Source of the DNA: Fervidicoccaceae archaeon
GTDB lineage: Archaea > Thermoproteota > Thermoprotei_A > Sulfolobales > Fervidicoccaceae
DNA length: 64,000 nt
Direction: 5' to 3'
Assembly: GCA_038878695.1 (NCBI GenBank)
Contig: JAVZVD010000003.1
Location: 186,001-250,000, forward strand
In this document: positions 1-64,000 of the stretch, in pieces
Layout of the letters: each line of letters starts with the position of its first letter
Numbering within the stretch: position 1 is the stretch's first letter
Notes under the pieces: model-generated
What the model was told of the DNA's origin: nothing
The model's input: only the letters and a program-made list of their open reading frames with translations
The model's database searches: none
Position numbers and translations under genes: made by a program

Positions 1-1
1 G

Positions 2-667
2 ACTTTTGGGACTCCCTTCATCTCGGGCAAGGACAGCCTCTACAACGAGTCGCCGCTCGGTCCGGTACTCCCCACGCTCTTGATAACCGCGATCGGCGTG
101 ATCCCGGACGCCAAGAAGACCGTCTCGGTCTCATTGAAGAGGGCCGGCGATCCCATCTACGTATTGGGCCTCACGAGGAGAGAGCTCGGCGGATCAGAGT
201 ACTACAGGCTTCGAGGCATAGTCGGAGCCTCGGTTCCAAAGGTGTACCCGGACGAGTCGAGGAAAACTATGAGAGCTCTGACGAGGGCCATAGACCTCGG
301 GCACGTCCTAGCGGCCCACGATATATCGGAGGGAGGTCTGGGGGTAGCGATCGCAGAGATGACCTTAGCGCGAGGTCTCGGCGTGGTGCTGGAGCTCAGC
401 TCTCTCCCGCGCGTTGGGGTCGACCGCGACGATCACGCTCTCTTCTCCGAGAGCAACGGCAGATTCTTGGTCGAGGTCGAGAGGAGCCGAGCGCGCGAGT
501 TCGAGGAGCTGATGTCGAGCATGGGTTGCGCGTTCGCCAAAATCGGTGAGGTGAGAGGCGACGGGAGGCTCGTGGTCTACGGATTGAGGCGCCCGGACGA
601 GGTGGTCGTCGACTTGGGAGTGAGCGAGCTCAGAGAAGCGTGGAGAAGAGGTCTGATGGTCCGTTGA
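2..667 (+). CDS. purL: Phosphoribosylformylglycinamidine synthase subunit PurL, C-terminal part (5' truncated by window)
   Basis: The frame is open from base 2 and enters the window inside the PurL catalytic region: the first residues read TFGTPFISGKDSLYNE, the conserved GKDS segment of PurL. It continues through an AHDISEGGLGVAIAEM motif and an FSESNGRFLVEV motif, both typical of the second AIRS-like half of PurL. PurL uses ATP and PurQ-supplied ammonia to convert FGAR to FGAM in purine synthesis. The ATG at 80 is internal and is not the start. The stop TGA at 665-667 overlaps the likely TTG start of purQ, so the two subunits are translationally coupled. Confidence 0.95.
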   Translation, partial: TFGTPFISGKDSLYNESPLGPVLPTLLITAIGVIPDAKKTVSVSLKRAGDPIYVLGLTRRELGGSEYYRLRGIVGASVPKVYPDESRKTMRALTRAIDLGHVLAAHDISEGGLGVAIAEMTLARGLGVVLELSSLPRVGVDRDDHALFSESNGRFLVEVERSRAREFEELMSSMGCAFAKIGEVRGDGRLVVYGLRRPDEVVVDLGVSELREAWRRGLMVR

Positions 668-1455
668 GCGTTAAAATACTAGTGCTGAGAGCTCCGGGAA
701 CGAACTGCGATGAGGAAACGGCGAGGGCGGTTAGAGACGTAGGCCTAGAGGCCGAGGTGGTTCACGTAAGCTTGTTAATTCGCGGAAGAAAGAGGCTCGA
801 GGACTACGCTGGCTTGATCATACCCGGAGGCTTCTCTTATGGCGATAGAGTGAGAGCCGGAGCGATATTGGGCAAGCTTCTCGAAGCGCACCTGGGAGAC
901 GAGCTCAGGGACTACGTGAGCTCGGGAGCCCCAGTGCTCGGGATATGTAATGGGTTCCAGGCTCTCGTCGAAGCCGGGCTCTTGCCCGACTCCGGGCGAT
1001 TCGGCGGGGTCTCGATGGCTCTGGCCCCCAACGTCACGGCCAGGTTCGAAGCCAGATGGGTTAGGCTCATAGTAGAGAGACCGGAGCTCTGCGCTTTCAC
1101 CAGGCTCGTGCCGGAGGGAGCTCTGCTGCGAATGCCTGTGGCTCACGCCGAGGGGAGATTCATTGCGCCGCCAGAGGCTCTACGCGATCTAGTCTCTCGC
1201 CCCAGGACCCTCCTTAGGTACGCGAAGCCCGACGGCAGCCCGGCGGCGGGCGAGTACCCATACAACCCGAATGGGTCGATGATGGACTTAGCCGGTTTGT
1301 GCAACGAACGCGGCAACGTTATGGGGCTCATGCCGCATCCGGAGAGAGCCCTCTACTCGTGGCAGCTGCCCGAGGGCCCCCGCAACGACTCGCGGTCGGA
1401 CGGGCGGCTCATTTTCGCGTCGATGGCCGATTACGTGCTTGAGCGGCTCAGGTGA
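664..1455 (+). CDS. purQ: Phosphoribosylformylglycinamidine synthase, glutaminase subunit PurQ
   Basis: Class I glutamine amidotransferase that supplies ammonia to PurL. Visible motifs are APGTNCDEET near the N-terminus, GGFSYGD, the nucleophile elbow GICNGFQ with its catalytic Cys, and a C-terminal PHPERA segment carrying the catalytic His/Glu. I place the start at TTG 664, giving 263 residues that begin MSVKILVLRAPG, because this aligns with the family N-terminus and overlaps the purL stop as TTGA. The longer frame from GTG 640 adds eight residues lying inside purL. No PurS gene is visible next to it; it may lie upstream of the window. Confidence 0.95.
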   Translation: MSVKILVLRAPGTNCDEETARAVRDVGLEAEVVHVSLLIRGRKRLEDYAGLIIPGGFSYGDRVRAGAILGKLLEAHLGDELRDYVSSGAPVLGICNGFQALVEAGLLPDSGRFGGVSMALAPNVTARFEARWVRLIVERPELCAFTRLVPEGALLRMPVAHAEGRFIAPPEALRDLVSRPRTLLRYAKPDGSPAAGEYPYNPNGSMMDLAGLCNERGNVMGLMPHPERALYSWQLPEGPRNDSRSDGRLIFASMADYVLERLR

Positions 1456-1573
1456 CGTCGGCGGCCCGGCAAGAGCATGATAAATATTCCTCAAATGACC
1501 GGCTTCGTTTCACTCGAGTTGCAACCGCTTTTTAGAGCGCGGTTGATTAGCAAGCTCAGGCGGTGCACCTCGT

Positions 1574-3616
1574 GTGCTCGAAGCTCGCTCGAGCCTCTGC
1601 CCCTATTGCGGCATCGGTTGTCGAGTGAGAGCGAAGCGGGTCAATGGAGCTAGCATCATCTTGGGTCTCCCGGGGGAAGGTCCTCACAACGGAGCCATCT
1701 GCGGCAAAGCTCGAGACCTATCGTTCATCTCCTCTCGAGATAGGCTGCTGAGACCGCTCGAGAGGAGGGAAAGCGGCTTCAGAGAGCTGAGCTGGAGAGA
1801 CGCCATCAAGAGGGTCGCGGAGGGGCTGCGCGAGATCGCGAGAACTCGCGGGCCCGAAAGCTTGGGATTCATCGTGGGAGCGAAGCTCTTCAATGAGGAG
1901 ATCTATGCGATCCAGAAGCTGGCGAGGCTCCTAGGCACGAACAACGTAGACAACTGCGCCAGGCTCTGCCACGCCCCCACGGTCTTGGCCATGAGGGCGA
2001 CGACCGGCGCGGGAGCTCTAACTTGCTCCTTCGAGGACCTGATAGAGTCGGACTTGATCGTTTTGTGGGGCACGAATCCCGTGGAGACCTACCCGGTCTT
2101 GGTATCGCACTATTTGGCCAAGGCGAGGGCTAGAGGGGCGAAGCTGATGGTGGTCGACCCCATTAAGACCTCGACGGCGAATTCCGCCGACCTCTTCATC
2201 CAAGTGAGACCCGGGACGGACGTCGTGTTAGTGAACTCAATGATAAGCCTGATCTTACGAGAGGGGCTATATGATGGAGATTTCGTCGAGAGTAGAGTCG
2301 AAGGATTAGAAGACCTCGAGCCCATGGTCTCGAAGTACACCCCTGAAGTCGCTAGCCGCATCTGCGGTGTACCGCCCGAGCTGATAGTCGAAGCAACCCA
2401 CCTCTTAGCTGACGCTGAGAAAGGCTCGCTGCTCTGGTCGATGGGGGTCACCCAACACTTTAACGGCTTCGCGTGCGCGGCGTCTCTCGCTACGCTTGCC
2501 GCCCTCCTCGGGTGGTATGGGAAGAGAGGGACCTGCGTCGGCGGTCTCAGGGGCCAGAGCAACGTCCAGGGGGCGTGCGACATGGGCGCCATGCCCGAGT
2601 TCCTGCCTGGCTACGCGAGCGTGGAAGACGAGCGCGAAAGGGTCAAGTTCGCGAGAGCGTGGGGCACCGACGATCTGCCGAGCGAGGTCGGGCTCAGAAT
2701 GCAGTGCATGATAATGGAGGCGGATCGAGGGAGCTTAGTGGCTCTGCTGGTGGCTGGCTCGAATCCTGCTGTGAGCCTCGCGAACTCCGCGAGAGTGAGG
2801 AGAGCCCTGGAGAAGCTTGAGCTCCTCGTAGTTCAGGACCTCTTTCTCACGGAGACGGCGCAGCTAGCCGATATAGTTCTACCGGCCGCGAGCCCGCTCG
2901 AGAAAGAGGGCAGCGCGACGAGCGGTGAGAGGCGGATACAGTGGAGCTTCAGGTCCGCGGAGCCGCCGGGCGAGGCCAGACCTGACCTATGGATTACGAC
3001 GTCGCTGGCCGAACAACTCGGGCTCGGACATCGCTTCCCCTACTCGAGCCCGGAGGATGTGCTCGCGGAGATAAATGCGCTCGTTCCGGCCTATGCTGGT
3101 GCGACGCCCGAGAGGCTGAAGAACAGCCCAGCGGGCGTGCACTGGCCCTGCCCCTCCCCCGATCACCGAGGCACTGAGAGGCTCCACGAGGAGCGCTTCA
3201 TGACTCCAAGCGGGAAGTTCAGAGCCTTACTCTTCGACTACGTGACTCCGCCCGAAGTCCCCGACGAGGAGTTCCCCCTCTTGCTGACTACGTATAGGCT
3301 CGCCGCCGTCTACAACACCGATACAATGACGGGGAGAACGGGGAGGTCGGTCCAGCGCCCAAGCATCATCGAGGTCCTAGTGAACCCCGCGACGGCTCAA
3401 GCCCTCGGTCTGAAGAACGGTGAGCCAGCCATCTTGAGGACCAGGAGAGGAAAGCTCGAGGTCTCGGTCAGAACGTGCTACTGCGTGGCCGAGGGCTTGG
3501 TCTCGATCCCGTGGCATTGGGAGGCTAACCTGCTCACGCTAGACGCTCTCGATCCCTATTCTGGGGCCCCGGCTCTCAAATCTTGTGCCTGCGCATTGGA
3601 GCCTCTCCGCCGCTAG
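1574..3616 (+). CDS. fdhA: Formate dehydrogenase alpha subunit (molybdopterin oxidoreductase, Cys type)
   Basis: A 680-residue protein of the FdhA/FdhF branch of the molybdo/tungsto-bis-MGD family, which oxidises formate to CO2. Cys9, Cys12, Cys16 and Cys43 form the N-terminal [4Fe-4S] site (CPYCGIGC). The active-site segment reads NCARLCHAPTV, so residue 132 is Cys in the position that is selenocysteine in E. coli FdhF. Further motifs are GSNPAVS, the LADIVLP segment and a C-terminal MGD-binding domain with RTGRSVQRP. Start GTG 1574 is the only one compatible with the first Cys motif. There is no adjacent Fe-S or flavin subunit, so the electron acceptor is unknown; a non-formate substrate cannot be excluded. 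A TATA-like stretch lies near 1478-1486. Confidence 0.85.
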   Translation: MLEARSSLCPYCGIGCRVRAKRVNGASIILGLPGEGPHNGAICGKARDLSFISSRDRLLRPLERRESGFRELSWRDAIKRVAEGLREIARTRGPESLGFIVGAKLFNEEIYAIQKLARLLGTNNVDNCARLCHAPTVLAMRATTGAGALTCSFEDLIESDLIVLWGTNPVETYPVLVSHYLAKARARGAKLMVVDPIKTSTANSADLFIQVRPGTDVVLVNSMISLILREGLYDGDFVESRVEGLEDLEPMVSKYTPEVASRICGVPPELIVEATHLLADAEKGSLLWSMGVTQHFNGFACAASLATLAALLGWYGKRGTCVGGLRGQSNVQGACDMGAMPEFLPGYASVEDERERVKFARAWGTDDLPSEVGLRMQCMIMEADRGSLVALLVAGSNPAVSLANSARVRRALEKLELLVVQDLFLTETAQLADIVLPAASPLEKEGSATSGERRIQWSFRSAEPPGEARPDLWITTSLAEQLGLGHRFPYSSPEDVLAEINALVPAYAGATPERLKNSPAGVHWPCPSPDHRGTERLHEERFMTPSGKFRALLFDYVTPPEVPDEEFPLLLTTYRLAAVYNTDTMTGRTGRSVQRPSIIEVLVNPATAQALGLKNGEPAILRTRRGKLEVSVRTCYCVAEGLVSIPWHWEANLLTLDALDPYSGAPALKSCACALEPLRR

Positions 3617-3716
3617 CGGAGCTCGAAGTGAGCGGCGGAGAGCGACCCAGCACAGCTTAAATTACCCTCGAAGAACACATGTTGCTACGAGCTCGTGAGG
3701 AGCGTGGTGGTGAGAC

Positions 3717-4052
3717 TTGGGTCTCGAGTACATCTATGCCTCGCTGCTGCTACACGGAGCGGGAAAGAGCATCACCGAGGAAAACTTGCGCAGGGTGCTC
3801 GAGGCGGCTGGGCTCAAGGTAGACGAGGTAAGGTTGAAGGCCACAGTGGCTGCTCTCAGTGAGATCAACATAGACGAGGTGTTGAGAAGCGCGGCCATAA
3901 CGCCTGCCGCTGCCCCCGCGGCCCCGGCCCCGGCGCCGGCGGTCCAGGCCAAGGCCTCGGTCGAGGAGGAGAAGGAGAAGGAGGCCGAGGAGGAGAAGAA
4001 GGAGCTGAGCGAAGAGGAGCTGGCCTCGGGCCTAGCCGCCCTCTTCGGATGA
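3717..4052 (+). CDS. rpl12: Archaeal ribosomal stalk protein P1 (L12-type)
   Basis: 111 residues with the classical architecture of archaeal P1: an N-terminal helical dimerisation domain starting MGLEYIYASLLLHGAGK, an Ala/Pro-rich hinge (about residues 60-80), a highly charged Glu/Lys segment and a C-terminus EEELASGLAALFG that contacts translation factors. The start is TTG 3717, preceded by a strong GGTGA ribosome binding site (3707-3713). A TATA-like CTTAAATTA sits near 3655-3663. It stands alone here, without the L10 or L1 genes that usually precede it on the same strand. An 8-bp inverted repeat follows the gene. Confidence 0.95.
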   Translation: MGLEYIYASLLLHGAGKSITEENLRRVLEAAGLKVDEVRLKATVAALSEINIDEVLRSAAITPAAAPAAPAPAPAVQAKASVEEEKEKEAEEEKKELSEEELASGLAALFG

Positions 4053-4801
4053 GATCCGAGAAGAGCTCGAGAGCCCCTGGGCTCTCAACTCTCGAGGGAG
4101 CTTCTAAGGATAGTACCGGACTCAGCCCCGTTCTTCTCTCTCATCGCTCTTCTGTCGCATGGAGCTAGGCGCGGCTACGTGCTCGAGATTCTCAACCTCG
4201 AGCTAGGGCTTCGCGCACTACCCGCCGCAGATCTGCACCTGCAGGGGGACCCTCGGGTCTCAAGACTGAGAGACCCGAGGTCGTGGCGATCCTCGGATAA
4301 TCACGAGCACCGGGCTGATTGGAAGCATGGGAGGATCCCGCTGGAGAGAAGCGCGAGAGCCGGAGAGGAGGGGGTCCTACTGCTTAGATGTTGCTTAGAG
4401 AAGAGCTAGCGAAGGTCGCGAGTCTGCGCGCTCAGGACCTCGAGTGGAGACAGGACCTCGATCGTGCTGAGGTGGAGAGCTCACGTAACGTCGGCCCGAT
4501 CACCAGATGCATTTAGCTTCCCACGAGTTCTTCTCGTGGTGGCCGGTCGTTGCTCACGGTGATTGAGTGCGTGTGACCAACGCTAGGCCTCTATTATTTG
4601 CGGATTAACGGCCGAGTGGGGCGCTCCTACGGTCCGTATCGCAGCTCCGACGGTAGACTCTTTCTCACTCCAAGGGGTCAAGCGAGACGGTCCCACCGAG
4701 GCCCCACCGCTCTCACGACGTCGTTGTGATGGAATGAGAGCCAAGACCTCGGAGAAGATAATTTTTTATATATGAAGATAAGGTTTTATCATGTGATTGT
4801 G
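4053..4801. other. Gene-free stretch with three hairpins and a promoter at its right end
   Basis: I see no convincing gene here; the longest open frame (4179-4409, 76 codons) has a biased composition and no recognisable feature. Structures present: GAGAGCCC/GGGCTCTC at 4069-4086 just after the P1 gene; CCACGAG-TTCTT-CTCGTGG at 4521-4539; and an interrupted stem CGTTG.TCAC/GTGA.CAACG at 4548-4582. The right end carries a TATA element (about 4762-4771) flanked by two GAAGATAA copies (4754-4761 and 4774-4781). I find no SRP RNA, RNase P or tRNA signature. Confidence 0.6.
4069..4086 (+). terminator. Inverted repeat after the P1 gene, possible terminator hairpin
   Basis: Perfect 8-bp inverted repeat GAGAGCCC-CT-GGGCTCTC beginning 17 bases after the P1 stop codon. 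Archaeal terminators more often depend on T-tracts, and none follows directly, so this could equally be an mRNA 3'-end stabiliser. Confidence 0.35.
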
Positions 4802-5992
4802 ATGCGTCAGCCGCTTTTCTACTCGGCAATCCCAGCCGCTACTCTCCTCCTCCTTTTGGCGCTCGTCGCGGCTCCCGCTTCGTCGGCTCCGACGCCTCTC
4901 GGGATCTATGGGCTTCCCGAAGAGAGGTGGGACGCGACAGGCAGAGTTCACATACTGCCGTGCGTGCCGGGAGTCACGGCCACGGCGTCTTTCTTCGACA
5001 ACGCCGAGCCCCCGGTCCTATACGTGAATCCGGGCGACATAGTGATCGTCGAGACGTGCTATCACCACCTCGACCAGAACATACCGGGCGTGACTATAGA
5101 GCAGATCCTGAAGTGGCACGCTGAGGCGAAGGCCAAGACGCTCAACTACACGTACGCTTGGCCGGGAGGCCCCAACAAAGAAGAGGGCCATCACACTTTG
5201 ACGGGCCCAATATACGTTAGAGGAGCAGAGCCCGGAGACGTCCTCGAAATACGTTACTTGGACTTCTACATTAAACCCTACGGGTTCCAGGAGATGTTGC
5301 CCGGCGCTCCAACGGTCCCCGAGTTAGCCGGTAACGGCAGCATATGGTGGTACTTCCTTGACATCTACGGCAAGAAATCCGAAGTGGCCCCGGGCGTCGT
5401 CATACCCTTCAGGCCGCATCCAGGCGTGGTGGGGGTCGCGCTGCCCGAGCCGGGCCACTACAGCGGGGTCGCCCCTGGAAAGCACGGAGGCAACATAGAT
5501 ACGCCGGACAGGACCATTGGGACGATCGAGTACATACCTGTATGGGTACGCGGGGCTCTCCTCAAGATCGGCGACTTCCACGTAGCTCAGGGCTATGGCG
5601 AGGTGACGACCTCGGCTCTCGAGGGAGCGGCCTGGATCGTCATGAAAATCGACGTGCGGAAGGACATCAAGTTGACCCAGCCCATGATGTCAACCGTCGA
5701 TAAGTGGATCGTCTTCGGCTTTGACACCGACTTAGACGCGGCTCTCAAGAAGGCCGTCGTGAACGCCGTGAACTTCATCGTCTGGAACTACGGCTTGGAT
5801 AGACAGACAGCCTACGCGGTGGCGAGCATGGCCGTGGACTTCGTGATAAACGAGGCTTGCAATATGATGCTCTCGGTACAGGCCAATATCCCGAAGGCGA
5901 TCTTCGTGGGCTATCCTCACAGGAACACTCTGACTCTGCCAAGCGGCCCGGCGGCACCTGGCATCGTAGCGTCGGACTCCTTCATAAGGTGA
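4802..5992 (+). CDS. Secreted formamidase/acetamidase family amidohydrolase
   Basis: Member of the FmdA/AmdA acetamidase-formamidase family, which hydrolyses short-chain amides to ammonia and the carboxylic acid. Visible features are PGDIVIVETCYHHLDQN, the GPIYVRGAEPGD segment, a HPGVVGVALPEPGHYSGV loop and GGNIDTPD. The N-terminus (MRQPLFYSAIPAATLLLLLA) is a signal peptide ending near ASSA-P, so the enzyme should act outside the membrane. That is unusual for this mostly cytosolic family. An upstream ATG at 4772 lies within the TATA box, so I place the start at ATG 4802, about 30 bp downstream, making the mRNA leaderless or nearly so. Two GAAGATAA repeats flank the TATA box. Formamide versus acetamide specificity cannot be read from the sequence. 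Confidence 0.85.
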   Translation: MRQPLFYSAIPAATLLLLLALVAAPASSAPTPLGIYGLPEERWDATGRVHILPCVPGVTATASFFDNAEPPVLYVNPGDIVIVETCYHHLDQNIPGVTIEQILKWHAEAKAKTLNYTYAWPGGPNKEEGHHTLTGPIYVRGAEPGDVLEIRYLDFYIKPYGFQEMLPGAPTVPELAGNGSIWWYFLDIYGKKSEVAPGVVIPFRPHPGVVGVALPEPGHYSGVAPGKHGGNIDTPDRTIGTIEYIPVWVRGALLKIGDFHVAQGYGEVTTSALEGAAWIVMKIDVRKDIKLTQPMMSTVDKWIVFGFDTDLDAALKKAVVNAVNFIVWNYGLDRQTAYAVASMAVDFVINEACNMMLSVQANIPKAIFVGYPHRNTLTLPSGPAAPGIVASDSFIR

Positions 5993-6118
5993 GCGAGCGC
6001 CGAGAGGCAGAGCCTCTCGATCCGCGGTTTTTCCCTCTCTTCCCCCTCTCCGGCTCCGGGGCGGGCGCTCGATTTTTAGGCTTCGACCTCTATCCGCGGG
6101 AAGAGGTGTCCTCGAGCC

Positions 6119-6295
6119 TTGAGTCGCGATAAAGCGGAGCCTGGAGCAGAAATCGCGTACTACTGCGCGAGATGCGGCAAGGAGCTGAGGCCGGAGGACT
6201 TCGAGCTCCTCCACGGGATAAAGTGCGTGTACTGCGGCAGCAGAGTGATCTACAAGGCGCGCAAGCCCTCGGTCAAGCGCGTCGAGGCTATCTAG
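6119..6295 (+). CDS. rpoP: DNA-directed RNA polymerase subunit P (Rpc10-like zinc ribbon)
   Basis: A 58-residue protein with the CARCGKEL...IKCVYCGSRVIYKAR arrangement that defines RpoP, the small Zn-binding subunit of archaeal RNA polymerase that stabilises the core assembly. The two CxxC pairs bind one zinc ion. Start is TTG 6119, with GAGGTG about 10 bases upstream. The stop overlaps the 3' end of the convergent agmatinase gene by 8 bases. In many archaea rpoP follows the L37Ae gene; that neighbour is absent here. Confidence 0.93.
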   Translation: MSRDKAEPGAEIAYYCARCGKELRPEDFELLHGIKCVYCGSRVIYKARKPSVKRVEAI

Positions 6296-7199
6296 AGAGC
6301 TCCCGCCGGAGCTGAGCGGCAGCCGCCAGCTCTATGATAAGCTTCGCCGCCATGAAAGACGTCGCGCTCGAGCGGTCCAGCAGAGGATTGACCTCGACCA
6401 CGTCGGCCCCAACGACGTTGGCGGAGGAGAGGAGGGGTCCCAGCAGTGCGAGGAGAGAGTGCGGATCCAAGCCCAGGGGCTCCGGGGTCCCCACGCCGGG
6501 CGCGTAGGCGGGATCGAGCACGTCTACGTCGATCGAGATGTATACTCTCTCCTTTCCTCTTACTGCCTCCCTAAGCGATAGAGCGGCTCTCCTAGGTCCA
6601 TACGCCCACACGCGCCTCGACGATATGAACTTCAAGCCCGTGCTTCTCGCGAACTCCTCCTCCTCCTCGCTCAGCGCTCTGGTACCTACGAAGAGAATGC
6701 ACTCGCTGGGGAGCTTGTCGAGGATCCTCCTCATCACGGTCGCGTGATTAAGTCGAGACCCGAGGTACTCGTCCCTCGCATCTAAGTGCGCGTCGAAGAC
6801 CACCAGGAGGGAATCCCCATCGAGTATCTCCGTCGCGGCGTACGTCACGGTGTGTTCTCCTCCGAGGAGCACGGGGAACCTCCCTTCCTCTACGAGCTCT
6901 CTCAGAGCCTCGGAGGTCACGCGCAGCGAGAAGGAGACGTCGTCGGGCTTCACGAGCAAGTCTCCCTCGTCATATACCATGTTCTCGGGCAGAGCCCTCT
7001 CCATTACGTACGAGTACCACTCCAGGCTCTCAGAGACGGCCCTCACCGCGCTGGGCGCGAACCTCGAGCCCGGGTAGAAGCTTGACGTAGAGTCCAGGGG
7101 GACTCCTAGCAGGCTGGTCCTGACCGTGTCGCGCTTCGGATTCGGGGAGCCCCCGAAGGCTCTCCAGGCCGGGATCCTCCAGAGCTCCCAAGAGCTCAT
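6288..7199 (-). CDS. speB: Agmatinase / ureohydrolase family protein
   Basis: 303-residue arginase-fold metalloenzyme with all Mn-binding motifs: GGEH (residues about 113-116), DAHLD (136-140), NHATVMR, and SIDVDVLDP (222-230). Agmatinases split agmatine to putrescine and urea, part of polyamine synthesis in archaea. Ureohydrolase paralogues act on related guanidino substrates, so agmatine is an inference. Start ATG 7199. Length is normal for the family. It ends convergently with rpoP. Confidence 0.9.
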   Translation of the reverse strand: MSSWELWRIPAWRAFGGSPNPKRDTVRTSLLGVPLDSTSSFYPGSRFAPSAVRAVSESLEWYSYVMERALPENMVYDEGDLLVKPDDVSFSLRVTSEALRELVEEGRFPVLLGGEHTVTYAATEILDGDSLLVVFDAHLDARDEYLGSRLNHATVMRRILDKLPSECILFVGTRALSEEEEEFARSTGLKFISSRRVWAYGPRRAALSLREAVRGKERVYISIDVDVLDPAYAPGVGTPEPLGLDPHSLLALLGPLLSSANVVGADVVEVNPLLDRSSATSFMAAKLIIELAAAAQLRRELSR

Positions 7200-7239
7200 G
7201 CCTCGTCTCCTCGTCGCGCGCTAACGAGCTCGCCGAAAG

Positions 7240-7248
7240 CTTATAATA
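7240..7248 (+). promoter_or_regulatory. TATA box of the tRNA-Asp gene
   Basis: The sequence CTTATAATA lies about 30 bp before the first base of tRNA-Asp, the usual archaeal spacing. It serves as a reference for the similarly placed element before the tRNA-Gln half at 43499. Confidence 0.7.
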
Positions 7249-7273
7249 GCTCGCGCAGCGACGATGAGGCGGA

Positions 7274-7351
7274 GCCGCGGTAGTATAGCCCGGACGAGTA
7301 TGCGGGCCTGTCGAGCCCGTGACCCGGGTTCAAATCCCGGCCGCGGCGCCA
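7274..7351 (+). tRNA. tRNA-Asp (anticodon GUC)
   Basis: Complete cloverleaf without intron. The acceptor stem GCCGCGG (7274-7280) pairs with CCGCGGC (7341-7347). The anticodon stem-loop is CGGGC-CUGUCGA-GCCCG with anticodon GUC. The T arm is CCGGG-TTCAAAT-CCCGG. The discriminator is G at 7348, as expected for Asp, and CCA is encoded at 7349-7351. The D arm GUAU/GUAU contains wobble pairs. Confidence 0.97.
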
Positions 7352-7438
7352 GAGGACTCGTTGAAGCGATTGGTGGAAAGCTCGAGGAGTGGAAGAGCTC
7401 GAAACAGTCAATGAAGAACTCCCGCGGGGAGGTTCAAG

Positions 7439-8170
7439 TTGCCTATCAGAGTACTCGGGATAAACAGCTCGCCGAGGAGGACGGGGGGCACCTCGGCTCT
7501 CCTCGCCGTGGCTCTGGAAGCGGCTCGCGCCGAGGGGGCGACCACGGAAGTTCTGCACCTGGCCGACCTTAACCTGAGGCCCTGCGAGGGGTGCGTCAGT
7601 GAGGACGAGCTCAAGTGCAGATATCCCTGCCCCATCGAGGATGACGGGAGGAAACTCTACGAGGCTCTGCTGAGGAGTCACGGGATCGTCGTCGCCACCC
7701 CCATTTATTGGTTCAACGTGAGCGGTTTGCTCAAGAACGCCATAGATAGGATGACGGTCCTCGAGAACATGCTGCACTTCGACGGGAGGAGCTGGCTTGA
7801 GGGCAAGGTCTGCGGCTTCATAGCCATTGGCAGCGACGCGGGGGCCATAGCCGTGATACAAAACCTCATGGCGGTATTCAATAGCTTCGGAGCTCTGATA
7901 CCGCCTTGGGCCCTAGCCTACCACGAATCCCCGAGCTCCCCGCTCGCCAATCGCAAAGCCCTCTTGGATGCGGCGAACGTGGGGAGGGTCGTGGTCTTGG
8001 CGGCGAGGATGCTTAACGAGGGGGAGAGAGCTCCGAGGACCTGGTATAGGGCCGACCCCGAGTACCTCCGTTTGCTCGACGAGATCGTCGCTAAGGTCGG
8101 CGCAGAGCACAAAGTATTAAAAATGTCGGAGACTAGCTGCTATCCAGCACTCTCCGAGGTCAGAACTTGA
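7439..8170 (+). CDS. NADPH-dependent FMN reductase / iron-sulfur flavoprotein family
   Basis: Flavodoxin-fold reductase of the NADPH-dependent FMN reductase family. The N-terminus has the FMN phosphate-binding loop GINSSPRRTGGTS, followed by the LRPCEGCVSE...CRYPCPIEDD segment, a compact Cys cluster like that of archaeal iron-sulfur flavoproteins, and ATPIYWFNVSGLLKNAIDR contacting the isoalloxazine ring. These proteins transfer electrons to quinones, O2 or unknown acceptors. Start is TTG 7439, preceded by GGGGAGG. The stop overlaps the ATG of the next gene (ATGA-type junction), so the two are coupled. Confidence 0.85.
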   Translation: MPIRVLGINSSPRRTGGTSALLAVALEAARAEGATTEVLHLADLNLRPCEGCVSEDELKCRYPCPIEDDGRKLYEALLRSHGIVVATPIYWFNVSGLLKNAIDRMTVLENMLHFDGRSWLEGKVCGFIAIGSDAGAIAVIQNLMAVFNSFGALIPPWALAYHESPSSPLANRKALLDAANVGRVVVLAARMLNEGERAPRTWYRADPEYLRLLDEIVAKVGAEHKVLKMSETSCYPALSEVRT

Positions 8171-8493
8171 TGCGAAAAAGGATCGAAAGGGAGAACCTAG
8201 AAATCCTCCAGGACTTCTGCGGGGACCTCCTCGAGCTGATAATCGTGGAACAGGGCTATCCCATCGACGTAGAGGAGGAGTTCGACTTCTTGCTCAGATA
8301 CATATACAAGAACATCGTGGAGCTTTGGTTCGGCGGGGCCGACCCCTCGCCGGCCGAGCTGGAGCGCAAGCTTCGATCCATCAGGAGCAGACACGAGGAG
8401 AGGCTTCAGGTTCTCCTAAGCTATCTCGTGTCGAGATTCGCCAGAGCGAGATCCGAGGAGATAGCCAGGAGAATCAAGTGGGACGAGAGCTGA
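8170..8493 (+). CDS. Hypothetical helical protein downstream of the flavoprotein
   Basis: A 107-residue, strongly charged, all-helical-looking protein (MRKRIERENLEILQDFCGDL...). I do not recognise a family. Its ATG at 8170 overlaps the stop of the flavoprotein gene, so it is co-translated with it and may be a partner or regulator. It contains one Cys and a WFGG segment and has no membrane segment. It ends two bases from the convergent gene on the minus strand. Confidence 0.75.
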   Translation: MRKRIERENLEILQDFCGDLLELIIVEQGYPIDVEEEFDFLLRYIYKNIVELWFGGADPSPAELERKLRSIRSRHEERLQVLLSYLVSRFARARSEEIARRIKWDES

Positions 8494-8494
8494 T

Positions 8495-9385
8495 CTACTG
8501 AGAGCAGAAGAGACAAGGGTCGCTGCTCGCCGGCCCCCCGCAGAGAGAGCAGGCGCCGCCGATTAGCTCCCGTATCTTCTCGGCCGTTCTCCTCGGCGAG
8601 AACAAGAATTCTAGGCTTCTCCCTGCCGTAACCTCTTCCACCAGCCGAGCCAGCTGGGAGTCAAGGCCGTCGAGCGCTTGGAGCTTCAGCTCAGCGGCCT
8701 CGAGCCCGTACTTCATGGAGGCGAGGGCCGCGGCCTCGTAGCACGGGATCCCATACAGGCCATTGACGATGAGCACGTCGAGCTTCGGGTGCACGAAGGA
8801 TCTGGTGAATTCGGCCAGCCCGGCCCACTCGCCACGCATGAAAGAGGAGAGCGAGAGGACCAACAGCATCTCGGGGCACGCGGGCAGGAGCAGGACGCCT
8901 ATCGCTCTCTTTTCTCCCGCGAGCTCGTTAGCGACCGAGGCGTAGAGGGCTCTAAGCCTTCTCCAAGCCCCGGGCAGCCCCAGCTGCTCCAGGCTCTTCG
9001 GAGAGCTCCCCAGCGCCCCGCTGCGCCGAGTCGCATTGCGCCAGCTCAGCACCAAGAAGTCCGGCCTAGAGGTGGGAGGGAGCGCTTCGAGCGCGCGCTC
9101 GTAGCCCTCGAGCGCGACGGCGGCAACGGAACCCCCCATTGCCCTCTCCACCTCTACGGCGGCCTCGAGCACGAGGAGACTCTCGAGAGGGGCGAGAGGG
9201 TGGATGGGCACGGTGACGAGCACGCCGCGTCCTCGAAGCAGAGGAGAGGACATGTTCTCTTTGACTGTCGAGACGACGAGCCTCCAGTGGCATTCTGTAC
9301 AGAGCCTCTGCTTAGTGAGGGGCCTGTAGATCACCGCTCCTCTCCTACCACAGCGCGAGCATAGAATAGACCTGCTCGTGGTCAA
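8495..9385 (-). CDS. Ncs6/TtuA-like protein lacking the PP-loop (Ncs2/Ctu2-like)
   Basis: The N-terminus carries two zinc-binding pairs, Cys9/Cys12 and Cys29/Cys32 (ILCSRCGRRG...RLCTECHWRL), laid out as in tRNA thiolases Ncs6/TtuA. The C-terminus carries CSLCGGPASSDPCLFC, the second zinc finger of that family. Between them, where Ncs6 has the ATP-binding SGGxDS loop, this protein reads VLVTVPIHPLAPLESLLV, so the PP-loop is gone. In eukaryotes Ncs6 works with Ncs2/Ctu2, a catalytically degenerate paralogue. This 296-residue protein may play a similar scaffold role in tRNA wobble-uridine thiolation. The start is TTG 9385; the open frame runs further upstream, but that extension has no family similarity. 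Family assignment rests on the Cys layout, not on a search. Confidence 0.6.
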   Translation of the reverse strand: MTTSRSILCSRCGRRGAVIYRPLTKQRLCTECHWRLVVSTVKENMSSPLLRGRGVLVTVPIHPLAPLESLLVLEAAVEVERAMGGSVAAVALEGYERALEALPPTSRPDFLVLSWRNATRRSGALGSSPKSLEQLGLPGAWRRLRALYASVANELAGEKRAIGVLLLPACPEMLLVLSLSSFMRGEWAGLAEFTRSFVHPKLDVLIVNGLYGIPCYEAAALASMKYGLEAAELKLQALDGLDSQLARLVEEVTAGRSLEFLFSPRRTAEKIRELIGGACSLCGGPASSDPCLFCSQ

Positions 9386-9612
9386 GCGGCGGAGGCCTCT
9401 CGCTCGATGCGAAGAGCTCGGACAGGCCGGGTAATAGCCTCGCGCGGCCCGTAGACCCGCATCATTTATGAGGTCCGAGCATCGACTGTTTGCTCGCGCT
9501 CGCGCGACTCGGGTGAGGGGGGATGAACCTCGCCTCATCACGGGGAGACTCAGCGAGCTCACCGAGAGGACCTCGCGTCGAGCGCGCGGATCGTAGCTAG
9601 AGGCTCTGAGCC

Positions 9613-10917
9613 TTGAGGGAGAAGAGCTCGAGGCTGCCCCGCTTTTACGAGATCCCGCTCGAGAAGAGGCTAGAGCTGATAGCCGAGATCGCGGAGCTGA
9701 GCAACGAGGAGAGAGCTCTGCTGTCCAGCTGGGGCAACTTAGATCCCAAGCTCGCCGACGTAATGATCGAGAACGTAATTGGAGCAATGAGCCTCCCTCT
9801 CGCGATAGCGACGAATTTCAGAGTCAACGATAGAGACTACTTAGTGCCCATGGTGATAGAGGAGCCCAGCGTCGTAGCGGCCGCGAGCCACGCGGCCAAG
9901 CTGATGAGAGAGGGCAGAGGGATCATAAGCGTCGCATCGGACCCGATAATGATAGGGCAAGTCATGTTGATCGACGTCGACGCTCCCACTTTGGCGTGCG
10001 CCGCGGTTCTCGAGAGGAGGGGCGAGATACTCTCGCTCGCCAACTCGACTAACGAGACCCTCCTCAAGCTAGGAGGAGGAGCTAAAGATCTAGAGTGCAG
10101 GTCCCTCGAGACGAGGCGCGGCCCGGCGGTGGCGGTCCACCTCCTCGTCGACGTCAGAGACGCTATGGGAGCTAACACGGTGAACGCCATGGCGGAGACC
10201 GTGGCGCCTCTTCTCGAGGAGATAACCGGCGGCAAAGCCAGGCTCAAGATCGTGAGCAATCTAGCCGATAGGAGGATTGTCAGGAGCAGAGCCGTCGTCA
10301 AGAAGGAGGCGCTCGGGGGAGAGGAGGTGGTCGACGCAATAGTCGACGCGTGGGCTCTAGCCGACGCCGACCCCTACAGAGCAGCGACTCACAATAAAGG
10401 CATAATGAACGGGGTAATCGCCGTCGCTCTGGCCACGTGTCAGGACCACAGAGCCATAGAGGCGGGAGCTCACGCGTATGCCGCGAGGACCGGGAGATAC
10501 AGGCCTCTATCCACATGGTGGAAGACCAGGGCGGGCGACCTGGCGGGGGTCCTGGAGATGCCCGTTCAGGTGGGCACGGTGGGGGGAGCCGTGAGGAGTC
10601 ATCCCGTGGCCAGGATAGCGCTCAAGATCTTGGGCGTGAGCGGAGCCAGAGAGCTGGCGGAGGTAATGGGGGCCGTCGGATTGGCTCAGAACCTGGCCGC
10701 TCTGAGGGCTCTCGTGACCGAGGGAATTCAGAGAGGTCACATGAGGCTTCACGCGAGGAACCTCGCCATAATGGCTGGAGCTACGCCGGAGGAAGCCGAG
10801 GAGGTGGCTAGATCTCTCGAGGGCGGAGGGCCCGTGACGCTCGAGCGCGTCACGAGAGCTCTAGAGGACCTCAGGAGGAGACGCTCCGAGGGTCACTCGC
10901 CTAAGCAAAAGGACTAG
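9613..10917 (+). CDS. mvaA: 3-hydroxy-3-methylglutaryl-CoA reductase, class II
   Basis: 434 residues reducing HMG-CoA to mevalonate for archaeal isoprenoid lipids. Motifs match class II (Pseudomonas mevalonii type): ENVIGAMSLPLAIA, DAMGANTVN, THNKGIMNG and GTVGGAVRSHPVA. The length fits class II, and the C-terminal flap is present with its LHARNLA segment (catalytic His). Most Thermoproteota are known for class I enzymes; class II in archaea (for example Archaeoglobus) is usually explained by transfer from bacteria. Start TTG 9613; a short 25-codon frame with a good ribosome binding site precedes it (9523-9600). The gene is convergent with the flavoprotein pair. Confidence 0.92.
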   Translation: MREKSSRLPRFYEIPLEKRLELIAEIAELSNEERALLSSWGNLDPKLADVMIENVIGAMSLPLAIATNFRVNDRDYLVPMVIEEPSVVAAASHAAKLMREGRGIISVASDPIMIGQVMLIDVDAPTLACAAVLERRGEILSLANSTNETLLKLGGGAKDLECRSLETRRGPAVAVHLLVDVRDAMGANTVNAMAETVAPLLEEITGGKARLKIVSNLADRRIVRSRAVVKKEALGGEEVVDAIVDAWALADADPYRAATHNKGIMNGVIAVALATCQDHRAIEAGAHAYAARTGRYRPLSTWWKTRAGDLAGVLEMPVQVGTVGGAVRSHPVARIALKILGVSGARELAEVMGAVGLAQNLAALRALVTEGIQRGHMRLHARNLAIMAGATPEEAEEVARSLEGGGPVTLERVTRALEDLRRRRSEGHSPKQKD

Positions 10918-10936
10918 ATGAGGGCGGCTCCGGCCC

Positions 10937-12304
10937 TTAAGATCTCGCGAGATCCTCGTGAATAGATTTGGCCGCTCTCCTGCCCCAGCCCATAGCCTCT
11001 ATCACGGTGCCCTCGCCCACTACCACGTCGCCCCCAGCGTACACGCGGGGCAGCGACGTCCTGCAGGAGCTGTCGACGTATATTCTGCCGTCGGGAAGCG
11101 TCTTGAGGCCGGGCGTCACCGAAGGCACGAGAGGATTCGGGTGGAAGCCTATCGCGTTTATCACAGTATCGACCTCGAACTCGATGAGCTCGCCGGTTGG
11201 AAGGGGCCTGGGCCTTCCACTCTCATCGGGCTCTCCCAGCTTCATTTTCTCGAGCACAACCGACTCGACGGAGAACGAGCCGCGGAACGCGACCGGTCTC
11301 ACCAGGAACACGAACTTGACCCCCTCCTCTTCGGCGTTGCGCACCTCTTCGAGCCTCGCGGGCATCTCGGCGCGCGTCCTCCTATAGAGGACCCAGACCT
11401 CTCTCGCCCCCATCCTCACCGCGGTTCTGGCCGCGTCCATGGCCGTGTTGCCGGCTCCGATTACGGCGACTCTGCTTCCTACTTTTAACGGCGTGTCGTA
11501 TTCGGGGAAAAGGTAAGACCTCATCAGATTCACGCGAACGAGGAACTCGTTTGCCGTGTAGATGCCGTTGAGCTCCTCGCCCGGCACTCCTAAGAGCCTA
11601 GGCCTCCCCGCGCCCGTTCCGAGGAACACCGCGTCGTGTTGGTCCAGCAGCTCATCCACCGTAAAGGTCTTGCCCACGACCGCTCCGAGTAAGACCTCCG
11701 CTCCAAGCTCGTCGAGATATCTCAGCTCGGCTTCGACTACGCGCTTCGGCAGCCTGAACTCGGGTATTCCGTACACCATGACGCCCCCCGGGGCGTGGAG
11801 GGCCTCGTAGAGCACTATCTCGTACCCTAGCCTCGCGAGGTCAGATGCCACGATTATACCCGCCGCTCCTGAGCCCACTACGGCTACGCTCTTCCCTCTC
11901 ACCGCGTCGACGCGCTTAGGCCTCTCGAGCCCGTTCTCGTAGGCCCAGTCGCCGAGAAATCTCTCGAGCGCTCCTATGGCGATGGGCTGGTCAAGCTTTG
12001 CGAGCGTGCACAGGGCCTCGCACTGCCTCTCTTGGGGGCACACGCGCCCAGTTATCGCGGGCACTGGGCACCTATCGGTCAGAACTCTGTAGGCCTCGGA
12101 GAATTTCCTCTCGGCCAGGAGCTTCACGAATCTCGGTACGTCGACCCCTATTGGGCACCCCGAGACGCAGGGCCTCGAGGGGCACTGTATGCACCTCGAG
12201 GCCTCGGCCACGGCCTCTCTCTCGTCATAGCCTAGAGAGACCTCGGCGAAGTCTCTCGACCTCTCGAGGGGATCTCTCTTTGGGACGGGTACTCTGAGCC
12301 TCAA
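10937..12304 (-). CDS. Glutamate synthase small-subunit-like / NfnB-type NAD(P)H-ferredoxin oxidoreductase subunit
   Basis: 455-residue Fe-S flavoprotein: an N-terminal double cluster domain (CIQCPSRPCVSGCPIGVDVP, then TGRVCPQERQCEALC) followed by two dinucleotide folds, VAVVGSGAAGI for FAD and VAVIGAGNTAMDAARTA for NAD(P)H, and a C-terminal YAGGDVVVG motif. This is the architecture of GltD, of NfnB and of SudA. The adjacent FNR-like subunit makes an Nfn/Sud-type bifurcating or ferredoxin:NADP+ reductase more likely than a classical glutamate synthase. Its ATG overlaps the stop of the partner gene (ATGA). An FMN-type glutamate synthase lies 25 kb away and could use this pair as electron donor. 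Confidence 0.88.
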   Translation of the reverse strand: MRLRVPVPKRDPLERSRDFAEVSLGYDEREAVAEASRCIQCPSRPCVSGCPIGVDVPRFVKLLAERKFSEAYRVLTDRCPVPAITGRVCPQERQCEALCTLAKLDQPIAIGALERFLGDWAYENGLERPKRVDAVRGKSVAVVGSGAAGIIVASDLARLGYEIVLYEALHAPGGVMVYGIPEFRLPKRVVEAELRYLDELGAEVLLGAVVGKTFTVDELLDQHDAVFLGTGAGRPRLLGVPGEELNGIYTANEFLVRVNLMRSYLFPEYDTPLKVGSRVAVIGAGNTAMDAARTAVRMGAREVWVLYRRTRAEMPARLEEVRNAEEEGVKFVFLVRPVAFRGSFSVESVVLEKMKLGEPDESGRPRPLPTGELIEFEVDTVINAIGFHPNPLVPSVTPGLKTLPDGRIYVDSSCRTSLPRVYAGGDVVVGEGTVIEAMGWGRRAAKSIHEDLARS

Positions 12305-13146
12305 GCTCTCTTCGCCTCCGAGTAGAGCCTTAGAGAAAGGCCCTCCTGGTCCCTGAAGGCCCCCAGCCTCCTGATCAAGTCCTCCCAGTCGACGGCATAC
12401 GCATCGAACTCAGGCCCCTCGACGCACGTGAAACGAACTCTGCCCCCCACCTTTACTCTGCAGGCCCCGCACATCCCCATGCCGCATACCATGATCGGGT
12501 TGAGGCTCGCGTATGCTACGGGCACGCCGCGCTTCGCGGCGACCTGAGCGCACGCCCTCATCATAAGGGCGGGGCCCACGATCCAGACTGCGTCGAGCTC
12601 GAGCCCCTCTCCCATGAGCTCATCGAGGAGTTGAGAGACGAAACCCTTGAATCCTCTGCTCCCGTCGTCGGTTGCTACGTGGACCTCGTCGCAGAACTCG
12701 GAGAGCTTTTCCTCGAAGACCAAGAGAGACGAGGACCTGGCCCCGACAACCGCGATAACCTCGTTACCGAGGCCTCTCAGCGCTCTCGCGATCGGGTAAA
12801 GAGCAGCATTGGCGACTCCTCCCCCCACAACGGCCACTCTGCCGTACCGCTCTATCTTGCTGGGATTGCCGAGTGGCCCAGCCACGTGGTAGACCTCTTG
12901 ACCTTCTCTCAGAGCGGAGAGTTTCTTCGTGCTGACTCCCACCTCGAGGAAAACCATCTCTATCCAGCCTTCTTCGCGGCTCCAGTCCACGAGAGTGAGA
13001 GGGATCCTCTCCCCCCTCTCATCGGCCATGACCATGACGAACTGGCCGGGCTCGGCCTTTCTAGCGACGAGCGGAGCCCTGACCACTATGTCAACTATGC
13101 CGGGGGCTAGGGCCCTCCTCCTCAGCACCTCGTGCTTCGTCTTCAC
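12301..13146 (-). CDS. NfnA/SudB-type ferredoxin-NADP+ reductase subunit
   Basis: 281-residue FNR-family protein: a beta-barrel FAD domain (PGQFVMVMADERGERIPLTL), an NAD-binding segment (VAVVGGGVANAALYPIARAL) and a C-terminal [2Fe-2S] loop (MVCGMGMCGACRV...RFTC). This matches the small subunit of Nfn or sulfide dehydrogenase complexes. Start is GTG 13146, where family similarity begins; the open frame extends to 13407 but runs antisense to the TnpB remnant. A TATA element is visible near 13199-13209 (minus-strand AAAATAATAAC). It is the first gene of the two-gene operon. Confidence 0.88.
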   Translation of the reverse strand: MKTKHEVLRRRALAPGIVDIVVRAPLVARKAEPGQFVMVMADERGERIPLTLVDWSREEGWIEMVFLEVGVSTKKLSALREGQEVYHVAGPLGNPSKIERYGRVAVVGGGVANAALYPIARALRGLGNEVIAVVGARSSSLLVFEEKLSEFCDEVHVATDDGSRGFKGFVSQLLDELMGEGLELDAVWIVGPALMMRACAQVAAKRGVPVAYASLNPIMVCGMGMCGACRVKVGGRVRFTCVEGPEFDAYAVDWEDLIRRLGAFRDQEGLSLRLYSEAKRA

Positions 13147-13240
13147 GGCGCAACGCCCCTCTCTCGCGCCCGACACCGGGGAGCCCTCGAGAGAGCCGTT
13201 ATTATTTTGGTGCGCGGCCTTACCTCTTGACCCATTGTGA

Positions 13241-13576
13241 GCGTCCTCGATAGCGCCAGAGCATGGTGTAAGAGTAGAGCTCGTAGACCCGAGAAACACG
13301 TCCAGAAGATGCCCTGTCTGTGGCTCCAGCTTATCTCTAATGACGGGCAATGCCCAGAGGAGAGGCTGGAGCTTCAGACCCGTAAAATGTGGTAAATGCG
13401 GGTTCACTCACGACAGAGACGTAATAGGAGCGTGGAACACAGCTCTAAAACTAAATGCGAGCCCCGTGCCGTTGGGCTCGAACGGTGCCCATGACCCCTG
13501 CGCGGAGCGGTCGGTGACCACGGTGAACCGCGGGGCTGAGGCGCAACCCGCCCTAGGAAAACCCGCAAAAACCTAG
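13241..13576 (+). pseudogene. TnpB (IS200/IS605 OrfB) C-terminal remnant
   Basis: The frame reads HGVRVELVDPRNTSRRCPVC, then CGKCGFTHDRDVIGAWNTAL: the TnpB zinc ribbon (two CxxC) followed by the third RuvC motif with its Asp (DRDVIGAWN). An in-frame stop lies just upstream at 13238. The N-terminal three quarters, including RuvC motifs I and II, are missing, so this is a dead fragment. The tail after GAWNTALKL is variable, as usual in this family. I see no TnpA gene, and I could not identify element ends or an omega RNA. Confidence 0.85.
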
Positions 13577-13796
13577 AGCGGGAAACGGCATCGGTTACGT
13601 CGCTGCTGTGGAGAGCGCGAGGAAGATCGGGGGAGGAGAGGCCTACGCTTTTCTCGTGGTCGTTTGAGCATTAAATGGAGGTCGGCTGGGCGTAGACTGG
13701 AATCCGCGCGAAGACCGAGGCCACGACGTTAAGCGCCGCTAGAGCGGCGAGCGAGCCGATCAGGAGAGCTCCGAGGACGAGCTCGGCTCTGCCATT

Positions 13797-14519
13797 TTAG
13801 GGTCGCTCCGAGCTAAGGAGCATAGCCAGCCTCAGGGCCTCTCTCGCGTTCTTGAGCATCCAGTGATTATTGTTGAAGAAGATGTATAGCTTCGCCGGAC
13901 CAATAGACAAAGCCGACCTCAGGAGCTCCTCGATCTCGCGAAGCTCGTAGTCGTGGGCGTACCAGGTCGCTCGGCCGTGCATCCTCAAGTAGACAGCGTC
14001 CCCTGTCATCTCGATCCACGTGATATCGGGAGAGTCGACGGAAACTACCGTCGCGTTAGCTCTCTCGACCACGGCGAGCCCCTCCTCGGAGAACCACGAC
14101 GCATGCCTGAACTCTATGGCTAGCCTCCGACCCAATCCCAGCCTCGAGGAGATCTTCTCGACCCTCTCCTCATTAGCGCGTGTCCTAGCGAAGGTCGGCG
14201 GCATTTGTAGTAGGTAGAAATCGACGAGTCGGTCCAACGGCTCGAACCTCTCCAAGAACCTTGATGCGATCTCGGCGGCTTTCTCGTTCAACCTGTAGAT
14301 GTGCGAGATCGACTTGTGGAACTTCACGCTCCACCTGAGCGCGGATCCTCTCCTCGCCCACGAAGATACGTGACGCACCGAGGGGAACCTGTAGAACGAC
14401 GCGTTGAGCTCGACGGCGTTGAGGCCGCTGTGGGAGACGTACCAGTCCAGGGTGCCTTCGGGGTTCCAATCGTAAAGCCAGCCGCTCGTGCCTACGTAGA
14501 TTTCCGGCTTCGTCGCCAT
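13797..14519 (-). CDS. DUF72 (YecE-like) family protein
   Basis: 240 residues with the DUF72 TIM-barrel motifs: IYVGTSGWLYDWNPEG at the N-terminus, NAVELNASFYRFPS, WSVKFHKSISH, FYLLQMPPTF, AIEFRHASWF, YLRMHGR and a C-terminal IFFNNNHWMLKNA. The family is widespread and its biochemical role is unsettled. Start ATG 14519. The in-frame sequence after its TAA stop stays open and hydrophobic for about 40 codons (see findings). Confidence 0.9.
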   Translation of the reverse strand: MATKPEIYVGTSGWLYDWNPEGTLDWYVSHSGLNAVELNASFYRFPSVRHVSSWARRGSALRWSVKFHKSISHIYRLNEKAAEIASRFLERFEPLDRLVDFYLLQMPPTFARTRANEERVEKISSRLGLGRRLAIEFRHASWFSEEGLAVVERANATVVSVDSPDITWIEMTGDAVYLRMHGRATWYAHDYELREIEELLRSALSIGPAKLYIFFNNNHWMLKNAREALRLAMLLSSERP

Positions 14520-14567
14520 CCCGAGAGCCTCTGGGCGTTTAGTTTTTAAATCCTCGAGGAAAGCTCT

Positions 14568-15590
14568 TTGTGCGAGCGCTCTAGGTTGAGGTGGAGAGTT
14601 TTTGTCGGACTCGGACTCGCGCAGCCGCGGAGGGCCCTCGAGCTGGGCTCTCGGGCCCTCGTAGCCGATCCGGTAGACGAAGATCTAATCAATGGCCTCG
14701 AGAGCCTGGGCTTCAGCGTGACTTATTCGCCGAATATAACGCGTGACGAGCTCCTCCGCGCCATAGAACATTACGATTTGCTAATCGTCAGGAGCAGGAC
14801 CAAGGTAGACGCCGAGGTCCTGAAGCGGGGAGCGAGGCTCAAGGTCGTAGCGAGAGCGGGCGTAGGCCTCGATAACGTTGACGTGGAAACTGCCACGAGG
14901 CTCGGGATAACCGTCCTCTGCGCTCCCGAGGCCCCCGCGCAATCTGTCGCGGAGCTCACTATAGGGCTCATGATAGCTGCCGCTCGCAGACTGACCGAGG
15001 CCATAGAACTCGCTAGGTCCGGCTCTTGGAAGAAGGTGCAGGGCTTCGAGCTCCAAGGCAAGCTCGTTGGAATAATCGGATTCGGCCGGATAGGCTCAAA
15101 GGTCGCCCGCATCCTGAGGGCGTTCGAAGCCCGCGTCCTCGTCTACGACGTCGCGGACGTCAGCCAGAAGGCCCTAGCGCTCGGCGCCGAAGTGGCGAGG
15201 AGCTTACACGATCTGCTGAGGCGCTCCGATATAGTGTCCCTCCATGTCCCCCTAACGCCGGAGACCTATCACATGATAGGTCCGAGGGAGTTCGAGCTCT
15301 TCAAAGACGGAGCGATATTAGTGAACACTTCGAGAGGCGCGGTAATCGATACAAGAGCTCTGCTCGACGCTCTCAACTCGGGCAAGATCGGGGCGGCGGC
15401 GCTGGACGTCCTTGAGAACGAGCCGCCGAGAGAGCCCCACGAGCTCGAGCTGCTGAGGCACCCGAGGGTCTTGGTCACGCCGCACATAGGCTCCCAGACC
15501 GTAGAGGCTCAGAAGAGGATAGCAGCAGAGATCCTTAGCAGGTTGAGAGCGCTGATGAGCGAGGAGAGGAGAGATGGAGACGCGCGCTAG
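14568..15590 (+). CDS. serA: D-3-phosphoglycerate dehydrogenase-like 2-hydroxyacid dehydrogenase
   Basis: 340-residue D-isomer 2-hydroxyacid dehydrogenase: a catalytic domain starting RALVADPVDEDLINGLESLG, the NAD-binding glycine motif GIIGFGRIGSKVA, then the catalytic Arg (VNTSRGAVID), Glu (LDVLENEPP) and His (VTPHIGSQT). There is no C-terminal ACT domain, as in short archaeal SerA forms. It oxidises 3-phosphoglycerate for serine synthesis; the overlap with an aminotransferase gene supports this. Start TTG 14568 follows a TATA element (about 14541-14549) closely and implies a leaderless mRNA; TTG 14586 is an alternative. The first 25-30 residues look non-conserved. Confidence 0.85.
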   Translation: MCERSRLRWRVFVGLGLAQPRRALELGSRALVADPVDEDLINGLESLGFSVTYSPNITRDELLRAIEHYDLLIVRSRTKVDAEVLKRGARLKVVARAGVGLDNVDVETATRLGITVLCAPEAPAQSVAELTIGLMIAAARRLTEAIELARSGSWKKVQGFELQGKLVGIIGFGRIGSKVARILRAFEARVLVYDVADVSQKALALGAEVARSLHDLLRRSDIVSLHVPLTPETYHMIGPREFELFKDGAILVNTSRGAVIDTRALLDALNSGKIGAAALDVLENEPPREPHELELLRHPRVLVTPHIGSQTVEAQKRIAAEILSRLRALMSEERRDGDAR

Positions 15591-16668
15591 AATCTTCACG
15601 CCGGGGCCCGTTGAGCTGCACGAGAGAGTGCTGACCGCTCTCTCGAAGCAGGTGCTCTCCCACAGAAGTGCCGAGTTCAGGAAAGTGCTCGCGGAGATCC
15701 TCGAGGGAGTGAGGAGAGCCGCCTTATCCGAGCACGCGGTCCCCCTTCTGCTCACGGGCTCGGGCACCCTGGCCGTAGACTCTATGGTTTACAGCATAGT
15801 AGACCCAGGGGACGAAGTAATCCTCCTCGAATTCGGCGAGTTCGGCTCCAGGCTCAGGAAAACTCTCGAGACCAGGGGCTGTCATGTGACGGTCCTGAGA
15901 GCTCGGCCCGGGAGAGCCGTCGAGGTCGAAGAGGTTGAAGAGGTCCTAGACACGCGCTCGAACTACAGAGCCCTCTTCACGGTTCACAACGAGACAAGCA
16001 CGGGCGCGAAGCTTTCCGACCTCCGCGAGATAGCGGAGGAGGCTAAGAAGAGAGGGCTCCTCGTATGCATAGACGCCGTCTCCTCGTTGGGGGGAGAGCC
16101 TCTCTACATGGACGCGTGGGGAATCGACGCGGTGGCCACCTGCAGCCAGAAGTGCCTTGGCGGCCCGCCCGGTCTATCCTTCGTTCTCTTAAGCCGAGAG
16201 GCCGTTCGGAGAGCGCGCGAGACCAAGGCCAAGCCCCCCTACTTGGACTTGAGTAAGTACATAGAATTCGCCGAGAAATTCGAAACGCCCTTTACTCCAG
16301 CGGTGAATCTGCTCTTCGCCATGAGAGAGGCCCTGACTCTATTGGCCGAGGAGGGGCTCCAGCGCAGGTGGGCTAGATACGCCAATCTCGCGTCCAGACT
16401 CTACACCGAGCTGGGCGAGCTGGGCCTCGAGGCTTTCCCCGAGCGGGATTTCCGCGCCAACACGATCGTCGCTCTGAGGCCTCCCCCGGGCCTCTCCGCC
16501 TCCATCGTTGTCGACAAACTCGAAGAAGAAGGCGTGATCATCGCGCGGGGCATGGGCGAGCTCAGAGACTCTATGCTCAGAATCGGAGTGATGGGCTACA
16601 TGACTGATGAGGATGTCGACACGATAGTCTCCGCGTTTGGGAGAGTCATGGAGGGGCTCTCGAAGTGA
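15574..16668 (+). CDS. Class V aminotransferase (serine-pyruvate / phosphoserine aminotransferase-like)
   Basis: 364-residue fold-type I PLP enzyme of the alanine-glyoxylate/serine-pyruvate group: FTPGPVELHERVL at the N-terminus, HNETSTGAKL, the cofactor-binding Asp in IDAVSSLGG, and the Schiff-base Lys in CSQKCLGGPPGLSFV. It overlaps serA by 17 bases and the next gene by 4, so it is in a tight operon. Paired with SerA it may serve as phosphoserine transaminase, as proposed for archaea lacking classical SerC. Alanine-glyoxylate transamination is the alternative. Confidence 0.85.
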   Translation: METRARIFTPGPVELHERVLTALSKQVLSHRSAEFRKVLAEILEGVRRAALSEHAVPLLLTGSGTLAVDSMVYSIVDPGDEVILLEFGEFGSRLRKTLETRGCHVTVLRARPGRAVEVEEVEEVLDTRSNYRALFTVHNETSTGAKLSDLREIAEEAKKRGLLVCIDAVSSLGGEPLYMDAWGIDAVATCSQKCLGGPPGLSFVLLSREAVRRARETKAKPPYLDLSKYIEFAEKFETPFTPAVNLLFAMREALTLLAEEGLQRRWARYANLASRLYTELGELGLEAFPERDFRANTIVALRPPPGLSASIVVDKLEEEGVIIARGMGELRDSMLRIGVMGYMTDEDVDTIVSAFGRVMEGLSK

Positions 16669-17564
16669 ACAGGCCTCCTCAGTGTTTCGTCTGTCTCGTT
16701 GAGAACAGGCTGAAGGATCTTCTGAAGCTAGGCTCCTCTAGCGACTCTCTCTTGCTCATGCTCGATGCTCTCAGCAGGCTCTCCGCGCTCGAGAGGACTG
16801 AGGCTTTCGTCGAGAGCTTCGAGGAGGTCAAGAAGCTAACCGGGGTCTCGGACCCCTACGGGCCCACGAAGACGAGGCTCATGCGCGCGGTAGCGGAGGT
16901 AGCGCCTCTGCTCCTCGAGGCGGCTAAAGGAGACGGTATCAGGGGGCTCCTAGGGCTCGCGGCCTCGGCTAACGCTCTAGACACGAGGGTCCTAGGCTAC
17001 GAGTTCAACGAGGGCTCTAACTTAAGCGATCTGCTGGCGACTCCTCCGCTCATAAACGACGCAGACGAGGCCTTGCTGCGCAGAGCGAGGACCTTAGCCT
17101 ACGTCCTCGACAATCATGGAGAGGCGGTAGTCGACGCTCTGGTTGCGGCGGAGCTCTCCCGCCTCGGTCTCGAAGTAAAAGTCGTGGCCAGAGGGTCGCC
17201 CTACGAGATCGATGTGACTTACGCCGAGGCTCTCGAGCTGCTGGGAGAGAACATCGAAGTACTCTCAACGGGGACGCCGTACCCGGCGCTCTACAGAAGG
17301 AGAGCGCCGAGACAGGTCGTCGAGGTCCTCGAGGGGGTCGACCTCGTCATCGCTAAAGGCATAGCCAACCTCGAAGCCTACATGGACGAGCCCGGCTGGC
17401 TTCGCGGCAAAGCCCTCTTCGCGCTCAGAGCGAAATGCCCTCCCATCGCTAAGATGTTCGGAGTGCCTCGGGGCTCTCCGCTGGTCGCTTCGGAGCACCG
17501 CGTGATGGAGTTGCTCGAGAGAGGGCCGTTGAGCTTAGTCGCGATCTCTCCTGGAGAGACGTAG
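16665..17564 (+). CDS. DUF89 (ARMT1-like) metal-dependent phosphatase
   Basis: 299 residues. The N-terminus has CFVCLVENRL (CxxC), the mark of the archaeal/bacterial subfamily I of DUF89. The core shows VLDNHGEAVVDALV, with the Asp-Asn pair of the metal site, GSPYEIDVTYAEA and VIAKGIANLEAY. The family is proposed to remove damaged phosphorylated metabolites (damage-control phosphatase). Its GTG start overlaps the aminotransferase stop (GTGA). Association with serA suggests housekeeping of phosphorylated serine-pathway or sugar intermediates, which is an inference only. Confidence 0.85.
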   Translation: MNRPPQCFVCLVENRLKDLLKLGSSSDSLLLMLDALSRLSALERTEAFVESFEEVKKLTGVSDPYGPTKTRLMRAVAEVAPLLLEAAKGDGIRGLLGLAASANALDTRVLGYEFNEGSNLSDLLATPPLINDADEALLRRARTLAYVLDNHGEAVVDALVAAELSRLGLEVKVVARGSPYEIDVTYAEALELLGENIEVLSTGTPYPALYRRRAPRQVVEVLEGVDLVIAKGIANLEAYMDEPGWLRGKALFALRAKCPPIAKMFGVPRGSPLVASEHRVMELLERGPLSLVAISPGET

Positions 17565-17620
17565 CAATAAACGATAGAGCGCGCTCGAGGCGGTCGGCGC
17601 TCGTTGGGGCGGATGAGTAT

Positions 17621-18628
17621 TTGAGAAGGCCTCCGATAATCGATCTCCACGAGGACCTGTGCCTGTATTACTCGTCGCCTCAAGCCGAGGGGGCCGAGCT
17701 CGATCTCTCCGTGGACTCGTCGGGCCGAGAAGCTGACCTCCCCAAGTACGCTAGAGCCAACGTTAGATTGGTGTTCGCATCAGTGACTACACTCTTCAGG
17801 ACCCTCTCGACGAAGTACAACGAGAAGCGGCAAGTCCTCGTGCCTAGAGCATCGAAGGAGTTGCTGTTCGAGCACCTCTCGATCTACTACAGACTTTCGA
17901 GGCTATATGGCATGGAGATCGTGAAGACCTCGAGGGACGCCGAGCGGCTCCTCCACTTTCCCGAGGCTAGACCTCCCGGCCTGCTCCTGCATCTCGAGGG
18001 AGCCGACGCGCTCGACAGCCCTTACGACCTCGAGATATTGCATGGAGCGGGCGTCAGGAGCCTCGGTCTGCAGTGGAACCACGACAATAAATACGGGTCC
18101 GGGTGCTTCTCGAGGCGAGACAGAGGATTGACCGGCGAGGGCGAGGAGCTCGTAGCGGAAGCGAATAGACTCGGCGTGATAATAGACGTCGCTCACTCCA
18201 GCAAGAAGACTGCTCTCGAGGTGCTCGAGGTCTCGAGGAGGCCCGTCATAATTAGTCACGCTAATGTCAGAGCCATCGTGGACAGCCCGAGGAACGTTGA
18301 CGATGAGGTGCTAGAGGCGCTCAGCTCGCGCGGAGGGGTGATCGGGGTCTCTCTCATTGATTCAATGGTGAAGCCAGGAGGACGCTCCACCGTGGACGAC
18401 GTGATCAAACACTTCGTTTACATTTACGAGAGGTTTGGACCCGACGTCCTCGCTATCGGCACGGACTACTTCGGACTTCGGCGAGCGGAGATACCGAGAG
18501 GGCTAGAGACCGTAGACTCTCTTCCTCTCCTCTTCGAGAGGCTGGCCGAGGCCGGGCTCAAGGATTCGGACCTAGAGAAGGTAGCCTACGGCAATGCCCT
18601 AAGAGTGATCCGGGAGAACCTCGGGTGA
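17621..18628 (+). CDS. Membrane dipeptidase family protein (peptidase M19)
   Basis: 335-residue TIM-barrel zinc dipeptidase: the HED motif (IIDLHEDLCLYY), Glu in LHLEGADAL, the His site in VIIDVAHSSKK, VIISHANVRAIVD and the GTDYFGL motif. It lacks a signal peptide, so it is cytosolic. It probably cleaves dipeptides, possibly with D-amino acids. The start is TTG 17621; the short gap after the DUF89 gene suggests the same transcript. Confidence 0.88.
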   Translation: MRRPPIIDLHEDLCLYYSSPQAEGAELDLSVDSSGREADLPKYARANVRLVFASVTTLFRTLSTKYNEKRQVLVPRASKELLFEHLSIYYRLSRLYGMEIVKTSRDAERLLHFPEARPPGLLLHLEGADALDSPYDLEILHGAGVRSLGLQWNHDNKYGSGCFSRRDRGLTGEGEELVAEANRLGVIIDVAHSSKKTALEVLEVSRRPVIISHANVRAIVDSPRNVDDEVLEALSSRGGVIGVSLIDSMVKPGGRSTVDDVIKHFVYIYERFGPDVLAIGTDYFGLRRAEIPRGLETVDSLPLLFERLAEAGLKDSDLEKVAYGNALRVIRENLG

Positions 18629-18691
18629 GGCCCACGGAAGGGACTGAGGAAAAGCGCGGGCTATCCCATTACTAAGCTTCACCATTTCCTC

Positions 18692-19147
18692 TCATTTCAG
18701 CGGCTTCCCAAACGCGATGACCGCAGCGTAACCGAGCTCGTCTACGGGCTCGCTCGACTGTGTGGACGTGCTCACCGCGAAGGCGGCAATCTCGCCCGTC
18801 GTGTAATTGAGCTTCTTGACGAATAGCATCTCATACCGAACACCCTCTACTACGGGTATGACCAGACCCCTCGTCGGGGAGCCTCTCAGCCAGTCCAGGC
18901 CGCCGGCGGTCTCATTCCACCACGTGAGCCTCAACTGCTTGGACTCAACGATGGTCTTGACGACGCTCGTCCCATGGCACTCGGCGCACCGCCTCCTTTC
19001 CTCGACTACGATGTGCGAGAAGAAGGGAGCCCATACGGCGAACGTCGCGTTCTTACCCTCGTAGGTTATACTCATCAGGTTAGCCGGGTACGCTTTGCCG
19101 TCGTACTTCACCAAGAAGACCCATCCGACGAGCGGCCCCGTCAAGAG
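18692..19147 (-). pseudogene. Multiheme cytochrome c gene, 3' part beyond an in-frame TAG
   Basis: This frame continues directly, without any shift, from the upstream segment (19148-19585) after its TAG codon. It encodes a segment with another heme-binding motif, RRCAECHG, within MTGPLVGWVFLVKYDGKAYP...FFSHIVVEE. A separate start at TTG 19144 is possible but has no ribosome binding site, and the segment lacks a signal peptide, which a c-type cytochrome needs. The most economical view is one gene of about 298 codons split by a nonsense mutation. Readthrough of UAG is the alternative, but UAG ends many genes in this window. Confidence 0.7.
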
Positions 19148-19585
19148 CTAGGCGTGGGGGATCCCCCTCAGGGACCCATCGAGGTGACAGCTGTAGCACG
19201 TCTGCACCGTAGCCGTGTGACGAGCCTCGCACGCTACGTTCCTGAGCGCGTACACGTGGACCTGGTGCTCTGCTACGTTCTGCGGGGGCCTAGGGGCCGT
19301 CCCCTCGACGTGACACTTCTCGCAGCTCGCGTCAAAGAAGCCAGGTTCCCAGAAGCTGATGTAGGGCGAGCCGTCGAGCTTGAACTTCACTCCGTGGACC
19401 TCGCTCGCGCTGTGGCAGTCTAGGCACGTCATGTTCCTCGAGAAGTGCGGGTCGACTATGTTGGAGCGCGTCATGAGGGCTAAGGCCATGCGCTCCCTCC
19501 GTGGCCGGATCCCGGCGATCGCCGCCAGGAGAGCTGCACACGATAACACGATGAAGGCTAGCCTGCGCCTCCGTCCTCTTTCCAT
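19148..19585 (-). pseudogene. Multiheme cytochrome c gene, 5' part with signal anchor
   Basis: Start ATG 19585, preceded by GGGGAGG. The N-terminus MERGRRRRLAFIVLSCAALL is a signal/anchor sequence. Three intact CxxCH sites follow (CLDCH, CEKCH, CYSCH). One site is damaged: CEARH, where a TGT to CGT change would account for the lost second Cys. The frame stops at TAG (19148-19150), while the same frame remains open and meaningful to 18692. Two lesions together suggest a decaying gene. It would have been an extracytoplasmic electron carrier. It is divergent from the archaemetzincin gene across a repeat-rich promoter. Confidence 0.75.
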
Positions 19586-19627
19586 TGCGTCCTCCCCTTT
19601 ATTAGTGACGAAAAACACTTAAGCTTC

Positions 19628-19660
19628 ATAACATATTTATAACACGTTGATAACATGTTG
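19628..19660. repeat. Three tandem 11-bp repeats in the cytochrome/archaemetzincin promoter region
   Basis: Units are ATAACATATTT (19628-19638), ATAACACGTTG (19639-19649) and ATAACATGTTG (19650-19660), directly adjacent and each about one helical turn long. They cover the AT-rich promoter, and the last base of the third unit is the first base of the archaemetzincin GTG start. Confidence 0.75.
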
Positions 19661-20283
19661 TGAAAAGCGTGGAAGTAGCGTTTTTATGGAGCACGCGAGG
19701 TGTAGATCGCGATGAGGCGTTGCGAGCGCCGAGCATCGAGGTCGTCGGGACTATCGAGGTCCCACTCTCTATCATTGAACGAGCGGCCTTAGTCCTTTCC
19801 GACGCGCTGGGCCTAAGGGCAACGACCGTGAATCGGATCCCAGCTCCTCCGAGCTCAACCTTCGATGAGAGGAGACGACAATATAAGGCCGAGGCGGTCT
19901 TAGCGTGGGCCTCTTCTCATAGGCGCGAGGAGCGCGCGCTCTTCCTGCTCCTGGCCGACGTCGACGCATACGTCGAGGGTCTGAACTTCGTCTTCGGCCT
20001 CGCTCTCCCGCGTCTCGGGGCAGCCGCGGTATTTCTGAGCAGGCTCAAGCTCCCCCTCGAAAGAGAGGGAGGTCTCGAGCTTCTCATCGAGCGCGTCGAG
20101 AAGGAGTCCCTACACGAGGTGGGACACCTTCTCGGCTTAGGCCACTGCTCTCGCAGGCTCTGCGTAATGAGCTTCAGCAACAGCCTGGCCGAGGTAGACG
20201 CCAAGACCTCAAGATTCTGCTCTTCGTGCTCGGCGCTGCTCGCGAGCAGAGGTATAATCGTTCGCACCTCTCGCGCCCTCTGA
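19660..20283 (+). CDS. amzA: Archaemetzincin (AmzA) metalloprotease
   Basis: 207 residues with the archaemetzincin signature HEVGHLLGLGHC, giving three zinc-binding His and the catalytic Glu, followed by the structural zinc site CSRRLCVMSFSN and C-terminal CSSC. These four Cys bind a second zinc. The family is conserved across archaea, and its substrate is unknown. The start GTG 19660 lies about 25 bp after a TATA-like AT-rich stretch and within the tandem repeats, implying a leaderless transcript possibly controlled by a repeat-binding factor. The N-terminal part MKSVEVAFLWST is normal for the family. Confidence 0.92.
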   Translation: MKSVEVAFLWSTRGVDRDEALRAPSIEVVGTIEVPLSIIERAALVLSDALGLRATTVNRIPAPPSSTFDERRRQYKAEAVLAWASSHRREERALFLLLADVDAYVEGLNFVFGLALPRLGAAAVFLSRLKLPLEREGGLELLIERVEKESLHEVGHLLGLGHCSRRLCVMSFSNSLAEVDAKTSRFCSSCSALLASRGIIVRTSRAL

Positions 20284-20339
20284 GCTCCCGGAGAGAATTT
20301 ATCTAAGAAAGATAGTTGAATCTCTCGTGGCGAGCCGAC

Positions 20340-20621
20340 TTGGAGATAACCGTGGTCAAAAGAGATGGGGGGAGAGAGCCCTTCATCTTTGAGAAGATAG
20401 TCGTTAGCTGTCTCAAGGCCGGGGCCACGCTCGAGGCCGCCAGGAAGATCGCCAAGATAGTTGAGGCTAGGATCCTCGAGAGTGGGAAGAGCGAAGTGAC
20501 GGCCAAGGAGCTGACGAAGCACGTGCTCGAGCTATTGAAGAAAGAGAACGAGGAGTGGTACAGGAACTGGATAGTATTCGATCGGGCGATTAAGCGCAGG
20601 AGAACTGAGGAGGAGCTCTAA
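20340..20621 (+). CDS. ATP-cone domain protein
   Basis: A 93-residue protein that is almost entirely an ATP-cone: ITVVKRDGGREPFIFEKIV...CLKAGATLEAARKIAKIVEARI...LTKHVLELLKKENEEWYRNW. ATP-cones sense ATP/dATP in ribonucleotide reductase and NrdR, but free-standing archaeal copies have no settled role. I prefer TTG 20340 over TTG 20316 because a TATA-like element near 20296 and a GTGGCGAG site fit it, and the domain starts directly there. Confidence 0.8.
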   Translation: MEITVVKRDGGREPFIFEKIVVSCLKAGATLEAARKIAKIVEARILESGKSEVTAKELTKHVLELLKKENEEWYRNWIVFDRAIKRRRTEEEL

Positions 20622-20788
20622 AAGTCACCCGAGGCTTCGCTTTTTCCTCTCTTCTCCAGACCGGCTCGCGAGGCCTCCCACGTCAGCTGTCCCGGGAGAG
20701 CTCGGTTCGTCCCCGCAGGTGGCAGGTGAAGAGCTTTTTTATTCGTCGCCCTCGAAGAGCGAGGGTAGAGCGCAGAGGTCAAGTAGCG

Positions 20789-21211
20789 ATGCGCGAGGGA
20801 AGCTCGAGAGAGCTCATCTTGATCCTCTTCGTCCTCCCTCTGCTGGCGGTGCTGGCGCGAGCCGAGGAACCTGGAGCCCTCGAGGCGCTCAGAGTCGCGC
20901 TGCGCGATCCTTGGGCTCTCGCGAACTTGCTCTTACAGTTTGGCCTCGGGTTCGGGCTGGGCTACATTTCAGCCAGGATACTCAAGTACGTCGTAGCGCT
21001 AGCCGCACTCCTCGTGCTGGGCGCGGCCCTGAACGTGTGGAGCCTCGGGAGGGTTTCCAACGCGAGCGAGGCCATCAGCTACGCGGTGCAGAGGCTGAGA
21101 GAGCTCCTGCCCGAGCTCAAGGCTCTGGCGGGGACGCTCGGCGTGCTGGCGCTCGGCCCCGTCTCGCTCGGCTTCATAGTGGGACTCATCGTGGCCTTCG
21201 CGAGGAGGTAG
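20789..21211 (+). CDS. Small membrane protein, FUN14-like
   Basis: 140 residues with an N-terminal signal anchor (LILILFVLPLLAVLARA), two central hydrophobic helices rich in Gly (LLLQFGLGFGLGYISARILK and VVALAALLVLGAALNVW) and a C-terminal membrane helix. The Gly-rich GFGLGY followed by a basic residue resembles the FUN14 family. Function is unknown. The start is ATG 20789; the GTG at 20726 lies before the TATA element (GAGCTTTTTTATTC, 20730-20743) and cannot be used. Confidence 0.65.
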   Translation: MREGSSRELILILFVLPLLAVLARAEEPGALEALRVALRDPWALANLLLQFGLGFGLGYISARILKYVVALAALLVLGAALNVWSLGRVSNASEAISYAVQRLRELLPELKALAGTLGVLALGPVSLGFIVGLIVAFARR

Positions 21212-22019
21212 CGCTCTCCGGCTCAATCTCGAAGGCCCCGCGGCACTCGGCTCCCCGTTTTTCGCAGAGCTCCTCGATCGACGCGAGGAGCCTCCCCCAA
21301 TCGTAGGATCGGGCCTTGGCCACGTAGTCGCGGATTGGCCCTTCCGCTCTCATCATGAATGGCTTTACTCTGAGCTTGTCGACGTATAGCACGCTCTCAG
21401 TCGACGAGGCCAGCTCGATTATCTCCTCGATCGACTCGAACTCGTCGTTCACGCCGGGTATTATGGGCCCGAGGAAGATCCAGGTCTCGATTCCCCTCGA
21501 CGACAGCTCCTCTAGAGCTCTGGCCCGCTCGCTCGGCGGGGGGGCGCAGGGCTCGATGAGCTCGGCGAGCGACTCATCGAGGGTCGTTATGGTGAAGCCA
21601 ACGTCGACTCTACTTGAATAGGCCTCCAGCAGATCGACGTCTCTCAGGACTAGGCTTGACTTGGTCTGAATGCTCACTCCGAAGCCGCGGGAGAGCAGGA
21701 CCTCCAGCGACCTCCTGGAGACGGCTTCAGATCGCTCCACGGGTTGATAGGCGTCGGTGATTGTGCCGAGCCCCACGGTCCCGAGGGCGACGCTCGACGT
21801 CTCTTTCCTCAGGACTTCCACTAGATTCTCCTTAACGACTACCACGGAGCCCCAGCTCCTCGCGACCTCCTCATTGCGCACGTACTCCCTCCCGTAGCAG
21901 TAGATGCACGCGTGAGAGCACCCAACGTAGGGGTTGAGCGCGTAGTCAAGGCCGGGGAGGCCGCTGCGGGAGAGCGCCCCTCTTACCCTGGCCCTCTTCA
22001 CCGTGTAGGAGCAGTCCAC
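21186..22019 (-). CDS. Radical SAM protein, spore-photoproduct-lyase-like (COG1533 type)
   Basis: 277 residues with the radical SAM motif CSHACIYCYG and conserved flanks LNPYVGCSHACIYCYGREYV, GTITDAYQPVE and TKSSLVLRDVDLL, typical of the SplB-like group called DNA repair photolyases. Radical SAM enzymes cleave SAM to a 5'-deoxyadenosyl radical; the real substrate of the archaeal members is unknown. The start GTG 22019 lies inside the end of nreA (22-base overlap), so it is translationally coupled to it. The longer frame to 22076 runs deep into nreA. Its 3' end overlaps the convergent FUN14-like gene. Confidence 0.85.
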   Translation of the reverse strand: MDCSYTVKRARVRGALSRSGLPGLDYALNPYVGCSHACIYCYGREYVRNEEVARSWGSVVVVKENLVEVLRKETSSVALGTVGLGTITDAYQPVERSEAVSRRSLEVLLSRGFGVSIQTKSSLVLRDVDLLEAYSSRVDVGFTITTLDESLAELIEPCAPPPSERARALEELSSRGIETWIFLGPIIPGVNDEFESIEEIIELASSTESVLYVDKLRVKPFMMRAEGPIRDYVAKARSYDWGRLLASIEELCEKRGAECRGAFEIEPESATSSRRPR

Positions 22020-23251
22020 GCGTCCAGCCTCCTCTGCGCTCTCAGGGCTTCGAGGAGCCTCGAGCGAGCGAGCCACCTGTTCAGGCCCAGCCTCGAGAGC
22101 TCGGCCACGCGAGCCAGAGCCTCATCGAGTGAGGAGAATCTCTCCGGGGCGCTCGAGGAGAACATCTTTCTCAGGCTCTCTCTGACGAACCAGACACCAA
22201 TCGGGACATCGAAGCCGGGGTAGATTTCTCGTAACAGCACCACCGTGGCTCGCCTACCGCGCCTGGCCAGGTGCTCCGCTGCGGCTAGCCTGGCAGCGTA
22301 GTAACAGCCCCCTATGCTCGCGTAAGTCCTCCTACCCCAGTGAAACTCGTGATCCCCTTCAATGGCCGGCTCGCCCGAGCTCGCCGGGTTCCACGTCGAG
22401 CCCGGATACCAGGCCTCCATCCACTCGAATGCCCAGGCTCCTGGGGCCAGGAGCGCCACGAAGAGATTCTTCGAGTGCTCTAAGTGAAATACCTCGTACT
22501 CGTCTATGGAGGGCGAGGAGGAGATTTCTCTGAGGAGCGCCCTCGAGATCACGTCGTCGACCGCCGTGATCGACCACCTCGTGGGCACGAGCCTGCGAGA
22601 GCGCCCTCCGAGGCAGCCCGCGCTCAGAAGCCTCTGGATATAGCTCACGTGTACGCCGTTCTCGTAGAGTTCCACCAAGGCCTCCTCCGCGTCGAGATCC
22701 ACATCTGAGGACACTCTCTCGACCACTCGCGGGACGGAGGGGTTGCTCGCTAGCCTGAGGCGCCTCAGCGGGGAGCCCGGACCCATGGGTGGGACGTGCT
22801 CGTCCAATAGGACCCGCGGTCTCAACGGTCTGGCGAACTCCATCTCTACGTCCACAGGCCTGGAGGATAGAGCCAGCTCTCGCAGCTCATCGAGGATCCT
22901 CGAAGAACCGCCGTGTACGTCGACGAGCTCGTAGCCCAATACGAGGCCCACTCTGAACTCGAGGACCCTCTCGAGCGGCAGCGCGGTCCACGCCTCGGGG
23001 CTCTCGTAGACGCTCGTGTCGCCCTCGACAGGCGGAGCCCCGAGCCCCGCTCTCACCCTCGGGTAACCCGCTCTCCCGACGAAGATTGTCGGCGGGCTGG
23101 AACCCCAAAGCTCACGCGCCCCCTCCACTCGAGAGAGACCCCGATAGATGGAGCTCCTCGCGAGTACGGGACAATAGACGAGTCCACAGAGGTACCTACC
23201 GCCTCTGCAGAGCAGGCAGAGCCTCGCGTCGAGCTCCACTTCTTTGACCAA
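21998..23251 (-). CDS. nreA: DNA repair protein NreA
   Basis: 417 residues of the archaeal Nre family. The N-terminus holds a zinc finger (LCLLCRGGRYLCGLVYCPV), followed by conserved blocks GRAGYPRVRAGLGAPP, DLDAEEALVELYENGVHVSY and IGGCYYAARLAAAEHL. The C-terminal QRRLDAWTAP resembles the PCNA-interacting peptide (QxxL-x-x-hydrophobic/aromatic) reported for NreA proteins. Genetics in Haloferax links NreA to DNA damage repair. It starts 27 bp after ecfT and overlaps the radical SAM gene. Confidence 0.88.
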   Translation of the reverse strand: MVKEVELDARLCLLCRGGRYLCGLVYCPVLARSSIYRGLSRVEGARELWGSSPPTIFVGRAGYPRVRAGLGAPPVEGDTSVYESPEAWTALPLERVLEFRVGLVLGYELVDVHGGSSRILDELRELALSSRPVDVEMEFARPLRPRVLLDEHVPPMGPGSPLRRLRLASNPSVPRVVERVSSDVDLDAEEALVELYENGVHVSYIQRLLSAGCLGGRSRRLVPTRWSITAVDDVISRALLREISSSPSIDEYEVFHLEHSKNLFVALLAPGAWAFEWMEAWYPGSTWNPASSGEPAIEGDHEFHWGRRTYASIGGCYYAARLAAAEHLARRGRRATVVLLREIYPGFDVPIGVWFVRESLRKMFSSSAPERFSSLDEALARVAELSRLGLNRWLARSRLLEALRAQRRLDAWTAPTR

Positions 23252-23278
23252 AAGCTCTTCGGAGCGACGGGAAATAAA

Positions 23279-23980
23279 TTATCGGGAGCCGAGCGCGACG
23301 AGCGCCGCCCCAACGTAGACTGCGGCCGGGATTACGAGCATCAGATCGAGGAGCCCGAGCCTCGGCGCGTAGGCGTAAGTCCTCCTCGGATTGCCGTACC
23401 CCTTGATCTCGAGGGCGACCGACAGCTCCTCGCTCCTCCTCGTCACGTAATATATCAAGTTCGCTACGATGGGCACGAAGTTCCTTAAGACGTCTGCTCT
23501 GCTCTTCACGATTCTCCTCGCTCTCAACGCTTCGAGAACTCTATGGTATCTCGCGAGAGAATCGACGAGGAGCCCGTAGACCATCGCCACTCCTAACGCG
23601 AAGGCGGGTGGCAGCCTCAAGTGCTTGGCGAGCATGTAAGCGAAGTCGTCGGGCGTGGTTGTGTACGCGAAGATCGTGGCGCTCATCACGAGGACCCCGA
23701 GCATCGCGGCAGCCCTCGCTCCGGCCTCGAGAGGCTCGGCCCCTCGCGTCCAGGCTATCACGGCGTTGCCCAACGGCACGCCCAGGAGAAGGGGGGAGAA
23801 CGGCGCGACGTCTCTCGTCAGCTTCGAGAAATCGATTCCGCCGAGAGAGCTCAGGACCGCGGCGTAGAGGAGAGACGCTAGGGCGAGCTCTACGGAGCCT
23901 GACATCATCGGGGGAACTATTATGATGATAGCCAGAATAGTCTTGGAGAGGGGGGTCGCGCGTTCTAAGAAGGAGCTCAC
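23279..23980 (-). CDS. ecfT: ECF transporter transmembrane component EcfT
   Basis: 233 residues, about five to six membrane helices, with the two coupling motifs facing the ATPases: the region around EALRARRIVKS and the ALEIKGYG segment, which correspond to the ARG-type coupling helices of EcfT. It joins the ATPases to the substrate-binding S component. It overlaps the fused ATPase gene by 4 bases (ATGA), and its gene order with the YkoE-like S component points to a dedicated thiamine-family ECF transporter. Confidence 0.88.
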   Translation of the reverse strand: MSSFLERATPLSKTILAIIIIVPPMMSGSVELALASLLYAAVLSSLGGIDFSKLTRDVAPFSPLLLGVPLGNAVIAWTRGAEPLEAGARAAAMLGVLVMSATIFAYTTTPDDFAYMLAKHLRLPPAFALGVAMVYGLLVDSLARYHRVLEALRARRIVKSRADVLRNFVPIVANLIYYVTRRSEELSVALEIKGYGNPRRTYAYAPRLGLLDLMLVIPAAVYVGAALVALGSR

Positions 23981-25353
23981 AGCGCGGAGACCACCTCGAC
24001 AGCTTCGTTGGCCGCCCCCTCGAAGAGCACGGCCCCCTCTTTAAGAACCACGGCCGAGCCCCCGAGGGCCTCGGCGAGCTCCAAGTCGTGCGTCGCGACG
24101 ACGAGAAGCCGCGTCTTTTTTAGCTCTAAGGCGGCGCGCAGCACAAGCTCCGCCAGCGCGTCATCTAGATAATTCGTCGGCTCGTCCAAGACGAAGACTC
24201 TCGGTTCGAGCAGCAGGGCCGATACCAAGCTGAGGAGCTTCAGCGCCCCTCTGTCGAGAGAATATATGGGGTCATCGGAGCGCTCCTCGAGTCCTATCTC
24301 GCGGAGCGCCCTCCTGGCGATCTCGGCGGCTTCGGGCCCCGCTGCTCCTCGCGCCACTCTAATAGTCGTCGCCAGGTCTTCAATGGGGGTTCTGCCGACT
24401 ATTCCGTCGTCCGGTGACTGATAGACGTAGACGACGTCACTCGCGCCTCCCCCATCGATCCTAACGAGCCCCCTCCAGGGCTTGAGCAGACCGGCAATGA
24501 TCTTTGCGAGAGTGGTCTTGCCGGCCCCATTAGGCCCCAATAGCAGGAGCGAACCAGGCCCCTCGGATCTCAACGATATCCCCTTAATGATGGGCTCGCG
24601 CCTAGAGTAGCCGAACCACACATCGTTCACGAAGAGAGAAAAGCCGCGCTCGGGCGAGATCAAGCGAACGCCGAGCGGCTCCGGCTCGAGCCTCAGCCTC
24701 CTCGGAGGGGCCCTCAGCTCCACCACTTTGTCGGCGTATCTAGCGTCTCTCGTGAGGCAGGCCGTGTAAATCACGGCTTTATCTGAAGACCTCAAGATCT
24801 CGAAGAGGTCCTCGAGCTCTCTCCTCATGGACACGTCCAAATCGCACGTAGGCGAGTCCATCAAGATGAGCTTCGCGCGAGAGAGCAGGCCCTCGGCTAT
24901 GGCCAATCTCCTCTTCTCTCCTCCGCTTAGCTCGCGCACGTTCTTGCTCCTCTTTCTCTCAAGGCCGACGAGCTCGAGGGCTCTGTCGATCTCCCTCCTA
25001 ATCACGGAGGGCTCCACCCCCCTCTCCTCGAGCAAGAACGCTAGCTCATTCTCGACTCTACTCATCACGAATATCTCCTCGGGGTTCTCGGGCACGTAGA
25101 AGACTCTCGAGAGGAGGACATCGCGAGGGGTCTCTCTGACTTCTCTCCCCTCGATCTTGAGGCTCCCGGAGTACTCGACGAGGCCCAATATAGCCCTCAA
25201 GAGCGCGCTCTTGCCGCTACCGCTCCTCCCGAGTATCGCGCAGACCTCGCCCTCGTATACGTCGAAGCTCACGCCTTCGGAGAGAGGGCTAGATGAGCCC
25301 TCCCTAGGCGACGCGTCTCTAGCGCTCAGCAGAGGGTCTCCTAGCGAAGGCAC
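23977..25353 (-). CDS. ecfA: Fused double ABC ATPase of an ECF transporter (EcfA-EcfA')
   Basis: 458 residues with two complete ABC modules: Walker A GRSGSGKSALL near residue 42, signature LSGGEKRRLAIAEG, then in the second module GPNGAGKTTL near residue 273, Q-loop VYVYQSPDDG and FVLDEPTNYLD. The second signature is degenerate (YSLDRGALKLLSLV), so the two sites are probably unequal. The start is GTG 25353, overlapping the S-component gene by 35 bases. It powers uptake of the vitamin captured by the YkoE-like protein. Confidence 0.9.
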   Translation of the reverse strand: MPSLGDPLLSARDASPREGSSSPLSEGVSFDVYEGEVCAILGRSGSGKSALLRAILGLVEYSGSLKIEGREVRETPRDVLLSRVFYVPENPEEIFVMSRVENELAFLLEERGVEPSVIRREIDRALELVGLERKRSKNVRELSGGEKRRLAIAEGLLSRAKLILMDSPTCDLDVSMRRELEDLFEILRSSDKAVIYTACLTRDARYADKVVELRAPPRRLRLEPEPLGVRLISPERGFSLFVNDVWFGYSRREPIIKGISLRSEGPGSLLLLGPNGAGKTTLAKIIAGLLKPWRGLVRIDGGGASDVVYVYQSPDDGIVGRTPIEDLATTIRVARGAAGPEAAEIARRALREIGLEERSDDPIYSLDRGALKLLSLVSALLLEPRVFVLDEPTNYLDDALAELVLRAALELKKTRLLVVATHDLELAEALGGSAVVLKEGAVLFEGAANEAVEVVSAL

Positions 25354-25894
25354 CCATCTTCACCGCGGAGTCGACGAGGAATTTAACGAGAACGCCAGCG
25401 AGCAGAGCCCCGCTCACCAAGTAGAGTGCTATCAACGCTACGTGGAGCTCCGGCGGGTAGCCGGGCTCTCTGCAAGCCGGGTAGAAGGGCGATACGAAAC
25501 AGTCGAAGGGATAGGCGGCGATCGTGGGCATAGCGCCCGCCAGAGCCATGGTCTTATAGTCAAAATTCTTGTAGCCTCTGAGCCTGAAGACTATCTCGGT
25601 CATTATGCCCTGAGCCGGCCCGTAGTAATACAGCATGATCGAGTAAGGGCTCAACATGAGAAGCTCCACTATAGCTCCTAAGGTCTCCCCCAAGAAGGCT
25701 GACCAGGGCTTCCTAACCACGTATCCCACCAGCGTGCCTCCGACGAACCACAGCCCGTAGATGACAGCTATGCCAACGTGGCCGAACACGTAGAGAGGCG
25801 GAGCTATGACGAGCGATGTTATAGCGAAGATCACGCCGGAGAGCACGGAGAACCCGGCGATCAACGCCCAGTCTCTCGGGGCTAGCTTCGTCAA
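25319..25894 (-). CDS. ykoE: ECF transporter S component, YkoE family (thiamine/HMP)
   Basis: 191 residues, about five to six membrane helices, with YkoE features: LYVFGHVGIAVIYGLWFVGG, LVGYVVRKPWSAFLGETLGA, and SPYSIMLYYYGPAQGIMTE. YkoE proteins bind thiamine or hydroxymethylpyrimidine in ECF transporters. Start is TTG 25894 (first residues MTKLAPRDWALIAG). It is the first gene of a five-gene operon (ykoE-ecfA-ecfT-nreA-radical SAM). A 10-bp perfect inverted repeat lies between its TATA element and the start. Confidence 0.85.
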   Translation of the reverse strand: MTKLAPRDWALIAGFSVLSGVIFAITSLVIAPPLYVFGHVGIAVIYGLWFVGGTLVGYVVRKPWSAFLGETLGAIVELLMLSPYSIMLYYYGPAQGIMTEIVFRLRGYKNFDYKTMALAGAMPTIAAYPFDCFVSPFYPACREPGYPPELHVALIALYLVSGALLAGVLVKFLVDSAVKMGAFARRPSAER

Positions 25895-25920
25895 CTCAAC
25901 ATGACCCGCGCATGTTGAGT
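25894..25920 (-). promoter_or_regulatory. Perfect inverted repeat at the start of the thiamine ECF operon
   Basis: ACTCAACATG (25894-25903) and CATGTTGAGT (25911-25920) are exact reverse complements separated by 7 bases. On the minus strand the repeat lies about 16-20 bp after the TATA-like AAATATTAA (about 25934-25943) and ends at the TTG start, so it spans the expected transcription start. It could be an operator or an mRNA 5' hairpin. I see no TPP riboswitch consensus here. Confidence 0.75.
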
Positions 25921-25954
25921 GTTTTCCTCGGTTAATATTTTTCTCTTAATCCGG

Positions 25955-26788
25955 TTATCGCTTGTCAGAGCCTCGGCTCGGTAGGATGACCCCATACGAG
26001 CCCAGGAGCTTAACTCGAGCAATGCTCGCGAGCTCCTCGAGAGCCGCCGCTATCTCCTCATCCGCCTCGGCGTCCCCTTCGAAGTCTACGTGGAAGAAGT
26101 ACTCCCATGGCCTCCCTCGCACGGGCCTGGACTCTATTCTCGTCAGATTGATCCTCCTCCTGGCGAGGGGCTCCAGGGCCCGATAAAGCGAGCCGGGCAC
26201 GTGGGGCAGCCACATGACCAGCGAGGTCTTATAGGGAGGCCCCACTGGGAGCCTTCGATGACCCACGACAAAGAACCTAGTGTAGTCTTCGGGCTCGTCT
26301 TGAACCCTCTCGAGTATCACGTCGGCTCCGAGGAGTTCGGCCGCTCTGCGTGAAGCGAGAGCGGCGGACCCCTCTATTTCGAGAGCTCTCCTCAAGGCCT
26401 CGGCGGTGCTTGCGCAGGCCTCGCAGCGCAGCCCGAGCCTCGAGAGGAGCCCCTTGCACTGCGCCAGCGCCTTGGGGTGACTGAGCACCAAGTTAACGTC
26501 CTCGAGCCTGGTCCCGGGCCTCGCCGCGAGGACGAGCTCTATCTTGAGCTGCACCTCGCAACACACTCTCAGCTCCGTGCGGGCCAGCTCGTCGAGGGTC
26601 TCCCCGACTCCCCCCTCCAGCGAGTTCTCGACGGGGACGACGCCGTACTCGCAGAAGCCTCTCGAGACCTCCTCGAATACTTCGCTCACCCTCGAGAGGG
26701 GGATCAACTCCTCGCTCGAGCCGAATACCTCGAGAGCGGCCTCCTCGCTGAATGTCCCGGGAGGTCCTAGGTAGCAGATCCTACGCAA
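25955..26788 (-). CDS. pheA: Prephenate dehydratase
   Basis: 277 residues: an N-terminal periplasmic-binding-fold catalytic domain (CYLGPPGTFSEEAAL, GVVPVENSLEGGVGETLD, ALASRRAAELLG, DYTRFFVVGH with the catalytic Thr-Arg-Phe) and a C-terminal ACT domain (TSLVMWLPHVPGSLYRAL...NLTRIESRP) that binds phenylalanine for feedback inhibition. It decarboxylates and dehydrates prephenate to phenylpyruvate. Start TTG 26788, preceded by GTGAGGT. It lies 11 bases after the small Cys-rich gene, so the two probably share a transcript. Confidence 0.93.
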   Translation of the reverse strand: MRRICYLGPPGTFSEEAALEVFGSSEELIPLSRVSEVFEEVSRGFCEYGVVPVENSLEGGVGETLDELARTELRVCCEVQLKIELVLAARPGTRLEDVNLVLSHPKALAQCKGLLSRLGLRCEACASTAEALRRALEIEGSAALASRRAAELLGADVILERVQDEPEDYTRFFVVGHRRLPVGPPYKTSLVMWLPHVPGSLYRALEPLARRRINLTRIESRPVRGRPWEYFFHVDFEGDAEADEEIAAALEELASIARVKLLGSYGVILPSRGSDKR

Positions 26789-26799
26789 AGCTCAGGACC

Positions 26800-26931
26800 T
26801 CACGAGTGCTTGGACTCGCACTCGAGCACGCAGTCGTAGAAGCATTCAGAATATCCGAGGCAGAGCTCCGCGCAGAGCTCTCGGCAGCGCTTCTTCCCTT
26901 CTCGGATCTCTCGAGTACTCTCGAAGACCAA
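26800..26931 (-). CDS. 43-residue Cys-rich protein with two CX3CX3C motifs
   Basis: A short gene not previously called. Start TTG 26931 is followed by MVFESTREIREGKKR, then two identical spacings: CRELCAELC and CFYDCVLEC, i.e. C-X3-C-X3-C separated by six residues, ending with CESKHS. The Cys sit every fourth residue, on one face of two predicted helices, an arrangement suited to binding a metal or cluster or to disulfides. A clear TATA element (GATATATAC on the minus strand, about 26944-26952) lies about 20 bp upstream, and a GAAGGGG purine run precedes the start. The overlapping frames on both strands have no such pattern. It is followed by pheA after 11 bases. I recognise no family. Confidence 0.6.
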   Translation of the reverse strand: MVFESTREIREGKKRCRELCAELCLGYSECFYDCVLECESKHS

Positions 26932-27020
26932 CGCCCCTTCGCTCGTATATATCGAGGAGAGCTCGCGGGATAAAAATGCACCTCGTCGACTGCTGAGCGC
27001 GAGCTCGAGACTCGCCGAGT

Positions 27021-27230
27021 CTACGGTGGTCTAGCGTCTCTCAGCCTCGGGTGCTCGCTCGCCGGCTGGCCGGCGACCCCCCAGTTCTCCTTGGGCAGCT
27101 CGTGCACCAGGACCTCGACAGCCTCGGGCGGTATGCCGAGCTCAGCGAAGACCTTGGTGATCCCAGCTATGATTCTCCTCTTGGCTTCAGTCGACGCGCC
27201 GGTCCAGAGATAGACGTGAACCAGGGGCAA
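27021..27230 (-). CDS. 4-oxalocrotonate tautomerase family protein
   Basis: 69 residues beginning MPLVHVYLWTG when translated from TTG 27230, which places the catalytic Pro directly after the initiator Met, as this family requires. The longer frame from 27248 buries this Pro and is therefore wrong. Later residues GASTEAKRRIIAGITKVF and IPPEAVEVLVHELPKENWG match the family, which tautomerises enol/keto acids. The physiological substrate is unknown. Confidence 0.88.
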   Translation of the reverse strand: MPLVHVYLWTGASTEAKRRIIAGITKVFAELGIPPEAVEVLVHELPKENWGVAGQPASEHPRLRDARPP

Positions 27231-27348
27231 CCCCATCGCCCGAGTCACCGGCTCGCGATCGCTTGGCGAAAAATCTTCCGTGTCACGAGCGCAATCGATT
27301 TTTCCGGCGCGCGCGGGATCCCGTAAAGGAAGCCTCCGGGGGAAGCGC

Positions 27349-27888
27349 TTGTTCGGCTTGGGCCAGATCGACGAGTTCGTAAGGAAGACAAACAGAACGG
27401 AGTTCAGTCTGCGTGAGTTCGCCGAGACCGTGGGGGTGAAGCTCGAGAGCGCTAGAAGGTACGTCTTGGAGGCTCAGAGGCTCGGCGTAGTAAGACTCGA
27501 GGGCGACAGAGTCGTCGTGGACCGATCAGCGCTCGTGGTGCTTAAGGAGACCCTCGGCGGCCTGAAGGATTGGGAGTCCCTGCTCAGATTACTCAACGCG
27601 CTTAAGGAGAGAGGGCTCGTGAAGGATGTGAGAGCGAAGAGATCAGAGTCTCCTGGTGGCTGCGCCGAACACCTCGAGATACTGCTGGGAGCGAACAGCG
27701 ACGCGAAGGAGCAGCTCCAGCTTATTTTGAGCCGCATCAAGAGCGGGTCGAGCGTTCTACTCGTGGTGGCTCCGTCTTACCTGATCCCGGAGATCTACGC
27801 ATCGCTCAGGAGCGCCCACAACCTCCCGCCCGATAGCATGGTCGAACTATCTTGCGGAGTCAAGGTAATAACGATCGAGAAGGCCTAG
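27349..27888 (+). CDS. Predicted DNA-binding protein with N-terminal helix-turn-helix
   Basis: About 179 residues. The N-terminal part (FSLREFAETVGVKLESARRYV...LGVVRLEGDRVVV) looks like a winged helix-turn-helix. The C-terminal half ends LLVVAPSYLIPEIYASLRSA...MVELSCGVKVITIEKA, which I do not recognise and which could be a ligand-binding or oligomerisation domain. The start is uncertain: TTG 27349 follows a CCGGGGGAAG purine run; TTG 27358 and an earlier TTG 27280 are alternatives. Confidence 0.6.
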   Translation: MFGLGQIDEFVRKTNRTEFSLREFAETVGVKLESARRYVLEAQRLGVVRLEGDRVVVDRSALVVLKETLGGLKDWESLLRLLNALKERGLVKDVRAKRSESPGGCAEHLEILLGANSDAKEQLQLILSRIKSGSSVLLVVAPSYLIPEIYASLRSAHNLPPDSMVELSCGVKVITIEKA

Positions 27889-27980
27889 AGCGCGGATGGT
27901 GAAATCTTTTCAATAATTATTAATAATTTTATTCAAATTTTTAAAGTCTCCGCAATATTCTCTCACCGGTTGACCTTTAA
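27889..27980 (+). promoter_or_regulatory. AT-rich promoter of the TRAP transporter operon
   Basis: Markedly AT-rich for this GC-rich genome. It contains a palindromic AATAATTATT (27912-27921), a TATA candidate AAATTTTTAAAG (about 27936-27947) and CCTTTAAAT just before the ATG at 27981. The first TATA candidate would start transcription near 27965-27970, a short leader. Confidence 0.5.
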
Positions 27981-29075
27981 ATGGGTAGCGGAGTATCTAG
28001 GAGAGGATTTCTCAAGTGGGCGGTAGCGGTCGCAGCGATAGCGGGCGTAGCAGCTGGAGCGGGCCTCGCCATCTCCACGAAGCGGACTCCCACCCCTACT
28101 CCGACCAAGACCGCTCCTACGCCATCTCCAGCTAAGACCATCACGCCGAGGACCATGAAGATATCGCATCAGTGGTCCACGACCGACGTCAGGCACATCT
28201 GGGCCGTCAAATTCGCTCAGATGGTCGAGGAGAGGACCGGGGGAGAGCTCAAGTTCACGATCTACCCGGCTCAGTCCCTCTACAAGGCGGCGGAGCAGTG
28301 GGATTACATAGTCTCGGGAGACCTCGAGTTCACGATCATTCCGCTCGACTACGCGTCGGGGAAGGTCCCCCAAATTTCGGTAACCCTAATGCCCGCCACG
28401 ATAACGAGCCTCGAGCAGGCGTTCAAGTGGAGAGGTGCCGAGATAGGCTCGAAGTTCGAGGAAATATTGGAAAAGAACGGGGCCAAGATAATCTCATGGG
28501 GTTGGTTCGTTGGTGGGATAGGCTCCAGGACCAGGCTAATTAGGCTCCCCGAAGACGTGAAGGGCCTCAAGATGAGAGCGGCCGGCAAGATGTTCGAATA
28601 CATGCTCGCTCAGGCCGGGGCCATTATAGTGTCAATGCCCTCCTCCGAGATCTACACGGCTCTCCAGACAGGTGTACTGGATTCGGCCTTCACCTCGGTG
28701 GACTCCTTCTATTCCTATAGACTGTACGAGGTCATCAGGTATTACACGGGGCACAGAAAGGGTTACATGATATGGTATATGCTGGAACCTCTAATAATCA
28801 GCATGAAGACCTGGAACTCGCTGACTCCCGAGCAGCAGAAGATCGTACTCGAAGTCGGCAGAGAGCTCGAGAGCTGGGTCTATCAACAGCTCAAGGACAA
28901 CAACGCCGCCATGGTAACGGAGTTCGAGCAGAAGGGCGTCGAAGTACACGACATGACCTACGACGAGTGGAAGGCCTGGAGGGACTTCGCCGAGAAAACT
29001 GCGTGGAAGTACTTCGCCGAGACCGTGCCTGGAGGCAAGGAACTGCTCGATCTGGCCCTCAAGGTCCCTGCTTAG
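27981..29075 (+). CDS. dctP: TRAP transporter solute-binding protein DctP, Tat-exported
   Basis: 364 residues. The N-terminus MGSGVSRRGFLKWAVAVAAI contains a twin-arginine motif (SRRGFLK) followed by a hydrophobic stretch and a Thr/Pro-rich linker (about residues 35-55), implying folded export and a surface-tethered receptor. The DctP core shows MKISHQWSTTDVRHIWAVKF, LPEDVKGLKMRAAGKM with the carboxylate-binding Arg, and MPSSEIYTALQTGVLDSAFT. It captures organic acids or related solutes for the DctQM permease; the substrate cannot be read from the sequence. First gene of the operon dctP-dctQ-dctM. Confidence 0.9.
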   Translation: MGSGVSRRGFLKWAVAVAAIAGVAAGAGLAISTKRTPTPTPTKTAPTPSPAKTITPRTMKISHQWSTTDVRHIWAVKFAQMVEERTGGELKFTIYPAQSLYKAAEQWDYIVSGDLEFTIIPLDYASGKVPQISVTLMPATITSLEQAFKWRGAEIGSKFEEILEKNGAKIISWGWFVGGIGSRTRLIRLPEDVKGLKMRAAGKMFEYMLAQAGAIIVSMPSSEIYTALQTGVLDSAFTSVDSFYSYRLYEVIRYYTGHRKGYMIWYMLEPLIISMKTWNSLTPEQQKIVLEVGRELESWVYQQLKDNNAAMVTEFEQKGVEVHDMTYDEWKAWRDFAEKTAWKYFAETVPGGKELLDLALKVPA

Positions 29076-29168
29076 CGATGGAGGCTTCTGGAACTTTTGG
29101 ATAACGATCTAAGGTTTTTTAGCTCGCTCTCCTCGACGTGGACACGCTCGGAGAGCAGGTGCAGCCGA

Positions 29169-29678
29169 GTGCCCGCGAGTAAGCCGAGAGGGCGCGCTTT
29201 AATCTACGCGCTGAGCGCCATTAACGAGGTCCTCGGGAAGCTCTCGACCGTGGCCGTGGTCATAGCGCTCGTCGCCATAGTCTGGGGCATAGTGGCGAGG
29301 ACTCTACTGGGCATGTCGGCCTATTGGCAGATACCCCTGGCGATCTACGTCTCTCTCTGCATGGCTTATCTAGCGGCTGGCTACGGTCACAAGCACGGAG
29401 TGCACGTCGCTGTTGAGGTCTTAGCGGTTCGATTCAACGACAGGACTAAGAAGTTCCTCAGGATCCTCTTCGACGCGATCGCGTCTCTTGTGTTCGCGGT
29501 CATGGCTTGGAGGAGCATAGATTACTCGGCGAGGACCTACGTGTTAGGCTGGAAGACCTACGGCCTATTCGAGATGAAGCTCTGGCCGATATACGCGCTG
29601 ATAGGCGTCGGCATGCTCCTCCTATCGATGCAGATTGTCATAAACCTAATCATCGATCTAGGAGGAGGCAAGCGATGA
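29169..29678 (+). CDS. dctQ: TRAP transporter small membrane subunit DctQ
   Basis: 169 residues, four membrane helices, with DctQ-like AYWQIPLAIYVSLCMAYLAA, GHKHGVHVAVEVLA and YVLGWKTYGLFEMKLWPIYA. I set the start at GTG 29169, preceded by AGGTG about 8 bases upstream; the longer frame from 29097 adds a Ser/Arg-rich segment without similarity. DctQ assembles with DctM to form the Na+-driven permease. Its stop overlaps the dctM ATG (ATGA). Confidence 0.87.
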   Translation: MPASKPRGRALIYALSAINEVLGKLSTVAVVIALVAIVWGIVARTLLGMSAYWQIPLAIYVSLCMAYLAAGYGHKHGVHVAVEVLAVRFNDRTKKFLRILFDAIASLVFAVMAWRSIDYSARTYVLGWKTYGLFEMKLWPIYALIGVGMLLLSMQIVINLIIDLGGGKR

Positions 29679-31009
29679 GCCCCCTCTTAGCGGGGTTCTT
29701 GGCCTACGCCGTTCTCACGATACTCTTATTGCTCGGCATGCCCGTGGCCTTCGCTCTGGGAGTCACGTCTCTGCTCTTTGCGTTGGTATTCGTGGGATAT
29801 GCGGAGTTGAACATGCTCGCTGTCAGGCTCTTCGAGGCCCTCAACGACTTCTCATATCTGGCTATACCTATGTTCGTCCTATTGGGTGCGGTGGTCGCCA
29901 GGACTAGAGCTGGCGAAGACTTCTACGAAGCCACCAAGAGGCTCCTTAAGAGGTTGCCCGGCTCTCTGGGCCTCTCCACCATAGCGACTTCGACGGCTTT
30001 CGCCGCTCTCACGGGCGTGAGCGCAGCCGCCACGGCGGCCGTGGGCAAGATCGCAATCCCGCAGATGCTCAAGAGAGGATACCATCCGCGGATAGCCGCG
30101 GGCTCCGTGGTGGCCGGAGGAACGCTCGGCATATTGATACCGCCGAGCATAACCATGATAGTTTACGGCATAGCCACGGACACCTCCATAGGCAAGCTAT
30201 TCCTGGGCGGAGTGATACCCGGCCTCGCGTTGGCAGGCCTCTACGCCGCGACGACCTGCCTCTACCACGTCTACCTCGATAGGAGAGCTCGAGGGGCCGA
30301 CTCTTCTTCTGTGGGAAGAGAGTCCCTCGATGAGAGAGGGGATCCTCAATCGACCACTAAACTACTGCTCAGGACCGTCCCGTTCATCGCGATAATAGTC
30401 TTCATCTTAGGCTCCATCTACGCCGGTGTTGCCTCGCCCAATGAAGCCGGAGCGCTGGGCGCCCTCTTCGCCCTTCTCATCGCGACGGCGCTCTACAGGC
30501 CTAGGCTCAGCGACTACTTCAAGATGCTCGACGACACCGTGAAGGAGTCGGTATTCCTGCTGTTCCTCATAGCCATGTCCTTCCTCTACGGAATAGTCCT
30601 CACGAGGCTCCACTTCTCGCAGGAGTTCGCCGAGCTCATAGCTCGAGCGGGCCTCGCTAAGTGGCAGCTCGTCCTCGTCGTCAACCTCTTCCTGTTCCTA
30701 TTGGGCATGTTCCTACCTCCCGTTTCGATAATAGTGATAACCACGCCCATACTTCAGCCGGTCGTGACGGCTGCGGGCATAGACCCAATATGGTATGGCG
30801 TGATGCTCACCATAAACTTGGAGGCCGGCCTCATCACCCCTCCAGTCGGCCTCAATCTCTTTGTCGTGAAGGGCATAGCGCCTGATATATCATTTAGCGA
30901 TATACTCAAGGGAGGCCTGGTTTATCTATTGTGCATAGCCATAATGCTGATCTTGATATACTTCTTCCCGGGTCTCGTCCTCTGGTTGCCAAGTCGCATG
31001 ATGAGATGA
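29675..31009 (+). CDS. dctM: TRAP transporter large permease DctM
   Basis: 444 residues with about twelve membrane helices. Typical motifs are MPVAFALGVTSLLF, LAIPMFVLLGAVVARTRAGEDFY, GVSAAATAAVGKIAIPQM, GTLGILIPPSITMIVYGI, and LITPPVGLNLFVVKGIA. It is the ion-coupled transport subunit. Start ATG 29675, preceded by GGAGGAGG. Intact TRAP operons are common in bacteria and haloarchaea but uncommon in thermophilic Thermoproteota. Confidence 0.92.
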   Translation: MSPLLAGFLAYAVLTILLLLGMPVAFALGVTSLLFALVFVGYAELNMLAVRLFEALNDFSYLAIPMFVLLGAVVARTRAGEDFYEATKRLLKRLPGSLGLSTIATSTAFAALTGVSAAATAAVGKIAIPQMLKRGYHPRIAAGSVVAGGTLGILIPPSITMIVYGIATDTSIGKLFLGGVIPGLALAGLYAATTCLYHVYLDRRARGADSSSVGRESLDERGDPQSTTKLLLRTVPFIAIIVFILGSIYAGVASPNEAGALGALFALLIATALYRPRLSDYFKMLDDTVKESVFLLFLIAMSFLYGIVLTRLHFSQEFAELIARAGLAKWQLVLVVNLFLFLLGMFLPPVSIIVITTPILQPVVTAAGIDPIWYGVMLTINLEAGLITPPVGLNLFVVKGIAPDISFSDILKGGLVYLLCIAIMLILIYFFPGLVLWLPSRMMR

Positions 31010-31022
31010 GAGCTCTCCCAAG

Positions 31023-31898
31023 CTACCTCGGGTATTTTATCTCGAGAGGAACACCGTATCTCGCGAAGGCCTCGATCGCTCTCGCAACGTCTCTAGTCGC
31101 CTCGACGTCGTGCGTCCTCACGGCGTGAGCTCCGCCGAGCAGCGCCACGGCGGTCATGGCTAAGCTGCCCGGCAGCCTCTCTTCGGGTCTCTCGCGCCCG
31201 GTCGCTACTCCAATGAACGATTTCCGCGACACGCCAACGACGATGGGCCTCCCGAGCTCTCGCAGCCTCCGCAGACCGGCCAGCACCTTCAGGTCCCAGA
31301 GATACCACGGAATCGACTCTCTCCTGAAGAATCCGATGCAGGGGTCGACGACCACTCTCGACACGTCATAGTCTATTTGCTCGAGCCTCTCGAGAGACCA
31401 TCTGAGGGTCCTCAGGATCTTCTCGAGAGGGTCGGGTCCCGCTCGCACGCCGTCGTCGCTTGCGCACACTATGAGGGAGGGCTCGTATTCGCGCAGAACA
31501 TACAACATTCGCTGGTCTCCTCTGAGACCCGTGACGTCGTTGACGATCTCAGCGCCGCGCTTCAGGGCCTCCTCGGCCACTCTCGCTCGGAATGTGTCCA
31601 CGGATATCGGGACATCGACCGCTGATTTCACCGCTTCCACCGCCTCGGCCACTCTCTCGATCTCCACCTCGAGAGGGACCTCAGTCTCGAGGTACGGCGC
31701 GGTCGACCTGCCCCCAACGTCTATGATGTCGGCGCCCTCTTCGGCGAGTCTCGCCGCTCTCCTCGCGATCTCCTCTCTGCCTCGCGCGACGCTCCCGGCG
31801 TAGAAGGACTCAGGAGAAACGTTGATGACGCCTATCACTCTGACGGGGTGGCGATCCCCGACCGGGACTCTGCCCAGATGCGCCTCCGACTCTGTCAA
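31023..31898 (-). CDS. folP: Dihydropteroate synthase-like protein
   Basis: 291 residues with the DHPS TIM-barrel motifs: VIGVINVSPESFY, ADIIDVGGRSTAPY, EIVNDVTGLRGD, VVVDPCIGFF and IVVGVSRKSFIG. The enzyme condenses a pterin pyrophosphate with an aminobenzoate-type ring in folate or modified-folate synthesis. Archaea making tetrahydromethanopterin or other C1 carriers use distant relatives, so the exact ring substrate is open. The first about 18 residues (TESEAHLGRVPVGDRHP) are not conserved. Start 31898 is TTG. Confidence 0.85.
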   Translation of the reverse strand: MTESEAHLGRVPVGDRHPVRVIGVINVSPESFYAGSVARGREEIARRAARLAEEGADIIDVGGRSTAPYLETEVPLEVEIERVAEAVEAVKSAVDVPISVDTFRARVAEEALKRGAEIVNDVTGLRGDQRMLYVLREYEPSLIVCASDDGVRAGPDPLEKILRTLRWSLERLEQIDYDVSRVVVDPCIGFFRRESIPWYLWDLKVLAGLRRLRELGRPIVVGVSRKSFIGVATGRERPEERLPGSLAMTAVALLGGAHAVRTHDVEATRDVARAIEAFARYGVPLEIKYPR

Positions 31899-31947
31899 GC
31901 CCCTCTCCCCCGCAGAACCTCCGGGCCCTCGCGTCTAAAAGCGAGCC

Positions 31948-33162
31948 CTAGATTATTTTGAGCACAGCAACGATGCTCGAGATCGTGAGCAGATCCATGA
32001 GGGCCGCCAGAGTCGGCAAACTGAAGTTGTCCGGGTCAAGGCCTAGTCTGAAGCCCGTCACAGCGATGATGTGCGCCAAGACCGGGATCATCGGCGTCAG
32101 CACGAGAGCCACCAACAGCAAAACGATGAGGGTGTGGATGACGTCCACGTGCGCTCCGCTCAGAGCGGCTCCGGCCATGCCGGTGCACGAGGCCACGGCA
32201 TAACCAAAGAGGCCCAATAGGAGGTTTCTGAGGAGCTCGTCGACAAGCTCTCCTCTCGGCCGAATGCTGCTCGGGTAAGTGCCAAGGTGAAGCCCAGTCG
32301 ACATTCTGGAGGCCGTGATGCACGCGAGAGCTCCCGACCTCTGCATCATGACGGGGAGAGTCCCGAGGACTCCCGCGTAGGCGGCTACGAGCTCTACGTT
32401 CTTCTCGAGGACTACCCCAGCGGCCGCCTCTATGAGGACTGAGAGAAGCACCGCTCCCCCGTTCTGGACCGTGAAGCTTCGCAGAGCCTCTCCTATGAGC
32501 GCGCCTTCGATTCTCCCCTCTTTCAACGCAATGACGAAGACCGCGCTCAGCGCGAGCGTCAGCAATGCGAGGAGAGCGGCCGGGAGAGCCCCCGCTCGGT
32601 GGAGAACGAGCACGACCGCGATCAGAGTCGGGACCGTCGCGACGTCCCCCATGAGCATGAGGATAGGGGCCATCACGTTGTCGGGATTCCATCCTCGCCT
32701 GAAGCTCCATACGGCCAAGAGGAGAGTGAAGGGGAAGAGGAAGAAGTTCGCCAACAGGAGACTGGTGGAGGAGGCGTAGAGGAGCTCCGCGAATCCAACG
32801 AGACCTCTCGTCCCAACGTAGATGAAGATCGAGGCCGCCAGGCTTACCACGAGGAGCACGAGGCTCGCGGCGAGGAGCCTAGAGGCGACCCAAGGGTCCC
32901 TCAGCTTAGAAGGTCCGAGGCCGAAGTGGAGCCTCGTCGAGGCGCTCGAGGCGATGCTCGAGTAAACGCCGCCGCGCGCCTGCGCGAGCACGGGAATGAG
33001 CAGCGGGATGGTTGGTACGGTGAGCATGAGGCCTCTCGCAGAGACGAGGGCCGCGCTGTAGGCTACTTCCCCTCCAACGGCAATGCTCATGGAGAAGAGA
33101 GACTCTTTGAGGGAACCTCTCTCTCGCTTGAGCCTCTCGCTGAGACTTTCCACCGGCGCCAC
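31948..33162 (-). CDS. SLC41/MgtE-like divalent cation transporter, two membrane domains, no CBS
   Basis: 404 residues built of two homologous membrane halves. Each half has a Pro-Asp-Asn motif typical of MgtE/SLC41 pores: GWNPDNVMAPILMLMGDVAT near the middle and GLDPDNFSLPTLAALMDLLT near the end. This tandem arrangement without N-domain or CBS domains is that of eukaryotic SLC41 and of archaeal homologues; the bacterial MgtE has one such domain per chain. It probably moves Mg2+ or another divalent cation. Start 33162 is ATG. Confidence 0.82.
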   Translation of the reverse strand: MAPVESLSERLKRERGSLKESLFSMSIAVGGEVAYSAALVSARGLMLTVPTIPLLIPVLAQARGGVYSSIASSASTRLHFGLGPSKLRDPWVASRLLAASLVLLVVSLAASIFIYVGTRGLVGFAELLYASSTSLLLANFFLFPFTLLLAVWSFRRGWNPDNVMAPILMLMGDVATVPTLIAVVLVLHRAGALPAALLALLTLALSAVFVIALKEGRIEGALIGEALRSFTVQNGGAVLLSVLIEAAAGVVLEKNVELVAAYAGVLGTLPVMMQRSGALACITASRMSTGLHLGTYPSSIRPRGELVDELLRNLLLGLFGYAVASCTGMAGAALSGAHVDVIHTLIVLLLVALVLTPMIPVLAHIIAVTGFRLGLDPDNFSLPTLAALMDLLTISSIVAVLKII

Positions 33163-33196
33163 GTCGGCGTCATCTCTGGCATCTCTTCCTCCGAAC

Positions 33197-35146
33197 TCAT
33201 ACTCTCTCGAGGGGCTTTATCCCAAGTATCCTCATGGAATTGGATAGCACGATTCGCACTGCGCGTACCAATGCTATTTTGTACCTTTTCCTGCTCTCGA
33301 GAGGATCGCTCAACACAGGATCCTCATCGTACCACTTATTGAAGACTCTCGCGAGCTCTCCGACGTACTCAGCAATCATGGAAGGCTTCAAGTCGTGAGA
33401 AGCCTTGCGAACCACGTAGGGGAACTGAGAGCACCTCTTCACGAGCTCACGCCTGAGCTCGAACTCCGAGGCCCAGAAGTGCTCAATCGCCTCGACGGGC
33501 TCCTTCTCCGCTTTTCTGAGTATTCCGCAGGCTCTCGCGTATGAGTACATAAGATAAGGGGCGGTGTTCTTGTCGGGATCCAGCACGTCGCTCAATCTGA
33601 GCTCGAGCGGTTTATCGGCATCTACCGAAACCAAGTAGTACCTGAGCGATGCGGCCGCGAGCGCCCTCGCGGCTTCTCCGTCAACCTCTCGGCCTCTGCC
33701 GCTGTACTCGCTCCTCAGCCTGGCCTCAAGCATGTCGAGCACCTCGTCCACGCTGATGTACTCGCCCAGCCTAGCGCTCATCTTAAGCCCCGGCACGCTC
33801 ACTAACTCGTGGGAGTAATGTATCAACCTCTCGGCGTAGCTCGCGTAGCCGAGAGCGTAGAGGGCCAGCCTGAGCTGAGCCTGCGGTAGAGTCTGCTCTT
33901 TCGCTATCACGTTGATGACGACGTCCGCACCGCTTTCCCCGAATTTCTTGAGTGTGTACGCGATGTCTCTCGTCGTGTAGAGAGTGGTGCCGTCTCTGCG
34001 CCTCAAGATGAGCGGCGGGACCTCGAGTCCCGCGGGGATCCTGAGCCTCTCTCTCAACTCTCTCGTTGACGCGAGGGGAGTTAAATCGAGCGCTAACGCG
34101 TCTTTATAAACCGTCAAGAGACGACTGCGGGAGGCCTCTCTCGAGACCTCATCGACGAGTCCCTCCCACACGACCTCGCTCTCGAAGTCCCACTTGTCAA
34201 ATTTTATCTCGAGCCTGCCGAGGGTCTCTTCGAAGCCTCTCAGCACGAGAGTGATCGCTTCGCGAACTATAGACTTATAGGGCTCCTCGCCGGCCTCGTA
34301 GGACCGCATTATCTTCGAGATCTCCTCCTCTGGGTCCTCGTCCTTGGAGATCGCGCTCGACAGCGCCGAGAAGAGCTCGGCGCTTTTCTCGGCCACTCTG
34401 GCTATTCTGGAGATCAAGGCGTCCTGTCTAGCGATAACCTCTCTCTTCTCCTCGTCGGTCTCGGCCTCCTCAAGCCTCTTCCTGAGCGCTCTGAGCTCGA
34501 CGAGCAGATTGGTCAACGCGTAGACCAGGCCGAACCAGTGGTCGCTCTTGGTATCTCCCATGAGCTCGCGCCACTCGCTCGGTCCTCCGAGCTTCATGAG
34601 ACCATATACTAGGAGAGCGGTCTGCCTCCCGACATCGTTGACGTAGAACCTCCTCTCAACGTCATGACCAACGAACTCCAAGAGCCTTGCGAGCGAGTCC
34701 CCGATACAGGCATTTCTCGCGTGCCCGATATGGAGGGGGTGCACGGGATTAGCGCTCGTGTGCTCCACGACTATCTTCAGCTTCTTCTCGATTCTCGGAA
34801 TGCCATAGGAGTCTCCCAGAGCATCGAGCGCCCCGAACAGCATCTCCGAGAGGGCCTCACCTTTGATCCACACGTTGAGATAGCCTCGCTGCGTCTCGGC
34901 CCTCTCAACGAATGGGAGAGACGAGACCTCGGAGGAGGCCGCCGCCGCGAGATCGGAGTCTCTGGTCAACCTCATGAGAGGAACGCAAAGGTCGGCGCCG
35001 ACGTGCCGGGGAGGCTCAACGATGAGGGCCTCTACTTTCTCAGGCTCCACTCCGAGAACTTTGGCCACACGAGTCCCCAGCTCCCCAACTACGTAGCCGA
35101 AAGGATCCCGCTTGGGCTCTCTTGCCTCTCCCACGGGCCCTCTCAC
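33197..35146 (-). CDS. argS: Arginyl-tRNA synthetase
   Basis: 649-residue class Ia synthetase. The signature HIGHARNACIGD (HIGH) follows VEHTSANPVHPL, and the second motif is GLKMSARLGEYI (KMSxR type). The N-terminal additional domain that recognises the D-loop and the C-terminal helical anticodon-binding domain (YARACGILRKAEK..., ending RILGIKPLERV) are present. Start GTG 35146; GTG 35134 is an alternative, with the first GTG then being part of a GTGAG ribosome binding site. It is divergent from the CoA-transferase gene. Confidence 0.95.
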   Translation of the reverse strand: MRGPVGEAREPKRDPFGYVVGELGTRVAKVLGVEPEKVEALIVEPPRHVGADLCVPLMRLTRDSDLAAAASSEVSSLPFVERAETQRGYLNVWIKGEALSEMLFGALDALGDSYGIPRIEKKLKIVVEHTSANPVHPLHIGHARNACIGDSLARLLEFVGHDVERRFYVNDVGRQTALLVYGLMKLGGPSEWRELMGDTKSDHWFGLVYALTNLLVELRALRKRLEEAETDEEKREVIARQDALISRIARVAEKSAELFSALSSAISKDEDPEEEISKIMRSYEAGEEPYKSIVREAITLVLRGFEETLGRLEIKFDKWDFESEVVWEGLVDEVSREASRSRLLTVYKDALALDLTPLASTRELRERLRIPAGLEVPPLILRRRDGTTLYTTRDIAYTLKKFGESGADVVINVIAKEQTLPQAQLRLALYALGYASYAERLIHYSHELVSVPGLKMSARLGEYISVDEVLDMLEARLRSEYSGRGREVDGEAARALAAASLRYYLVSVDADKPLELRLSDVLDPDKNTAPYLMYSYARACGILRKAEKEPVEAIEHFWASEFELRRELVKRCSQFPYVVRKASHDLKPSMIAEYVGELARVFNKWYDEDPVLSDPLESRKRYKIALVRAVRIVLSNSMRILGIKPLERV

Positions 35147-35277
35147 GCTCGCATCGCGGTCGCGTCGCGCTCGATTTGAACCTCCAGCCCTCTCATCGAG
35201 CAGAGCCGCTTTCGCCGGGAACCACCTAAACCAACGTTTTTAATGTTGTTTGTCGGGTTCTCGTCGGGACTCCATCG

Positions 35278-36489
35278 TTGAGCCTCCCTCTCTCGGGTGT
35301 GAGAGTCCTGGACTTCTCGAGAGTCTTGGCCGGCCCCTTCGCCACTATGATACTGGGAGACCTCGGGGCCGACGTGGTCAAGGTAGAGCCTCCGCAGGGA
35401 GACGACACGAGGTATTGGAGCCCACCCGAAATAAGGGGAATTGCCGCCTATTTCTTAAGCACGAACAGGAACAAGCGGAGCATTGTAATAGATCTCAAGA
35501 AGCCGGAGTCGAGGCTCGTGGTCGAGAGGCTGGCCAAGTGGGCCGACATAGTCGTCGAGAACTTTAGACCGGGCGTCGCCGAGAGATTAGGCATAGACTA
35601 CGCAACGCTTTCGAGGATAAATCCCAAGATCATCTACTGCAGCATCTCGGGATTCGGTCAGACCGGACCCTACAGAGAGAAACCGGCTTACGACCTTATA
35701 ATCCAGGCTCTCAGCGGGCACATGAGCATAACCGGCGAGCCCGGAAGGCCCCCGGTTAAATTCGGAGTTCCCATAACGGATTTGACCAGCGGCATGATGG
35801 CCGTGATAGCGATACTCGCGGCTCTCCATCAACGCGAGAAGACGGGAGTGGGTCAATACATAGACGTGTCGATGCTGGACACGCAGGTCTACCTGCTCGT
35901 CAATCAGGCCTACAACTATTTCGCCACGGGCAGAGACCCGGAGAGATTGGGCTCGGCTCATCCAAACATAGCTCCCTATCAGGTCTTCACTACTTCCGAT
36001 GGCTACGTGGCAGTGGCAGTCGGCAATGACAAGCTCTGGGTCGACTTCTGCAAGGCGTTGGGTAGACAGGACCTCTTGGAGAACCCGAGGTTCAAGACCA
36101 ACGAGCTGAGGGTGACGAACAGGCGAGAGCTCGTGGAAGAAATCGAGGAGATCTTCTCGCGCATGACGACGAGCGAAGTGGTCGAGCTTCTCGAGAGAGC
36201 CGGAGTCCCCTGCGGCCCCGTCAAGAAAATCAGCGAGGTGCTCAGCGACCCGCAGGTCCTCCACAGGGGCATGGTGACCAAGATGAGGCACCCCGTCTAC
36301 GGCGAGGTGCCGGCTCTCGGCGTACCCCTAAAGTCTTCGGTTACTGGCTTCGAGATCAGGCGGGCTCCGCCTCTTAAGGGCGAGCACACGCGCGAGGTCC
36401 TGAGGGAAGTCGGCTTCACTGACGAGGAGATAGAGAGCCTCATAGCTATGGGAGTGGTCGAGACCGAGCGCTCGGAAAAAAATCCATAG
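35278..36489 (+). CDS. CaiB/BaiF family III CoA-transferase
   Basis: 403 residues with family III motifs: LSGVRVLDFSRVLAGPFAT, GADVVKVEPPQGDDTR, NKRSIVIDLKKPE, VVENFRPGVAERLG, and the catalytic Asp in DVSMLDTQVYL. It swaps CoA between carboxylic acids through an acyl-enzyme intermediate. The substrate pair cannot be inferred; no acyl-CoA dehydrogenase or racemase lies next to it. Start TTG 35278 follows a TATA element GTTTTTAATG near 35236-35245. Confidence 0.92.
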   Translation: MSLPLSGVRVLDFSRVLAGPFATMILGDLGADVVKVEPPQGDDTRYWSPPEIRGIAAYFLSTNRNKRSIVIDLKKPESRLVVERLAKWADIVVENFRPGVAERLGIDYATLSRINPKIIYCSISGFGQTGPYREKPAYDLIIQALSGHMSITGEPGRPPVKFGVPITDLTSGMMAVIAILAALHQREKTGVGQYIDVSMLDTQVYLLVNQAYNYFATGRDPERLGSAHPNIAPYQVFTTSDGYVAVAVGNDKLWVDFCKALGRQDLLENPRFKTNELRVTNRRELVEEIEEIFSRMTTSEVVELLERAGVPCGPVKKISEVLSDPQVLHRGMVTKMRHPVYGEVPALGVPLKSSVTGFEIRRAPPLKGEHTREVLREVGFTDEEIESLIAMGVVETERSEKNP

Positions 36490-36543
36490 ATTTTTAAACA
36501 TTCTGATGAAACAATTATTGCATCCTCCTCGGTGAGAACGCGG

Positions 36544-37377
36544 ATGGCCGCGGTTTACAGCGACAAGAAACCGGTGGTCCTACACGCCAGCACCTCGCTG
36601 CTCCAAGCCGTCAGGAGCATGATAAGGAGAAAGCGCTATCACGTCGTCCTCGTTGACGAGGCGGGGTCGCCGTGGGGGGTGCTCAGCGCGCGCGACGCGG
36701 CCAGAGCTGTCTTCGTGATCGGGGAGGAGGGCATAGAGGTCGCCGAGGCCGGGAGCCTCGGTAGAATACTTCAGAACCCATCGTACCTCTACGCCTCTCG
36801 TCCGGCCGTGACCGCTCCCGAGAGCGTCTCGCTCGAGGAGGCCCTGAGCGTCATGGTCAGCAGAGGATTGGGGTGTCTCCCTCTAGTCGACGAAAACGGG
36901 AGGCTAACGGGAGTCCTCGACGAGAGGTTCCTCGTCAGAGCGTTCCCGGAGTACTCCACTCAAGCCACGTGCGATGCGGCTACGTGGAACCCTGTAGTGG
37001 TAGAGCCAGACGAGGATGTAGCCGCGTCGGTCGGATACATGCTATCGATGGGGGTGAGGAGGCTCGTAGTACCCGCGCCGGGCGGAGGCCACAAGCTCGT
37101 CTCACTATCTCAAGTCCTCGATTACGTGTCGCGCGACGAGATCTTGAGGAGGCTGATGAGAGGCGAGAGATCGCCGCTCGAGAAACCGGTCATAACCTTA
37201 GCCGAGACGCCGTGGGAGGCCGACTGCGGTCACACGTTGAAAGAGGTAGCCTCCATGATATCGGCCGACCCGATGGGAGCGGTACTGGTCTACGACCGAG
37301 AGCTCGGAAAGGGGCCCGGCATCATAACCGAGCGCGATGTACTTAGAGCCTTGGCTCGAGAGTTGAGATCAGCTTAG
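36544..37377 (+). CDS. Protein with four CBS domains
   Basis: 277 residues composed of two CBS pairs: VVLHASTSLLQAVRSMIRRK...VLSARDAARA; VTAPESVSLEEALSVMVSRG...GVLDERFL; VVVEPDEDVAASVGYMLSMG; and the last one ending AVLVYDRELGKGPGIITERD. CBS pairs bind adenosine nucleotides and regulate partners. A fragment CDAATWNPVVVEP links the pairs. Start ATG 36544 is preceded by GGTGA 11 bases upstream; the GTG at 36532 is part of that ribosome binding site. A TATA element (GATTTTTAAAC) lies near 36488-36498. The partner protein is unknown; a CBS-less MgtE-like transporter is 4 kb away. Confidence 0.85.
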   Translation: MAAVYSDKKPVVLHASTSLLQAVRSMIRRKRYHVVLVDEAGSPWGVLSARDAARAVFVIGEEGIEVAEAGSLGRILQNPSYLYASRPAVTAPESVSLEEALSVMVSRGLGCLPLVDENGRLTGVLDERFLVRAFPEYSTQATCDAATWNPVVVEPDEDVAASVGYMLSMGVRRLVVPAPGGGHKLVSLSQVLDYVSRDEILRRLMRGERSPLEKPVITLAETPWEADCGHTLKEVASMISADPMGAVLVYDRELGKGPGIITERDVLRALARELRSA

Positions 37378-37477
37378 CTCTCAACGGAGACCACTCGAAT
37401 TCCACGAGAAGCAGCATGGAAGGCATTATTGAGAGGAAAAAATAATAACTTCTCTTATCCCCCCCGCTCCAGCAGGT

Positions 37478-39091
37478 GTGAGCTTGGAGCGCGTGTTGAG
37501 GAACTCATCTTACCTTAACGCCATGTCGACAACTTCTACTAGGACCAGGGTGAGGGACGTCAATCCGCAGAGCGGCCTCTGTCCGATATGCGTGAGCGAT
37601 TGTGCATTCGTGTGCTCGATCTCGCTCGCGGCTTTCAGAGCCAATGAGGCTCTATACCCGGACACGAAATACTTCGGGGAGAGCACAGCATCTTCTCTGA
37701 AGGATTACGGAATCGATTGGAGCCACATAAACATCCTGCCGAGGCTGCGGGGAGCCGAGGGGGTGGAAGAGGATCCGGACGTCGCCGTCTTCCCCAATGC
37801 CGACGTGTCCAGTAGGGTGGGGAAGCTCAAGCTAAAGTTCCCATTACTCATGGGAGCTTACGGATCGACGGATGTGGCCAGGAAGTACTGGGACGGCCTG
37901 GCCTCGGGGGCCGCTCTCTCGGGCTGCGCTATAGTCATAGGCGAGAACGTGTGCGGCGTCGACCCCGAAGCTCTCTTCGAGAGAGGCAAAGTGGTCAGGT
38001 CGCCCGAGATGGAGAGGAGGGTGAGAATCTACAGAGACCACTGGGATGGCTCGCACGGAGGCATCGTCGTCCAAATAAACGTGGAGGACACGAGGTTCGG
38101 CGTGCACGAGTACGCCGCCTCGAAGCTCGAGGTCGACGTCGTCGAGATCAAGTGGGGACAGGGGGCTAAGGCCATCGGCGGCGAGATCAGAGTTAGAGAC
38201 CTACAGAGAGCCATCGAGTTGAAGAGGAGAGGCTACATCGTTTTGCCCGATCCCGAGGACCCCATTGCTCAAGAGGCCTTCAGGCTAGGTCTCATCGACG
38301 GTTTCGAGAGGCACAGCAGAGTCGGCATGCCGACCGAGAAGTCGACCGAGGAGCTCGTCGATTTCATCCGGGGACTCGGCGTGAAGAACGTCACCATAAA
38401 AACCGGGGCCTACAGGCCGGCCGATGTGGCTTGGCAAATGAAGGTGGCCAGCGAGCTCAAGGTAGACTACATCACGTTCGATGGCGCCGGCGGCGGGACG
38501 GGAATGTCACCGGTTCCCATGATGAATGAGATGGGTGTGCCCACGGTTTACTTAGAGGCACTCGTGCTCAGAGCTGCCACCACATTGAAAAAGAGAGGAA
38601 AGCACGTGCCGGACATAGTCATGGCGGGAGGCTTCATCGATGAGACCCAGATCTTCAAGGCCATAGCCATGAGCAACTTCGGCGACGGACCCTTCGTCAA
38701 GGCAGTCACGATGGCCAGAGCTCCTTTGACCGCCGTCATGAAGTCGGAGTACTTCGTCAGACTCGCCGTAGAAGGCAAGCTTCCCTCGGGCTTCAAGGAG
38801 AAGTACGGGGAGAGACCAGAGAAGTTCTTCTCGCTGTACGAGCACGTGAGGAGGACCTACGCCAGAACGCCGGGAGTAGACATACCGTGGGGGGGACTGG
38901 GCCTCTATAGCTATGTACAGAAGATGGCGACGGGACTGAAGCAGCTTCTCGCCGGCGCGAGGAAGTTCAAGCTGGAGCTAATAAACAGAGACGACTTGGC
39001 AGCTCTCGACCCTCTGGCGAGCGAGGTAACGGGGCTTCCGATGCTCCACGAAGTAGACAAGGAGGACTTCGAGCGAATTCTTCTCTCTTGA
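37478..39091 (+). CDS. FMN-binding archaeal glutamate synthase domain protein
   Basis: 537 residues. The N-terminus has a compact Cys motif (GLCPICVSDCAFVC). The rest is the GltB FMN-binding/synthase barrel: FPLLMGAYGSTDVARKYW, QINVEDTRFGVHEYA, VEIKWGQGAKAIGGE, and the FMN-phosphate loop DYITFDGAGGGTGMSPVPMM. In archaea the glutamine amidotransferase, FMN and glutamate alpha-hydrogen domains of glutamate synthase are often split into separate genes; no amidotransferase partner is adjacent here. Start GTG 37478 or TTG 37484 (the latter 5 bases after AGGTG). Confidence 0.87.
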   Translation: MSLERVLRNSSYLNAMSTTSTRTRVRDVNPQSGLCPICVSDCAFVCSISLAAFRANEALYPDTKYFGESTASSLKDYGIDWSHINILPRLRGAEGVEEDPDVAVFPNADVSSRVGKLKLKFPLLMGAYGSTDVARKYWDGLASGAALSGCAIVIGENVCGVDPEALFERGKVVRSPEMERRVRIYRDHWDGSHGGIVVQINVEDTRFGVHEYAASKLEVDVVEIKWGQGAKAIGGEIRVRDLQRAIELKRRGYIVLPDPEDPIAQEAFRLGLIDGFERHSRVGMPTEKSTEELVDFIRGLGVKNVTIKTGAYRPADVAWQMKVASELKVDYITFDGAGGGTGMSPVPMMNEMGVPTVYLEALVLRAATTLKKRGKHVPDIVMAGGFIDETQIFKAIAMSNFGDGPFVKAVTMARAPLTAVMKSEYFVRLAVEGKLPSGFKEKYGERPEKFFSLYEHVRRTYARTPGVDIPWGGLGLYSYVQKMATGLKQLLAGARKFKLELINRDDLAALDPLASEVTGLPMLHEVDKEDFERILLS

Positions 39092-39143
39092 CTTTTTAAA
39101 TAAATTTTTAAATAAATTCGCATATCTCTTCGTATCAGCTGCT

Positions 39144-40040
39144 TCATTGAATCTTCGGGTCGCGATGGCACATCTCGGCGAGGGGGCAACTCGCGCAGGC
39201 TCCTCGAGAGCAGTACGCGTCTACATGCACGAACGCTATGGTCTGCACCCAGCCAGCGGCGTCCCCGAACAGCTCCTCGAAGGCGGCCCCCCCGCAATTC
39301 GACCGAGCCGGACAGCTAGAGCAGGTGTTCGCGAGGCAGAGAGCTTTATTGGGCCTCATCTTCCAGCGCTTGATCCCCAGATAACTCGCGAGCCTCTCGG
39401 CATTAACGTCGAGCGGGGCGACCCGAGGCTCGAGGAGCACGTGGAGAGCAAAGGCTCTAGAGGTCTTCGGGCCGACGTTCCGACAGAGGAGGAGCTCTCT
39501 CCAGGATCTCTTCTCTAAGATCAGCGACCTAAGACCGGCGTAACACTCGAGAGCTTCCGGCAGCTGGCCAACTTGGTAGCTCCTCGAGACGGTCGAGGGC
39601 GGCTCTCCGACTAAACCCCCGTGGAGCTCGAGGATCTTTCTCATCCATTTGACCGTGTTCGTGTGGTAATTCGTGTTCCTGGAGAGGAATATCGACGCGA
39701 AGAGCTCGCGGTCATCGAGAGGAGAGGTCGCGATCCCGAAGCCTTCGTAGGCCTCACTAAGCGCCTCGAGGATACGCTTGCCTCTCTTCGAGGCAGTTTT
39801 AGCCGCTCTCTCTAGGTCCAGCCACGCCCCTACCACGTAGATGGCGTACTCGAGGCACTCCGCCAGCTCGTGCGAGACGGCGTATTTCCGAGATCCAAGC
39901 ACCTTCACGACGAGCCCGCGGCAGTGGCCCCATCTCTTGAGAGCTCCACTCTCGTCTATATCGAAGAGCGGCGAGGCGAAAGAGGGATAAAACAGCTCGC
40001 TGAGGCGTCGGACCGCCGCGACCTCTAGCTCGACCCTCAT
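39144..40040 (-). CDS. HhH-GPD DNA glycosylase-like protein with two Fe-S-type Cys motifs
   Basis: 298 residues. The central RNVGPKTSRAFALHV is a helix-hairpin-helix with a Lys in the position of the catalytic Lys of endonuclease III, followed after a loop by PLDVNAERLASYLG, whose Asp matches the catalytic Asp of the GPD motif. The C-terminus has two motifs of identical spacing C-X4-C-X2-C-X5-C: residues about 235-249 (CLANTCSSCPARSNC) and 277-291 (CSRGACASCPLAEMC). Endonuclease III has only one four-Cys loop, spaced C-X6-C-X2-C-X5-C. Base-excision repair is likely; the lesion is unknown. Start ATG 40040, with TATA-like GTTTTATAG upstream. Confidence 0.75.
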   Translation of the reverse strand: MRVELEVAAVRRLSELFYPSFASPLFDIDESGALKRWGHCRGLVVKVLGSRKYAVSHELAECLEYAIYVVGAWLDLERAAKTASKRGKRILEALSEAYEGFGIATSPLDDRELFASIFLSRNTNYHTNTVKWMRKILELHGGLVGEPPSTVSRSYQVGQLPEALECYAGLRSLILEKRSWRELLLCRNVGPKTSRAFALHVLLEPRVAPLDVNAERLASYLGIKRWKMRPNKALCLANTCSSCPARSNCGGAAFEELFGDAAGWVQTIAFVHVDAYCSRGACASCPLAEMCHRDPKIQ

Positions 40041-40099
40041 CGGGTATTTCTACCTCGAGAGCGTGCACTATAAAACAGAGGCTCAGTCGGGTGAGGACG

Positions 40100-40882
40100 T
40101 TGAGCGAGCCGGGTTACGATCCCATAGAGAGAGCCGAGAGGGTGAAACGCTCAATAGCCGCGAACGACGGCGAGACCGAGCTCAGACGCTACTATAGATT
40201 TAGGGCAGATAGATGGTACGGAGGCATAATCACGGGCGACGTCATAGGCTGCAATCTCTCCTGCGTCTTCTGTTGGAGCTGGAGGTTCAGAGACGACCCG
40301 CGTCTCGGGAGGCTCCTGAGCCCGGCCGAGGCCTTCTCGAGGCTAGAGGCGTTGGCCAGCGAGAGGAGGATCAACAAAGTGAGAGTCAGCGGAGGAGAGC
40401 CCACCTTGACGAGGAAGCACCTAATAGAATTGATAAAGCTCTTCGAGGGAAGCGGCAGAGTCTTCGTGCTCGAGACCAACGGAATCCTCATAGGGTGGGA
40501 TGAAAGCTACGCGAGCGACCTGGCGCGCCTCGAGGGCTTAGTGGTCAGAGTCTCAATAAAGGGTTGCAACCCGGAGGAGTTCCACAAACTGACAGGAGCT
40601 CGGCCCAGCGCTTTCGAGCTCCAGCTTAAAGCGCTCGAGAACCTCGTGAACTCCGGGCTCAAGCCGGGCACGGAGGTCTACCCAGCAGTCATGATAGGTT
40701 TCAGCCCCGACGAGAGAGTGATGGAGCTCGTCGAGAGGCTGAGAGCTCTACATCCCTCTTTCGAGGACGTGGACTGGGAGTACGTCTTTCTATACCCGCA
40801 TGTAGAACGGAAGCTCAAGTCGCTCGGCCTCAGACCTCTGAGAGCCTGCTCGCCGTCGGGGGTCCCTCGAGAGATGGTGTGA
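40100..40882 (+). CDS. Radical SAM protein
   Basis: 260 residues with the radical SAM cluster motif CNLSCVFCW, the SAM-contacting GGEPTLT motif and LETNGILIGW. The N-terminal part LRRYYRFRADRWYGGIITGD precedes the barrel. There is no extra Cys-rich cluster domain. The TTG 40100 start is preceded by GGTGA; the upstream GTG 40091 is part of that site. The product is unknown; the GGEPT-type barrel resembles activases and archaeal radical SAM proteins of unclear role. Its neighbours are a DNA glycosylase (divergent) and an inactive-looking nuclease-fold protein. Confidence 0.82.
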   Translation: MSEPGYDPIERAERVKRSIAANDGETELRRYYRFRADRWYGGIITGDVIGCNLSCVFCWSWRFRDDPRLGRLLSPAEAFSRLEALASERRINKVRVSGGEPTLTRKHLIELIKLFEGSGRVFVLETNGILIGWDESYASDLARLEGLVVRVSIKGCNPEEFHKLTGARPSAFELQLKALENLVNSGLKPGTEVYPAVMIGFSPDERVMELVERLRALHPSFEDVDWEYVFLYPHVERKLKSLGLRPLRACSPSGVPREMV

Positions 40883-40891
40883 GATCGAGCC

Positions 40892-41263
40892 TCAGCTCCT
40901 CGGCCTCACTCTCTTGACCTTGACTCCGTGTACTCTGCAAAGCTCGAGGGCCTCGGGCGAGGGCTCGGCCGACTTCGAGTAGAGAACTAGGACCGGCCTC
41001 CCCCTCAGAAGCTTAGCTTTCTCGACCAGTCTCTGCACCACGTCGCTCGTTACTCTCGAGGAGCCGGCGTGGACCTCGACGACGAGGGTCTCCCCGCAGC
41101 CTCGTACGAGCAGGTGGACGGGCCCGTGCCTCGTGGGGTGGTTAAACTCGACGCTCCTGCCCGCTGTCACGTATCTAGCCGCCACGGCTCCGAGTACCCC
41201 GTGCTTTTCCTCATAAATTCTCGCTAACTTGAGCTGCCTGCTCGTAGCCACGGCGACCACCAC
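40892..41263 (-). CDS. Small protein resembling a degenerate PDDEXK nuclease fold
   Basis: 123 residues. The pattern GVLGAVAARYVTAGRSVEFN...GETLVVEVHAGSSRVTSDVVQRLVEKAKLL...PVLVLYSKSAEPSPEALELC resembles archaeal restriction-endonuclease-like folds. The expected (E/D)xK is replaced by EVH, so catalysis is doubtful. I cannot assign a family. Start 41263 is ATG or GTG-type at the end of the frame; it is convergent with the radical SAM gene. Confidence 0.55.
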   Translation of the reverse strand: MVVAVATSRQLKLARIYEEKHGVLGAVAARYVTAGRSVEFNHPTRHGPVHLLVRGCGETLVVEVHAGSSRVTSDVVQRLVEKAKLLRGRPVLVLYSKSAEPSPEALELCRVHGVKVKRVRPRS

Positions 41264-41322
41264 GCCATGAGCGCTCTCTCTGAGCCTAATAAGTCGAGAG
41301 AGACAACCGAACTCTCGAGAAA

Positions 41323-42402
41323 ATGGAGCGCGCCGAGACGAGCAGATCGAGGAGGTCCATCGAGGCCAGATTGTGGAGATCGCTCGGCGAGCGCGAAATA
41401 GAGTGCGAAGTCTGCGAGAAGAGGTGCCGCATATCCATCGGTAGGCTCGGGGCGTGCGGTAACTACGCCAACGAAGGCGGGAGACTAGTCAACGTGGGCT
41501 ACGGGAGGCTTAGCGCCGTGGAGAGCAGACCCATCGAGATCAAGCCGCTCTTCCACTACTGGCCCAATAGCACGTCCACGACCTTTTCATTCTGGGGTTG
41601 CAACTTCTACTGTCCCTGGTGCCAGAACTTCCACTTGAGTTTCAGGCGACCTAAAATCGACGATCCTCTCACGCTGCCCGAAGACTTAATCAGGGAGGCC
41701 ATGAAGAGCGGCGACGAGGGACTCTGCGCTAGCTTCAATGAGCCGATCGTAGGCCTGGACTATCTGCTGGACCTCGGTGAGTCGGCAAAGAGGAGAGGCC
41801 TCTACTTGACCCTCGTCACGAACGGCTACTTCACTGAGAGAGCTCTCGACCTATTGATCGAGGCGGGCTACGACGGATTCAGCATCGACATAAAGGGGTG
41901 CCCCTCCATGAGGAGGAGCCTGACCACGGTGGATCACTCGATCGTCTATAGGAACGCGAAGAGGGCTTTGGACTCTGGGGCGCACGTGGAGATGGTCTAC
42001 CTCGTTGTCACGAACACGAACGACTCCGAAGAGTGCGTAGAGTGGATAATCGGGAGGCACCTCGATCTTCTGGGCCCCGAGGTCCCCCTCCACGTGAACA
42101 GATACTATCCGGCTCACTTTTGGAGAGAGCCTCCAACCCCCCTGAGGAGGTTGCTCGAGATCTCCGACAGGGCGCGGCGAGAGGGGATAGAATTCGTCTA
42201 TGTGGGGAACGTCGGAGACCCGGAGCTCGAGACCACGCGATGTCCGAGGTGCGATAAAGCGCTAATCGCGAGGCGCAATTATAGAGTCACGTTCTTCGGG
42301 CTCGAGGAGGCTCAGGGGAGATACCGGTGTCCCAGATGCGGTAGGCCCGTCCCCATACGCGGCAAATACGTAGCTAAGCGCCGCCGCGTGCTCTTCCTAT
42401 GA
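41323..42402 (+). CDS. amrS: AmmeMemoRadiSam-system radical SAM enzyme
   Basis: 359 residues. The N-terminal CEVCEKRCRISIGRLGACGN is the Cys-rich entry found in this family, then the radical SAM motif CNFYCPWCQN within FSFWGCNFYCPWCQNFHLS, the DIKG motif SIDIKGCPSMRR, and a C-terminal zinc ribbon (RCPRCDKALI...RYRCPRCGRPV). The AmmeMemoRadiSam system is a conserved trio (AMMECR1, Memo, radical SAM) of unknown chemistry; the other two genes are not in this window. Start ATG 41323. Confidence 0.88.
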   Translation: MERAETSRSRRSIEARLWRSLGEREIECEVCEKRCRISIGRLGACGNYANEGGRLVNVGYGRLSAVESRPIEIKPLFHYWPNSTSTTFSFWGCNFYCPWCQNFHLSFRRPKIDDPLTLPEDLIREAMKSGDEGLCASFNEPIVGLDYLLDLGESAKRRGLYLTLVTNGYFTERALDLLIEAGYDGFSIDIKGCPSMRRSLTTVDHSIVYRNAKRALDSGAHVEMVYLVVTNTNDSEECVEWIIGRHLDLLGPEVPLHVNRYYPAHFWREPPTPLRRLLEISDRARREGIEFVYVGNVGDPELETTRCPRCDKALIARRNYRVTFFGLEEAQGRYRCPRCGRPVPIRGKYVAKRRRVLFL

Positions 42403-42936
42403 GACCCTCGTGATAGACTCAACGCTTCTCTCGAATAAAAAGTCTCGAATAAAAACGCCCCGCGGCTCTTAGAAGGGGGCTCGCGCGCCACGACGTTGAG
42501 AATAGCAATAATCAGCTTCAGTGAACCCCTATAGATGAGCGCGAGCCTACGCTCACCAGCCGGCTTAGCCTCGGTCGGAGCCCCGCCTCGCTTTTGGAGG
42601 CCGGATCTTAGGGACTGAAGCAGGCATCGGTTTTGGGTTTTGACTATTGCTACGGATATAGCGCCTTAACACCCCCCGACGGCTCTCCGACCATCCGACC
42701 ACGATCCCTCGGGCTTCCCTTCGCGTGATTTCCCGAGTGAGGTAGCGGACAATAATGTCTCTCTTACGCTTTTAATCGGCCCAATACATAGATGAGCACT
42801 CGGCCCGTGAAGAGAACTTACCCGGCTGAGGCGTGACGAGGAGAGCCGATCCGAGGCCCGCTCCGCTCGGAACGAGAGCCAATTATTTTTTTAGAGGCGA
42901 GAGGGCCGAAGAGGCGAGACGGCGAGCTGATGAGAC
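42403..42936. other. Gene-free stretch, possibly an RNA locus
   Basis: No coding frame of any quality is visible. A TATA-like CTTTTAATC near 42769-42777 points rightward to ATAGATGAGC (42788-42797), which is followed at 42826-42829 by CTGA. The right end holds the promoter CCAATTATTTTTTTAGAGG (about 42880-42897) of the next gene. The remainder shows GC-rich, Pro/Arg-like nonsense and looks like decayed sequence. Confidence 0.5.
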
Positions 42937-43464
42937 GTGAAGATCGCGGAAGAGAAGACCAAGATAGCGGTGGTCGAGGCGTACTCCGGGAAGGTAGTCA
43001 ATAAGAAGATCATCGAGGGGGAGAGCATAGAGGAGGTCGTTAAGAGCGTGGCCTCCGAGCTCCTCAGAGAAAAGTGGTTGCCTAAGCTGAGCGACTTCAT
43101 CGTATTGAGGGATAAACTCGACGTAGAGCTCGAGCTCCCGCTCAGCGACGACGAGTACGCCTTCTACAAGAGGTTCGACCTCAAGAAGATAAACTCAAAC
43201 CTGGCCTCGGCCAGTCTACCGCTTTATTTGATAGTCTACGAGAGCTTAAAGCTCTCAGAGGATGAATTCCACGACAGAGGTGTGGCCGCCGTCTCGGTTG
43301 TTCACGACGAAGAGGACCTCGAAGAGCTGATTGAGCTACTCGAGGAGACGACGAAGGCCCCCACCCTAAGAGAGGAGGAGGTCGAAGCTCTCAAGGAGCT
43401 AGAGAGCGAGCTGATAGAAGAAGAGAAAAAGAGCAGAAGTCGCGGGGGTAAGTCCAAGGCTTAA
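42937..43464 (+). CDS. Hypothetical acidic protein
   Basis: 175 residues starting MKIAEEKTKIAVVEAYSGK. The first half (ESIEEVVKSVASELLREKWLPKLSDFIVL) looks folded with mixed strands and helices; the C-terminal 60 residues are charged and coiled-coil-like (ELESELIEEEKKSRSRGGKSK) with a basic tail. I do not recognise the family. The start is GTG 42937, about 40 bp after a TATA element (about 42883-42893). It precedes the tRNA-Gln half directly. Confidence 0.75.
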   Translation: MKIAEEKTKIAVVEAYSGKVVNKKIIEGESIEEVVKSVASELLREKWLPKLSDFIVLRDKLDVELELPLSDDEYAFYKRFDLKKINSNLASASLPLYLIVYESLKLSEDEFHDRGVAAVSVVHDEEDLEELIELLEETTKAPTLREEEVEALKELESELIEEEKKSRSRGGKSKA

Positions 43465-43472
43465 GCTTAAAG
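43465..43472 (+). promoter_or_regulatory. TATA box for the tRNA-Gln 5' half
   Basis: GCTTAAAG lies about 30 bp before base 43499, the same spacing as the TATA box of tRNA-Asp in this window. It supports active transcription of the tRNA half. Confidence 0.6.
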
Positions 43473-43498
43473 AGCCGCTTCTCAGCGATATCACTCGG

Positions 43499-43554
43499 AG
43501 CCGGGTCGTCTAGCGGCCAAGGATGCGGGGCTTTGGACCTCCCCCACCCGACCC
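43499..43554 (+). tRNA. 5' half of tRNA-Gln (anticodon UUG) with GC-rich trailer: candidate split tRNA
   Basis: Bases 43499-43536 read as tRNA-Gln positions 1-37: acceptor strand AGCCGGG, D stem GTCT/GGAT with loop AGCGGCCAA, anticodon stem CGGGG and loop CTTTGG with anticodon UUG. The expected continuation (A38, CCCCG, T arm, CCCGGCT) is absent here and I find no match elsewhere in the window. Position 37/38 is the canonical archaeal splice site. It is followed by a GC-rich tail ACCTCCCCCACCCGACCC (43537-43554), as in the 5' halves of trans-spliced tRNAs in Nanoarchaeum and Caldivirga. A TATA box sits at the right distance. Alternatives are a tRNA pseudogene or a long intron. Confidence 0.6.
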
Positions 43555-43600
43555 AATCTTCCTTCAATATTGGACGCGACATCACCGGTGTAGAACGGAA

Positions 43601-44326
43601 TTGGTCAGAGAGAAAGTCTCGAGGCCCGGCTCAGAGTTCGAGGTGATTTATAACGCATCCAGGTGGCTCCTCCTCGAGGAGAAGAGGAAAACGGCTAGAA
43701 GGCTCATGGAGCCCATGCGTAGATGGGGACTCAACCCAATAGTCCACGGGAGCGTAGCTCGAGGCGATGTGAGCCCGGAGAGCGACGTGGACGTCTTCAT
43801 CCCTACACCGATTCCTCCCTACGTTGCAGAGCTCGTGGTCGATGAGAGCGGCTTCAAAATCTTGGAGAGGCTCCTGGTCCAGGCTACGCCGAGGCACACG
43901 CCCAAGGCCTATCTAGTTCTCGAGCCAGCGGAGAAGGTCGTCGTGAGCTTCCCGCTGGCTCGCCTCCTGCCGCGCGAGCTCGAATTCTACTACTTCGGTG
44001 GAGCGCTAGACCTAGAAGGTCTCCTGAGAGGAGAGAGGAGGCCTGGAGTTAACAAGAGGCTCGAGCTGATCAGGCCGACACCGAGGGGACACGTGGCGGC
44101 GTCTATCTTGGGCATAGAGCCCGAGGTCGCTAAGGTGCTCGGCGTGAGTCTCGAGACTGTGATGGAGAGAGTGAGAGTACTCACGCGAAGAGATGAGTTG
44201 GGCAGGACGGGCGTCTTCGTTAAGAGGAGGTTAGGGCCCGGCGAATCTTTCGAGGAGGCGCTAGAGGAGCTAGCCGCGAGGAACCCGGCCGTACGCAAAG
44301 TCCTCGAGGAGAGAGGTGGCGCGTGA
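43601..44326 (+). CDS. Nucleotidyltransferase (Pol-beta-type fold)
   Basis: About 241 residues. The catalytic motif is VHGSVARGDVSPESDVDVFI: the G-S-x-x-x-G helix turn followed by the two metal-binding Asp of D-x-D. Length and the C-terminal part (IEPEVAKVLGVSLETVMERV...) suggest an archaeal predicted nucleotidyltransferase of the COG1665 type, by recollection, not by search. TTG 43601 is chosen because the open frame to 43523 runs through the tRNA half; a TATA-like CAATATTGG (43565-43573) supports a near-leaderless start. It overlaps the radical SAM gene by 4 bases (GTGA), so the two are coupled. Substrate unknown. Confidence 0.72.
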   Translation: MVREKVSRPGSEFEVIYNASRWLLLEEKRKTARRLMEPMRRWGLNPIVHGSVARGDVSPESDVDVFIPTPIPPYVAELVVDESGFKILERLLVQATPRHTPKAYLVLEPAEKVVVSFPLARLLPRELEFYYFGGALDLEGLLRGERRPGVNKRLELIRPTPRGHVAASILGIEPEVAKVLGVSLETVMERVRVLTRRDELGRTGVFVKRRLGPGESFEEALEELAARNPAVRKVLEERGGA

Positions 44327-45345
44327 GAGGCTCGGAGCTCAGCGTAGGGTGCGAGCTTTGCCGCGAGGGGCTCAAGATACCCATCTTCATCACCGGCCTC
44401 TGCGAGTACAAGTGCTATTATTGTCCCATCAGTCGCGCCAGGAGAAGAGACGTGGTCTTCGCCGGCGACAAGAAGGTTCGCTCGATCGAGGAGCTGGTGC
44501 TCGAGGTAGCGAGAGTAGATGCGCGAGGAGCCGGGATAACGGGCGGAGAGCCGCTCTATAGGTTCGACCGGACGCTCCGCGTCGTAGAGGCATTGAAGGA
44601 TCTCTTTGGCGATAGATTTCACATACACTTATACACCAACGGGAGGCTCGCCACGGCCGAGGTCCTCAGAGCGCTCGAGAGAGCGGGTCTAGACGAAATA
44701 AGGTTCCATCCCGTGGAGCCCGGCCTAGAGAGGAGGGCTATTCTCGCTAAAAAGTTGACGAGCATGGACGTGGGCTTCGAGGTCCCGGCGATACCTGGGC
44801 GCGAGAGGCAGATCCTCGAATTAGCGAGGCTTCTCCACGAGGCCGGAGGAGGATTCATCAATTTGAACGAGCTCGAGGCGGCCGAGCCAAACATCTTCGC
44901 CCTCTCGGCGCTGGGCCTAGAGCCTGACGAGAGCGGGGTGGCCGTGAGGGGGAGCAGAGAGGCAGCGCTCTCGGTGATCCGAGAGATCGCCGAGCTCGGG
45001 CTTAGGATATCGATCCACTTCTGTTCGGCCTCTTTCAAGACATCGGTGCAGGATAAGCTCAGGTACGCGAGAGCCCTCCGCGCGGACCTGCAGGTATACG
45101 AGCGAGCCCTCAGCGATTACGAGGTGGCGTGGTACGAGGTGGAGCTGAGCGACGACTGCGAGGTCGAGGAGTTGATCGAGAAGGGGCTGGTTTTTCGCTC
45201 AGAGAGCTCGGGCAAGCTCCTCTCCGCCTCGCTCGAGCACGTGCCGGCGAAATGCGTCAAGAGAGCGAAGATGCTCAGGGGTCTACCCACGCATCCTAGG
45301 ACCGTTCTCGAGGAAGTCCACGTCACGTACTCAGGCGAAATCTGA
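44323..45345 (+). CDS. Radical SAM protein, COG2108-like
   Basis: 340 residues. N-terminal CELCREGLKIPIFITGLCEY leads to the cluster motif CEYKCYYCP and then GAGITGGEPLYRFDRTLR. A further stretch IRFHPVEPGLERRAILAKKL and the later CSASFKTSVQDKLRYA follow. The C-terminus contains VPAKCVKRAKMLRG. It resembles pyruvate-formate-lyase-activase-related archaeal proteins (COG2108 by recollection). It is translationally coupled to the nucleotidyltransferase, which suggests a two-enzyme modification of a nucleic acid or peptide; this is inference. Confidence 0.8.
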   Translation: MRGSELSVGCELCREGLKIPIFITGLCEYKCYYCPISRARRRDVVFAGDKKVRSIEELVLEVARVDARGAGITGGEPLYRFDRTLRVVEALKDLFGDRFHIHLYTNGRLATAEVLRALERAGLDEIRFHPVEPGLERRAILAKKLTSMDVGFEVPAIPGRERQILELARLLHEAGGGFINLNELEAAEPNIFALSALGLEPDESGVAVRGSREAALSVIREIAELGLRISIHFCSASFKTSVQDKLRYARALRADLQVYERALSDYEVAWYEVELSDDCEVEELIEKGLVFRSESSGKLLSASLEHVPAKCVKRAKMLRGLPTHPRTVLEEVHVTYSGEI

Positions 45346-46387
45346 GGAGGCAGAGGACCCCACCCAGCCCCAGTAGACGCTCTCCGGCCGGGCTCTTAGA
45401 CGGCACCACCGTGATCGCCCCGCGCTTTTCGTCTACAATCTCGAGGACTTCTTCTATCGAGCTTCTCAGTTTTACATCAAACGTGGAGAGGAGGTCGTCG
45501 ACTATAAGCAACTTCTCGACCGCTCCCAGCTTCGCCGCCTCGCCGCATTCCGAGAGGCCCACGGCCAAAGCCGCGGGGTCCAGGGTCATGAGCCTCAGGG
45601 CCTCTTCCAGGGTCTTCTCGGCCTCCTCTAGCTCGAACGCCTCGGCCGCTCTGAGAGGAGCGCCGCGTCTCACGAGCTCGACGAGGCCGGCGGACCCGCC
45701 GGAGCTGGCGTCATCCACCAGCACGCGCTCGGGCCCGACTCTGGTGGAGAGGATCTCCGCGGCTCTCTCCTTGAGGAAGCCAGGTCCGCCTACCACGAAG
45801 ACGTCGGCTTCCTCTCTCTCTGCCGCGGTCAATACGACTTGGACCGCCTCCTCTAAGGCCCTCTCCACTTCGTCGCTTTGGTCTAAACCTCTCGCCTTCC
45901 CGTGGAGGCTTAGGGCCTTCTCCGTCAGTATCTTGAGGCCTTGGACTCCCACGATCCCCACGGCGTATTCGTCGTGGTCGATCGCTAGGACCACGACTCT
46001 TTTCCTCCTCTCCATTGTTCTAGAGAGCCTCTTGAGGTCGGCGTCGGACCAGCCCTCCTCGCGAGTTATCAGCAGCTCGCTGCCCACCCCCACGGCCAAG
46101 GTGTGATGGCTTCCGAGGAGCCCGTACTCCTCCGGCTCCTCGACTATAACCCCCCTTATTCTGAGCCTATTCGTGAATGGCTGAAACTCGAGCGAGGAAA
46201 CTCTTATGCTGAGGATCATTGGAACTCTCCTGCCGGGGCCCCCCCTCGACGGCTTGACCTCTCTCGTAGTCCTCGCCGTGATCACGTCGCCGGGTCTGAC
46301 CAGCGTGCGCAGGATCCATAGGTCGTCGGGAGACTCTATCTTGAGCTCGAGTAGCCTCCGCTTATGGTCGAGAAATCGATATCTCAT
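45323..46387 (-). CDS. pelA: Pelota homologue (mRNA surveillance)
   Basis: 354 residues of aPelota, the eRF1-like ribosome-rescue factor that works with ABCE1 and aEF1A. Domain order: N-terminal Sm-like domain (MRYRFLDHKRRLLELKIESP...RPGDVITARTTR), central domain (RRKRVVVLAIDHDEYAVGIV) and C-terminal domain with GPGFLKERAAEIL and SGGSAGLVELVRR. The catalytic GGQ of eRF1 is absent, as expected for Pelota. I prefer ATG 46387 over GTG 46399, because GTGAG just upstream is the ribosome binding site. A TATA element (TTTTAAG on the minus strand) lies near 46434-46440. It is convergent with the radical SAM gene (23-base overlap). Confidence 0.92.
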   Translation of the reverse strand: MRYRFLDHKRRLLELKIESPDDLWILRTLVRPGDVITARTTREVKPSRGGPGRRVPMILSIRVSSLEFQPFTNRLRIRGVIVEEPEEYGLLGSHHTLAVGVGSELLITREEGWSDADLKRLSRTMERRKRVVVLAIDHDEYAVGIVGVQGLKILTEKALSLHGKARGLDQSDEVERALEEAVQVVLTAAEREEADVFVVGGPGFLKERAAEILSTRVGPERVLVDDASSGGSAGLVELVRRGAPLRAAEAFELEEAEKTLEEALRLMTLDPAALAVGLSECGEAAKLGAVEKLLIVDDLLSTFDVKLRSSIEEVLEIVDEKRGAITVVPSKSPAGERLLGLGGVLCLLRFRLST

Positions 46388-46590
46388 GGCCTCGCTCACG
46401 CTCTGAGCCGAATCGCGGGAGGAACCATCCTCCCTTAAAAGAAGAAAAGCGGGGTATTACTTTGTCCTTGCCGAGCGCGAGATCTGCGCGGTGCACCTCA
46501 TCGATGCAGATAATACCATGCGGAGCGCGGTACCACCTCGCGCTCTGATTATAACTCGACGAAAGAATACTTTCGGTGTGGTGTCCTTCG

Positions 46591-46908
46591 TTGCCCCTCG
46601 TCTACAGATGCAAAGGCTGCGGCTACGTCTTGCACTATCTCCGCTACGTGGGTCAGGACTACGTGGGCGTGCCCTCCGTCTACGAAGTCTTAAGTAGGTA
46701 CGGATACGTGTGCCCCAAATGCGGCAGCAGGCTCTCGCGACCGAGTCAGGAGGACGTCTTGATAACAAGCGCGGATGCAGCAAAGACAATGGGATTGCTG
46801 CCCGTGGAGGTCGGGGGCTCCTTCTACGTGGACGTCAGAGCGAGGCTTGCGCCGAAGCCTCTCTATGCGCCTGCGGAGGCCGAGAGCTCTCTAGGCTCCG
46901 ACCTCTGA
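46591..46908 (+). CDS. Zinc-ribbon protein
   Basis: 105 residues beginning MPLVYRCKGCGYVLHYLRYV, then YGYVCPKCGSRLSRPS: two CxxC pairs forming a zinc ribbon like those in small archaeal RNA- or DNA-associated proteins. The C-terminal half is not recognisable. Start TTG 46591 is preceded by GGTGTGGTG; a TATA element (TTATAACT) lies near 46550. The gene is convergent with the kinase gene on the other strand. Confidence 0.75.
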   Translation: MPLVYRCKGCGYVLHYLRYVGQDYVGVPSVYEVLSRYGYVCPKCGSRLSRPSQEDVLITSADAAKTMGLLPVEVGGSFYVDVRARLAPKPLYAPAEAESSLGSDL

Positions 46909-47583
46909 GCAGAGGAACTCCACGAGGAGGCGGCATCTATCCTTCTCCACTTTGCATCTCCTCAGCTCTTCTATGATCTGCGCCCTCATACGGCTCAGCT
47001 CGTCGCTCAATCCTACGAGGAACGAGAGCAGAGACGCGAGGTTCTTCGACCTCCTCGTCGCGCTAGCTCTCCCGAAATCAACGAAGACGGGCTCTCCCCC
47101 TCTCTTAGTCAACATGACGTGCTTATGCGGCCTGACCAACTCTCCGTGGTCTACTCCGATGAGGTCGAGGGCTAGGGCCTTTCTCAGGAGAGAGCATATC
47201 TGGCTCGGTCTCAACCTCCCCCCTCGATCTAAGAAATCCGCGAGCTCCTCCCCCTCGATCAGCTCCATGTGGACGAACCTCTCGGAAAAGGAGTAAACCC
47301 TCGGAGCGAGCTTCACCTCCGAGGACTTCTCCAAGAGGAGCAGAAAGAGTCCCTCCTTGAGCGGACTGGCGTTAGAGTCCAGCCTCGGGACCTTGATCAG
47401 CGTCTTGGTCGGAGCGTTAAGCAAGAGGAGCGAGTCCGTCCCCTTGGCGTAGGGTCGAAGATCTTCGAGCGAGAACCCGGCCGCGACTAGCGCATTAATA
47501 GTCTCGAGGCACTCGCGCTCGTCGCGGTCGGGTGGATAACAGGCTATGCTTTCTCGAGCTCTAGGCAATAGGGGAGGAGCCAT
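46891..47583 (-). CDS. Predicted RIO/Bud32-like protein kinase
   Basis: About 230 residues of a compact kinase fold: LIKVPRLDSNASPLKEGLFLLLL (possible Lys and helix C), hinge MELIEGEELADFLDRGG, catalytic loop GVDHGELVRPHKHVMLT in an HGE form, and the metal-binding Asp in VFVDFGRAS (DFG). The combination without a C-lobe activation segment resembles RIO and Bud32-type kinases. The start is ATG 47583 (40 bases inside the CCA gene) or TTG 47568; the long open frame to 47949 is a shadow of the CCA gene. Co-transcription with cca and thpR hints at a role in RNA metabolism. Confidence 0.68.
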   Translation of the reverse strand: MAPPLLPRARESIACYPPDRDERECLETINALVAAGFSLEDLRPYAKGTDSLLLLNAPTKTLIKVPRLDSNASPLKEGLFLLLLEKSSEVKLAPRVYSFSERFVHMELIEGEELADFLDRGGRLRPSQICSLLRKALALDLIGVDHGELVRPHKHVMLTKRGGEPVFVDFGRASATRRSKNLASLLSFLVGLSDELSRMRAQIIEELRRCKVEKDRCRLLVEFLCSEVGA

Positions 47584-48950
47584 CTCGGCTTCCCCAAGAG
47601 GAACTCCCTGAGCCATGCGCCGGGCTCCTCGTCGAGTAGGTCCAAGCGCCACGAGAGAGAGTACGCGGAGGCCTCTCCCTCTCTGAGGTGCGAAACTAGG
47701 AGACTGCGGAGAGCGCTCTCGAGCGCGGCCGGGGCGCTCACGTGTCTCCTCTCCTTGAGCGCGTAGAGCCTCCCGCCTTCTATCCAGGGGCCCGAGCCGG
47801 GTCGGCCGGCGTAGGCCTCCACGAATCTCAGAGTGTGTTCGAAGTTCGTGACAGGGGGGCCCGCGTGCTTCTTCGGGCCCGGCTTGAAGGGCTCCTCCAC
47901 TAGGCAGGCCACTAGCGCCCTCGTTGACTCGTTGGTCCACGTTGAGCATCTAATGAGATCATAACCCTCGTTCTCCAAGAACGAGGAGACGTTTCTCGAG
48001 AGCCTCTTGGCTTCGCCCCAGAGCGTGTCGGGGGGGAGCGGGGCCCGCAGTCTCACTTCGACCACGACCACGTGTTTCGCGAGTTCGATTAAGAGTTCGA
48101 GCAATCTTTCGGAGCTCGGCAGCTCCTCGGGGAAGAAATAGTAGACGCTGGGCCTCGTTAGATAGAGGCGGGAGGCCATAGAGAACTCCATCATTTTGTC
48201 GAGCGAGAGGGCCGAGGCCACGTTCCTCCTCTCGTCAACGGGGTCCACTACCACGAGAGGTCTCTTCCCGAGCCTCTCGACGGCCTCTCTCTCGTCTCGA
48301 TAGTAGCCTTCGAGATCTATAACGACGGGGGGTTCCCACTTTGACGCGGCCTCGAGGACCTCCCCGAATCCCCCGTAGTATATCGTCAGCAGCTCCAGCA
48401 GATAACCGGAGAAGCCTTCTACGGCGATCTCCGCGCCGTAGACCCCCACCGCTTTGGAGAACTGCTTGAGGAGCCTCATTTGGTCTCTCAGCTCTTCGTT
48501 CGAGTGCTCGAGCACGTACTTCGTGTGATAAGGGGTCCTATCCACGGCCGTCCTCATCTCGCCTGGCCGAGCGCGCGTTGCCGGCACTACCTCGACCTTG
48601 AACTTCTTTCTTTGGAAAGAGAGGTAGGGGTGCTCCGAGTACTTCACCACGGGCTCGTACGCCTCGAATATCTTCAGCAGCCTCGGGAAGAGCTCAGTCT
48701 TTATCTTGTCGCCCGAGACCCCCTCGTCGAACAACACGAAGATGTCGAGCTCAGGGCTCGTGGCGAGCCAAGTATCTTTAGCGAAGCTCCCCTCGAGCCT
48801 CACGTCGCAGGTCCAACCCTCTTTAGCGGCTAAGGCTCTCACTAAATTAGCGACCTCGGAGAAGATGGAGCGCCCCTCCTCGTAGAGTTCGGGGCTCGGC
48901 TTGATCCTGACTAGGACGCTTCTCTCGATCTCCTCTCTCTTCGAGCGCAA
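47544..48950 (-). CDS. cca: CCA-adding enzyme (archaeal class I)
   Basis: 468 residues. The nucleotidyltransferase motif is EGSFAKDTWLATSPELDIFV, with GS and the D-x-D metal ligands, followed by KVEVVPATRAR and HTKYVLEH. A central domain, and the C-terminal tail domains typical of archaeal CCA-adding enzymes, follow (FKPGPKKHAGPP, RGFV-type region FVEAYAGRPGSGPW). It builds or repairs the 3'-CCA of tRNAs; tRNA-Asp here already encodes CCA. Start TTG 48950, 22 bases after thpR. Confidence 0.95.
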   Translation of the reverse strand: MRSKREEIERSVLVRIKPSPELYEEGRSIFSEVANLVRALAAKEGWTCDVRLEGSFAKDTWLATSPELDIFVLFDEGVSGDKIKTELFPRLLKIFEAYEPVVKYSEHPYLSFQRKKFKVEVVPATRARPGEMRTAVDRTPYHTKYVLEHSNEELRDQMRLLKQFSKAVGVYGAEIAVEGFSGYLLELLTIYYGGFGEVLEAASKWEPPVVIDLEGYYRDEREAVERLGKRPLVVVDPVDERRNVASALSLDKMMEFSMASRLYLTRPSVYYFFPEELPSSERLLELLIELAKHVVVVEVRLRAPLPPDTLWGEAKRLSRNVSSFLENEGYDLIRCSTWTNESTRALVACLVEEPFKPGPKKHAGPPVTNFEHTLRFVEAYAGRPGSGPWIEGGRLYALKERRHVSAPAALESALRSLLVSHLREGEASAYSLSWRLDLLDEEPGAWLREFLLGKPRWLLPYCLELEKA

Positions 48951-48972
48951 AGCCTAGACCACCACTCCTGGC

Positions 48973-49533
48973 TCACTGTAGGGGAAAGCTGGCCAGGGTT
49001 GAATAGATGGGGCCGCGTGGCGTGAGAACGCTGCGCTTCAGCCTGAACTCCGAGACCTTCAGCCATCCCACCTCGAAGTCAGAGTATTGTTCCAGTATCT
49101 TCGTCAGAACTGCGATATTCCTCGCGCCCTTTACTCTCCCGATCGTCACGTGAGGCTCGAAGCTCGAGCCTCTGAAGCCAACACCGGCCGAGATTAAGTT
49201 CCTCGAAACCGCTCTATGAAGCTCCTCGAGCTCGGCTCTGCCCTCTTCGATGCCCACCCAAAGAACCCTCGGCCTCTGAGGCGAGGGAAAGGCCCCGAGA
49301 CCTCGGAGATGCGCCGAGAACGAGGGGCGACTCACCCTAGCCAGACAGTTCCTGACTCTATCGACGAGGACCTCGGGGACCTCTCCGATGAAGGCTAGCG
49401 TCACGTGTAGGTTTTCGTCCTCGACGAGCTTCACGGGCGCTCCTACCGAATCAATGAGCGATTTCAGCTCGGAGATCTTGGCCACGAGGTCGGGATTCTC
49501 TACGTCAATTGAGACGAAGAGCCTCAACGCCAT
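48973..49533 (-). CDS. thpR: RNA 2',3'-cyclic phosphodiesterase ThpR
   Basis: 186 residues with the two HxTx motifs, HVTLAFIGEVPE and HVTIGRVKG, of the 2H phosphoesterase family. The enzyme opens 2',3'-cyclic phosphates (originally described as 2'-5' RNA ligase). I place the start at ATG 49533 (MALRLFVSIDVENP), at the family N-terminus; the open frame to 49671 overlaps the divergent kinase gene. thpR-cca is a recurring archaeal operon, linking tRNA 3'-end processing and tRNA splicing intermediates. Confidence 0.92.
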   Translation of the reverse strand: MALRLFVSIDVENPDLVAKISELKSLIDSVGAPVKLVEDENLHVTLAFIGEVPEVLVDRVRNCLARVSRPSFSAHLRGLGAFPSPQRPRVLWVGIEEGRAELEELHRAVSRNLISAGVGFRGSSFEPHVTIGRVKGARNIAVLTKILEQYSDFEVGWLKVSEFRLKRSVLTPRGPIYSTLASFPLQ

Positions 49534-49613
49534 AGCTCCGCGCCGCTTCGTGTCCACAGGCGCCGATATAGCGTTAATAATTTTGCCCAACCACGACGTC
49601 GCGGGGGACGCTA

Positions 49614-50189
49614 ATGTCGGGCGGGAAGAGAATCGTGGCCGTCGCCGGCCTCCCCGGCTCCGGCAAATCAACCGTGGCTAAGCTGCTCGGCCCCCCAGTC
49701 ATTTCAATGGGCGACGTCGTGAGAAGAGAGGTCAGGAAACGCGGGCTGAGGGAGGACTTAGAGAATGTGATGAAGATCGCGCGCGAGCTGAGGCGCGAGC
49801 GGGGAGCCGGGGCCGTGGCCGAGCTCGTCCTAGATGAGTTGAGGAGGATCGAGAGCAAGCTCGTCGTGGTAGAAGGGGTCAGGAGCTCTGCCGAGCTCGA
49901 TGTATTGGCACGAGAGGCGGAGTGCATTAAGGTCGTCGCGGTTCACGCAAGCCCGGAGACCAGATTCGAGAGGCTTAGGGGAAGAGGGAGAGCCGGCGAC
50001 CCCCGCTCATGGGAGGAGTTCGTCCGCAGAGACGCGGCCGAGCTCGAGTTCGGCGTAAGCGAGGTCATAGCACTGGCGGACGTCATGATAGTGAATGAGT
50101 CCACGCTCGAGGAGCTCTCGAGGTCCGTGGAGAGAGCGAGAGAGGTGCTCGAGGAATGCAGTGGAAGGTACGCGTGGAGGTCCCGGTGA
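49614..50189 (+). CDS. UPF0200 predicted nucleotide kinase
   Basis: 191 residues with a P-loop (VAGLPGSGKSTVAKLL), the motif VISMGDVVRREVRKRGL and the family stretch ARELRRERGAGAVAELV, VVVEGVRSSAELD. This is the archaeal UPF0200 group related to CMP/AMP and dephospho-CoA kinases. The phosphoryl acceptor is not established. Start ATG 49614. It overlaps the UPF0201 gene by 34 bases; this pairing is common in archaea. Confidence 0.87.
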   Translation: MSGGKRIVAVAGLPGSGKSTVAKLLGPPVISMGDVVRREVRKRGLREDLENVMKIARELRRERGAGAVAELVLDELRRIESKLVVVEGVRSSAELDVLAREAECIKVVAVHASPETRFERLRGRGRAGDPRSWEEFVRRDAAELEFGVSEVIALADVMIVNESTLEELSRSVERAREVLEECSGRYAWRSR

Positions 50190-50611
50190 GATTCACCGAG
50201 GATGAATCGAAGCTCTTGGAGCTCTTGAACCGCATCGTAGAGCCGGAGCGCGTGTTCGTGGAGGAAGAGGCGAGTGAGAAGAGGCTCGTGGCCGTCTCAA
50301 GGTGCTTATCTTCCCTAGCCAAATTGCGCGACCTTCTCAGAAGGGAGAGAATACTCGACGCCGCCAGGAAGAGGATGTTGAGCGGAGCCAGCGAGGAAAC
50401 GCTCAGGGTGCTCATTCATAAGCAGGCGCTAGCTGGTGGGAGGCTTTCGTTAGTCGATCACGAAAGCGAGAGCCCTTTGGGCGCGGTAAGGGTCGTGGTG
50501 TATCACGAGAGGCCGCTCGAAGTAGTAGACTGGCTCGCTCCTCCGACTCGAGAGGGCAGACCTCTGTGGGAGAGAGAGACGCCTCAACCCGACTGCGCGC
50601 CGAGCTTTTAA
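50156..50611 (+). CDS. UPF0201 family protein
   Basis: 151 residues: [20 protein letters not shown], then an alpha/beta domain with [36 protein letters not shown] and [10 protein letters not shown]. The family is archaeal, was proposed as an exosome-associated or RNA-binding protein, and has an L5-like fold in solved examples. Its ATG lies inside the end of the UPF0200 gene, so they are coupled. Confidence 0.87.
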
Positions 50612-50648
50612 TCTTTTAAAGGAGCTCTATTCACTCACCGCTGGTGCG

Positions 50649-51959
50649 ATGGGCTTGGAGGGTAGAGCTCTAATCTACCTGGAGAAGGCTATCGAGCTCA
50701 TCAACGAGGCTAACAGGAGACGGAGGCTCGAGTGTCTAAACTTAATCGCCAGCGAGAACGTCATGAGCCCTCTCGCCGAGAAGGCTTACCTGAGCGACTT
50801 CATGGGGAGATATGCCGAGGGCAAACCTAGGAAGAGGTTCTACCAAGGTACGCGCGAGATCGACGAGCTGGAGCTCATGTTGCAGCAAATGATGGGAGAG
50901 CTGCTAGGGACCGAGATGATCGAGTCAAGGCCCGTGAGCGGGACCGTAGCCAACGCGGCCGTCTTCCGAGCGCTCGCTCAGCCCGGGGACGTCGTGCTTG
51001 TAGCCCCGGTGCAGGCGGGGAGCCACGTCAGTCACACGGAGTTCGGCACCGTCGGAGCTCTCGGTCTCAAGCAACGCGAGCTACCCTACGACGCCGATAG
51101 CATGAACGTAGATGTCGACGGGGCAGCCCGAGTGATCGAGAGCGTTAAGCCCAAGTTCGTGATTTTGGGAGGCAGCGTTTACTTGTTCCCGCACCCGGTT
51201 CGCGAGATAGCTCAAGTCGCCGCGACGGTGGAAGCCCGCGTGGTCTACGACGGCGCCCACGTCCTCGGACTCATAGTGGGGAAAAGATGGCAGAATCCAT
51301 TGAAGCTCGGGGGCAGCGCTCTTACGGCGAGCACCCACAAGACTTTCCCGGGTCCGCAGGGCGGCTTGATAGCTTTCTCGGAAGAGGAGGTCTACAAGCT
51401 CGTGTCAAAGACGATCTTTCCCTACTTTGTCAGCAATCACCATCTCCATAGGATACCGGCAACGATAGTCACGGCGGCCGAGATGATGGTGCACGGCGAG
51501 AGCTATGCTGATCAAATCGTGAAGAACGCGAGGAGGCTGGCCGAGGCTCTAGCGGAGGAGGGCTTCAAGGTGGTCGGCGAGAGGCTGGGCTACACGCGAA
51601 GCCATCAAGTCCTCGTGGATGTATCGGCCCAAGGCGGCGGAGCCAAGGTGGCTTCGATCCTCGAGGAGGCGAACATAATCGTCAACAAGAATCTATTGCC
51701 CTGGGACCCTCCAACGGCAGCAGCTAACCCGAGTGGGATAAGAATAGGCGTGCAGGAGATGACGAGGTACGGCATGAGAGAGCAGGAGATGGTCGAGATA
51801 GCATTCCTCATGAGGAGAGTCGCAATAGACGGCGAAGACCCTGCCAAGGTTCGGTCGAAGGTAGTCGAACTCAGGAAGTGGTTCCGCGAGGTCAAGTACT
51901 CGCTATCGAGCCACGAGCTCTTGAACAAGTTGACGAGCACCCTAGACTTGAGAGCGTGA
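50649..51959 (+). CDS. glyA: Serine hydroxymethyltransferase
   Basis: 436-residue PLP enzyme interconverting serine and glycine with a folate-type C1 carrier. Motifs: [62 protein letters not shown], and the Schiff-base Lys in [14 protein letters not shown]. Start ATG 50649 with GGTG upstream; a TATA element CTTTTAATCTTTTAAAG lies near 50607-50623. It complements the serA/aminotransferase pair in serine/glycine metabolism. Confidence 0.96.
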
Positions 51960-51966
51960 GACTCCC

Positions 51967-52206
51967 TTGAAGAGGTCGACCCCGAGCCGAAGATCTCTGG
52001 CCCAATTCTTCAAGTATCAGGTCCCGCTCCTCTTGGTAGCAGTCCTCCTCGTTGCATTATCGGCTAGGAGAGGGCTCTCGGACCCCCTGGGCTTAGCGTC
52101 GTTCATAGGTGGCGCCTCCTCTCTCCTGTCGGCCCCCATAGTCTCTCTAATTTTGGTAAGGCGAAAATTAATGAAGGAAAGTAGCGAGCTCTCACGCGCG
52201 GGGTAG
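51967..52206 (+). CDS. Small two-helix membrane protein
   Basis: 79 residues, two hydrophobic segments: FKYQVPLLLVAVLLVALSAR and ASFIGGASSLLSAPIVSLIL, separated by a short loop, with a charged C-terminus. Unknown family. Start TTG 51967, eight bases after glyA, so probably on the same transcript. Also eight bases before the MIP18-family gene. Confidence 0.6.
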   Translation: MKRSTPSRRSLAQFFKYQVPLLLVAVLLVALSARRGLSDPLGLASFIGGASSLLSAPIVSLILVRRKLMKESSELSRAG

Positions 52207-52214
52207 AAATTGGG

Positions 52215-52592
52215 TTGTCGCAGAGCGAGCTCGAGGAAAAGCTCGTGAGAGCTCTCCGGGAAGTATATGACCCCGAGATCCCAGTTAACATCTACGACCT
52301 CGGCCTCGTTTACGAGGCGAAGGTCAGCGAGGAAGGAGAAATCTACGTTAAGATGGGCGTGACGACGCCTTTCTGCCCTATCGCGTTTTACATGGCGACG
52401 CTCGTAGAGGAGGAGATCAAGAGGAGAGTGCCCGAGGCCAAGAGCGTGCGGGTCGAGGTGACGCTGGACCCGCCTTGGCATCCCAGCAGAGTGACGCCCG
52501 AGGGTAGAGAGAGGCTCAAACAGATATACGGTTACGATGTAATCGGAGAAATGTTATCTAGAGAGCTCTCTTCTAAGGGAAAACCTAAGTAG
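52215..52592 (+). CDS. MIP18/SufT family (DUF59) Fe-S assembly protein
   Basis: 125 residues with VYDPEIPVNIYDLGLVYEA, the MGVTTPFCPIAFYMATLVEE segment carrying the conserved Cys, and RVEVTLDPPWHPSRVTPEGR. DUF59 proteins act in Fe-S cluster maturation (SufT, MIP18). Start TTG 52215, in a tight run with glyA and the small membrane protein. Confidence 0.9.
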   Translation: MSQSELEEKLVRALREVYDPEIPVNIYDLGLVYEAKVSEEGEIYVKMGVTTPFCPIAFYMATLVEEEIKRRVPEAKSVRVEVTLDPPWHPSRVTPEGRERLKQIYGYDVIGEMLSRELSSKGKPK

Positions 52593-52680
52593 AGGAGCTT
52601 TTGGCGCTTGATGGAGAGGAGAGCTCCTGCCCCTTTAAAAGGGGGGTCAAAAGAGCCGGAAACGCAAACCTGAGATAAGA

Positions 52681-52699
52681 TAATTATGTAGCATAATTA
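52681..52699. promoter_or_regulatory. Perfect inverted repeat over the hjc TATA box
   Basis: TAATTATG (52681-52688) and CATAATTA (52692-52699) are exact reverse complements with a 3-bp centre TAG. The left arm is the best TATA box of the hjc gene, 20-27 bp before ATG 52708, so a protein bound here would compete with TBP. Confidence 0.75.
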
Positions 52700-52707
52700 G
52701 AGACGTG

Positions 52708-53196
52708 ATGTATATGGAGGCGCGTAGAGGCTCCAGCCGCTCCCGCGGCTTCTCAAAGGAGAGGGAGTTGGCGAGGAAGCTGTGGAGCATGGGCTTCGCG
52801 TGCGTGAGAGGGCCGGCCAGCGGCGCTAAGGCGAAGCACGTCCTTCAACCGGACATCGTCGCGATAAGGAACGGTCGGGTGTTGGTCATAGAAGTCAAGA
52901 CTAGGCGCAAGAGCTCGACAATATATGTCGAGAAAGAGCAGATCGAGAAGCTAGAGGAGTGGAGAAGGAGAATCGGAGAATCCTGCGTGCCCCTTGTAGC
53001 AGTTTACGTTGGAAGAGAGATGGGATGGCGCTTTGTAACCATAGACGGGCTTGAGAGGACGCGGAGCGGTAACGCCAAGGTGACGCGGGAAGCCCTCTCG
53101 AGAGCGCATGACCTCCTCTCTCTCAAGAATCTAACTGACCCTCATGTAAGTAGAATTGATTCTTATAGATTGCAAAATCGCGATGGATTACCATGA
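52708..53196 (+). CDS. hjc: Holliday junction resolvase Hjc
   Basis: About 162 residues. Conserved features: RSRGFSKERELARKLWSMGF (catalytic Glu in the first helix), QPDIVAIRNGRVLVIEVKTRR (the PD-ExK nuclease core) and KEQIEKLEEWR. It cuts four-way junctions in recombination. I chose ATG 52708 (leaderless from the TATA box in the palindrome); ATG 52714 is an alternative. About 40 residues after the core, ending NRDGLP, are not conserved. Confidence 0.92.
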   Translation: MYMEARRGSSRSRGFSKERELARKLWSMGFACVRGPASGAKAKHVLQPDIVAIRNGRVLVIEVKTRRKSSTIYVEKEQIEKLEEWRRRIGESCVPLVAVYVGREMGWRFVTIDGLERTRSGNAKVTREALSRAHDLLSLKNLTDPHVSRIDSYRLQNRDGLP

Positions 53197-53268
53197 AGGA
53201 TAACGAACTTATCGAGCACAGTAGAAAAGTGACGTGAAGAGACGGATCCCCCGGAGACTTGATGCGCT

Positions 53269-53571
53269 TTGGTCTGCGCCACCTACGAGGAGCGGTTGAA
53301 CTCAGAGAAGAGGTCCACGCTCGAGATAATCTACGACATGTTGAGGTCTCTGACCAACGGAGGTCTGAGGAAGACGCAGCTGGCGAACAGGGCCAGGCTG
53401 GACTTTCGCGTCATGGAGAGGCACCTCGCGTTAGCTCTATCGCTTAAGCTCGTCAAGGTCGACGAGGTTACCGGGCTAATACACATAACGGACAAGGGGC
53501 GCAAATTCATTGCGGAGTACGAGGAATTCGCGCGAGAATTCGCCCTCCTCCCCTATAACCAAAACATCTAA
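53269..53571 (+). CDS. Winged-helix DNA-binding protein
   Basis: 100 residues: STLEIIYDMLRSLTNGGLRKTQLANRARLDFRVMERHLALALSLKLV...LIHITDKGRKFIAEYEEF, the winged-helix pattern of archaeal PadR/ArnR-like regulators. It resembles the N-terminal half of the protein at 61484. It is probably a transcriptional regulator with unknown target. The start is TTG 53269, or TTG 53296 preceded by GAGGAGCGG. Confidence 0.75.
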   Translation: MVCATYEERLNSEKRSTLEIIYDMLRSLTNGGLRKTQLANRARLDFRVMERHLALALSLKLVKVDEVTGLIHITDKGRKFIAEYEEFAREFALLPYNQNI

Positions 53572-53598
53572 ACATCTATAAATGGATCATAAGAATCC

Positions 53599-53961
53599 CT
53601 AACTCTCGAGGAGAGAGGCCGAGCCGGCACTCGCCGAGCTCCTAGCGGATCTCAGGGGGTCGAACTTCTCCGCCTCGCTCGTTACGCACCCGAGCAGCAG
53701 AGCGTCTAATAACTCGTCGATCGTTGGAGCTCTCCCCGACAATATCACGGAGCCGCTGACAATTAGTGCGGGGGGACTCGCCCAAGAGGGCTCCCCACTT
53801 ACTTCGGCCTCTATCACCTCTACCTCGCTCGGGAAGATCTCGGGGCCGATCGAGTGCAGAAGCTTCCTCGCCTCCAGTAGATTTACGAGAGCCTTGGAGC
53901 TCTCCTCGCTCCAATCGACTAAGAGCACCACTTTCGACAGAGCATCGCCGGGAGAGACCAA
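53599..53961 (-). CDS. Thioredoxin-fold-like protein without CxxC
   Basis: 120 residues: KVVLLVDWSEESSKALVNLL, then EVEVIEAE, and a C-terminal PPALIVSGSVILSGRAPTIDELLDAL, which mirrors the cis-Pro region of thioredoxin-like proteins. The active-site position that should be CxxC reads DWSEESS, so it is redox-inactive. The single Cys is near the end. Start TTG 53961. It lies 54 bases after the UbiA gene and is probably co-transcribed. Assignment is tentative. Confidence 0.55.
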   Translation of the reverse strand: MVSPGDALSKVVLLVDWSEESSKALVNLLEARKLLHSIGPEIFPSEVEVIEAEVSGEPSWASPPALIVSGSVILSGRAPTIDELLDALLLGCVTSEAEKFDPLRSARSSASAGSASLLES

Positions 53962-54015
53962 GGCTTTGATACCGCTGAGGCCTCTCCGCGGCTCTCGCTA
54001 TAAAAGGGGGAGGAC

Positions 54016-54882
54016 TCATCTAATTCGGCTGAGCGCGAAGGCTAACAGCCCCAACAACATGAGGAGCAGCGCCCTCCGCTTGATCTTCAGCGCCGAGCTC
54101 CTCGAAGGCGCCCTCAATAATTCGATTGAAGAGTAAGCGAATCCGAAGTCTACGAGAGCCACTAGAGCGCCGTAGAGCGGACCAGTCCAGCCCATCAGGA
54201 GGGGGAAGGGTGAGAGAGCCACGGCAGCGGAGTAGAACGCGACGGAGACCGCCGCTGCCACCGCGGGGCCGCGAGTCACGCAGAGAGTCCTCACGCCGCG
54301 AGCTTTATCTCCCTCCTCGTCAGCGATGCCTTTAGTGACCTCCCTTCCCATGTTGGCCAGGAATATCATCAGAGAGAAGACGAGGATCTTGGGCTCGATC
54401 CGCTCTATGAGGAGGCTACCGTACGGTATGGGGATCGCCACGTTGTAACTCACCATAGCGTTTCCAAGGAGCCCCAGCCTTTTGCCCCAACGGCTGTAGA
54501 GGCACGAAGAGGCTAGAGAAGATGAGGCGAGAGCTAGCGTGTAAGGGCCCGTGAGAGCGGAGAGAGCTATGCCGACGACCGAGAGGACCGAGAACAGGAC
54601 CCAAGCCTCCTCAACGCTCGCTCTGCCGCTCGGTATAGGTCTGTGAGGAGCATTGATCCTGTCTATTTCTACGTCCATGATATCATTGAAGACCATCGAG
54701 GAGGCGGTCAAAGAGAATCCCACGATCGAGCCGATCAACAGACGAAGCGCGTTGTCCGAGAGATCTCGGTGGCTCGGCGCGACTATGAGCGCCCCGACTA
54801 GCACCGCCGCGGCCATCATGAGAGAATTGAGAGGCCTCACCATCTCAATGAGGGCGATCGCTCTTCTCACCGAGCTCTTCAT
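54016..54882 (-). CDS. UbiA prenyltransferase (digeranylgeranylglyceryl phosphate synthase-like)
   Basis: 288 residues, about eight or nine membrane helices, with the two Asp-rich motifs: NDIMDVEIDRINAPHRPIPSG and DEEGDKARGVRTL. In archaea this group transfers the second geranylgeranyl chain to make the ether-lipid backbone; other UbiA enzymes act in quinone or heme synthesis, but the motif variants fit the lipid enzyme. Start ATG 54882 follows a GGTGA site that contains the false GTG start at 54891; a TATA-like element lies near 54922-54934. Confidence 0.85.
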   Translation of the reverse strand: MKSSVRRAIALIEMVRPLNSLMMAAAVLVGALIVAPSHRDLSDNALRLLIGSIVGFSLTASSMVFNDIMDVEIDRINAPHRPIPSGRASVEEAWVLFSVLSVVGIALSALTGPYTLALASSSLASSCLYSRWGKRLGLLGNAMVSYNVAIPIPYGSLLIERIEPKILVFSLMIFLANMGREVTKGIADEEGDKARGVRTLCVTRGPAVAAAVSVAFYSAAVALSPFPLLMGWTGPLYGALVALVDFGFAYSSIELLRAPSRSSALKIKRRALLLMLLGLLAFALSRIR

Positions 54883-54961
54883 CGAGCTCACCCGCGGGCA
54901 CTCTTCGCGATATAGCAGGAGCCGCTTATTAGGGAAAGAGACGAACTCCCGCTCGTAGTGG

Positions 54962-56545
54962 ATGGACGAGATGGCGTCGATCGCAGCCAGCCTCGAGGGC
55001 GAGGCTTACGTCCTAGACTTAAGCTCGATAATGCGAGGAGCCCCAACGAGTCTGATCGAGAAGGGCTCTCTTGGGCCGGGCAGCAAAATATACGTGCACC
55101 GGGCTATTCTGACGTATCTCGAGAGGCTAGCCGCCGAGGGGAGGTCGCTGGGCCTCGCCAGCCTCGAAGAGCTCTCCTCCCTCGCCAGGCTGGCCTCCCA
55201 GAAGGGTCTCGAGGTGATCTTCGTCGGAGATACGCCGCGTGACCCGAGAAATCTCGATCCTCTGATCCTCAGCGCAGCGGCGAGAGAGCTTGCTCGAGAG
55301 CTGAACGCCGTGTTAGTGACGAGCGACGAGGTGTCGAGACTGGCCGCTTCAGCCTTAGGGCTGAGAGTAGTCTATTTGCCGGGAAATAAGAGGAGGGGGA
55401 GGCTGAAGCTGGAAGAATTCTTCGACGAGAGAACGATGAGCGTGCACCTAATAGAGGGGGCCCCTCCGGTAGCTAAGAGGGGCACGCCGGGCTACTGGGT
55501 CTTCGAGAAGATAACAGAGAAGCCCTTGAGCCGTGAGGAGATCCAAGAAATAGTTGAGGAGATCGTGGAGGAGGCGAAATCGCGCGAGGACTCCTTTATT
55601 GAGATAGACAGAGCGGGTAGCACGATAGTCCAGCTGGAGCGCTATAGGATCATCGTAGTAAAACCCCCCATGGGGAGCAGGTGGGAGGTCACGGCGGTGA
55701 GGCCTCTCGTCAAGCTATCGCTCTCGGACTACGAGCTGGGAAGCAAGCTCCTCGAGAGACTCGAGCAGAGGGCCGAGGGCATATTAGTAGCAGGAGCGCC
55801 TGGCATGGGCAAAACCACGTTCGCTCAAGCGCTGGCCGAATACTACGCCAGCAAGGGCAAGATAGTAAAAACCATTGAGTCTCCGCGCGACATGGTATTG
55901 CCGCCCAATATTGTTCAGTACAGCAAGCACTTGGCCGAGAAGGGAGAATTACACGATATTTTGCTCCTCAGCAGGCCTGATTACACGGTCTTTGACGAGC
56001 TGAGGACCGATGAGGACTTCAAGCTCTACGTCGACTTAAGGCTCGCGGGCATAGGCATGATAGGGGTCCTCCACGCCACGTCGCCGATAGACGCGATACA
56101 AAGATTCATCGGTCGCGTGGAGCTCGGCGTGATACCGAGCATCGTAGATACGCTGATCTTCCTCGATAAAGGGACAGTCAGGAAGGTCTACGAGATAACA
56201 ATGACGATAAAGCTGCCAACCGGCCTCAAGGAGGCCGAGCTCTCGAGGCCTGTAGTCGAGGTGAGGGACTTCATCACGGGAGAGCTTGAGTATGAGCTAT
56301 ACACGTTCGGCGAGCAAGTCGTAGTCGTACCGGTGAGGAGGAGCAAGGAGAAGCCTAAGAGCTCGCTCAAAGCGCAAATAGAGCGCCTACTGCCGGAGGC
56401 TACCGTCGAGATCGACGACGTGGCCGTCATCGTCAGAGTCCCAAGAGAGGCCGCCAGGGCTGCCTCCAGGAAATTGAGAAAAATCAGGAGAGTAGCCGAG
56501 AAGCACAACCTCGAGCTCAGAATCGAAGCCGAGAACGGACGCTGA
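54962..56545 (+). CDS. PINA: PIN-domain ATPase
   Basis: 527 residues. Order: N-terminal PIN domain (YVLDLSSIMRGAPTSLIEKG, FVGDTPRDP, LVTSDEVSRLAAS), AAA+/PilT-type ATPase (GAPGMGKTTFAQALAEYYAS near residue 277, LLSRPDYTVFDELRTDEDF Walker B, IGMIGVLHATSPIDAIQRF) and a C-terminal KH-like part. Crenarchaeal PINA is a hexameric Holliday-junction branch-migration ATPase. It is the first of a tight five-gene run (54962-60093). Start ATG 54962. Confidence 0.9.
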   Translation: MDEMASIAASLEGEAYVLDLSSIMRGAPTSLIEKGSLGPGSKIYVHRAILTYLERLAAEGRSLGLASLEELSSLARLASQKGLEVIFVGDTPRDPRNLDPLILSAAARELARELNAVLVTSDEVSRLAASALGLRVVYLPGNKRRGRLKLEEFFDERTMSVHLIEGAPPVAKRGTPGYWVFEKITEKPLSREEIQEIVEEIVEEAKSREDSFIEIDRAGSTIVQLERYRIIVVKPPMGSRWEVTAVRPLVKLSLSDYELGSKLLERLEQRAEGILVAGAPGMGKTTFAQALAEYYASKGKIVKTIESPRDMVLPPNIVQYSKHLAEKGELHDILLLSRPDYTVFDELRTDEDFKLYVDLRLAGIGMIGVLHATSPIDAIQRFIGRVELGVIPSIVDTLIFLDKGTVRKVYEITMTIKLPTGLKEAELSRPVVEVRDFITGELEYELYTFGEQVVVVPVRRSKEKPKSSLKAQIERLLPEATVEIDDVAVIVRVPREAARAASRKLRKIRRVAEKHNLELRIEAENGR

Positions 56546-56559
56546 GCCGAGGAGGGAGC

Positions 56560-58065
56560 TTGCTGGGCGAGGTTCTCGAGTCCAGGTACGTGAGAGCTAT
56601 AGAAGAGAATGCCTCAACTCTCGGGCTCTCGCTCTCCCACTTGATGGAGTGCGCCGGCAAGTGCGTGGCCGACTTAGCGGCTCAGCTCCTCGGCGAGCCC
56701 CGCGAAGAAAAGCTCGTCGTCGTTGTGACCGGGCGCGGAGGCAACGCGGGTGACGGCTTCGTAGCGGCGAGGCACCTAGCCTCGCGCGGTTACAGGGTCA
56801 GGGTCCTGGCGCTCTACGGTCGCGAGGAGATCGAGCACCCGGACGCGAGGACGAACTTTGCTCTCCTGAGCGCAGCCGGAGTAGAGATCCAGTACTTTAG
56901 GGAGCACGGTCCGGCGGGTTTAGAGGGAGCATCTCTCATAATCGACGCGATATTGGGCACCGGAGTGAGGCCTCCTCTGAGGAGCCCGATCCGCGAGGCC
57001 ATCGAGGCGATAAATGCATCTAAAGCACGGAAGATAGCTATCGATATACCGAGCGGGCTGGACCCGGACTGCGGCTACATCGGCGACGTGGCAGTCTTCG
57101 CCGATTATACCGTCGCGATACATTATAGGAAGCCCGTGCACGTGTTAGAGCGCTCTCGAGTCGGCGAAGTGGTAGTATGCAACGTGGGGATACCGAGGGC
57201 AGCGGAAGAATACGTGGGTCCGGGCCACGTCAGACACCTCGTCTTAAGGAAACCTAAGGATGCTAAGAAGGGCGACGGGGGGAGGGTGCTGGTGCTGGGC
57301 GGCAGCGTAGAATACGTTGGCGCCCCAGCTCTAGCTGCCATGGCGGCTCTGAGGACCGGAGCGGACCTAGTCTTCGTTGGCGTCCCGGAGATCGTGAGGC
57401 CCGTTGTCGCATCCTTCTCGCCAAACATAATCACGTTCTCGGTTGGCAGAGATTACCTCAGCCCCGATCACCTGGACAAAGTAATGGAGTTCGTGAAGAA
57501 GTCCGACTCTATCGTGCTGGGGCCTGGCATGTCACTGAATAGAGAGACCGAAGAGTTCGTCACAGTCTTCCTCGAGAAGGCCTGGAAGGCCTCGGGGGCC
57601 CCCCCTCTCGTGGTCGACGCCGACGCTCTCAAGGTTGCGGCTCGATTGAGGCCCAAGCTGGGGTGGAGAGCTGTGCTCACGCCCCACAGAGGGGAGCTGA
57701 GAGTCCTCTCCGAGGGCTACGGCTTGCCGAGTGATCTCCCGCAAGAGAGGACGGTCATCGAGTTGAGCACCAGGAGCGAGTCCGTCGTGCTCCTCAAGGC
57801 TCCCGTGGACGTGATATGCAAGGGGGAGAAGTGCATGAGGAACTCCACGGGCACGCCGGCCATGTCGACGGGCGGCACGGGCGACGTGCTCTCTGGTATC
57901 GTGGCGGCTCTGGTCAAGAGGACGCGCGATATATTCGAGGCGGCCTTCATCGCTGCATACGTGAACGGGAGAGCGGGAGAAATGGCGACGCGGCGCCTCG
58001 GCGAGGGCATAAGCGCCACGGACCTCCTCGACTCAATTCCGGTCGCGCTCTACCTCGGGGGATGA
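56560..58065 (+). CDS. nnr: Bifunctional NAD(P)H-hydrate epimerase/dehydratase
   Basis: 501 residues, fusing an N-terminal YjeF_N epimerase (TGRGGNAGDGFVAARHLA, LIIDAILGTGVRPPLRSP, AIDIPSGLDPDCG) and a C-terminal ADP-dependent dehydratase (VLVLGGSVEYVGAPALAAMAA, LVVDADALKVAARL, LTPHRGELRVL, STGTPAMSTGGTGDVLSGIV). It repairs hydrated NAD(P)H, a heat-damage product, which suits a thermophile. Start TTG 56560, 14 bases after PINA. Confidence 0.94.
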   Translation: MLGEVLESRYVRAIEENASTLGLSLSHLMECAGKCVADLAAQLLGEPREEKLVVVVTGRGGNAGDGFVAARHLASRGYRVRVLALYGREEIEHPDARTNFALLSAAGVEIQYFREHGPAGLEGASLIIDAILGTGVRPPLRSPIREAIEAINASKARKIAIDIPSGLDPDCGYIGDVAVFADYTVAIHYRKPVHVLERSRVGEVVVCNVGIPRAAEEYVGPGHVRHLVLRKPKDAKKGDGGRVLVLGGSVEYVGAPALAAMAALRTGADLVFVGVPEIVRPVVASFSPNIITFSVGRDYLSPDHLDKVMEFVKKSDSIVLGPGMSLNRETEEFVTVFLEKAWKASGAPPLVVDADALKVAARLRPKLGWRAVLTPHRGELRVLSEGYGLPSDLPQERTVIELSTRSESVVLLKAPVDVICKGEKCMRNSTGTPAMSTGGTGDVLSGIVAALVKRTRDIFEAAFIAAYVNGRAGEMATRRLGEGISATDLLDSIPVALYLGG

Positions 58066-58069
58066 GAAC

Positions 58070-59344
58070 GTGGGGCTCGTTTACTTCGTCATCGACGGGG
58101 TCGCGGGCTCTCCATCTCGAGAGACGACCGCTCTCCAGACCGCCCGTAAGCCTAGACTAGACTTGCTGGCCAGAGCTGGTCGGTGCGGCCTCGTCTATCC
58201 GGTCGCTCGCGGAGTAGCCCCGGAGAGTGACGTCGCGGTCCTCTCCATATTGGGTTACGACCCTAAGCGGTATTACACCGGTCGGGGCCCGCTAGAGGCT
58301 CTAGGAGCCGGGCTCAACTTCGTCGAGGGACACGAGATAGCTCTCCGCGGCAACTTCGCGACGGTGGACCCCACGACAATGGAGATAATCGATAGGAGAG
58401 CCGGTAGAGTACTCGACGAAAGCGAGGGGAAAGAGCTAGCTCGAGCCCTCGACGGCATGGAGCTCGATGGAGGGAAAGGCTACGCGCGCGTGAGACATAC
58501 TGTGGGGCACAGAGTCGTCGTAGTATTGGGCCACGAAAAAGAGCTCTCCGCGGAGGTCAGTAACACTGACCCCGCGTACGTGAGGAAGGGCCTCGCCTCC
58601 GAGGCGGCGAGCGAATTCCCGCGCAAAGTGGCCGAGGCGCGCCCGCTACTTGAGGGGGAAGCGCCTCTTCGGGCGGCCCAACTAGTCAACGAGTTCACGA
58701 GGAGAGCGATCGAGGTCCTCTCCTCTCACCACGTTAACGCTCGCAGAAGAAGCCGCGGCCTTCCCGAGGCTAACGCCATCCTACTGCGCGACGCCGGCGA
58801 CAAACTCCCTCGCCTCACTCCTCTCAGGCTCAAGATCGGGCATTGGGTGCGTTGCTCAGCTATAGCGGAGATGCCAGTCGAAATCGGCATAGCGAAGGCG
58901 ACCGGCATGAGGGTCTCCTCGGAGATACCGAGGGCTCGAAACAAGAGGAGATACTACGAAGAGCTCGCGAGAGCGGTATCGCGAGAACTCTCTCACAGCG
59001 ACTTCGTGTACGTGCACGTGAAGGGGCCCGACGAGTACGGGCACGACGGAGATCATGAGGGCAAGAGGAGGAGCATCGAGCTTATCGATGAGTACTTTCT
59101 AGGCGAGTTGCTCGAGCTAGAGCGTGACCTCTCCGTCATAATCACGTCCGATCACGCCACGCCTTGTTCTCTTAGATCGCATAGCAGCGACCCCGTTCCG
59201 CTCCTCATTCGCAGACCAGGCCTCGTGCCTGATAACGTGAAAAGCTTCGATGAGTCTTCGTGCGCCGCGGGCTCTCTCGGGACGCTCGAGAGGGGAACCG
59301 AGATTTTGAGGGTCGCGCTGAGGGTCTTGGGTGGCGCTGATTGA
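58070..59344 (+). CDS. apgM: 2,3-bisphosphoglycerate-independent phosphoglycerate mutase (archaeal ApgM)
   Basis: 424-residue alkaline-phosphatase superfamily enzyme of glycolysis and gluconeogenesis. Motifs: VIDGVAGSP with the metal-binding Asp, PESDVAVLSILGYDP (catalytic Ser), GRGPLEALGAGL, KGPDEYGHDGDHEGK and IITSDHATPCSLRSHSSDPVP. Start GTG 58070, four bases after nnr; its stop overlaps the next gene (TTGA). Confidence 0.94.
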   Translation: MGLVYFVIDGVAGSPSRETTALQTARKPRLDLLARAGRCGLVYPVARGVAPESDVAVLSILGYDPKRYYTGRGPLEALGAGLNFVEGHEIALRGNFATVDPTTMEIIDRRAGRVLDESEGKELARALDGMELDGGKGYARVRHTVGHRVVVVLGHEKELSAEVSNTDPAYVRKGLASEAASEFPRKVAEARPLLEGEAPLRAAQLVNEFTRRAIEVLSSHHVNARRRSRGLPEANAILLRDAGDKLPRLTPLRLKIGHWVRCSAIAEMPVEIGIAKATGMRVSSEIPRARNKRRYYEELARAVSRELSHSDFVYVHVKGPDEYGHDGDHEGKRRSIELIDEYFLGELLELERDLSVIITSDHATPCSLRSHSSDPVPLLIRRPGLVPDNVKSFDESSCAAGSLGTLERGTEILRVALRVLGGAD

Positions 59345-59607
59345 GCGAGAAAGAGGAGAGGAAGGCACTAATTCGTTTGATTGCGAGTCCATCGAGTTTC
59401 GAGATAGAGCTACGCGTTTACTCGAGCGGCGAGGGGAAGCTGCTCGAGGAGCGCTCCCTGAAGAGCTCAGCCCACTGTATCGTGATAAAGGCGGGGGAAG
59501 CGCGCTTGACGCTAACGAGGCCTCTAGCTCGCGTCGACTTGACTCTAGCGCTCGAGCCGGCGAGGGGAGTCGCCGAGGAGCACGGGGACTGCGTCATTAT
59601 TAGCTGA
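59341..59607 (+). CDS. Hypothetical small protein
   Basis: 88 residues, beta-rich, one Cys: MSEKEERKALIRLIASPSS, SAHCIVIKAGEARLTLTRPL. Unknown family. TTG 59341 overlaps the apgM stop and it ends four bases before the next gene, so it is in the same operon. Size and composition loosely recall Pcc1-like proteins, but I see no specific motif. Confidence 0.65.
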   Translation: MSEKEERKALIRLIASPSSFEIELRVYSSGEGKLLEERSLKSSAHCIVIKAGEARLTLTRPLARVDLTLALEPARGVAEEHGDCVIIS

Positions 59608-59610
59608 GAG

Positions 59611-60093
59611 ATGTCGCCGAGGCTCAAAGTTTTTCCCAGCGCGGTGGAATCCACGCTCGAGCGATGGGGAGGACTCTTGCCCGTCATCTGTAGGATCGAG
59701 AAGAGCCGGAGCTCCACCGGGAAGCACGCGTGCTTCGCTAACGCTTACTGGGTGTGGAAGAGCGGTCAGGTTGAGGAAGTCGACGCTTCTCAAGGAACGC
59801 CGACGAAGCCCATTTATTCCCGCGGCTCGGCGAAGGAGGTTCGCCTGGAGGACCCGCCGCGTGAGGGGGCGGTCCTCGTTCAGGTGAGGCTCGTGAAGTC
59901 GCTCGGCGGGAGGGTCTCGGGCTCTCTGGCGGTCTATTCCCCGAGAGGCGAGCTCCTGTTGAAATGCGTCTATAAGAGCTTCAAGCTCAGGAGAAGCACT
60001 GGCAGTAGATCGTACTTCTGGGCAACTCAGCGAGTGGCCGAGCACCTCAAGCTGCCTCTCAAGAAGATCAATCCGATGACCGGCGGGGGATGA
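59611..60093 (+). CDS. Hypothetical protein in the apgM operon
   Basis: 160 residues: an N-terminal region MSPRLKVFPSAVESTLERWG, a central AYWVWKSGQVEEVDASQG, and a strand-rich C-terminal domain (GGRVSGSLAVYSPRGELLL...SRSYFWATQRVAEHLKLPL). Unknown family. Strong positive charge near the C-terminus might suit nucleic-acid binding. Start ATG 59611, four bases after the preceding gene; last gene of the PINA-nnr-apgM run. Confidence 0.65.
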   Translation: MSPRLKVFPSAVESTLERWGGLLPVICRIEKSRSSTGKHACFANAYWVWKSGQVEEVDASQGTPTKPIYSRGSAKEVRLEDPPREGAVLVQVRLVKSLGGRVSGSLAVYSPRGELLLKCVYKSFKLRRSTGSRSYFWATQRVAEHLKLPLKKINPMTGGG

Positions 60094-60222
60094 CCGGACC
60101 TCGGCGTTCGAACTAAATATGAGAGCTTCACGGACCGGGGGACCCCGTAGAAATAGAGTAATAAAAAAGATTAAAATGTGGTAATCGCTAGGACGTGTTG
60201 GCCCGAAGCGAGGGAACCAGAT

Positions 60223-61395
60223 GTGAAATTCATAGTGGCGAGCGACGACGAGATCTTACGAGGCGAAGCTACGGACATCTATTTCTTGAGGACCAAGAAG
60301 ATCCTAGAGAGGGAGGGGCTAGAGGGGGTTCGAGTAAGAGCCGAGGTCCACGCCTACGGGCTTCCGAGGGGCTACAATTGGGCCGTCTTGGCCGGAGTAG
60401 ATGAGGCGCTGAAGCTCTTCGAGGGCAGAAGCGTCGACGTCTACGCTATGGAGGAGGGCACGGTCTTCAGAGCCCTCCAGCCTCTCGTGTTGATAGAAGG
60501 CCCGTACTCCGAGTTCGTGGAGCTCGAGACGAGTCTGCTCGGAATGCTCAGGTTCTACACAAGCATCGCGACAAAGGCGGCTAGAATAAAGAAAGCGGCT
60601 GGCGAGAAGACCGTGCTGTTCTTTGGCCTCAGGTGCGTGCACCCAATCGTTCAGCCCGCAGTGGATAGAGCCGCTCTGATAGGCGGGGTCGACGGAGTTA
60701 GCGGAGCCCTATCCAGGAAGTACAACGAGGTAGAGCCCGTGGGCACAATGCCCCACTCCCTCGTGATAGTTCTCGGCGGCGTCGAGAGAGCGGCTGAGGC
60801 ATTCGACAAGCACGTCGAGCCTGAAGTCCCGAGGATCGTGTTAGTGGACACCTTCTTAGACGAGCGGGAGGAGGCTCTGAGAGCGGCTAGGACTCTCGGG
60901 GAGAGGCTGAGCGGCGTCAGGCTCGATACGCCCAGCTCGAGGAGAGGAGACATGAGGAGAATCGTTGAGGAGGTGAGATGGGCTCTGAGGCTCGAGGGCT
61001 TCGAGCGTGTCAAGATTTTCGTCAGCGGGGGAATCGATGAGGAGGAGGCGGCCGGGCTGAGAGACTTAGTAGACGGCTTCGGCGTTGGCACATCCATAGC
61101 CTTTCCCCCCAGCGTCGACATCAGCATGGACATAGTGGAGGTAATGGAAGGAGGCGCTTGGAGGCCCAGGACCAAGAGGGGGAAACTGCCGGGGGCCAGA
61201 CAGGTCTACAGGTGCAGCGTCAACGAAGATCACGTCGTAAGGTGGGGCGCGTCGGCGCCCGAGTGCTCGGACGGAACCTCACCAGAACCTCTGCTCAAGC
61301 CGGCTGTGATGAGAGGAAGAATCGTGAGGACACCGAGGCCCCTCGCCGAGGTCAGAAAGAGGGTGCTCGCGCAGTTATCTCAGCTAAGTCTCTGA
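60223..61395 (+). CDS. Nicotinate phosphoribosyltransferase
   Basis: About 390 residues of the type II PRTase group: FIVASDDEILRGEATDIYFLR, LPRGYNWAVLAGVDEALKLF, LLGMLRFYTSIATKAARIK, GLRCVHPIVQPAVDRAA, VLVDTFLDEREEAL, and VSGGIDEEEAAGLRDLVDGFGVGT. It makes nicotinate mononucleotide for NAD salvage. The C-terminal extension with scattered Cys (RCSVNEDH...) is present in archaeal members. GTG 60223 is chosen because a TATA-like run (about 60159-60168) precedes it at leader distance; GTG 60178 is the upstream alternative. Confidence 0.9.
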   Translation: MKFIVASDDEILRGEATDIYFLRTKKILEREGLEGVRVRAEVHAYGLPRGYNWAVLAGVDEALKLFEGRSVDVYAMEEGTVFRALQPLVLIEGPYSEFVELETSLLGMLRFYTSIATKAARIKKAAGEKTVLFFGLRCVHPIVQPAVDRAALIGGVDGVSGALSRKYNEVEPVGTMPHSLVIVLGGVERAAEAFDKHVEPEVPRIVLVDTFLDEREEALRAARTLGERLSGVRLDTPSSRRGDMRRIVEEVRWALRLEGFERVKIFVSGGIDEEEAAGLRDLVDGFGVGTSIAFPPSVDISMDIVEVMEGGAWRPRTKRGKLPGARQVYRCSVNEDHVVRWGASAPECSDGTSPEPLLKPAVMRGRIVRTPRPLAEVRKRVLAQLSQLSL

Positions 61396-61409
61396 GCGCG
61401 CTGGCTCTC

Positions 61410-61464
61410 ATTAAGTGTAACTTATTAAGTGTTAATATGATATAGATAACATAGCATAGATAAC
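61410..61464. repeat. Two pairs of direct repeats, both with 14-bp period, before the winged-helix gene
   Basis: ATTAAGTGT occurs at 61410-61418 and 61424-61432; ATAGATAAC occurs at 61442-61450 and 61456-61464. In both pairs the copies start 14 bp apart. The stretch is AT-rich and lies directly upstream of a regulatory-type gene. Confidence 0.75.
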
Positions 61465-61483
61465 TCGAGTGGAGCCGAGAGTC

Positions 61484-62161
61484 ATGGATAGCACCCAAGC
61501 GGTCGAGAAAAGGAAATACAGATCGGACGTGGAGATACTCTATGAGATAATGAGCACTGTTGCGGCCTCCGGCGACAGAGGTGTGAAGAAGACGCATTTG
61601 ATGTATAGGACCAATCTCAACTCGAAGATGTTGAGCAGATATCTCGATCTCCTAAAGTCGGCCGACTGCATCGAAGAGATCGCGGTGGCGAAATCCAAAA
61701 TCGTGAAGATGAGGCCGGCCGGTAGGAAGGCCCTCATCGCTCTCAAGGCCCTCTACAGGATTCTTTACCCCCCTAAGAGGTCCGCGGAGGAGGAGTTCAT
61801 CGTTAGAGAGTTGCAGAAGCTAGGCGAGATGGGTTGGAACGTGAAGATCGGGAGAGAAGTCATGGGGAGGTCGGGGGCGGACTACAAGCCCACCGCCGTG
61901 CTGGTCCGCGAGGGCGAGAGATACCTCGTCCAGGTCATTTTAGGTCTCGAGGAGACGGAGGCGAAGCTCGAGTTACTCGATCTCATAATGTCAGCGCTCG
62001 ACTCGAACTCTAAGGCTATCGCCGTGACGGATAGAATAGAGATCGCTTCGATAACGCCTGAACCCGCGAAGGCTCTCGTGAAGGTGGTCGAGAGCAGACC
62101 TATGGAGACGTTGATCGAGCGCATAGTCTCTCTCATCGGCGGCGCGAGGTCGATCTTGTAA
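61484..62161 (+). CDS. Winged-helix protein with C-terminal nuclease-fold-like domain
   Basis: About 225 residues. The N-terminal half has a winged helix (VEILYEIMSTVAASGDRGVKKTHLMYRTNLNSKMLSRYLDLL), related to the protein at 53269. The C-terminal half (FIVRELQKLGEMGWNVKIGR...DYKPTAVLVREGERYLVQV...ELLDLIMSALDSNSKAIAV) resembles a restriction-endonuclease-like core with a Q-x-V where E-x-K is expected. Probably a DNA-binding regulator with a non-catalytic sensor or nuclease-derived domain. Start ATG 61484, or GTG 61469. Confidence 0.7.
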   Translation: MDSTQAVEKRKYRSDVEILYEIMSTVAASGDRGVKKTHLMYRTNLNSKMLSRYLDLLKSADCIEEIAVAKSKIVKMRPAGRKALIALKALYRILYPPKRSAEEEFIVRELQKLGEMGWNVKIGREVMGRSGADYKPTAVLVREGERYLVQVILGLEETEAKLELLDLIMSALDSNSKAIAVTDRIEIASITPEPAKALVKVVESRPMETLIERIVSLIGGARSIL

Positions 62162-62180
62162 TCTCGTCGTCCTTTGAGCA

Positions 62181-62474
62181 CTACCTCGGAGAGCCAGTCA
62201 TTCTCTCAATAACCAGTCTAGCGGCCTCGGAGCTGCTCATGGAGGAATATCTCCTAGCCCTAGTGACTAGCTCCTCTAATTCGTTCTGCTCCGCGTAGTC
62301 GAGCGGCGCCCCCACGCCTCCCGAGCCGGCCCACCTCTCGTGCAGCTCCTCGAGCAGATTAGCCACGGTCGGGTCAGAGAAGAACGCTGCCTTGATCCAA
62401 GAGTCCCGGCTCTCTTCGATGAGCTCAACGAGCTCTCGCCTTAACTCCTCGCGCTTCGCTCTCTCCCGCCCCAA
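62181..62474 (-). CDS. Hypothetical helical protein
   Basis: 97 residues, rich in Glu and Arg, mostly helical: KREELRRELVELIEESRDSW, NLLEELHERWAGSGG, LVIERMTGSPR. Unknown family. The frame lies between convergent genes and has no strong start signal, so its reality is less certain than its neighbours. Confidence 0.5.
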   Translation of the reverse strand: MGRERAKREELRRELVELIEESRDSWIKAAFFSDPTVANLLEELHERWAGSGGVGAPLDYAEQNELEELVTRARRYSSMSSSEAARLVIERMTGSPR

Positions 62475-62556
62475 CGTGGATACACCGTCGAGTCTCGGCG
62501 CTCGAGCGCCTTTTTATTACGGGGGAGTCTTAATTCTTTACTCGGTGAGATGGTAG

Positions 62557-63366
62557 GTGCCCACGCTCGCCGAGACCTTAGCTAGATTGGCTTGGATGTT
62601 GATAACGCTACTCGTAGTCGTCCTCCTCCTCTCCATGACCATTAAGATAGTGCGTGAGTACGAGAGAGCGGTCGTGTTCAGGCTCGGCAGGCTGCTGGGA
62701 GCTAAGGGGCCCGGACTCTTCTTCATTATTCCATTCGTCGATTCCCTGGTCAAAGTGGACCTCAGAGTCGTCGCCGTCGACGTACCCGAGCAGAAGATAA
62801 TCACAAAGGACAACGTCACGGTGGGAGTAGATGCCGTGGTGTACTATAAGGTCATGGATCCGGTAAAGGCCATAGTTAGCGTTGAGAACTACCACTTCGC
62901 GGTGATGATGATCTCCCAGACTACGTTGAGAGACGTCATAGGTCAGGTCGAGTTAGACGACCTCCTGACTAAAAGAGAAGAGATCAATAAGAGACTTCAG
63001 AAGATAATCGACGAGTTGACGGATCCTTGGGGCATAAAGGTGACGACCGTCACGCTCAAGGAGGTTAAGCTGCCCGAGAGCATGCTGAGGGCTATGGCCA
63101 AGCAGGCCGAGGCCGAGAGGTTCAGGAGAGCCAGAGTAATCGAGGCCGAGGGCGAGAGGCAGGCCGCCAGCATAATGTCAGAGGCCGCGGAGTTCTACGA
63201 GATACACCCGCTGGCCATGAGATTGAGAGAGCTCCAGACCCTCATAGAGGTGGCCAGGGAGAAGAATCTAATTGTAGTGATGCCTCAGGAGTTCTCGCAG
63301 ATGGGTGGGCTGCTGGCGCTCACGAGGGCATCTCAGCAGAGGGAGAAGAGCGGCGAGAGCGGGTGA
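62557..63366 (+). CDS. Stomatin/SPFH domain protein
   Basis: 269 residues: one N-terminal membrane helix (LAWMLITLLVVVLLLSMTI), the SPFH/PHB domain (YERAVVFRLGRLLGAKGPGLFF, VDVPEQKIITKDNVTVGVDA, LDDLLTKREEINKRL) and a coiled-coil region (MAKQAEAERFRRARVIEAEGE). It forms membrane scaffolds. Start GTG 62557 is preceded by GGTGA. It is followed by an NfeD-type protease, the known stomatin partner. Confidence 0.92.
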   Translation: MPTLAETLARLAWMLITLLVVVLLLSMTIKIVREYERAVVFRLGRLLGAKGPGLFFIIPFVDSLVKVDLRVVAVDVPEQKIITKDNVTVGVDAVVYYKVMDPVKAIVSVENYHFAVMMISQTTLRDVIGQVELDDLLTKREEINKRLQKIIDELTDPWGIKVTTVTLKEVKLPESMLRAMAKQAEAERFRRARVIEAEGERQAASIMSEAAEFYEIHPLAMRLRELQTLIEVAREKNLIVVMPQEFSQMGGLLALTRASQQREKSGESG

Positions 63367-63398
63367 GTCGTCTAGAGAGCGACGTCGAGGAGAGCGCT

Positions 63399-64000
63399 AT
63401 GAGCGCAGCACGTACGAGCGTCTTTTTGACATTATTACTTGTCGCATTGACCTCAGCCTCTCTCTTGTCTCAGTTCGCGTTAGCTCAGCAGGTTGAGCCG
63501 GAGCACACGCTTATAGGCAATAAGGTGCTGGTGGCTAGGATCGATGGCATAATCGACACAGCTATGGAGGAGCTAGTGAGCGGAGCCATAAGCAGAGCAG
63601 AGAGCGAGAGAGCCCTCGTCGTCTTTGAGCTCAATACCCCCGGAGGGCTTCTGAACTCCGCCCTTAACATAGCCTTGGCGATCGACCGAGCGAAGATACC
63701 CGTCGTCGGCATGGTCGTCGATAGGTGGGCTCTGAGCGCTGGGACCCTCATACTAGTGACGATGCACGTAGCGGCCATGCAGCCGGGCACGATCATAGGG
63801 TCTATGCAACCAATAGAGTACGACCCTCTCACCGGCAGATACGTGCCCGTGAACGACACGAAGATAATCAACCCGATACTTGAGTTCCTCGATGAGCACG
63901 CGGGGCCCAAAGGCAGGAACATGACCGCGGTGAGGGCGTTCGTTACGGAGAACTTGAACTTGGGGGCGGAAGATGCGCTGAAGTACGGCGTGATAAACTA
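63399..64000 (+). CDS. NfeD-type membrane-bound ClpP-class serine protease (3' truncated by window)
   Basis: The visible 200 residues start with a signal sequence (MSAARTSVFLTLLLVALTSA) and continue into the ClpP-like domain: LVVFELNTPGGLLNSALNIA, then DRWALSAGTLILVTMHVAAM with the nucleophilic Ser in ALSAGT, and PGTIIGSMQPIE. This is the N-terminal protease of NfeD proteins, which cleave the stomatin C-terminus. ATG 63399 is preceded by GAGGAG; an in-frame GTG at 63363, overlapping the stomatin stop, is the alternative. The gene runs beyond base 64000. Confidence 0.9.
   Translation, partial: MSAARTSVFLTLLLVALTSASLLSQFALAQQVEPEHTLIGNKVLVARIDGIIDTAMEELVSGAISRAESERALVVFELNTPGGLLNSALNIALAIDRAKIPVVGMVVDRWALSAGTLILVTMHVAAMQPGTIIGSMQPIEYDPLTGRYVPVNDTKIINPILEFLDEHAGPKGRNMTAVRAFVTENLNLGAEDALKYGVIN

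What the first reader, a model, noticed from the sequence alone, without database searches (positions are those of the whole stretch)
43499..43554. Promoter-bearing 5' half of tRNA-Gln(UUG): candidate split (trans-spliced) tRNA
Bases 43499-43536 match tRNA positions 1-37 with anticodon UUG, and the gene breaks exactly at the canonical archaeal splice point 37/38. A GC-rich tail (43537-43554) follows, as in known split tRNA 5' halves, where this tail pairs with the leader of the 3' half. A TATA box sits 30 bp upstream, the same as for the intact tRNA-Asp here. I find no 3' half within the window; weak chance matches such as GGTCGGGTGG near 47527 lack a T arm. Alternatives are a truncated pseudogene or an unusually long intron.
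Basis: partly seen in the sequence, partly recalled or inferred. Interest (0 to 1): 0.8.

Follow-up and report, generated by a model that had tools for sequence, protein, structure and literature searches.

The report
Both glutamine tRNAs encoded in halves
In this small heat-loving archaeon, both glutamine tRNAs are written as separate left and right halves at four distant places in the genome, and matching sticky tails would let each left half find its own right half to be spliced together; relatives show that this arrangement is old and widespread rather than a freak.

Summary

The missing 3' half lies on another contig (G000:C2:22825-22880). Its leader GGGTGGGGGAGG is the exact complement of the window tail CCTCCCCCACCC. 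Together they form a canonical bulge-helix-bulge (BHB) that splices at 37/38. A second, independent pair encodes tRNA-Gln(CUG) (5' half C1:573532-573569 minus; 3' half C3:73327-73382). No contiguous tRNA-Gln was found in this 98%-complete genome, so both glutamine isoacceptors depend on trans-splicing.

The two pairs are insulated from each other: each has a 12-nt perfect cognate match, against runs of 4-6 nt for non-cognate pairs, and the leader base opposite anticodon position 34 is A for UUG and G for CUG.

Trans-encoded tRNA-Gln with complementary tails and leaders was found in 25 genomes, including all eight held of the window's own family. There the UUG 5' half keeps the same neighbouring gene across five genera. 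Fourteen genomes use one 3' half for both anticodons, always with G opposite position 34.

Split tRNAs are a known kind. Split tRNA-Gln outside Nanoarchaeum, its family-wide conservation, and private pairs for two isoacceptors are not in the papers I could read. Expression and splicing are untested.

The parts
43458..43471 (+). BRE/TATA-like promoter GGCTTAAGCTTAAA of the 5' half (overlaps the last codons of the upstream DUF2286 gene)
   Evidence: 11.1 bits at -41 on a matrix from 30 tRNAs of the same genome
43499..43536 (+). 5' exon of split tRNA-Gln(UUG), positions 1-37
   Evidence: joined with the C2 3' half it is called tRNA-Gln(ttg) by ARAGORN
43535..43537 (+). 5' bulge GG^A of the bulge-helix-bulge; predicted cleavage between 43536 and 43537
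43538..43549 (+). trans-pairing tail CCTCCCCCACCC, exact complement of the leader at G000:C2:22825-22836; one G-U pair extends it to 43550
43601..44326 (+). NTP_transf_2 (PF01909) gene, TTG start; conserved neighbour of the UUG 5' half in all eight genomes of the family
42937..43464 (+). DUF2286 (PF10051) gene, conserved upstream neighbour in G003, G004, G007

Best explanation
Window 43499-43554 is the 5' gene of a trans-spliced (split) tRNA-Gln(UUG). Its transcript ends in a C-rich tail. That tail anneals to the G-rich leader of a separately transcribed 3' half (G000:C2:22825-22880). In the duplex, nucleotides C32-U35 pair with the leader's GAAG, leaving 3-nt bulges GG^A and AG^C. This is a canonical bulge-helix-bulge that the (alpha-beta)2 splicing endonuclease would cut at 37/38, after which a tRNA ligase joins the exons into a 76-nt tRNA-Gln with encoded CCA. 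A second, separate pair (5' half C1:573532-573569 minus; 3' half C3:73327-73382) makes tRNA-Gln(CUG) in the same way. Different tails and a different base opposite position 34 (A versus G) keep the two pairs apart. Shown by sequence: the four loci, the complementarity, the BHB geometry, the absence of intact genes, and conservation in relatives. Inferred: transcription, annealing in vivo, cleavage and ligation.
For: Orphan 3' halves found. The second 5' half was found. Each tail and leader shares a 12-nt perfect complement, with non-cognate runs of 4 and 6; 9 and 3 of 20,000 dinucleotide shuffles reach 12. The UUG 12-mer complement occurs at two places in the genome besides the tail itself, one of them the leader. 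The predicted structure is a BHB with the central helix co-varying with position 34. The same BHB register holds for 72 of 73 cis-disrupted tRNA-Gln genes in relatives: opposite 34 is A in 43 of 53 UUG genes and G in 20 of 20 CUG genes. Trans pairs occur in 25 genomes with tails that differ between lineages; a run of 11 or more standard pairs is seen in 97% of cognate pairs against 2.3% of pairs between lineages. All 44 other expected tRNAs are contiguous or intron-containing. Two splicing endonuclease subunit genes are present. The UUG 5' half keeps one neighbouring gene across five genera.
Against: There are no RNA data. The promoter of the UUG 3' half is weak (5.1 bits). Tails and leaders are pyrimidine- and purine-biased, so duplex energy alone does not separate cognate from foreign pairs (17% of foreign pairs are as strong as the weakest cognate pair); only in-register runs do. 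ViennaRNA prefers a slightly shifted register (bulges of 3 and 2 nt). The genome is a draft in five contigs.
Confidence: 0.95

Rival explanations
1. Truncated pseudogene: a tRNA-Gln(UUG) fragment left by recombination or integration, with an intact functional copy elsewhere.
For: tRNA genes are frequent integration and rearrangement sites (PMC3218864).
Against: No intact copy was found: the 5' and 3' halves are two each and never adjacent in this genome. The 38 nt are unmutated, the tail matches a leader on another contig, and the locus is conserved in eight genomes.
Confidence: 0.02
2. One gene with a very long cis intron (tens of kb), spliced from one primary transcript.
For: Some relatives have cis gaps of 146-728 nt between the halves, so a continuum from intron to split exists.
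Against: The halves lie on different contigs. In the single-contig relative G002 the UUG 5' half and the 3' half are about 46 kb apart and the CUG 5' half is hundreds of kb away. A single 3' half serving two 5' halves cannot be a cis intron.
Confidence: 0.01
3. The halves are expressed as regulatory or degradation-type tRNA fragments, and glutamine codons are read by some other tRNA.
For: No expression data exist for this organism.
Against: No other tRNA in the genome carries UUG or CUG. The leader base opposite position 34 tracks the anticodon, which only matters for BHB splicing.
Confidence: 0.02

Closest known systems
Split tRNAs of Nanoarchaeum equitans, which include tRNA-Gln(UUG) (PMC4390854)
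   Same: Two transcripts joined through complementary leaders and a BHB; the same amino acid and anticodon; one 3' half shared by two isoacceptors is known there for tRNA-Glu and is seen here in 14 relatives
   Different: This is a Thermoproteota lineage, not a reduced parasite. Here both Gln isoacceptors are split, each with its own 3' half.
Split tRNA-Asp and tRNA-Lys of Desulfurococcales (Aeropyrum, Thermosphaera, Staphylothermus; PMC3218864)
   Same: Same broad archaeal group, same trans-pairing of about 13 nt, BHB, promoter on each half
   Different: Those are one split tRNA per genome, halves adjacent or close, considered recent and sporadic. Here two per genome, halves on different contigs, conserved family-wide with synteny.
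Split and tri-split tRNAs of Caldivirga maquilingensis (PMC4390854, PMC4033280)
   Same: Trans-spliced halves; one half shared between synonymous anticodons
   Different: Different amino acids (Gly, Ala, Glu). The present genome uses private rather than shared halves for its two isoacceptors.

Membership tests
split (trans-spliced) tRNA | 5' and 3' halves encoded at separate loci, no contiguous gene | tested here: met
   C3:229499-229536 and C2:22843-22880 for UUG; C1:573532-573569 and C3:73345-73382 for CUG; no intact copy
split (trans-spliced) tRNA | Complementary 3' tail of the 5' half and 5' leader of the 3' half | tested here: met
   12-nt perfect complement in each pair, shuffle support 9 and 3 of 20,000; 25 genomes
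split (trans-spliced) tRNA | BHB motif at the exon junction | tested here: met
   bulges GG^A and AG^C, 4-bp central helix 32-35; same register in 72 of 73 cis genes
split (trans-spliced) tRNA | Joined halves form a complete tRNA | tested here: met
   ARAGORN calls tRNA-Gln(ttg) and tRNA-Gln(ctg); the unconstrained ViennaRNA fold is not the cloverleaf
split (trans-spliced) tRNA | Each half has its own promoter | tested here: inconclusive
   strong for three of the four halves, weak for the UUG 3' half
split (trans-spliced) tRNA | Splicing endonuclease of the (alpha-beta)2 type | tested here: met
   two PF01974 genes, one with the PF02778 N-domain, one without; assembly into a heterotetramer is inferred
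split (trans-spliced) tRNA | Joined mature tRNA detected in RNA | not testable with these tools
   no RNA data
intron-containing tRNA (cis) | Both exons in one transcript on one strand | tested here: not met
   halves on different contigs; about 46 kb apart or more in single-contig G002
permuted tRNA | 3' half encoded just upstream of the 5' half in one transcript | tested here: not met
   no 3' half in the window upstream or downstream

The most novel reading that the evidence does not exclude
Splitting of tRNA-Gln is an old, vertically inherited trait: already present in the ancestor of this family, with the UUG 5' half locus kept beside the same gene across five genera, and recurrent or older still in the wider order. 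The 3' half switches over time between one shared RNA serving both isoacceptors (always G opposite position 34) and two private, mutually exclusive RNAs (A or G opposite position 34), so that a whole amino acid depends on trans-splicing with insulated partner recognition.
Probability: 0.65. Interest if true: 0.75.

Novelty: new member of a known kind. Interest (0 to 1): 0.64.

Why it matters
Split tRNAs have been described as sporadic and recent in Crenarchaeota (PMC3218864), and the ancient-versus-late origin of split tRNAs is an open debate. A split tRNA that is conserved with synteny across a family, and that shows both shared and private 3' halves, gives a comparative series in which tail-leader co-evolution, partner exclusivity and the direction of change can be measured. 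It also offers a simple rule to test at the bench: G opposite position 34 permits one 3' half to serve both anticodons, whereas A restricts it to UUG.

Tried and rejected
Pseudogene and long-intron readings were rejected (see rivals). The match CCCGGCT near 43627 was rejected as a 3' end because it lies in the coding region of the downstream gene and has no T arm. T-arm orphans at C3:73221 and C3:39892 read by eye as multi-intron tRNA-Trp and tRNA-Pro(CGG), not more split halves; the missing initiator tRNA-Met was found at C1:182920 with several introns. Duplex free energy between tail and leader was tried as a discriminator and is too weak because of base composition; in-register run length was used instead. 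The CUG 5' partner of the second 3' half of G004 was sought and not found. The first synteny test used a wrong frame and was repeated. Literature searches for split tRNA-Gln or split tRNA in Fervidicoccus returned nothing relevant; the library is open-access only.

Full report
1. The observation. Bases 43499-43536 of the window are tRNA positions 1-37 with anticodon TTG, and the gene stops at the canonical 37/38 site. ARAGORN and Rfam find only tRNA-Asp in the window. The window is G000:C3:186001-250000 of a 1.11-Mb genome in five contigs, 98.3% complete with 0% contamination.

2. The 3' half. A scan of the genome for the T-arm motif gave the tRNA T arms plus orphans. Two orphans share one tRNA body, CCCCCGYGACCGGGGTTCGAATCCCCGCCCGGCTACCA, whose acceptor strand CCCGGCT pairs fully with AGCCGGG of the window half. 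One, at C2:22843-22880, is preceded by GGGTGGGGGAGG GAAG AG. The first twelve bases of that leader are the exact complement of the window tail CCTCCCCCACCC at 43538-43549.

3. A second split tRNA. Searching the genome for the first 18 bases of the 5' half, up to 3 mismatches, gave exactly two places. The other (C1:573532-573569, minus) is identical except for anticodon CTG, and its tail CCGCTGCCGCTC is the exact complement of the leader GAGCGGCAGCGG of the second orphan 3' half (C3:73327-73338). No contiguous tRNA-Gln was found. The other 44 expected tRNAs are accounted for as contiguous or intron-containing genes, counted by hand.

4. Geometry. With the two RNAs annealed, C32-U35 pairs with GAAG (UUG pair) or AGAG (CUG pair), leaving bulges GG^A and AG^C. 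This is the canonical BHB, and the cut gives G37 joined to C38. The joined sequences are called tRNA-Gln(ttg) and tRNA-Gln(ctg) by ARAGORN. ViennaRNA's own optimum for the duplex has essentially the same helices with one bulge a base shorter, and its unconstrained fold of the joined UUG sequence is not the cloverleaf. The canonical register is supported by 73 distinct cis-disrupted tRNA-Gln genes in relatives: 72 form all four central pairs in that register, and the base opposite position 34 is A in 43 of 53 UUG genes (including three CCTT loops) and G in 20 of 20 CUG genes.

5. Specificity. The longest Watson-Crick run is 12 in each cognate pair and 4 or 6 in the non-cognate pairs. Of 20,000 dinucleotide shuffles, 9 (UUG) and 3 (CUG) reach 12. 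In the whole genome the UUG leader 12-mer occurs at one place besides the leader itself and the tail's own reverse strand, and the CUG 12-mer at two. Non-cognate pairing of the UUG leader with the CUG half also breaks the central pair at position 34 (C against A). Energy alone is a poor discriminator, because tails are C-rich and leaders G-rich.

6. Promoters and machinery. A promoter matrix learned from 30 tRNAs of this genome gives 11.1 bits at -41 for the window half, 12.3 at -55 for the CUG 5' half, 10.7 at -55 for the CUG 3' half, and only 5.1 at -54 for the UUG 3' half. The UUG 3' half is followed within about ten bases by an intron-containing tRNA-Met gene that scores poorly for a promoter of its own (L027), so the two may be co-transcribed (inference). 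Two splicing-endonuclease genes are present, one with the N-terminal domain and one without, as expected for the (alpha-beta)2 enzyme known to process split tRNAs (PMC3218864).

7. Relatives. In 59 genomes of the same order, tRNA-Gln is contiguous, has a 37/38 intron, or is split. In the window's family (f1) every one of eight genomes is split. Split tRNA-Gln is also found in family f5 (for example contig BEWT01000008, Desulfurococcaceae archaeon AG1), in one f7 genome, in a group of MAGs typified by SKW88 and KUA_Bin18, and in MAGs labelled Acidilobaceae or Thermodiscus. Twenty-five genomes have trans pairs in which the tail and leader complement each other and all four central positions pair. 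Runs of at least 11 standard pairs occur in 97% of cognate pairs against 2.3% between lineages. Within the SKW group the stem keeps pairing through changes on both sides: CCGCCGCC with GGCGGCGG, CCACCGCC with GGCGGTGG, CCGCTGCC with GGCAGCGG.

8. Shared and private 3' halves. Fourteen genomes have one 3' half for both 5' halves, and every one of these has G opposite position 34, which pairs with C34 and wobbles with U34. Some of these are incomplete MAGs, but G002 is a single contig at 99% completeness. The window's genome has two private 3' halves, A for UUG and G for CUG. Synteny in f1 shows two old 3'-half loci. One is followed by tRNA-Met (G000, G004, and by sequence G001) and serves UUG. 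The other lies beside a convergent conserved gene (G000 CUG 3' half, the second 3' half of G004, and the 3' half of G003, G006 and G007). Whether shared or private came first is not decided here.

9. Age. In all eight f1 genomes the UUG 5' half is followed by the same NTP_transf_2 gene (PF01909), and in several preceded by the same DUF2286 gene. This implies one origin in the family ancestor, while the pairing sequences have since changed. That differs from the Desulfurococcales cases of 2011, judged sporadic and recent (PMC3218864).

10. Known or new. Split tRNAs, shared halves, BHB processing and a split tRNA-Gln(UUG) in N. equitans are known (PMC4390854; PMC4033280). The 2015 review states that all isoforms then known use one constitutive half and one alternative half (PMC4390854); the two private pairs here depart from that. 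I found no earlier report of split tRNA-Gln in Thermoproteota in the open-access library, which does not exclude one in databases or subscription journals.

Noticed in passing
G000:C1:182920-183060 (L312): Initiator tRNA-Met appears to carry about three introns, one of them in or near the T loop; missed by the Rfam tRNA model.
   Followed up: partly
G000:C3:73038-73244 (L062): tRNA-Trp with several introns lies about 80-100 bases upstream of the Gln(CUG) 3' half on the same strand.
   Followed up: partly
G000:C1:573500-573610 (L081): The leader upstream of the CUG 5' half (GGCGGGGGGCGG) can pair with bases just beyond its tail (CCGCCCCCC), which could enclose the 5' half in a hairpin; the fold is no more stable than shuffles.
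   Followed up: partly
G000:C2:24260-24496 (L285): The second splicing endonuclease subunit gene (no N-domain) lies about 1.4 kb from the Gln(UUG) 3' half.
   Followed up: no
G043:C1:1414762-1415561, G061:C66:5727-6510, G069:C116:552-793: tRNA-Gln(UUG) halves in tandem with gaps of 728, 712 and 170 nt: possible intermediates between long intron and adjacent split halves.
   Followed up: partly
G004:C33:110420-110453 (L319): Second 3' half of tRNA-Gln in G004 whose 5' partner was not found in the 91%-complete genome.
   Followed up: partly
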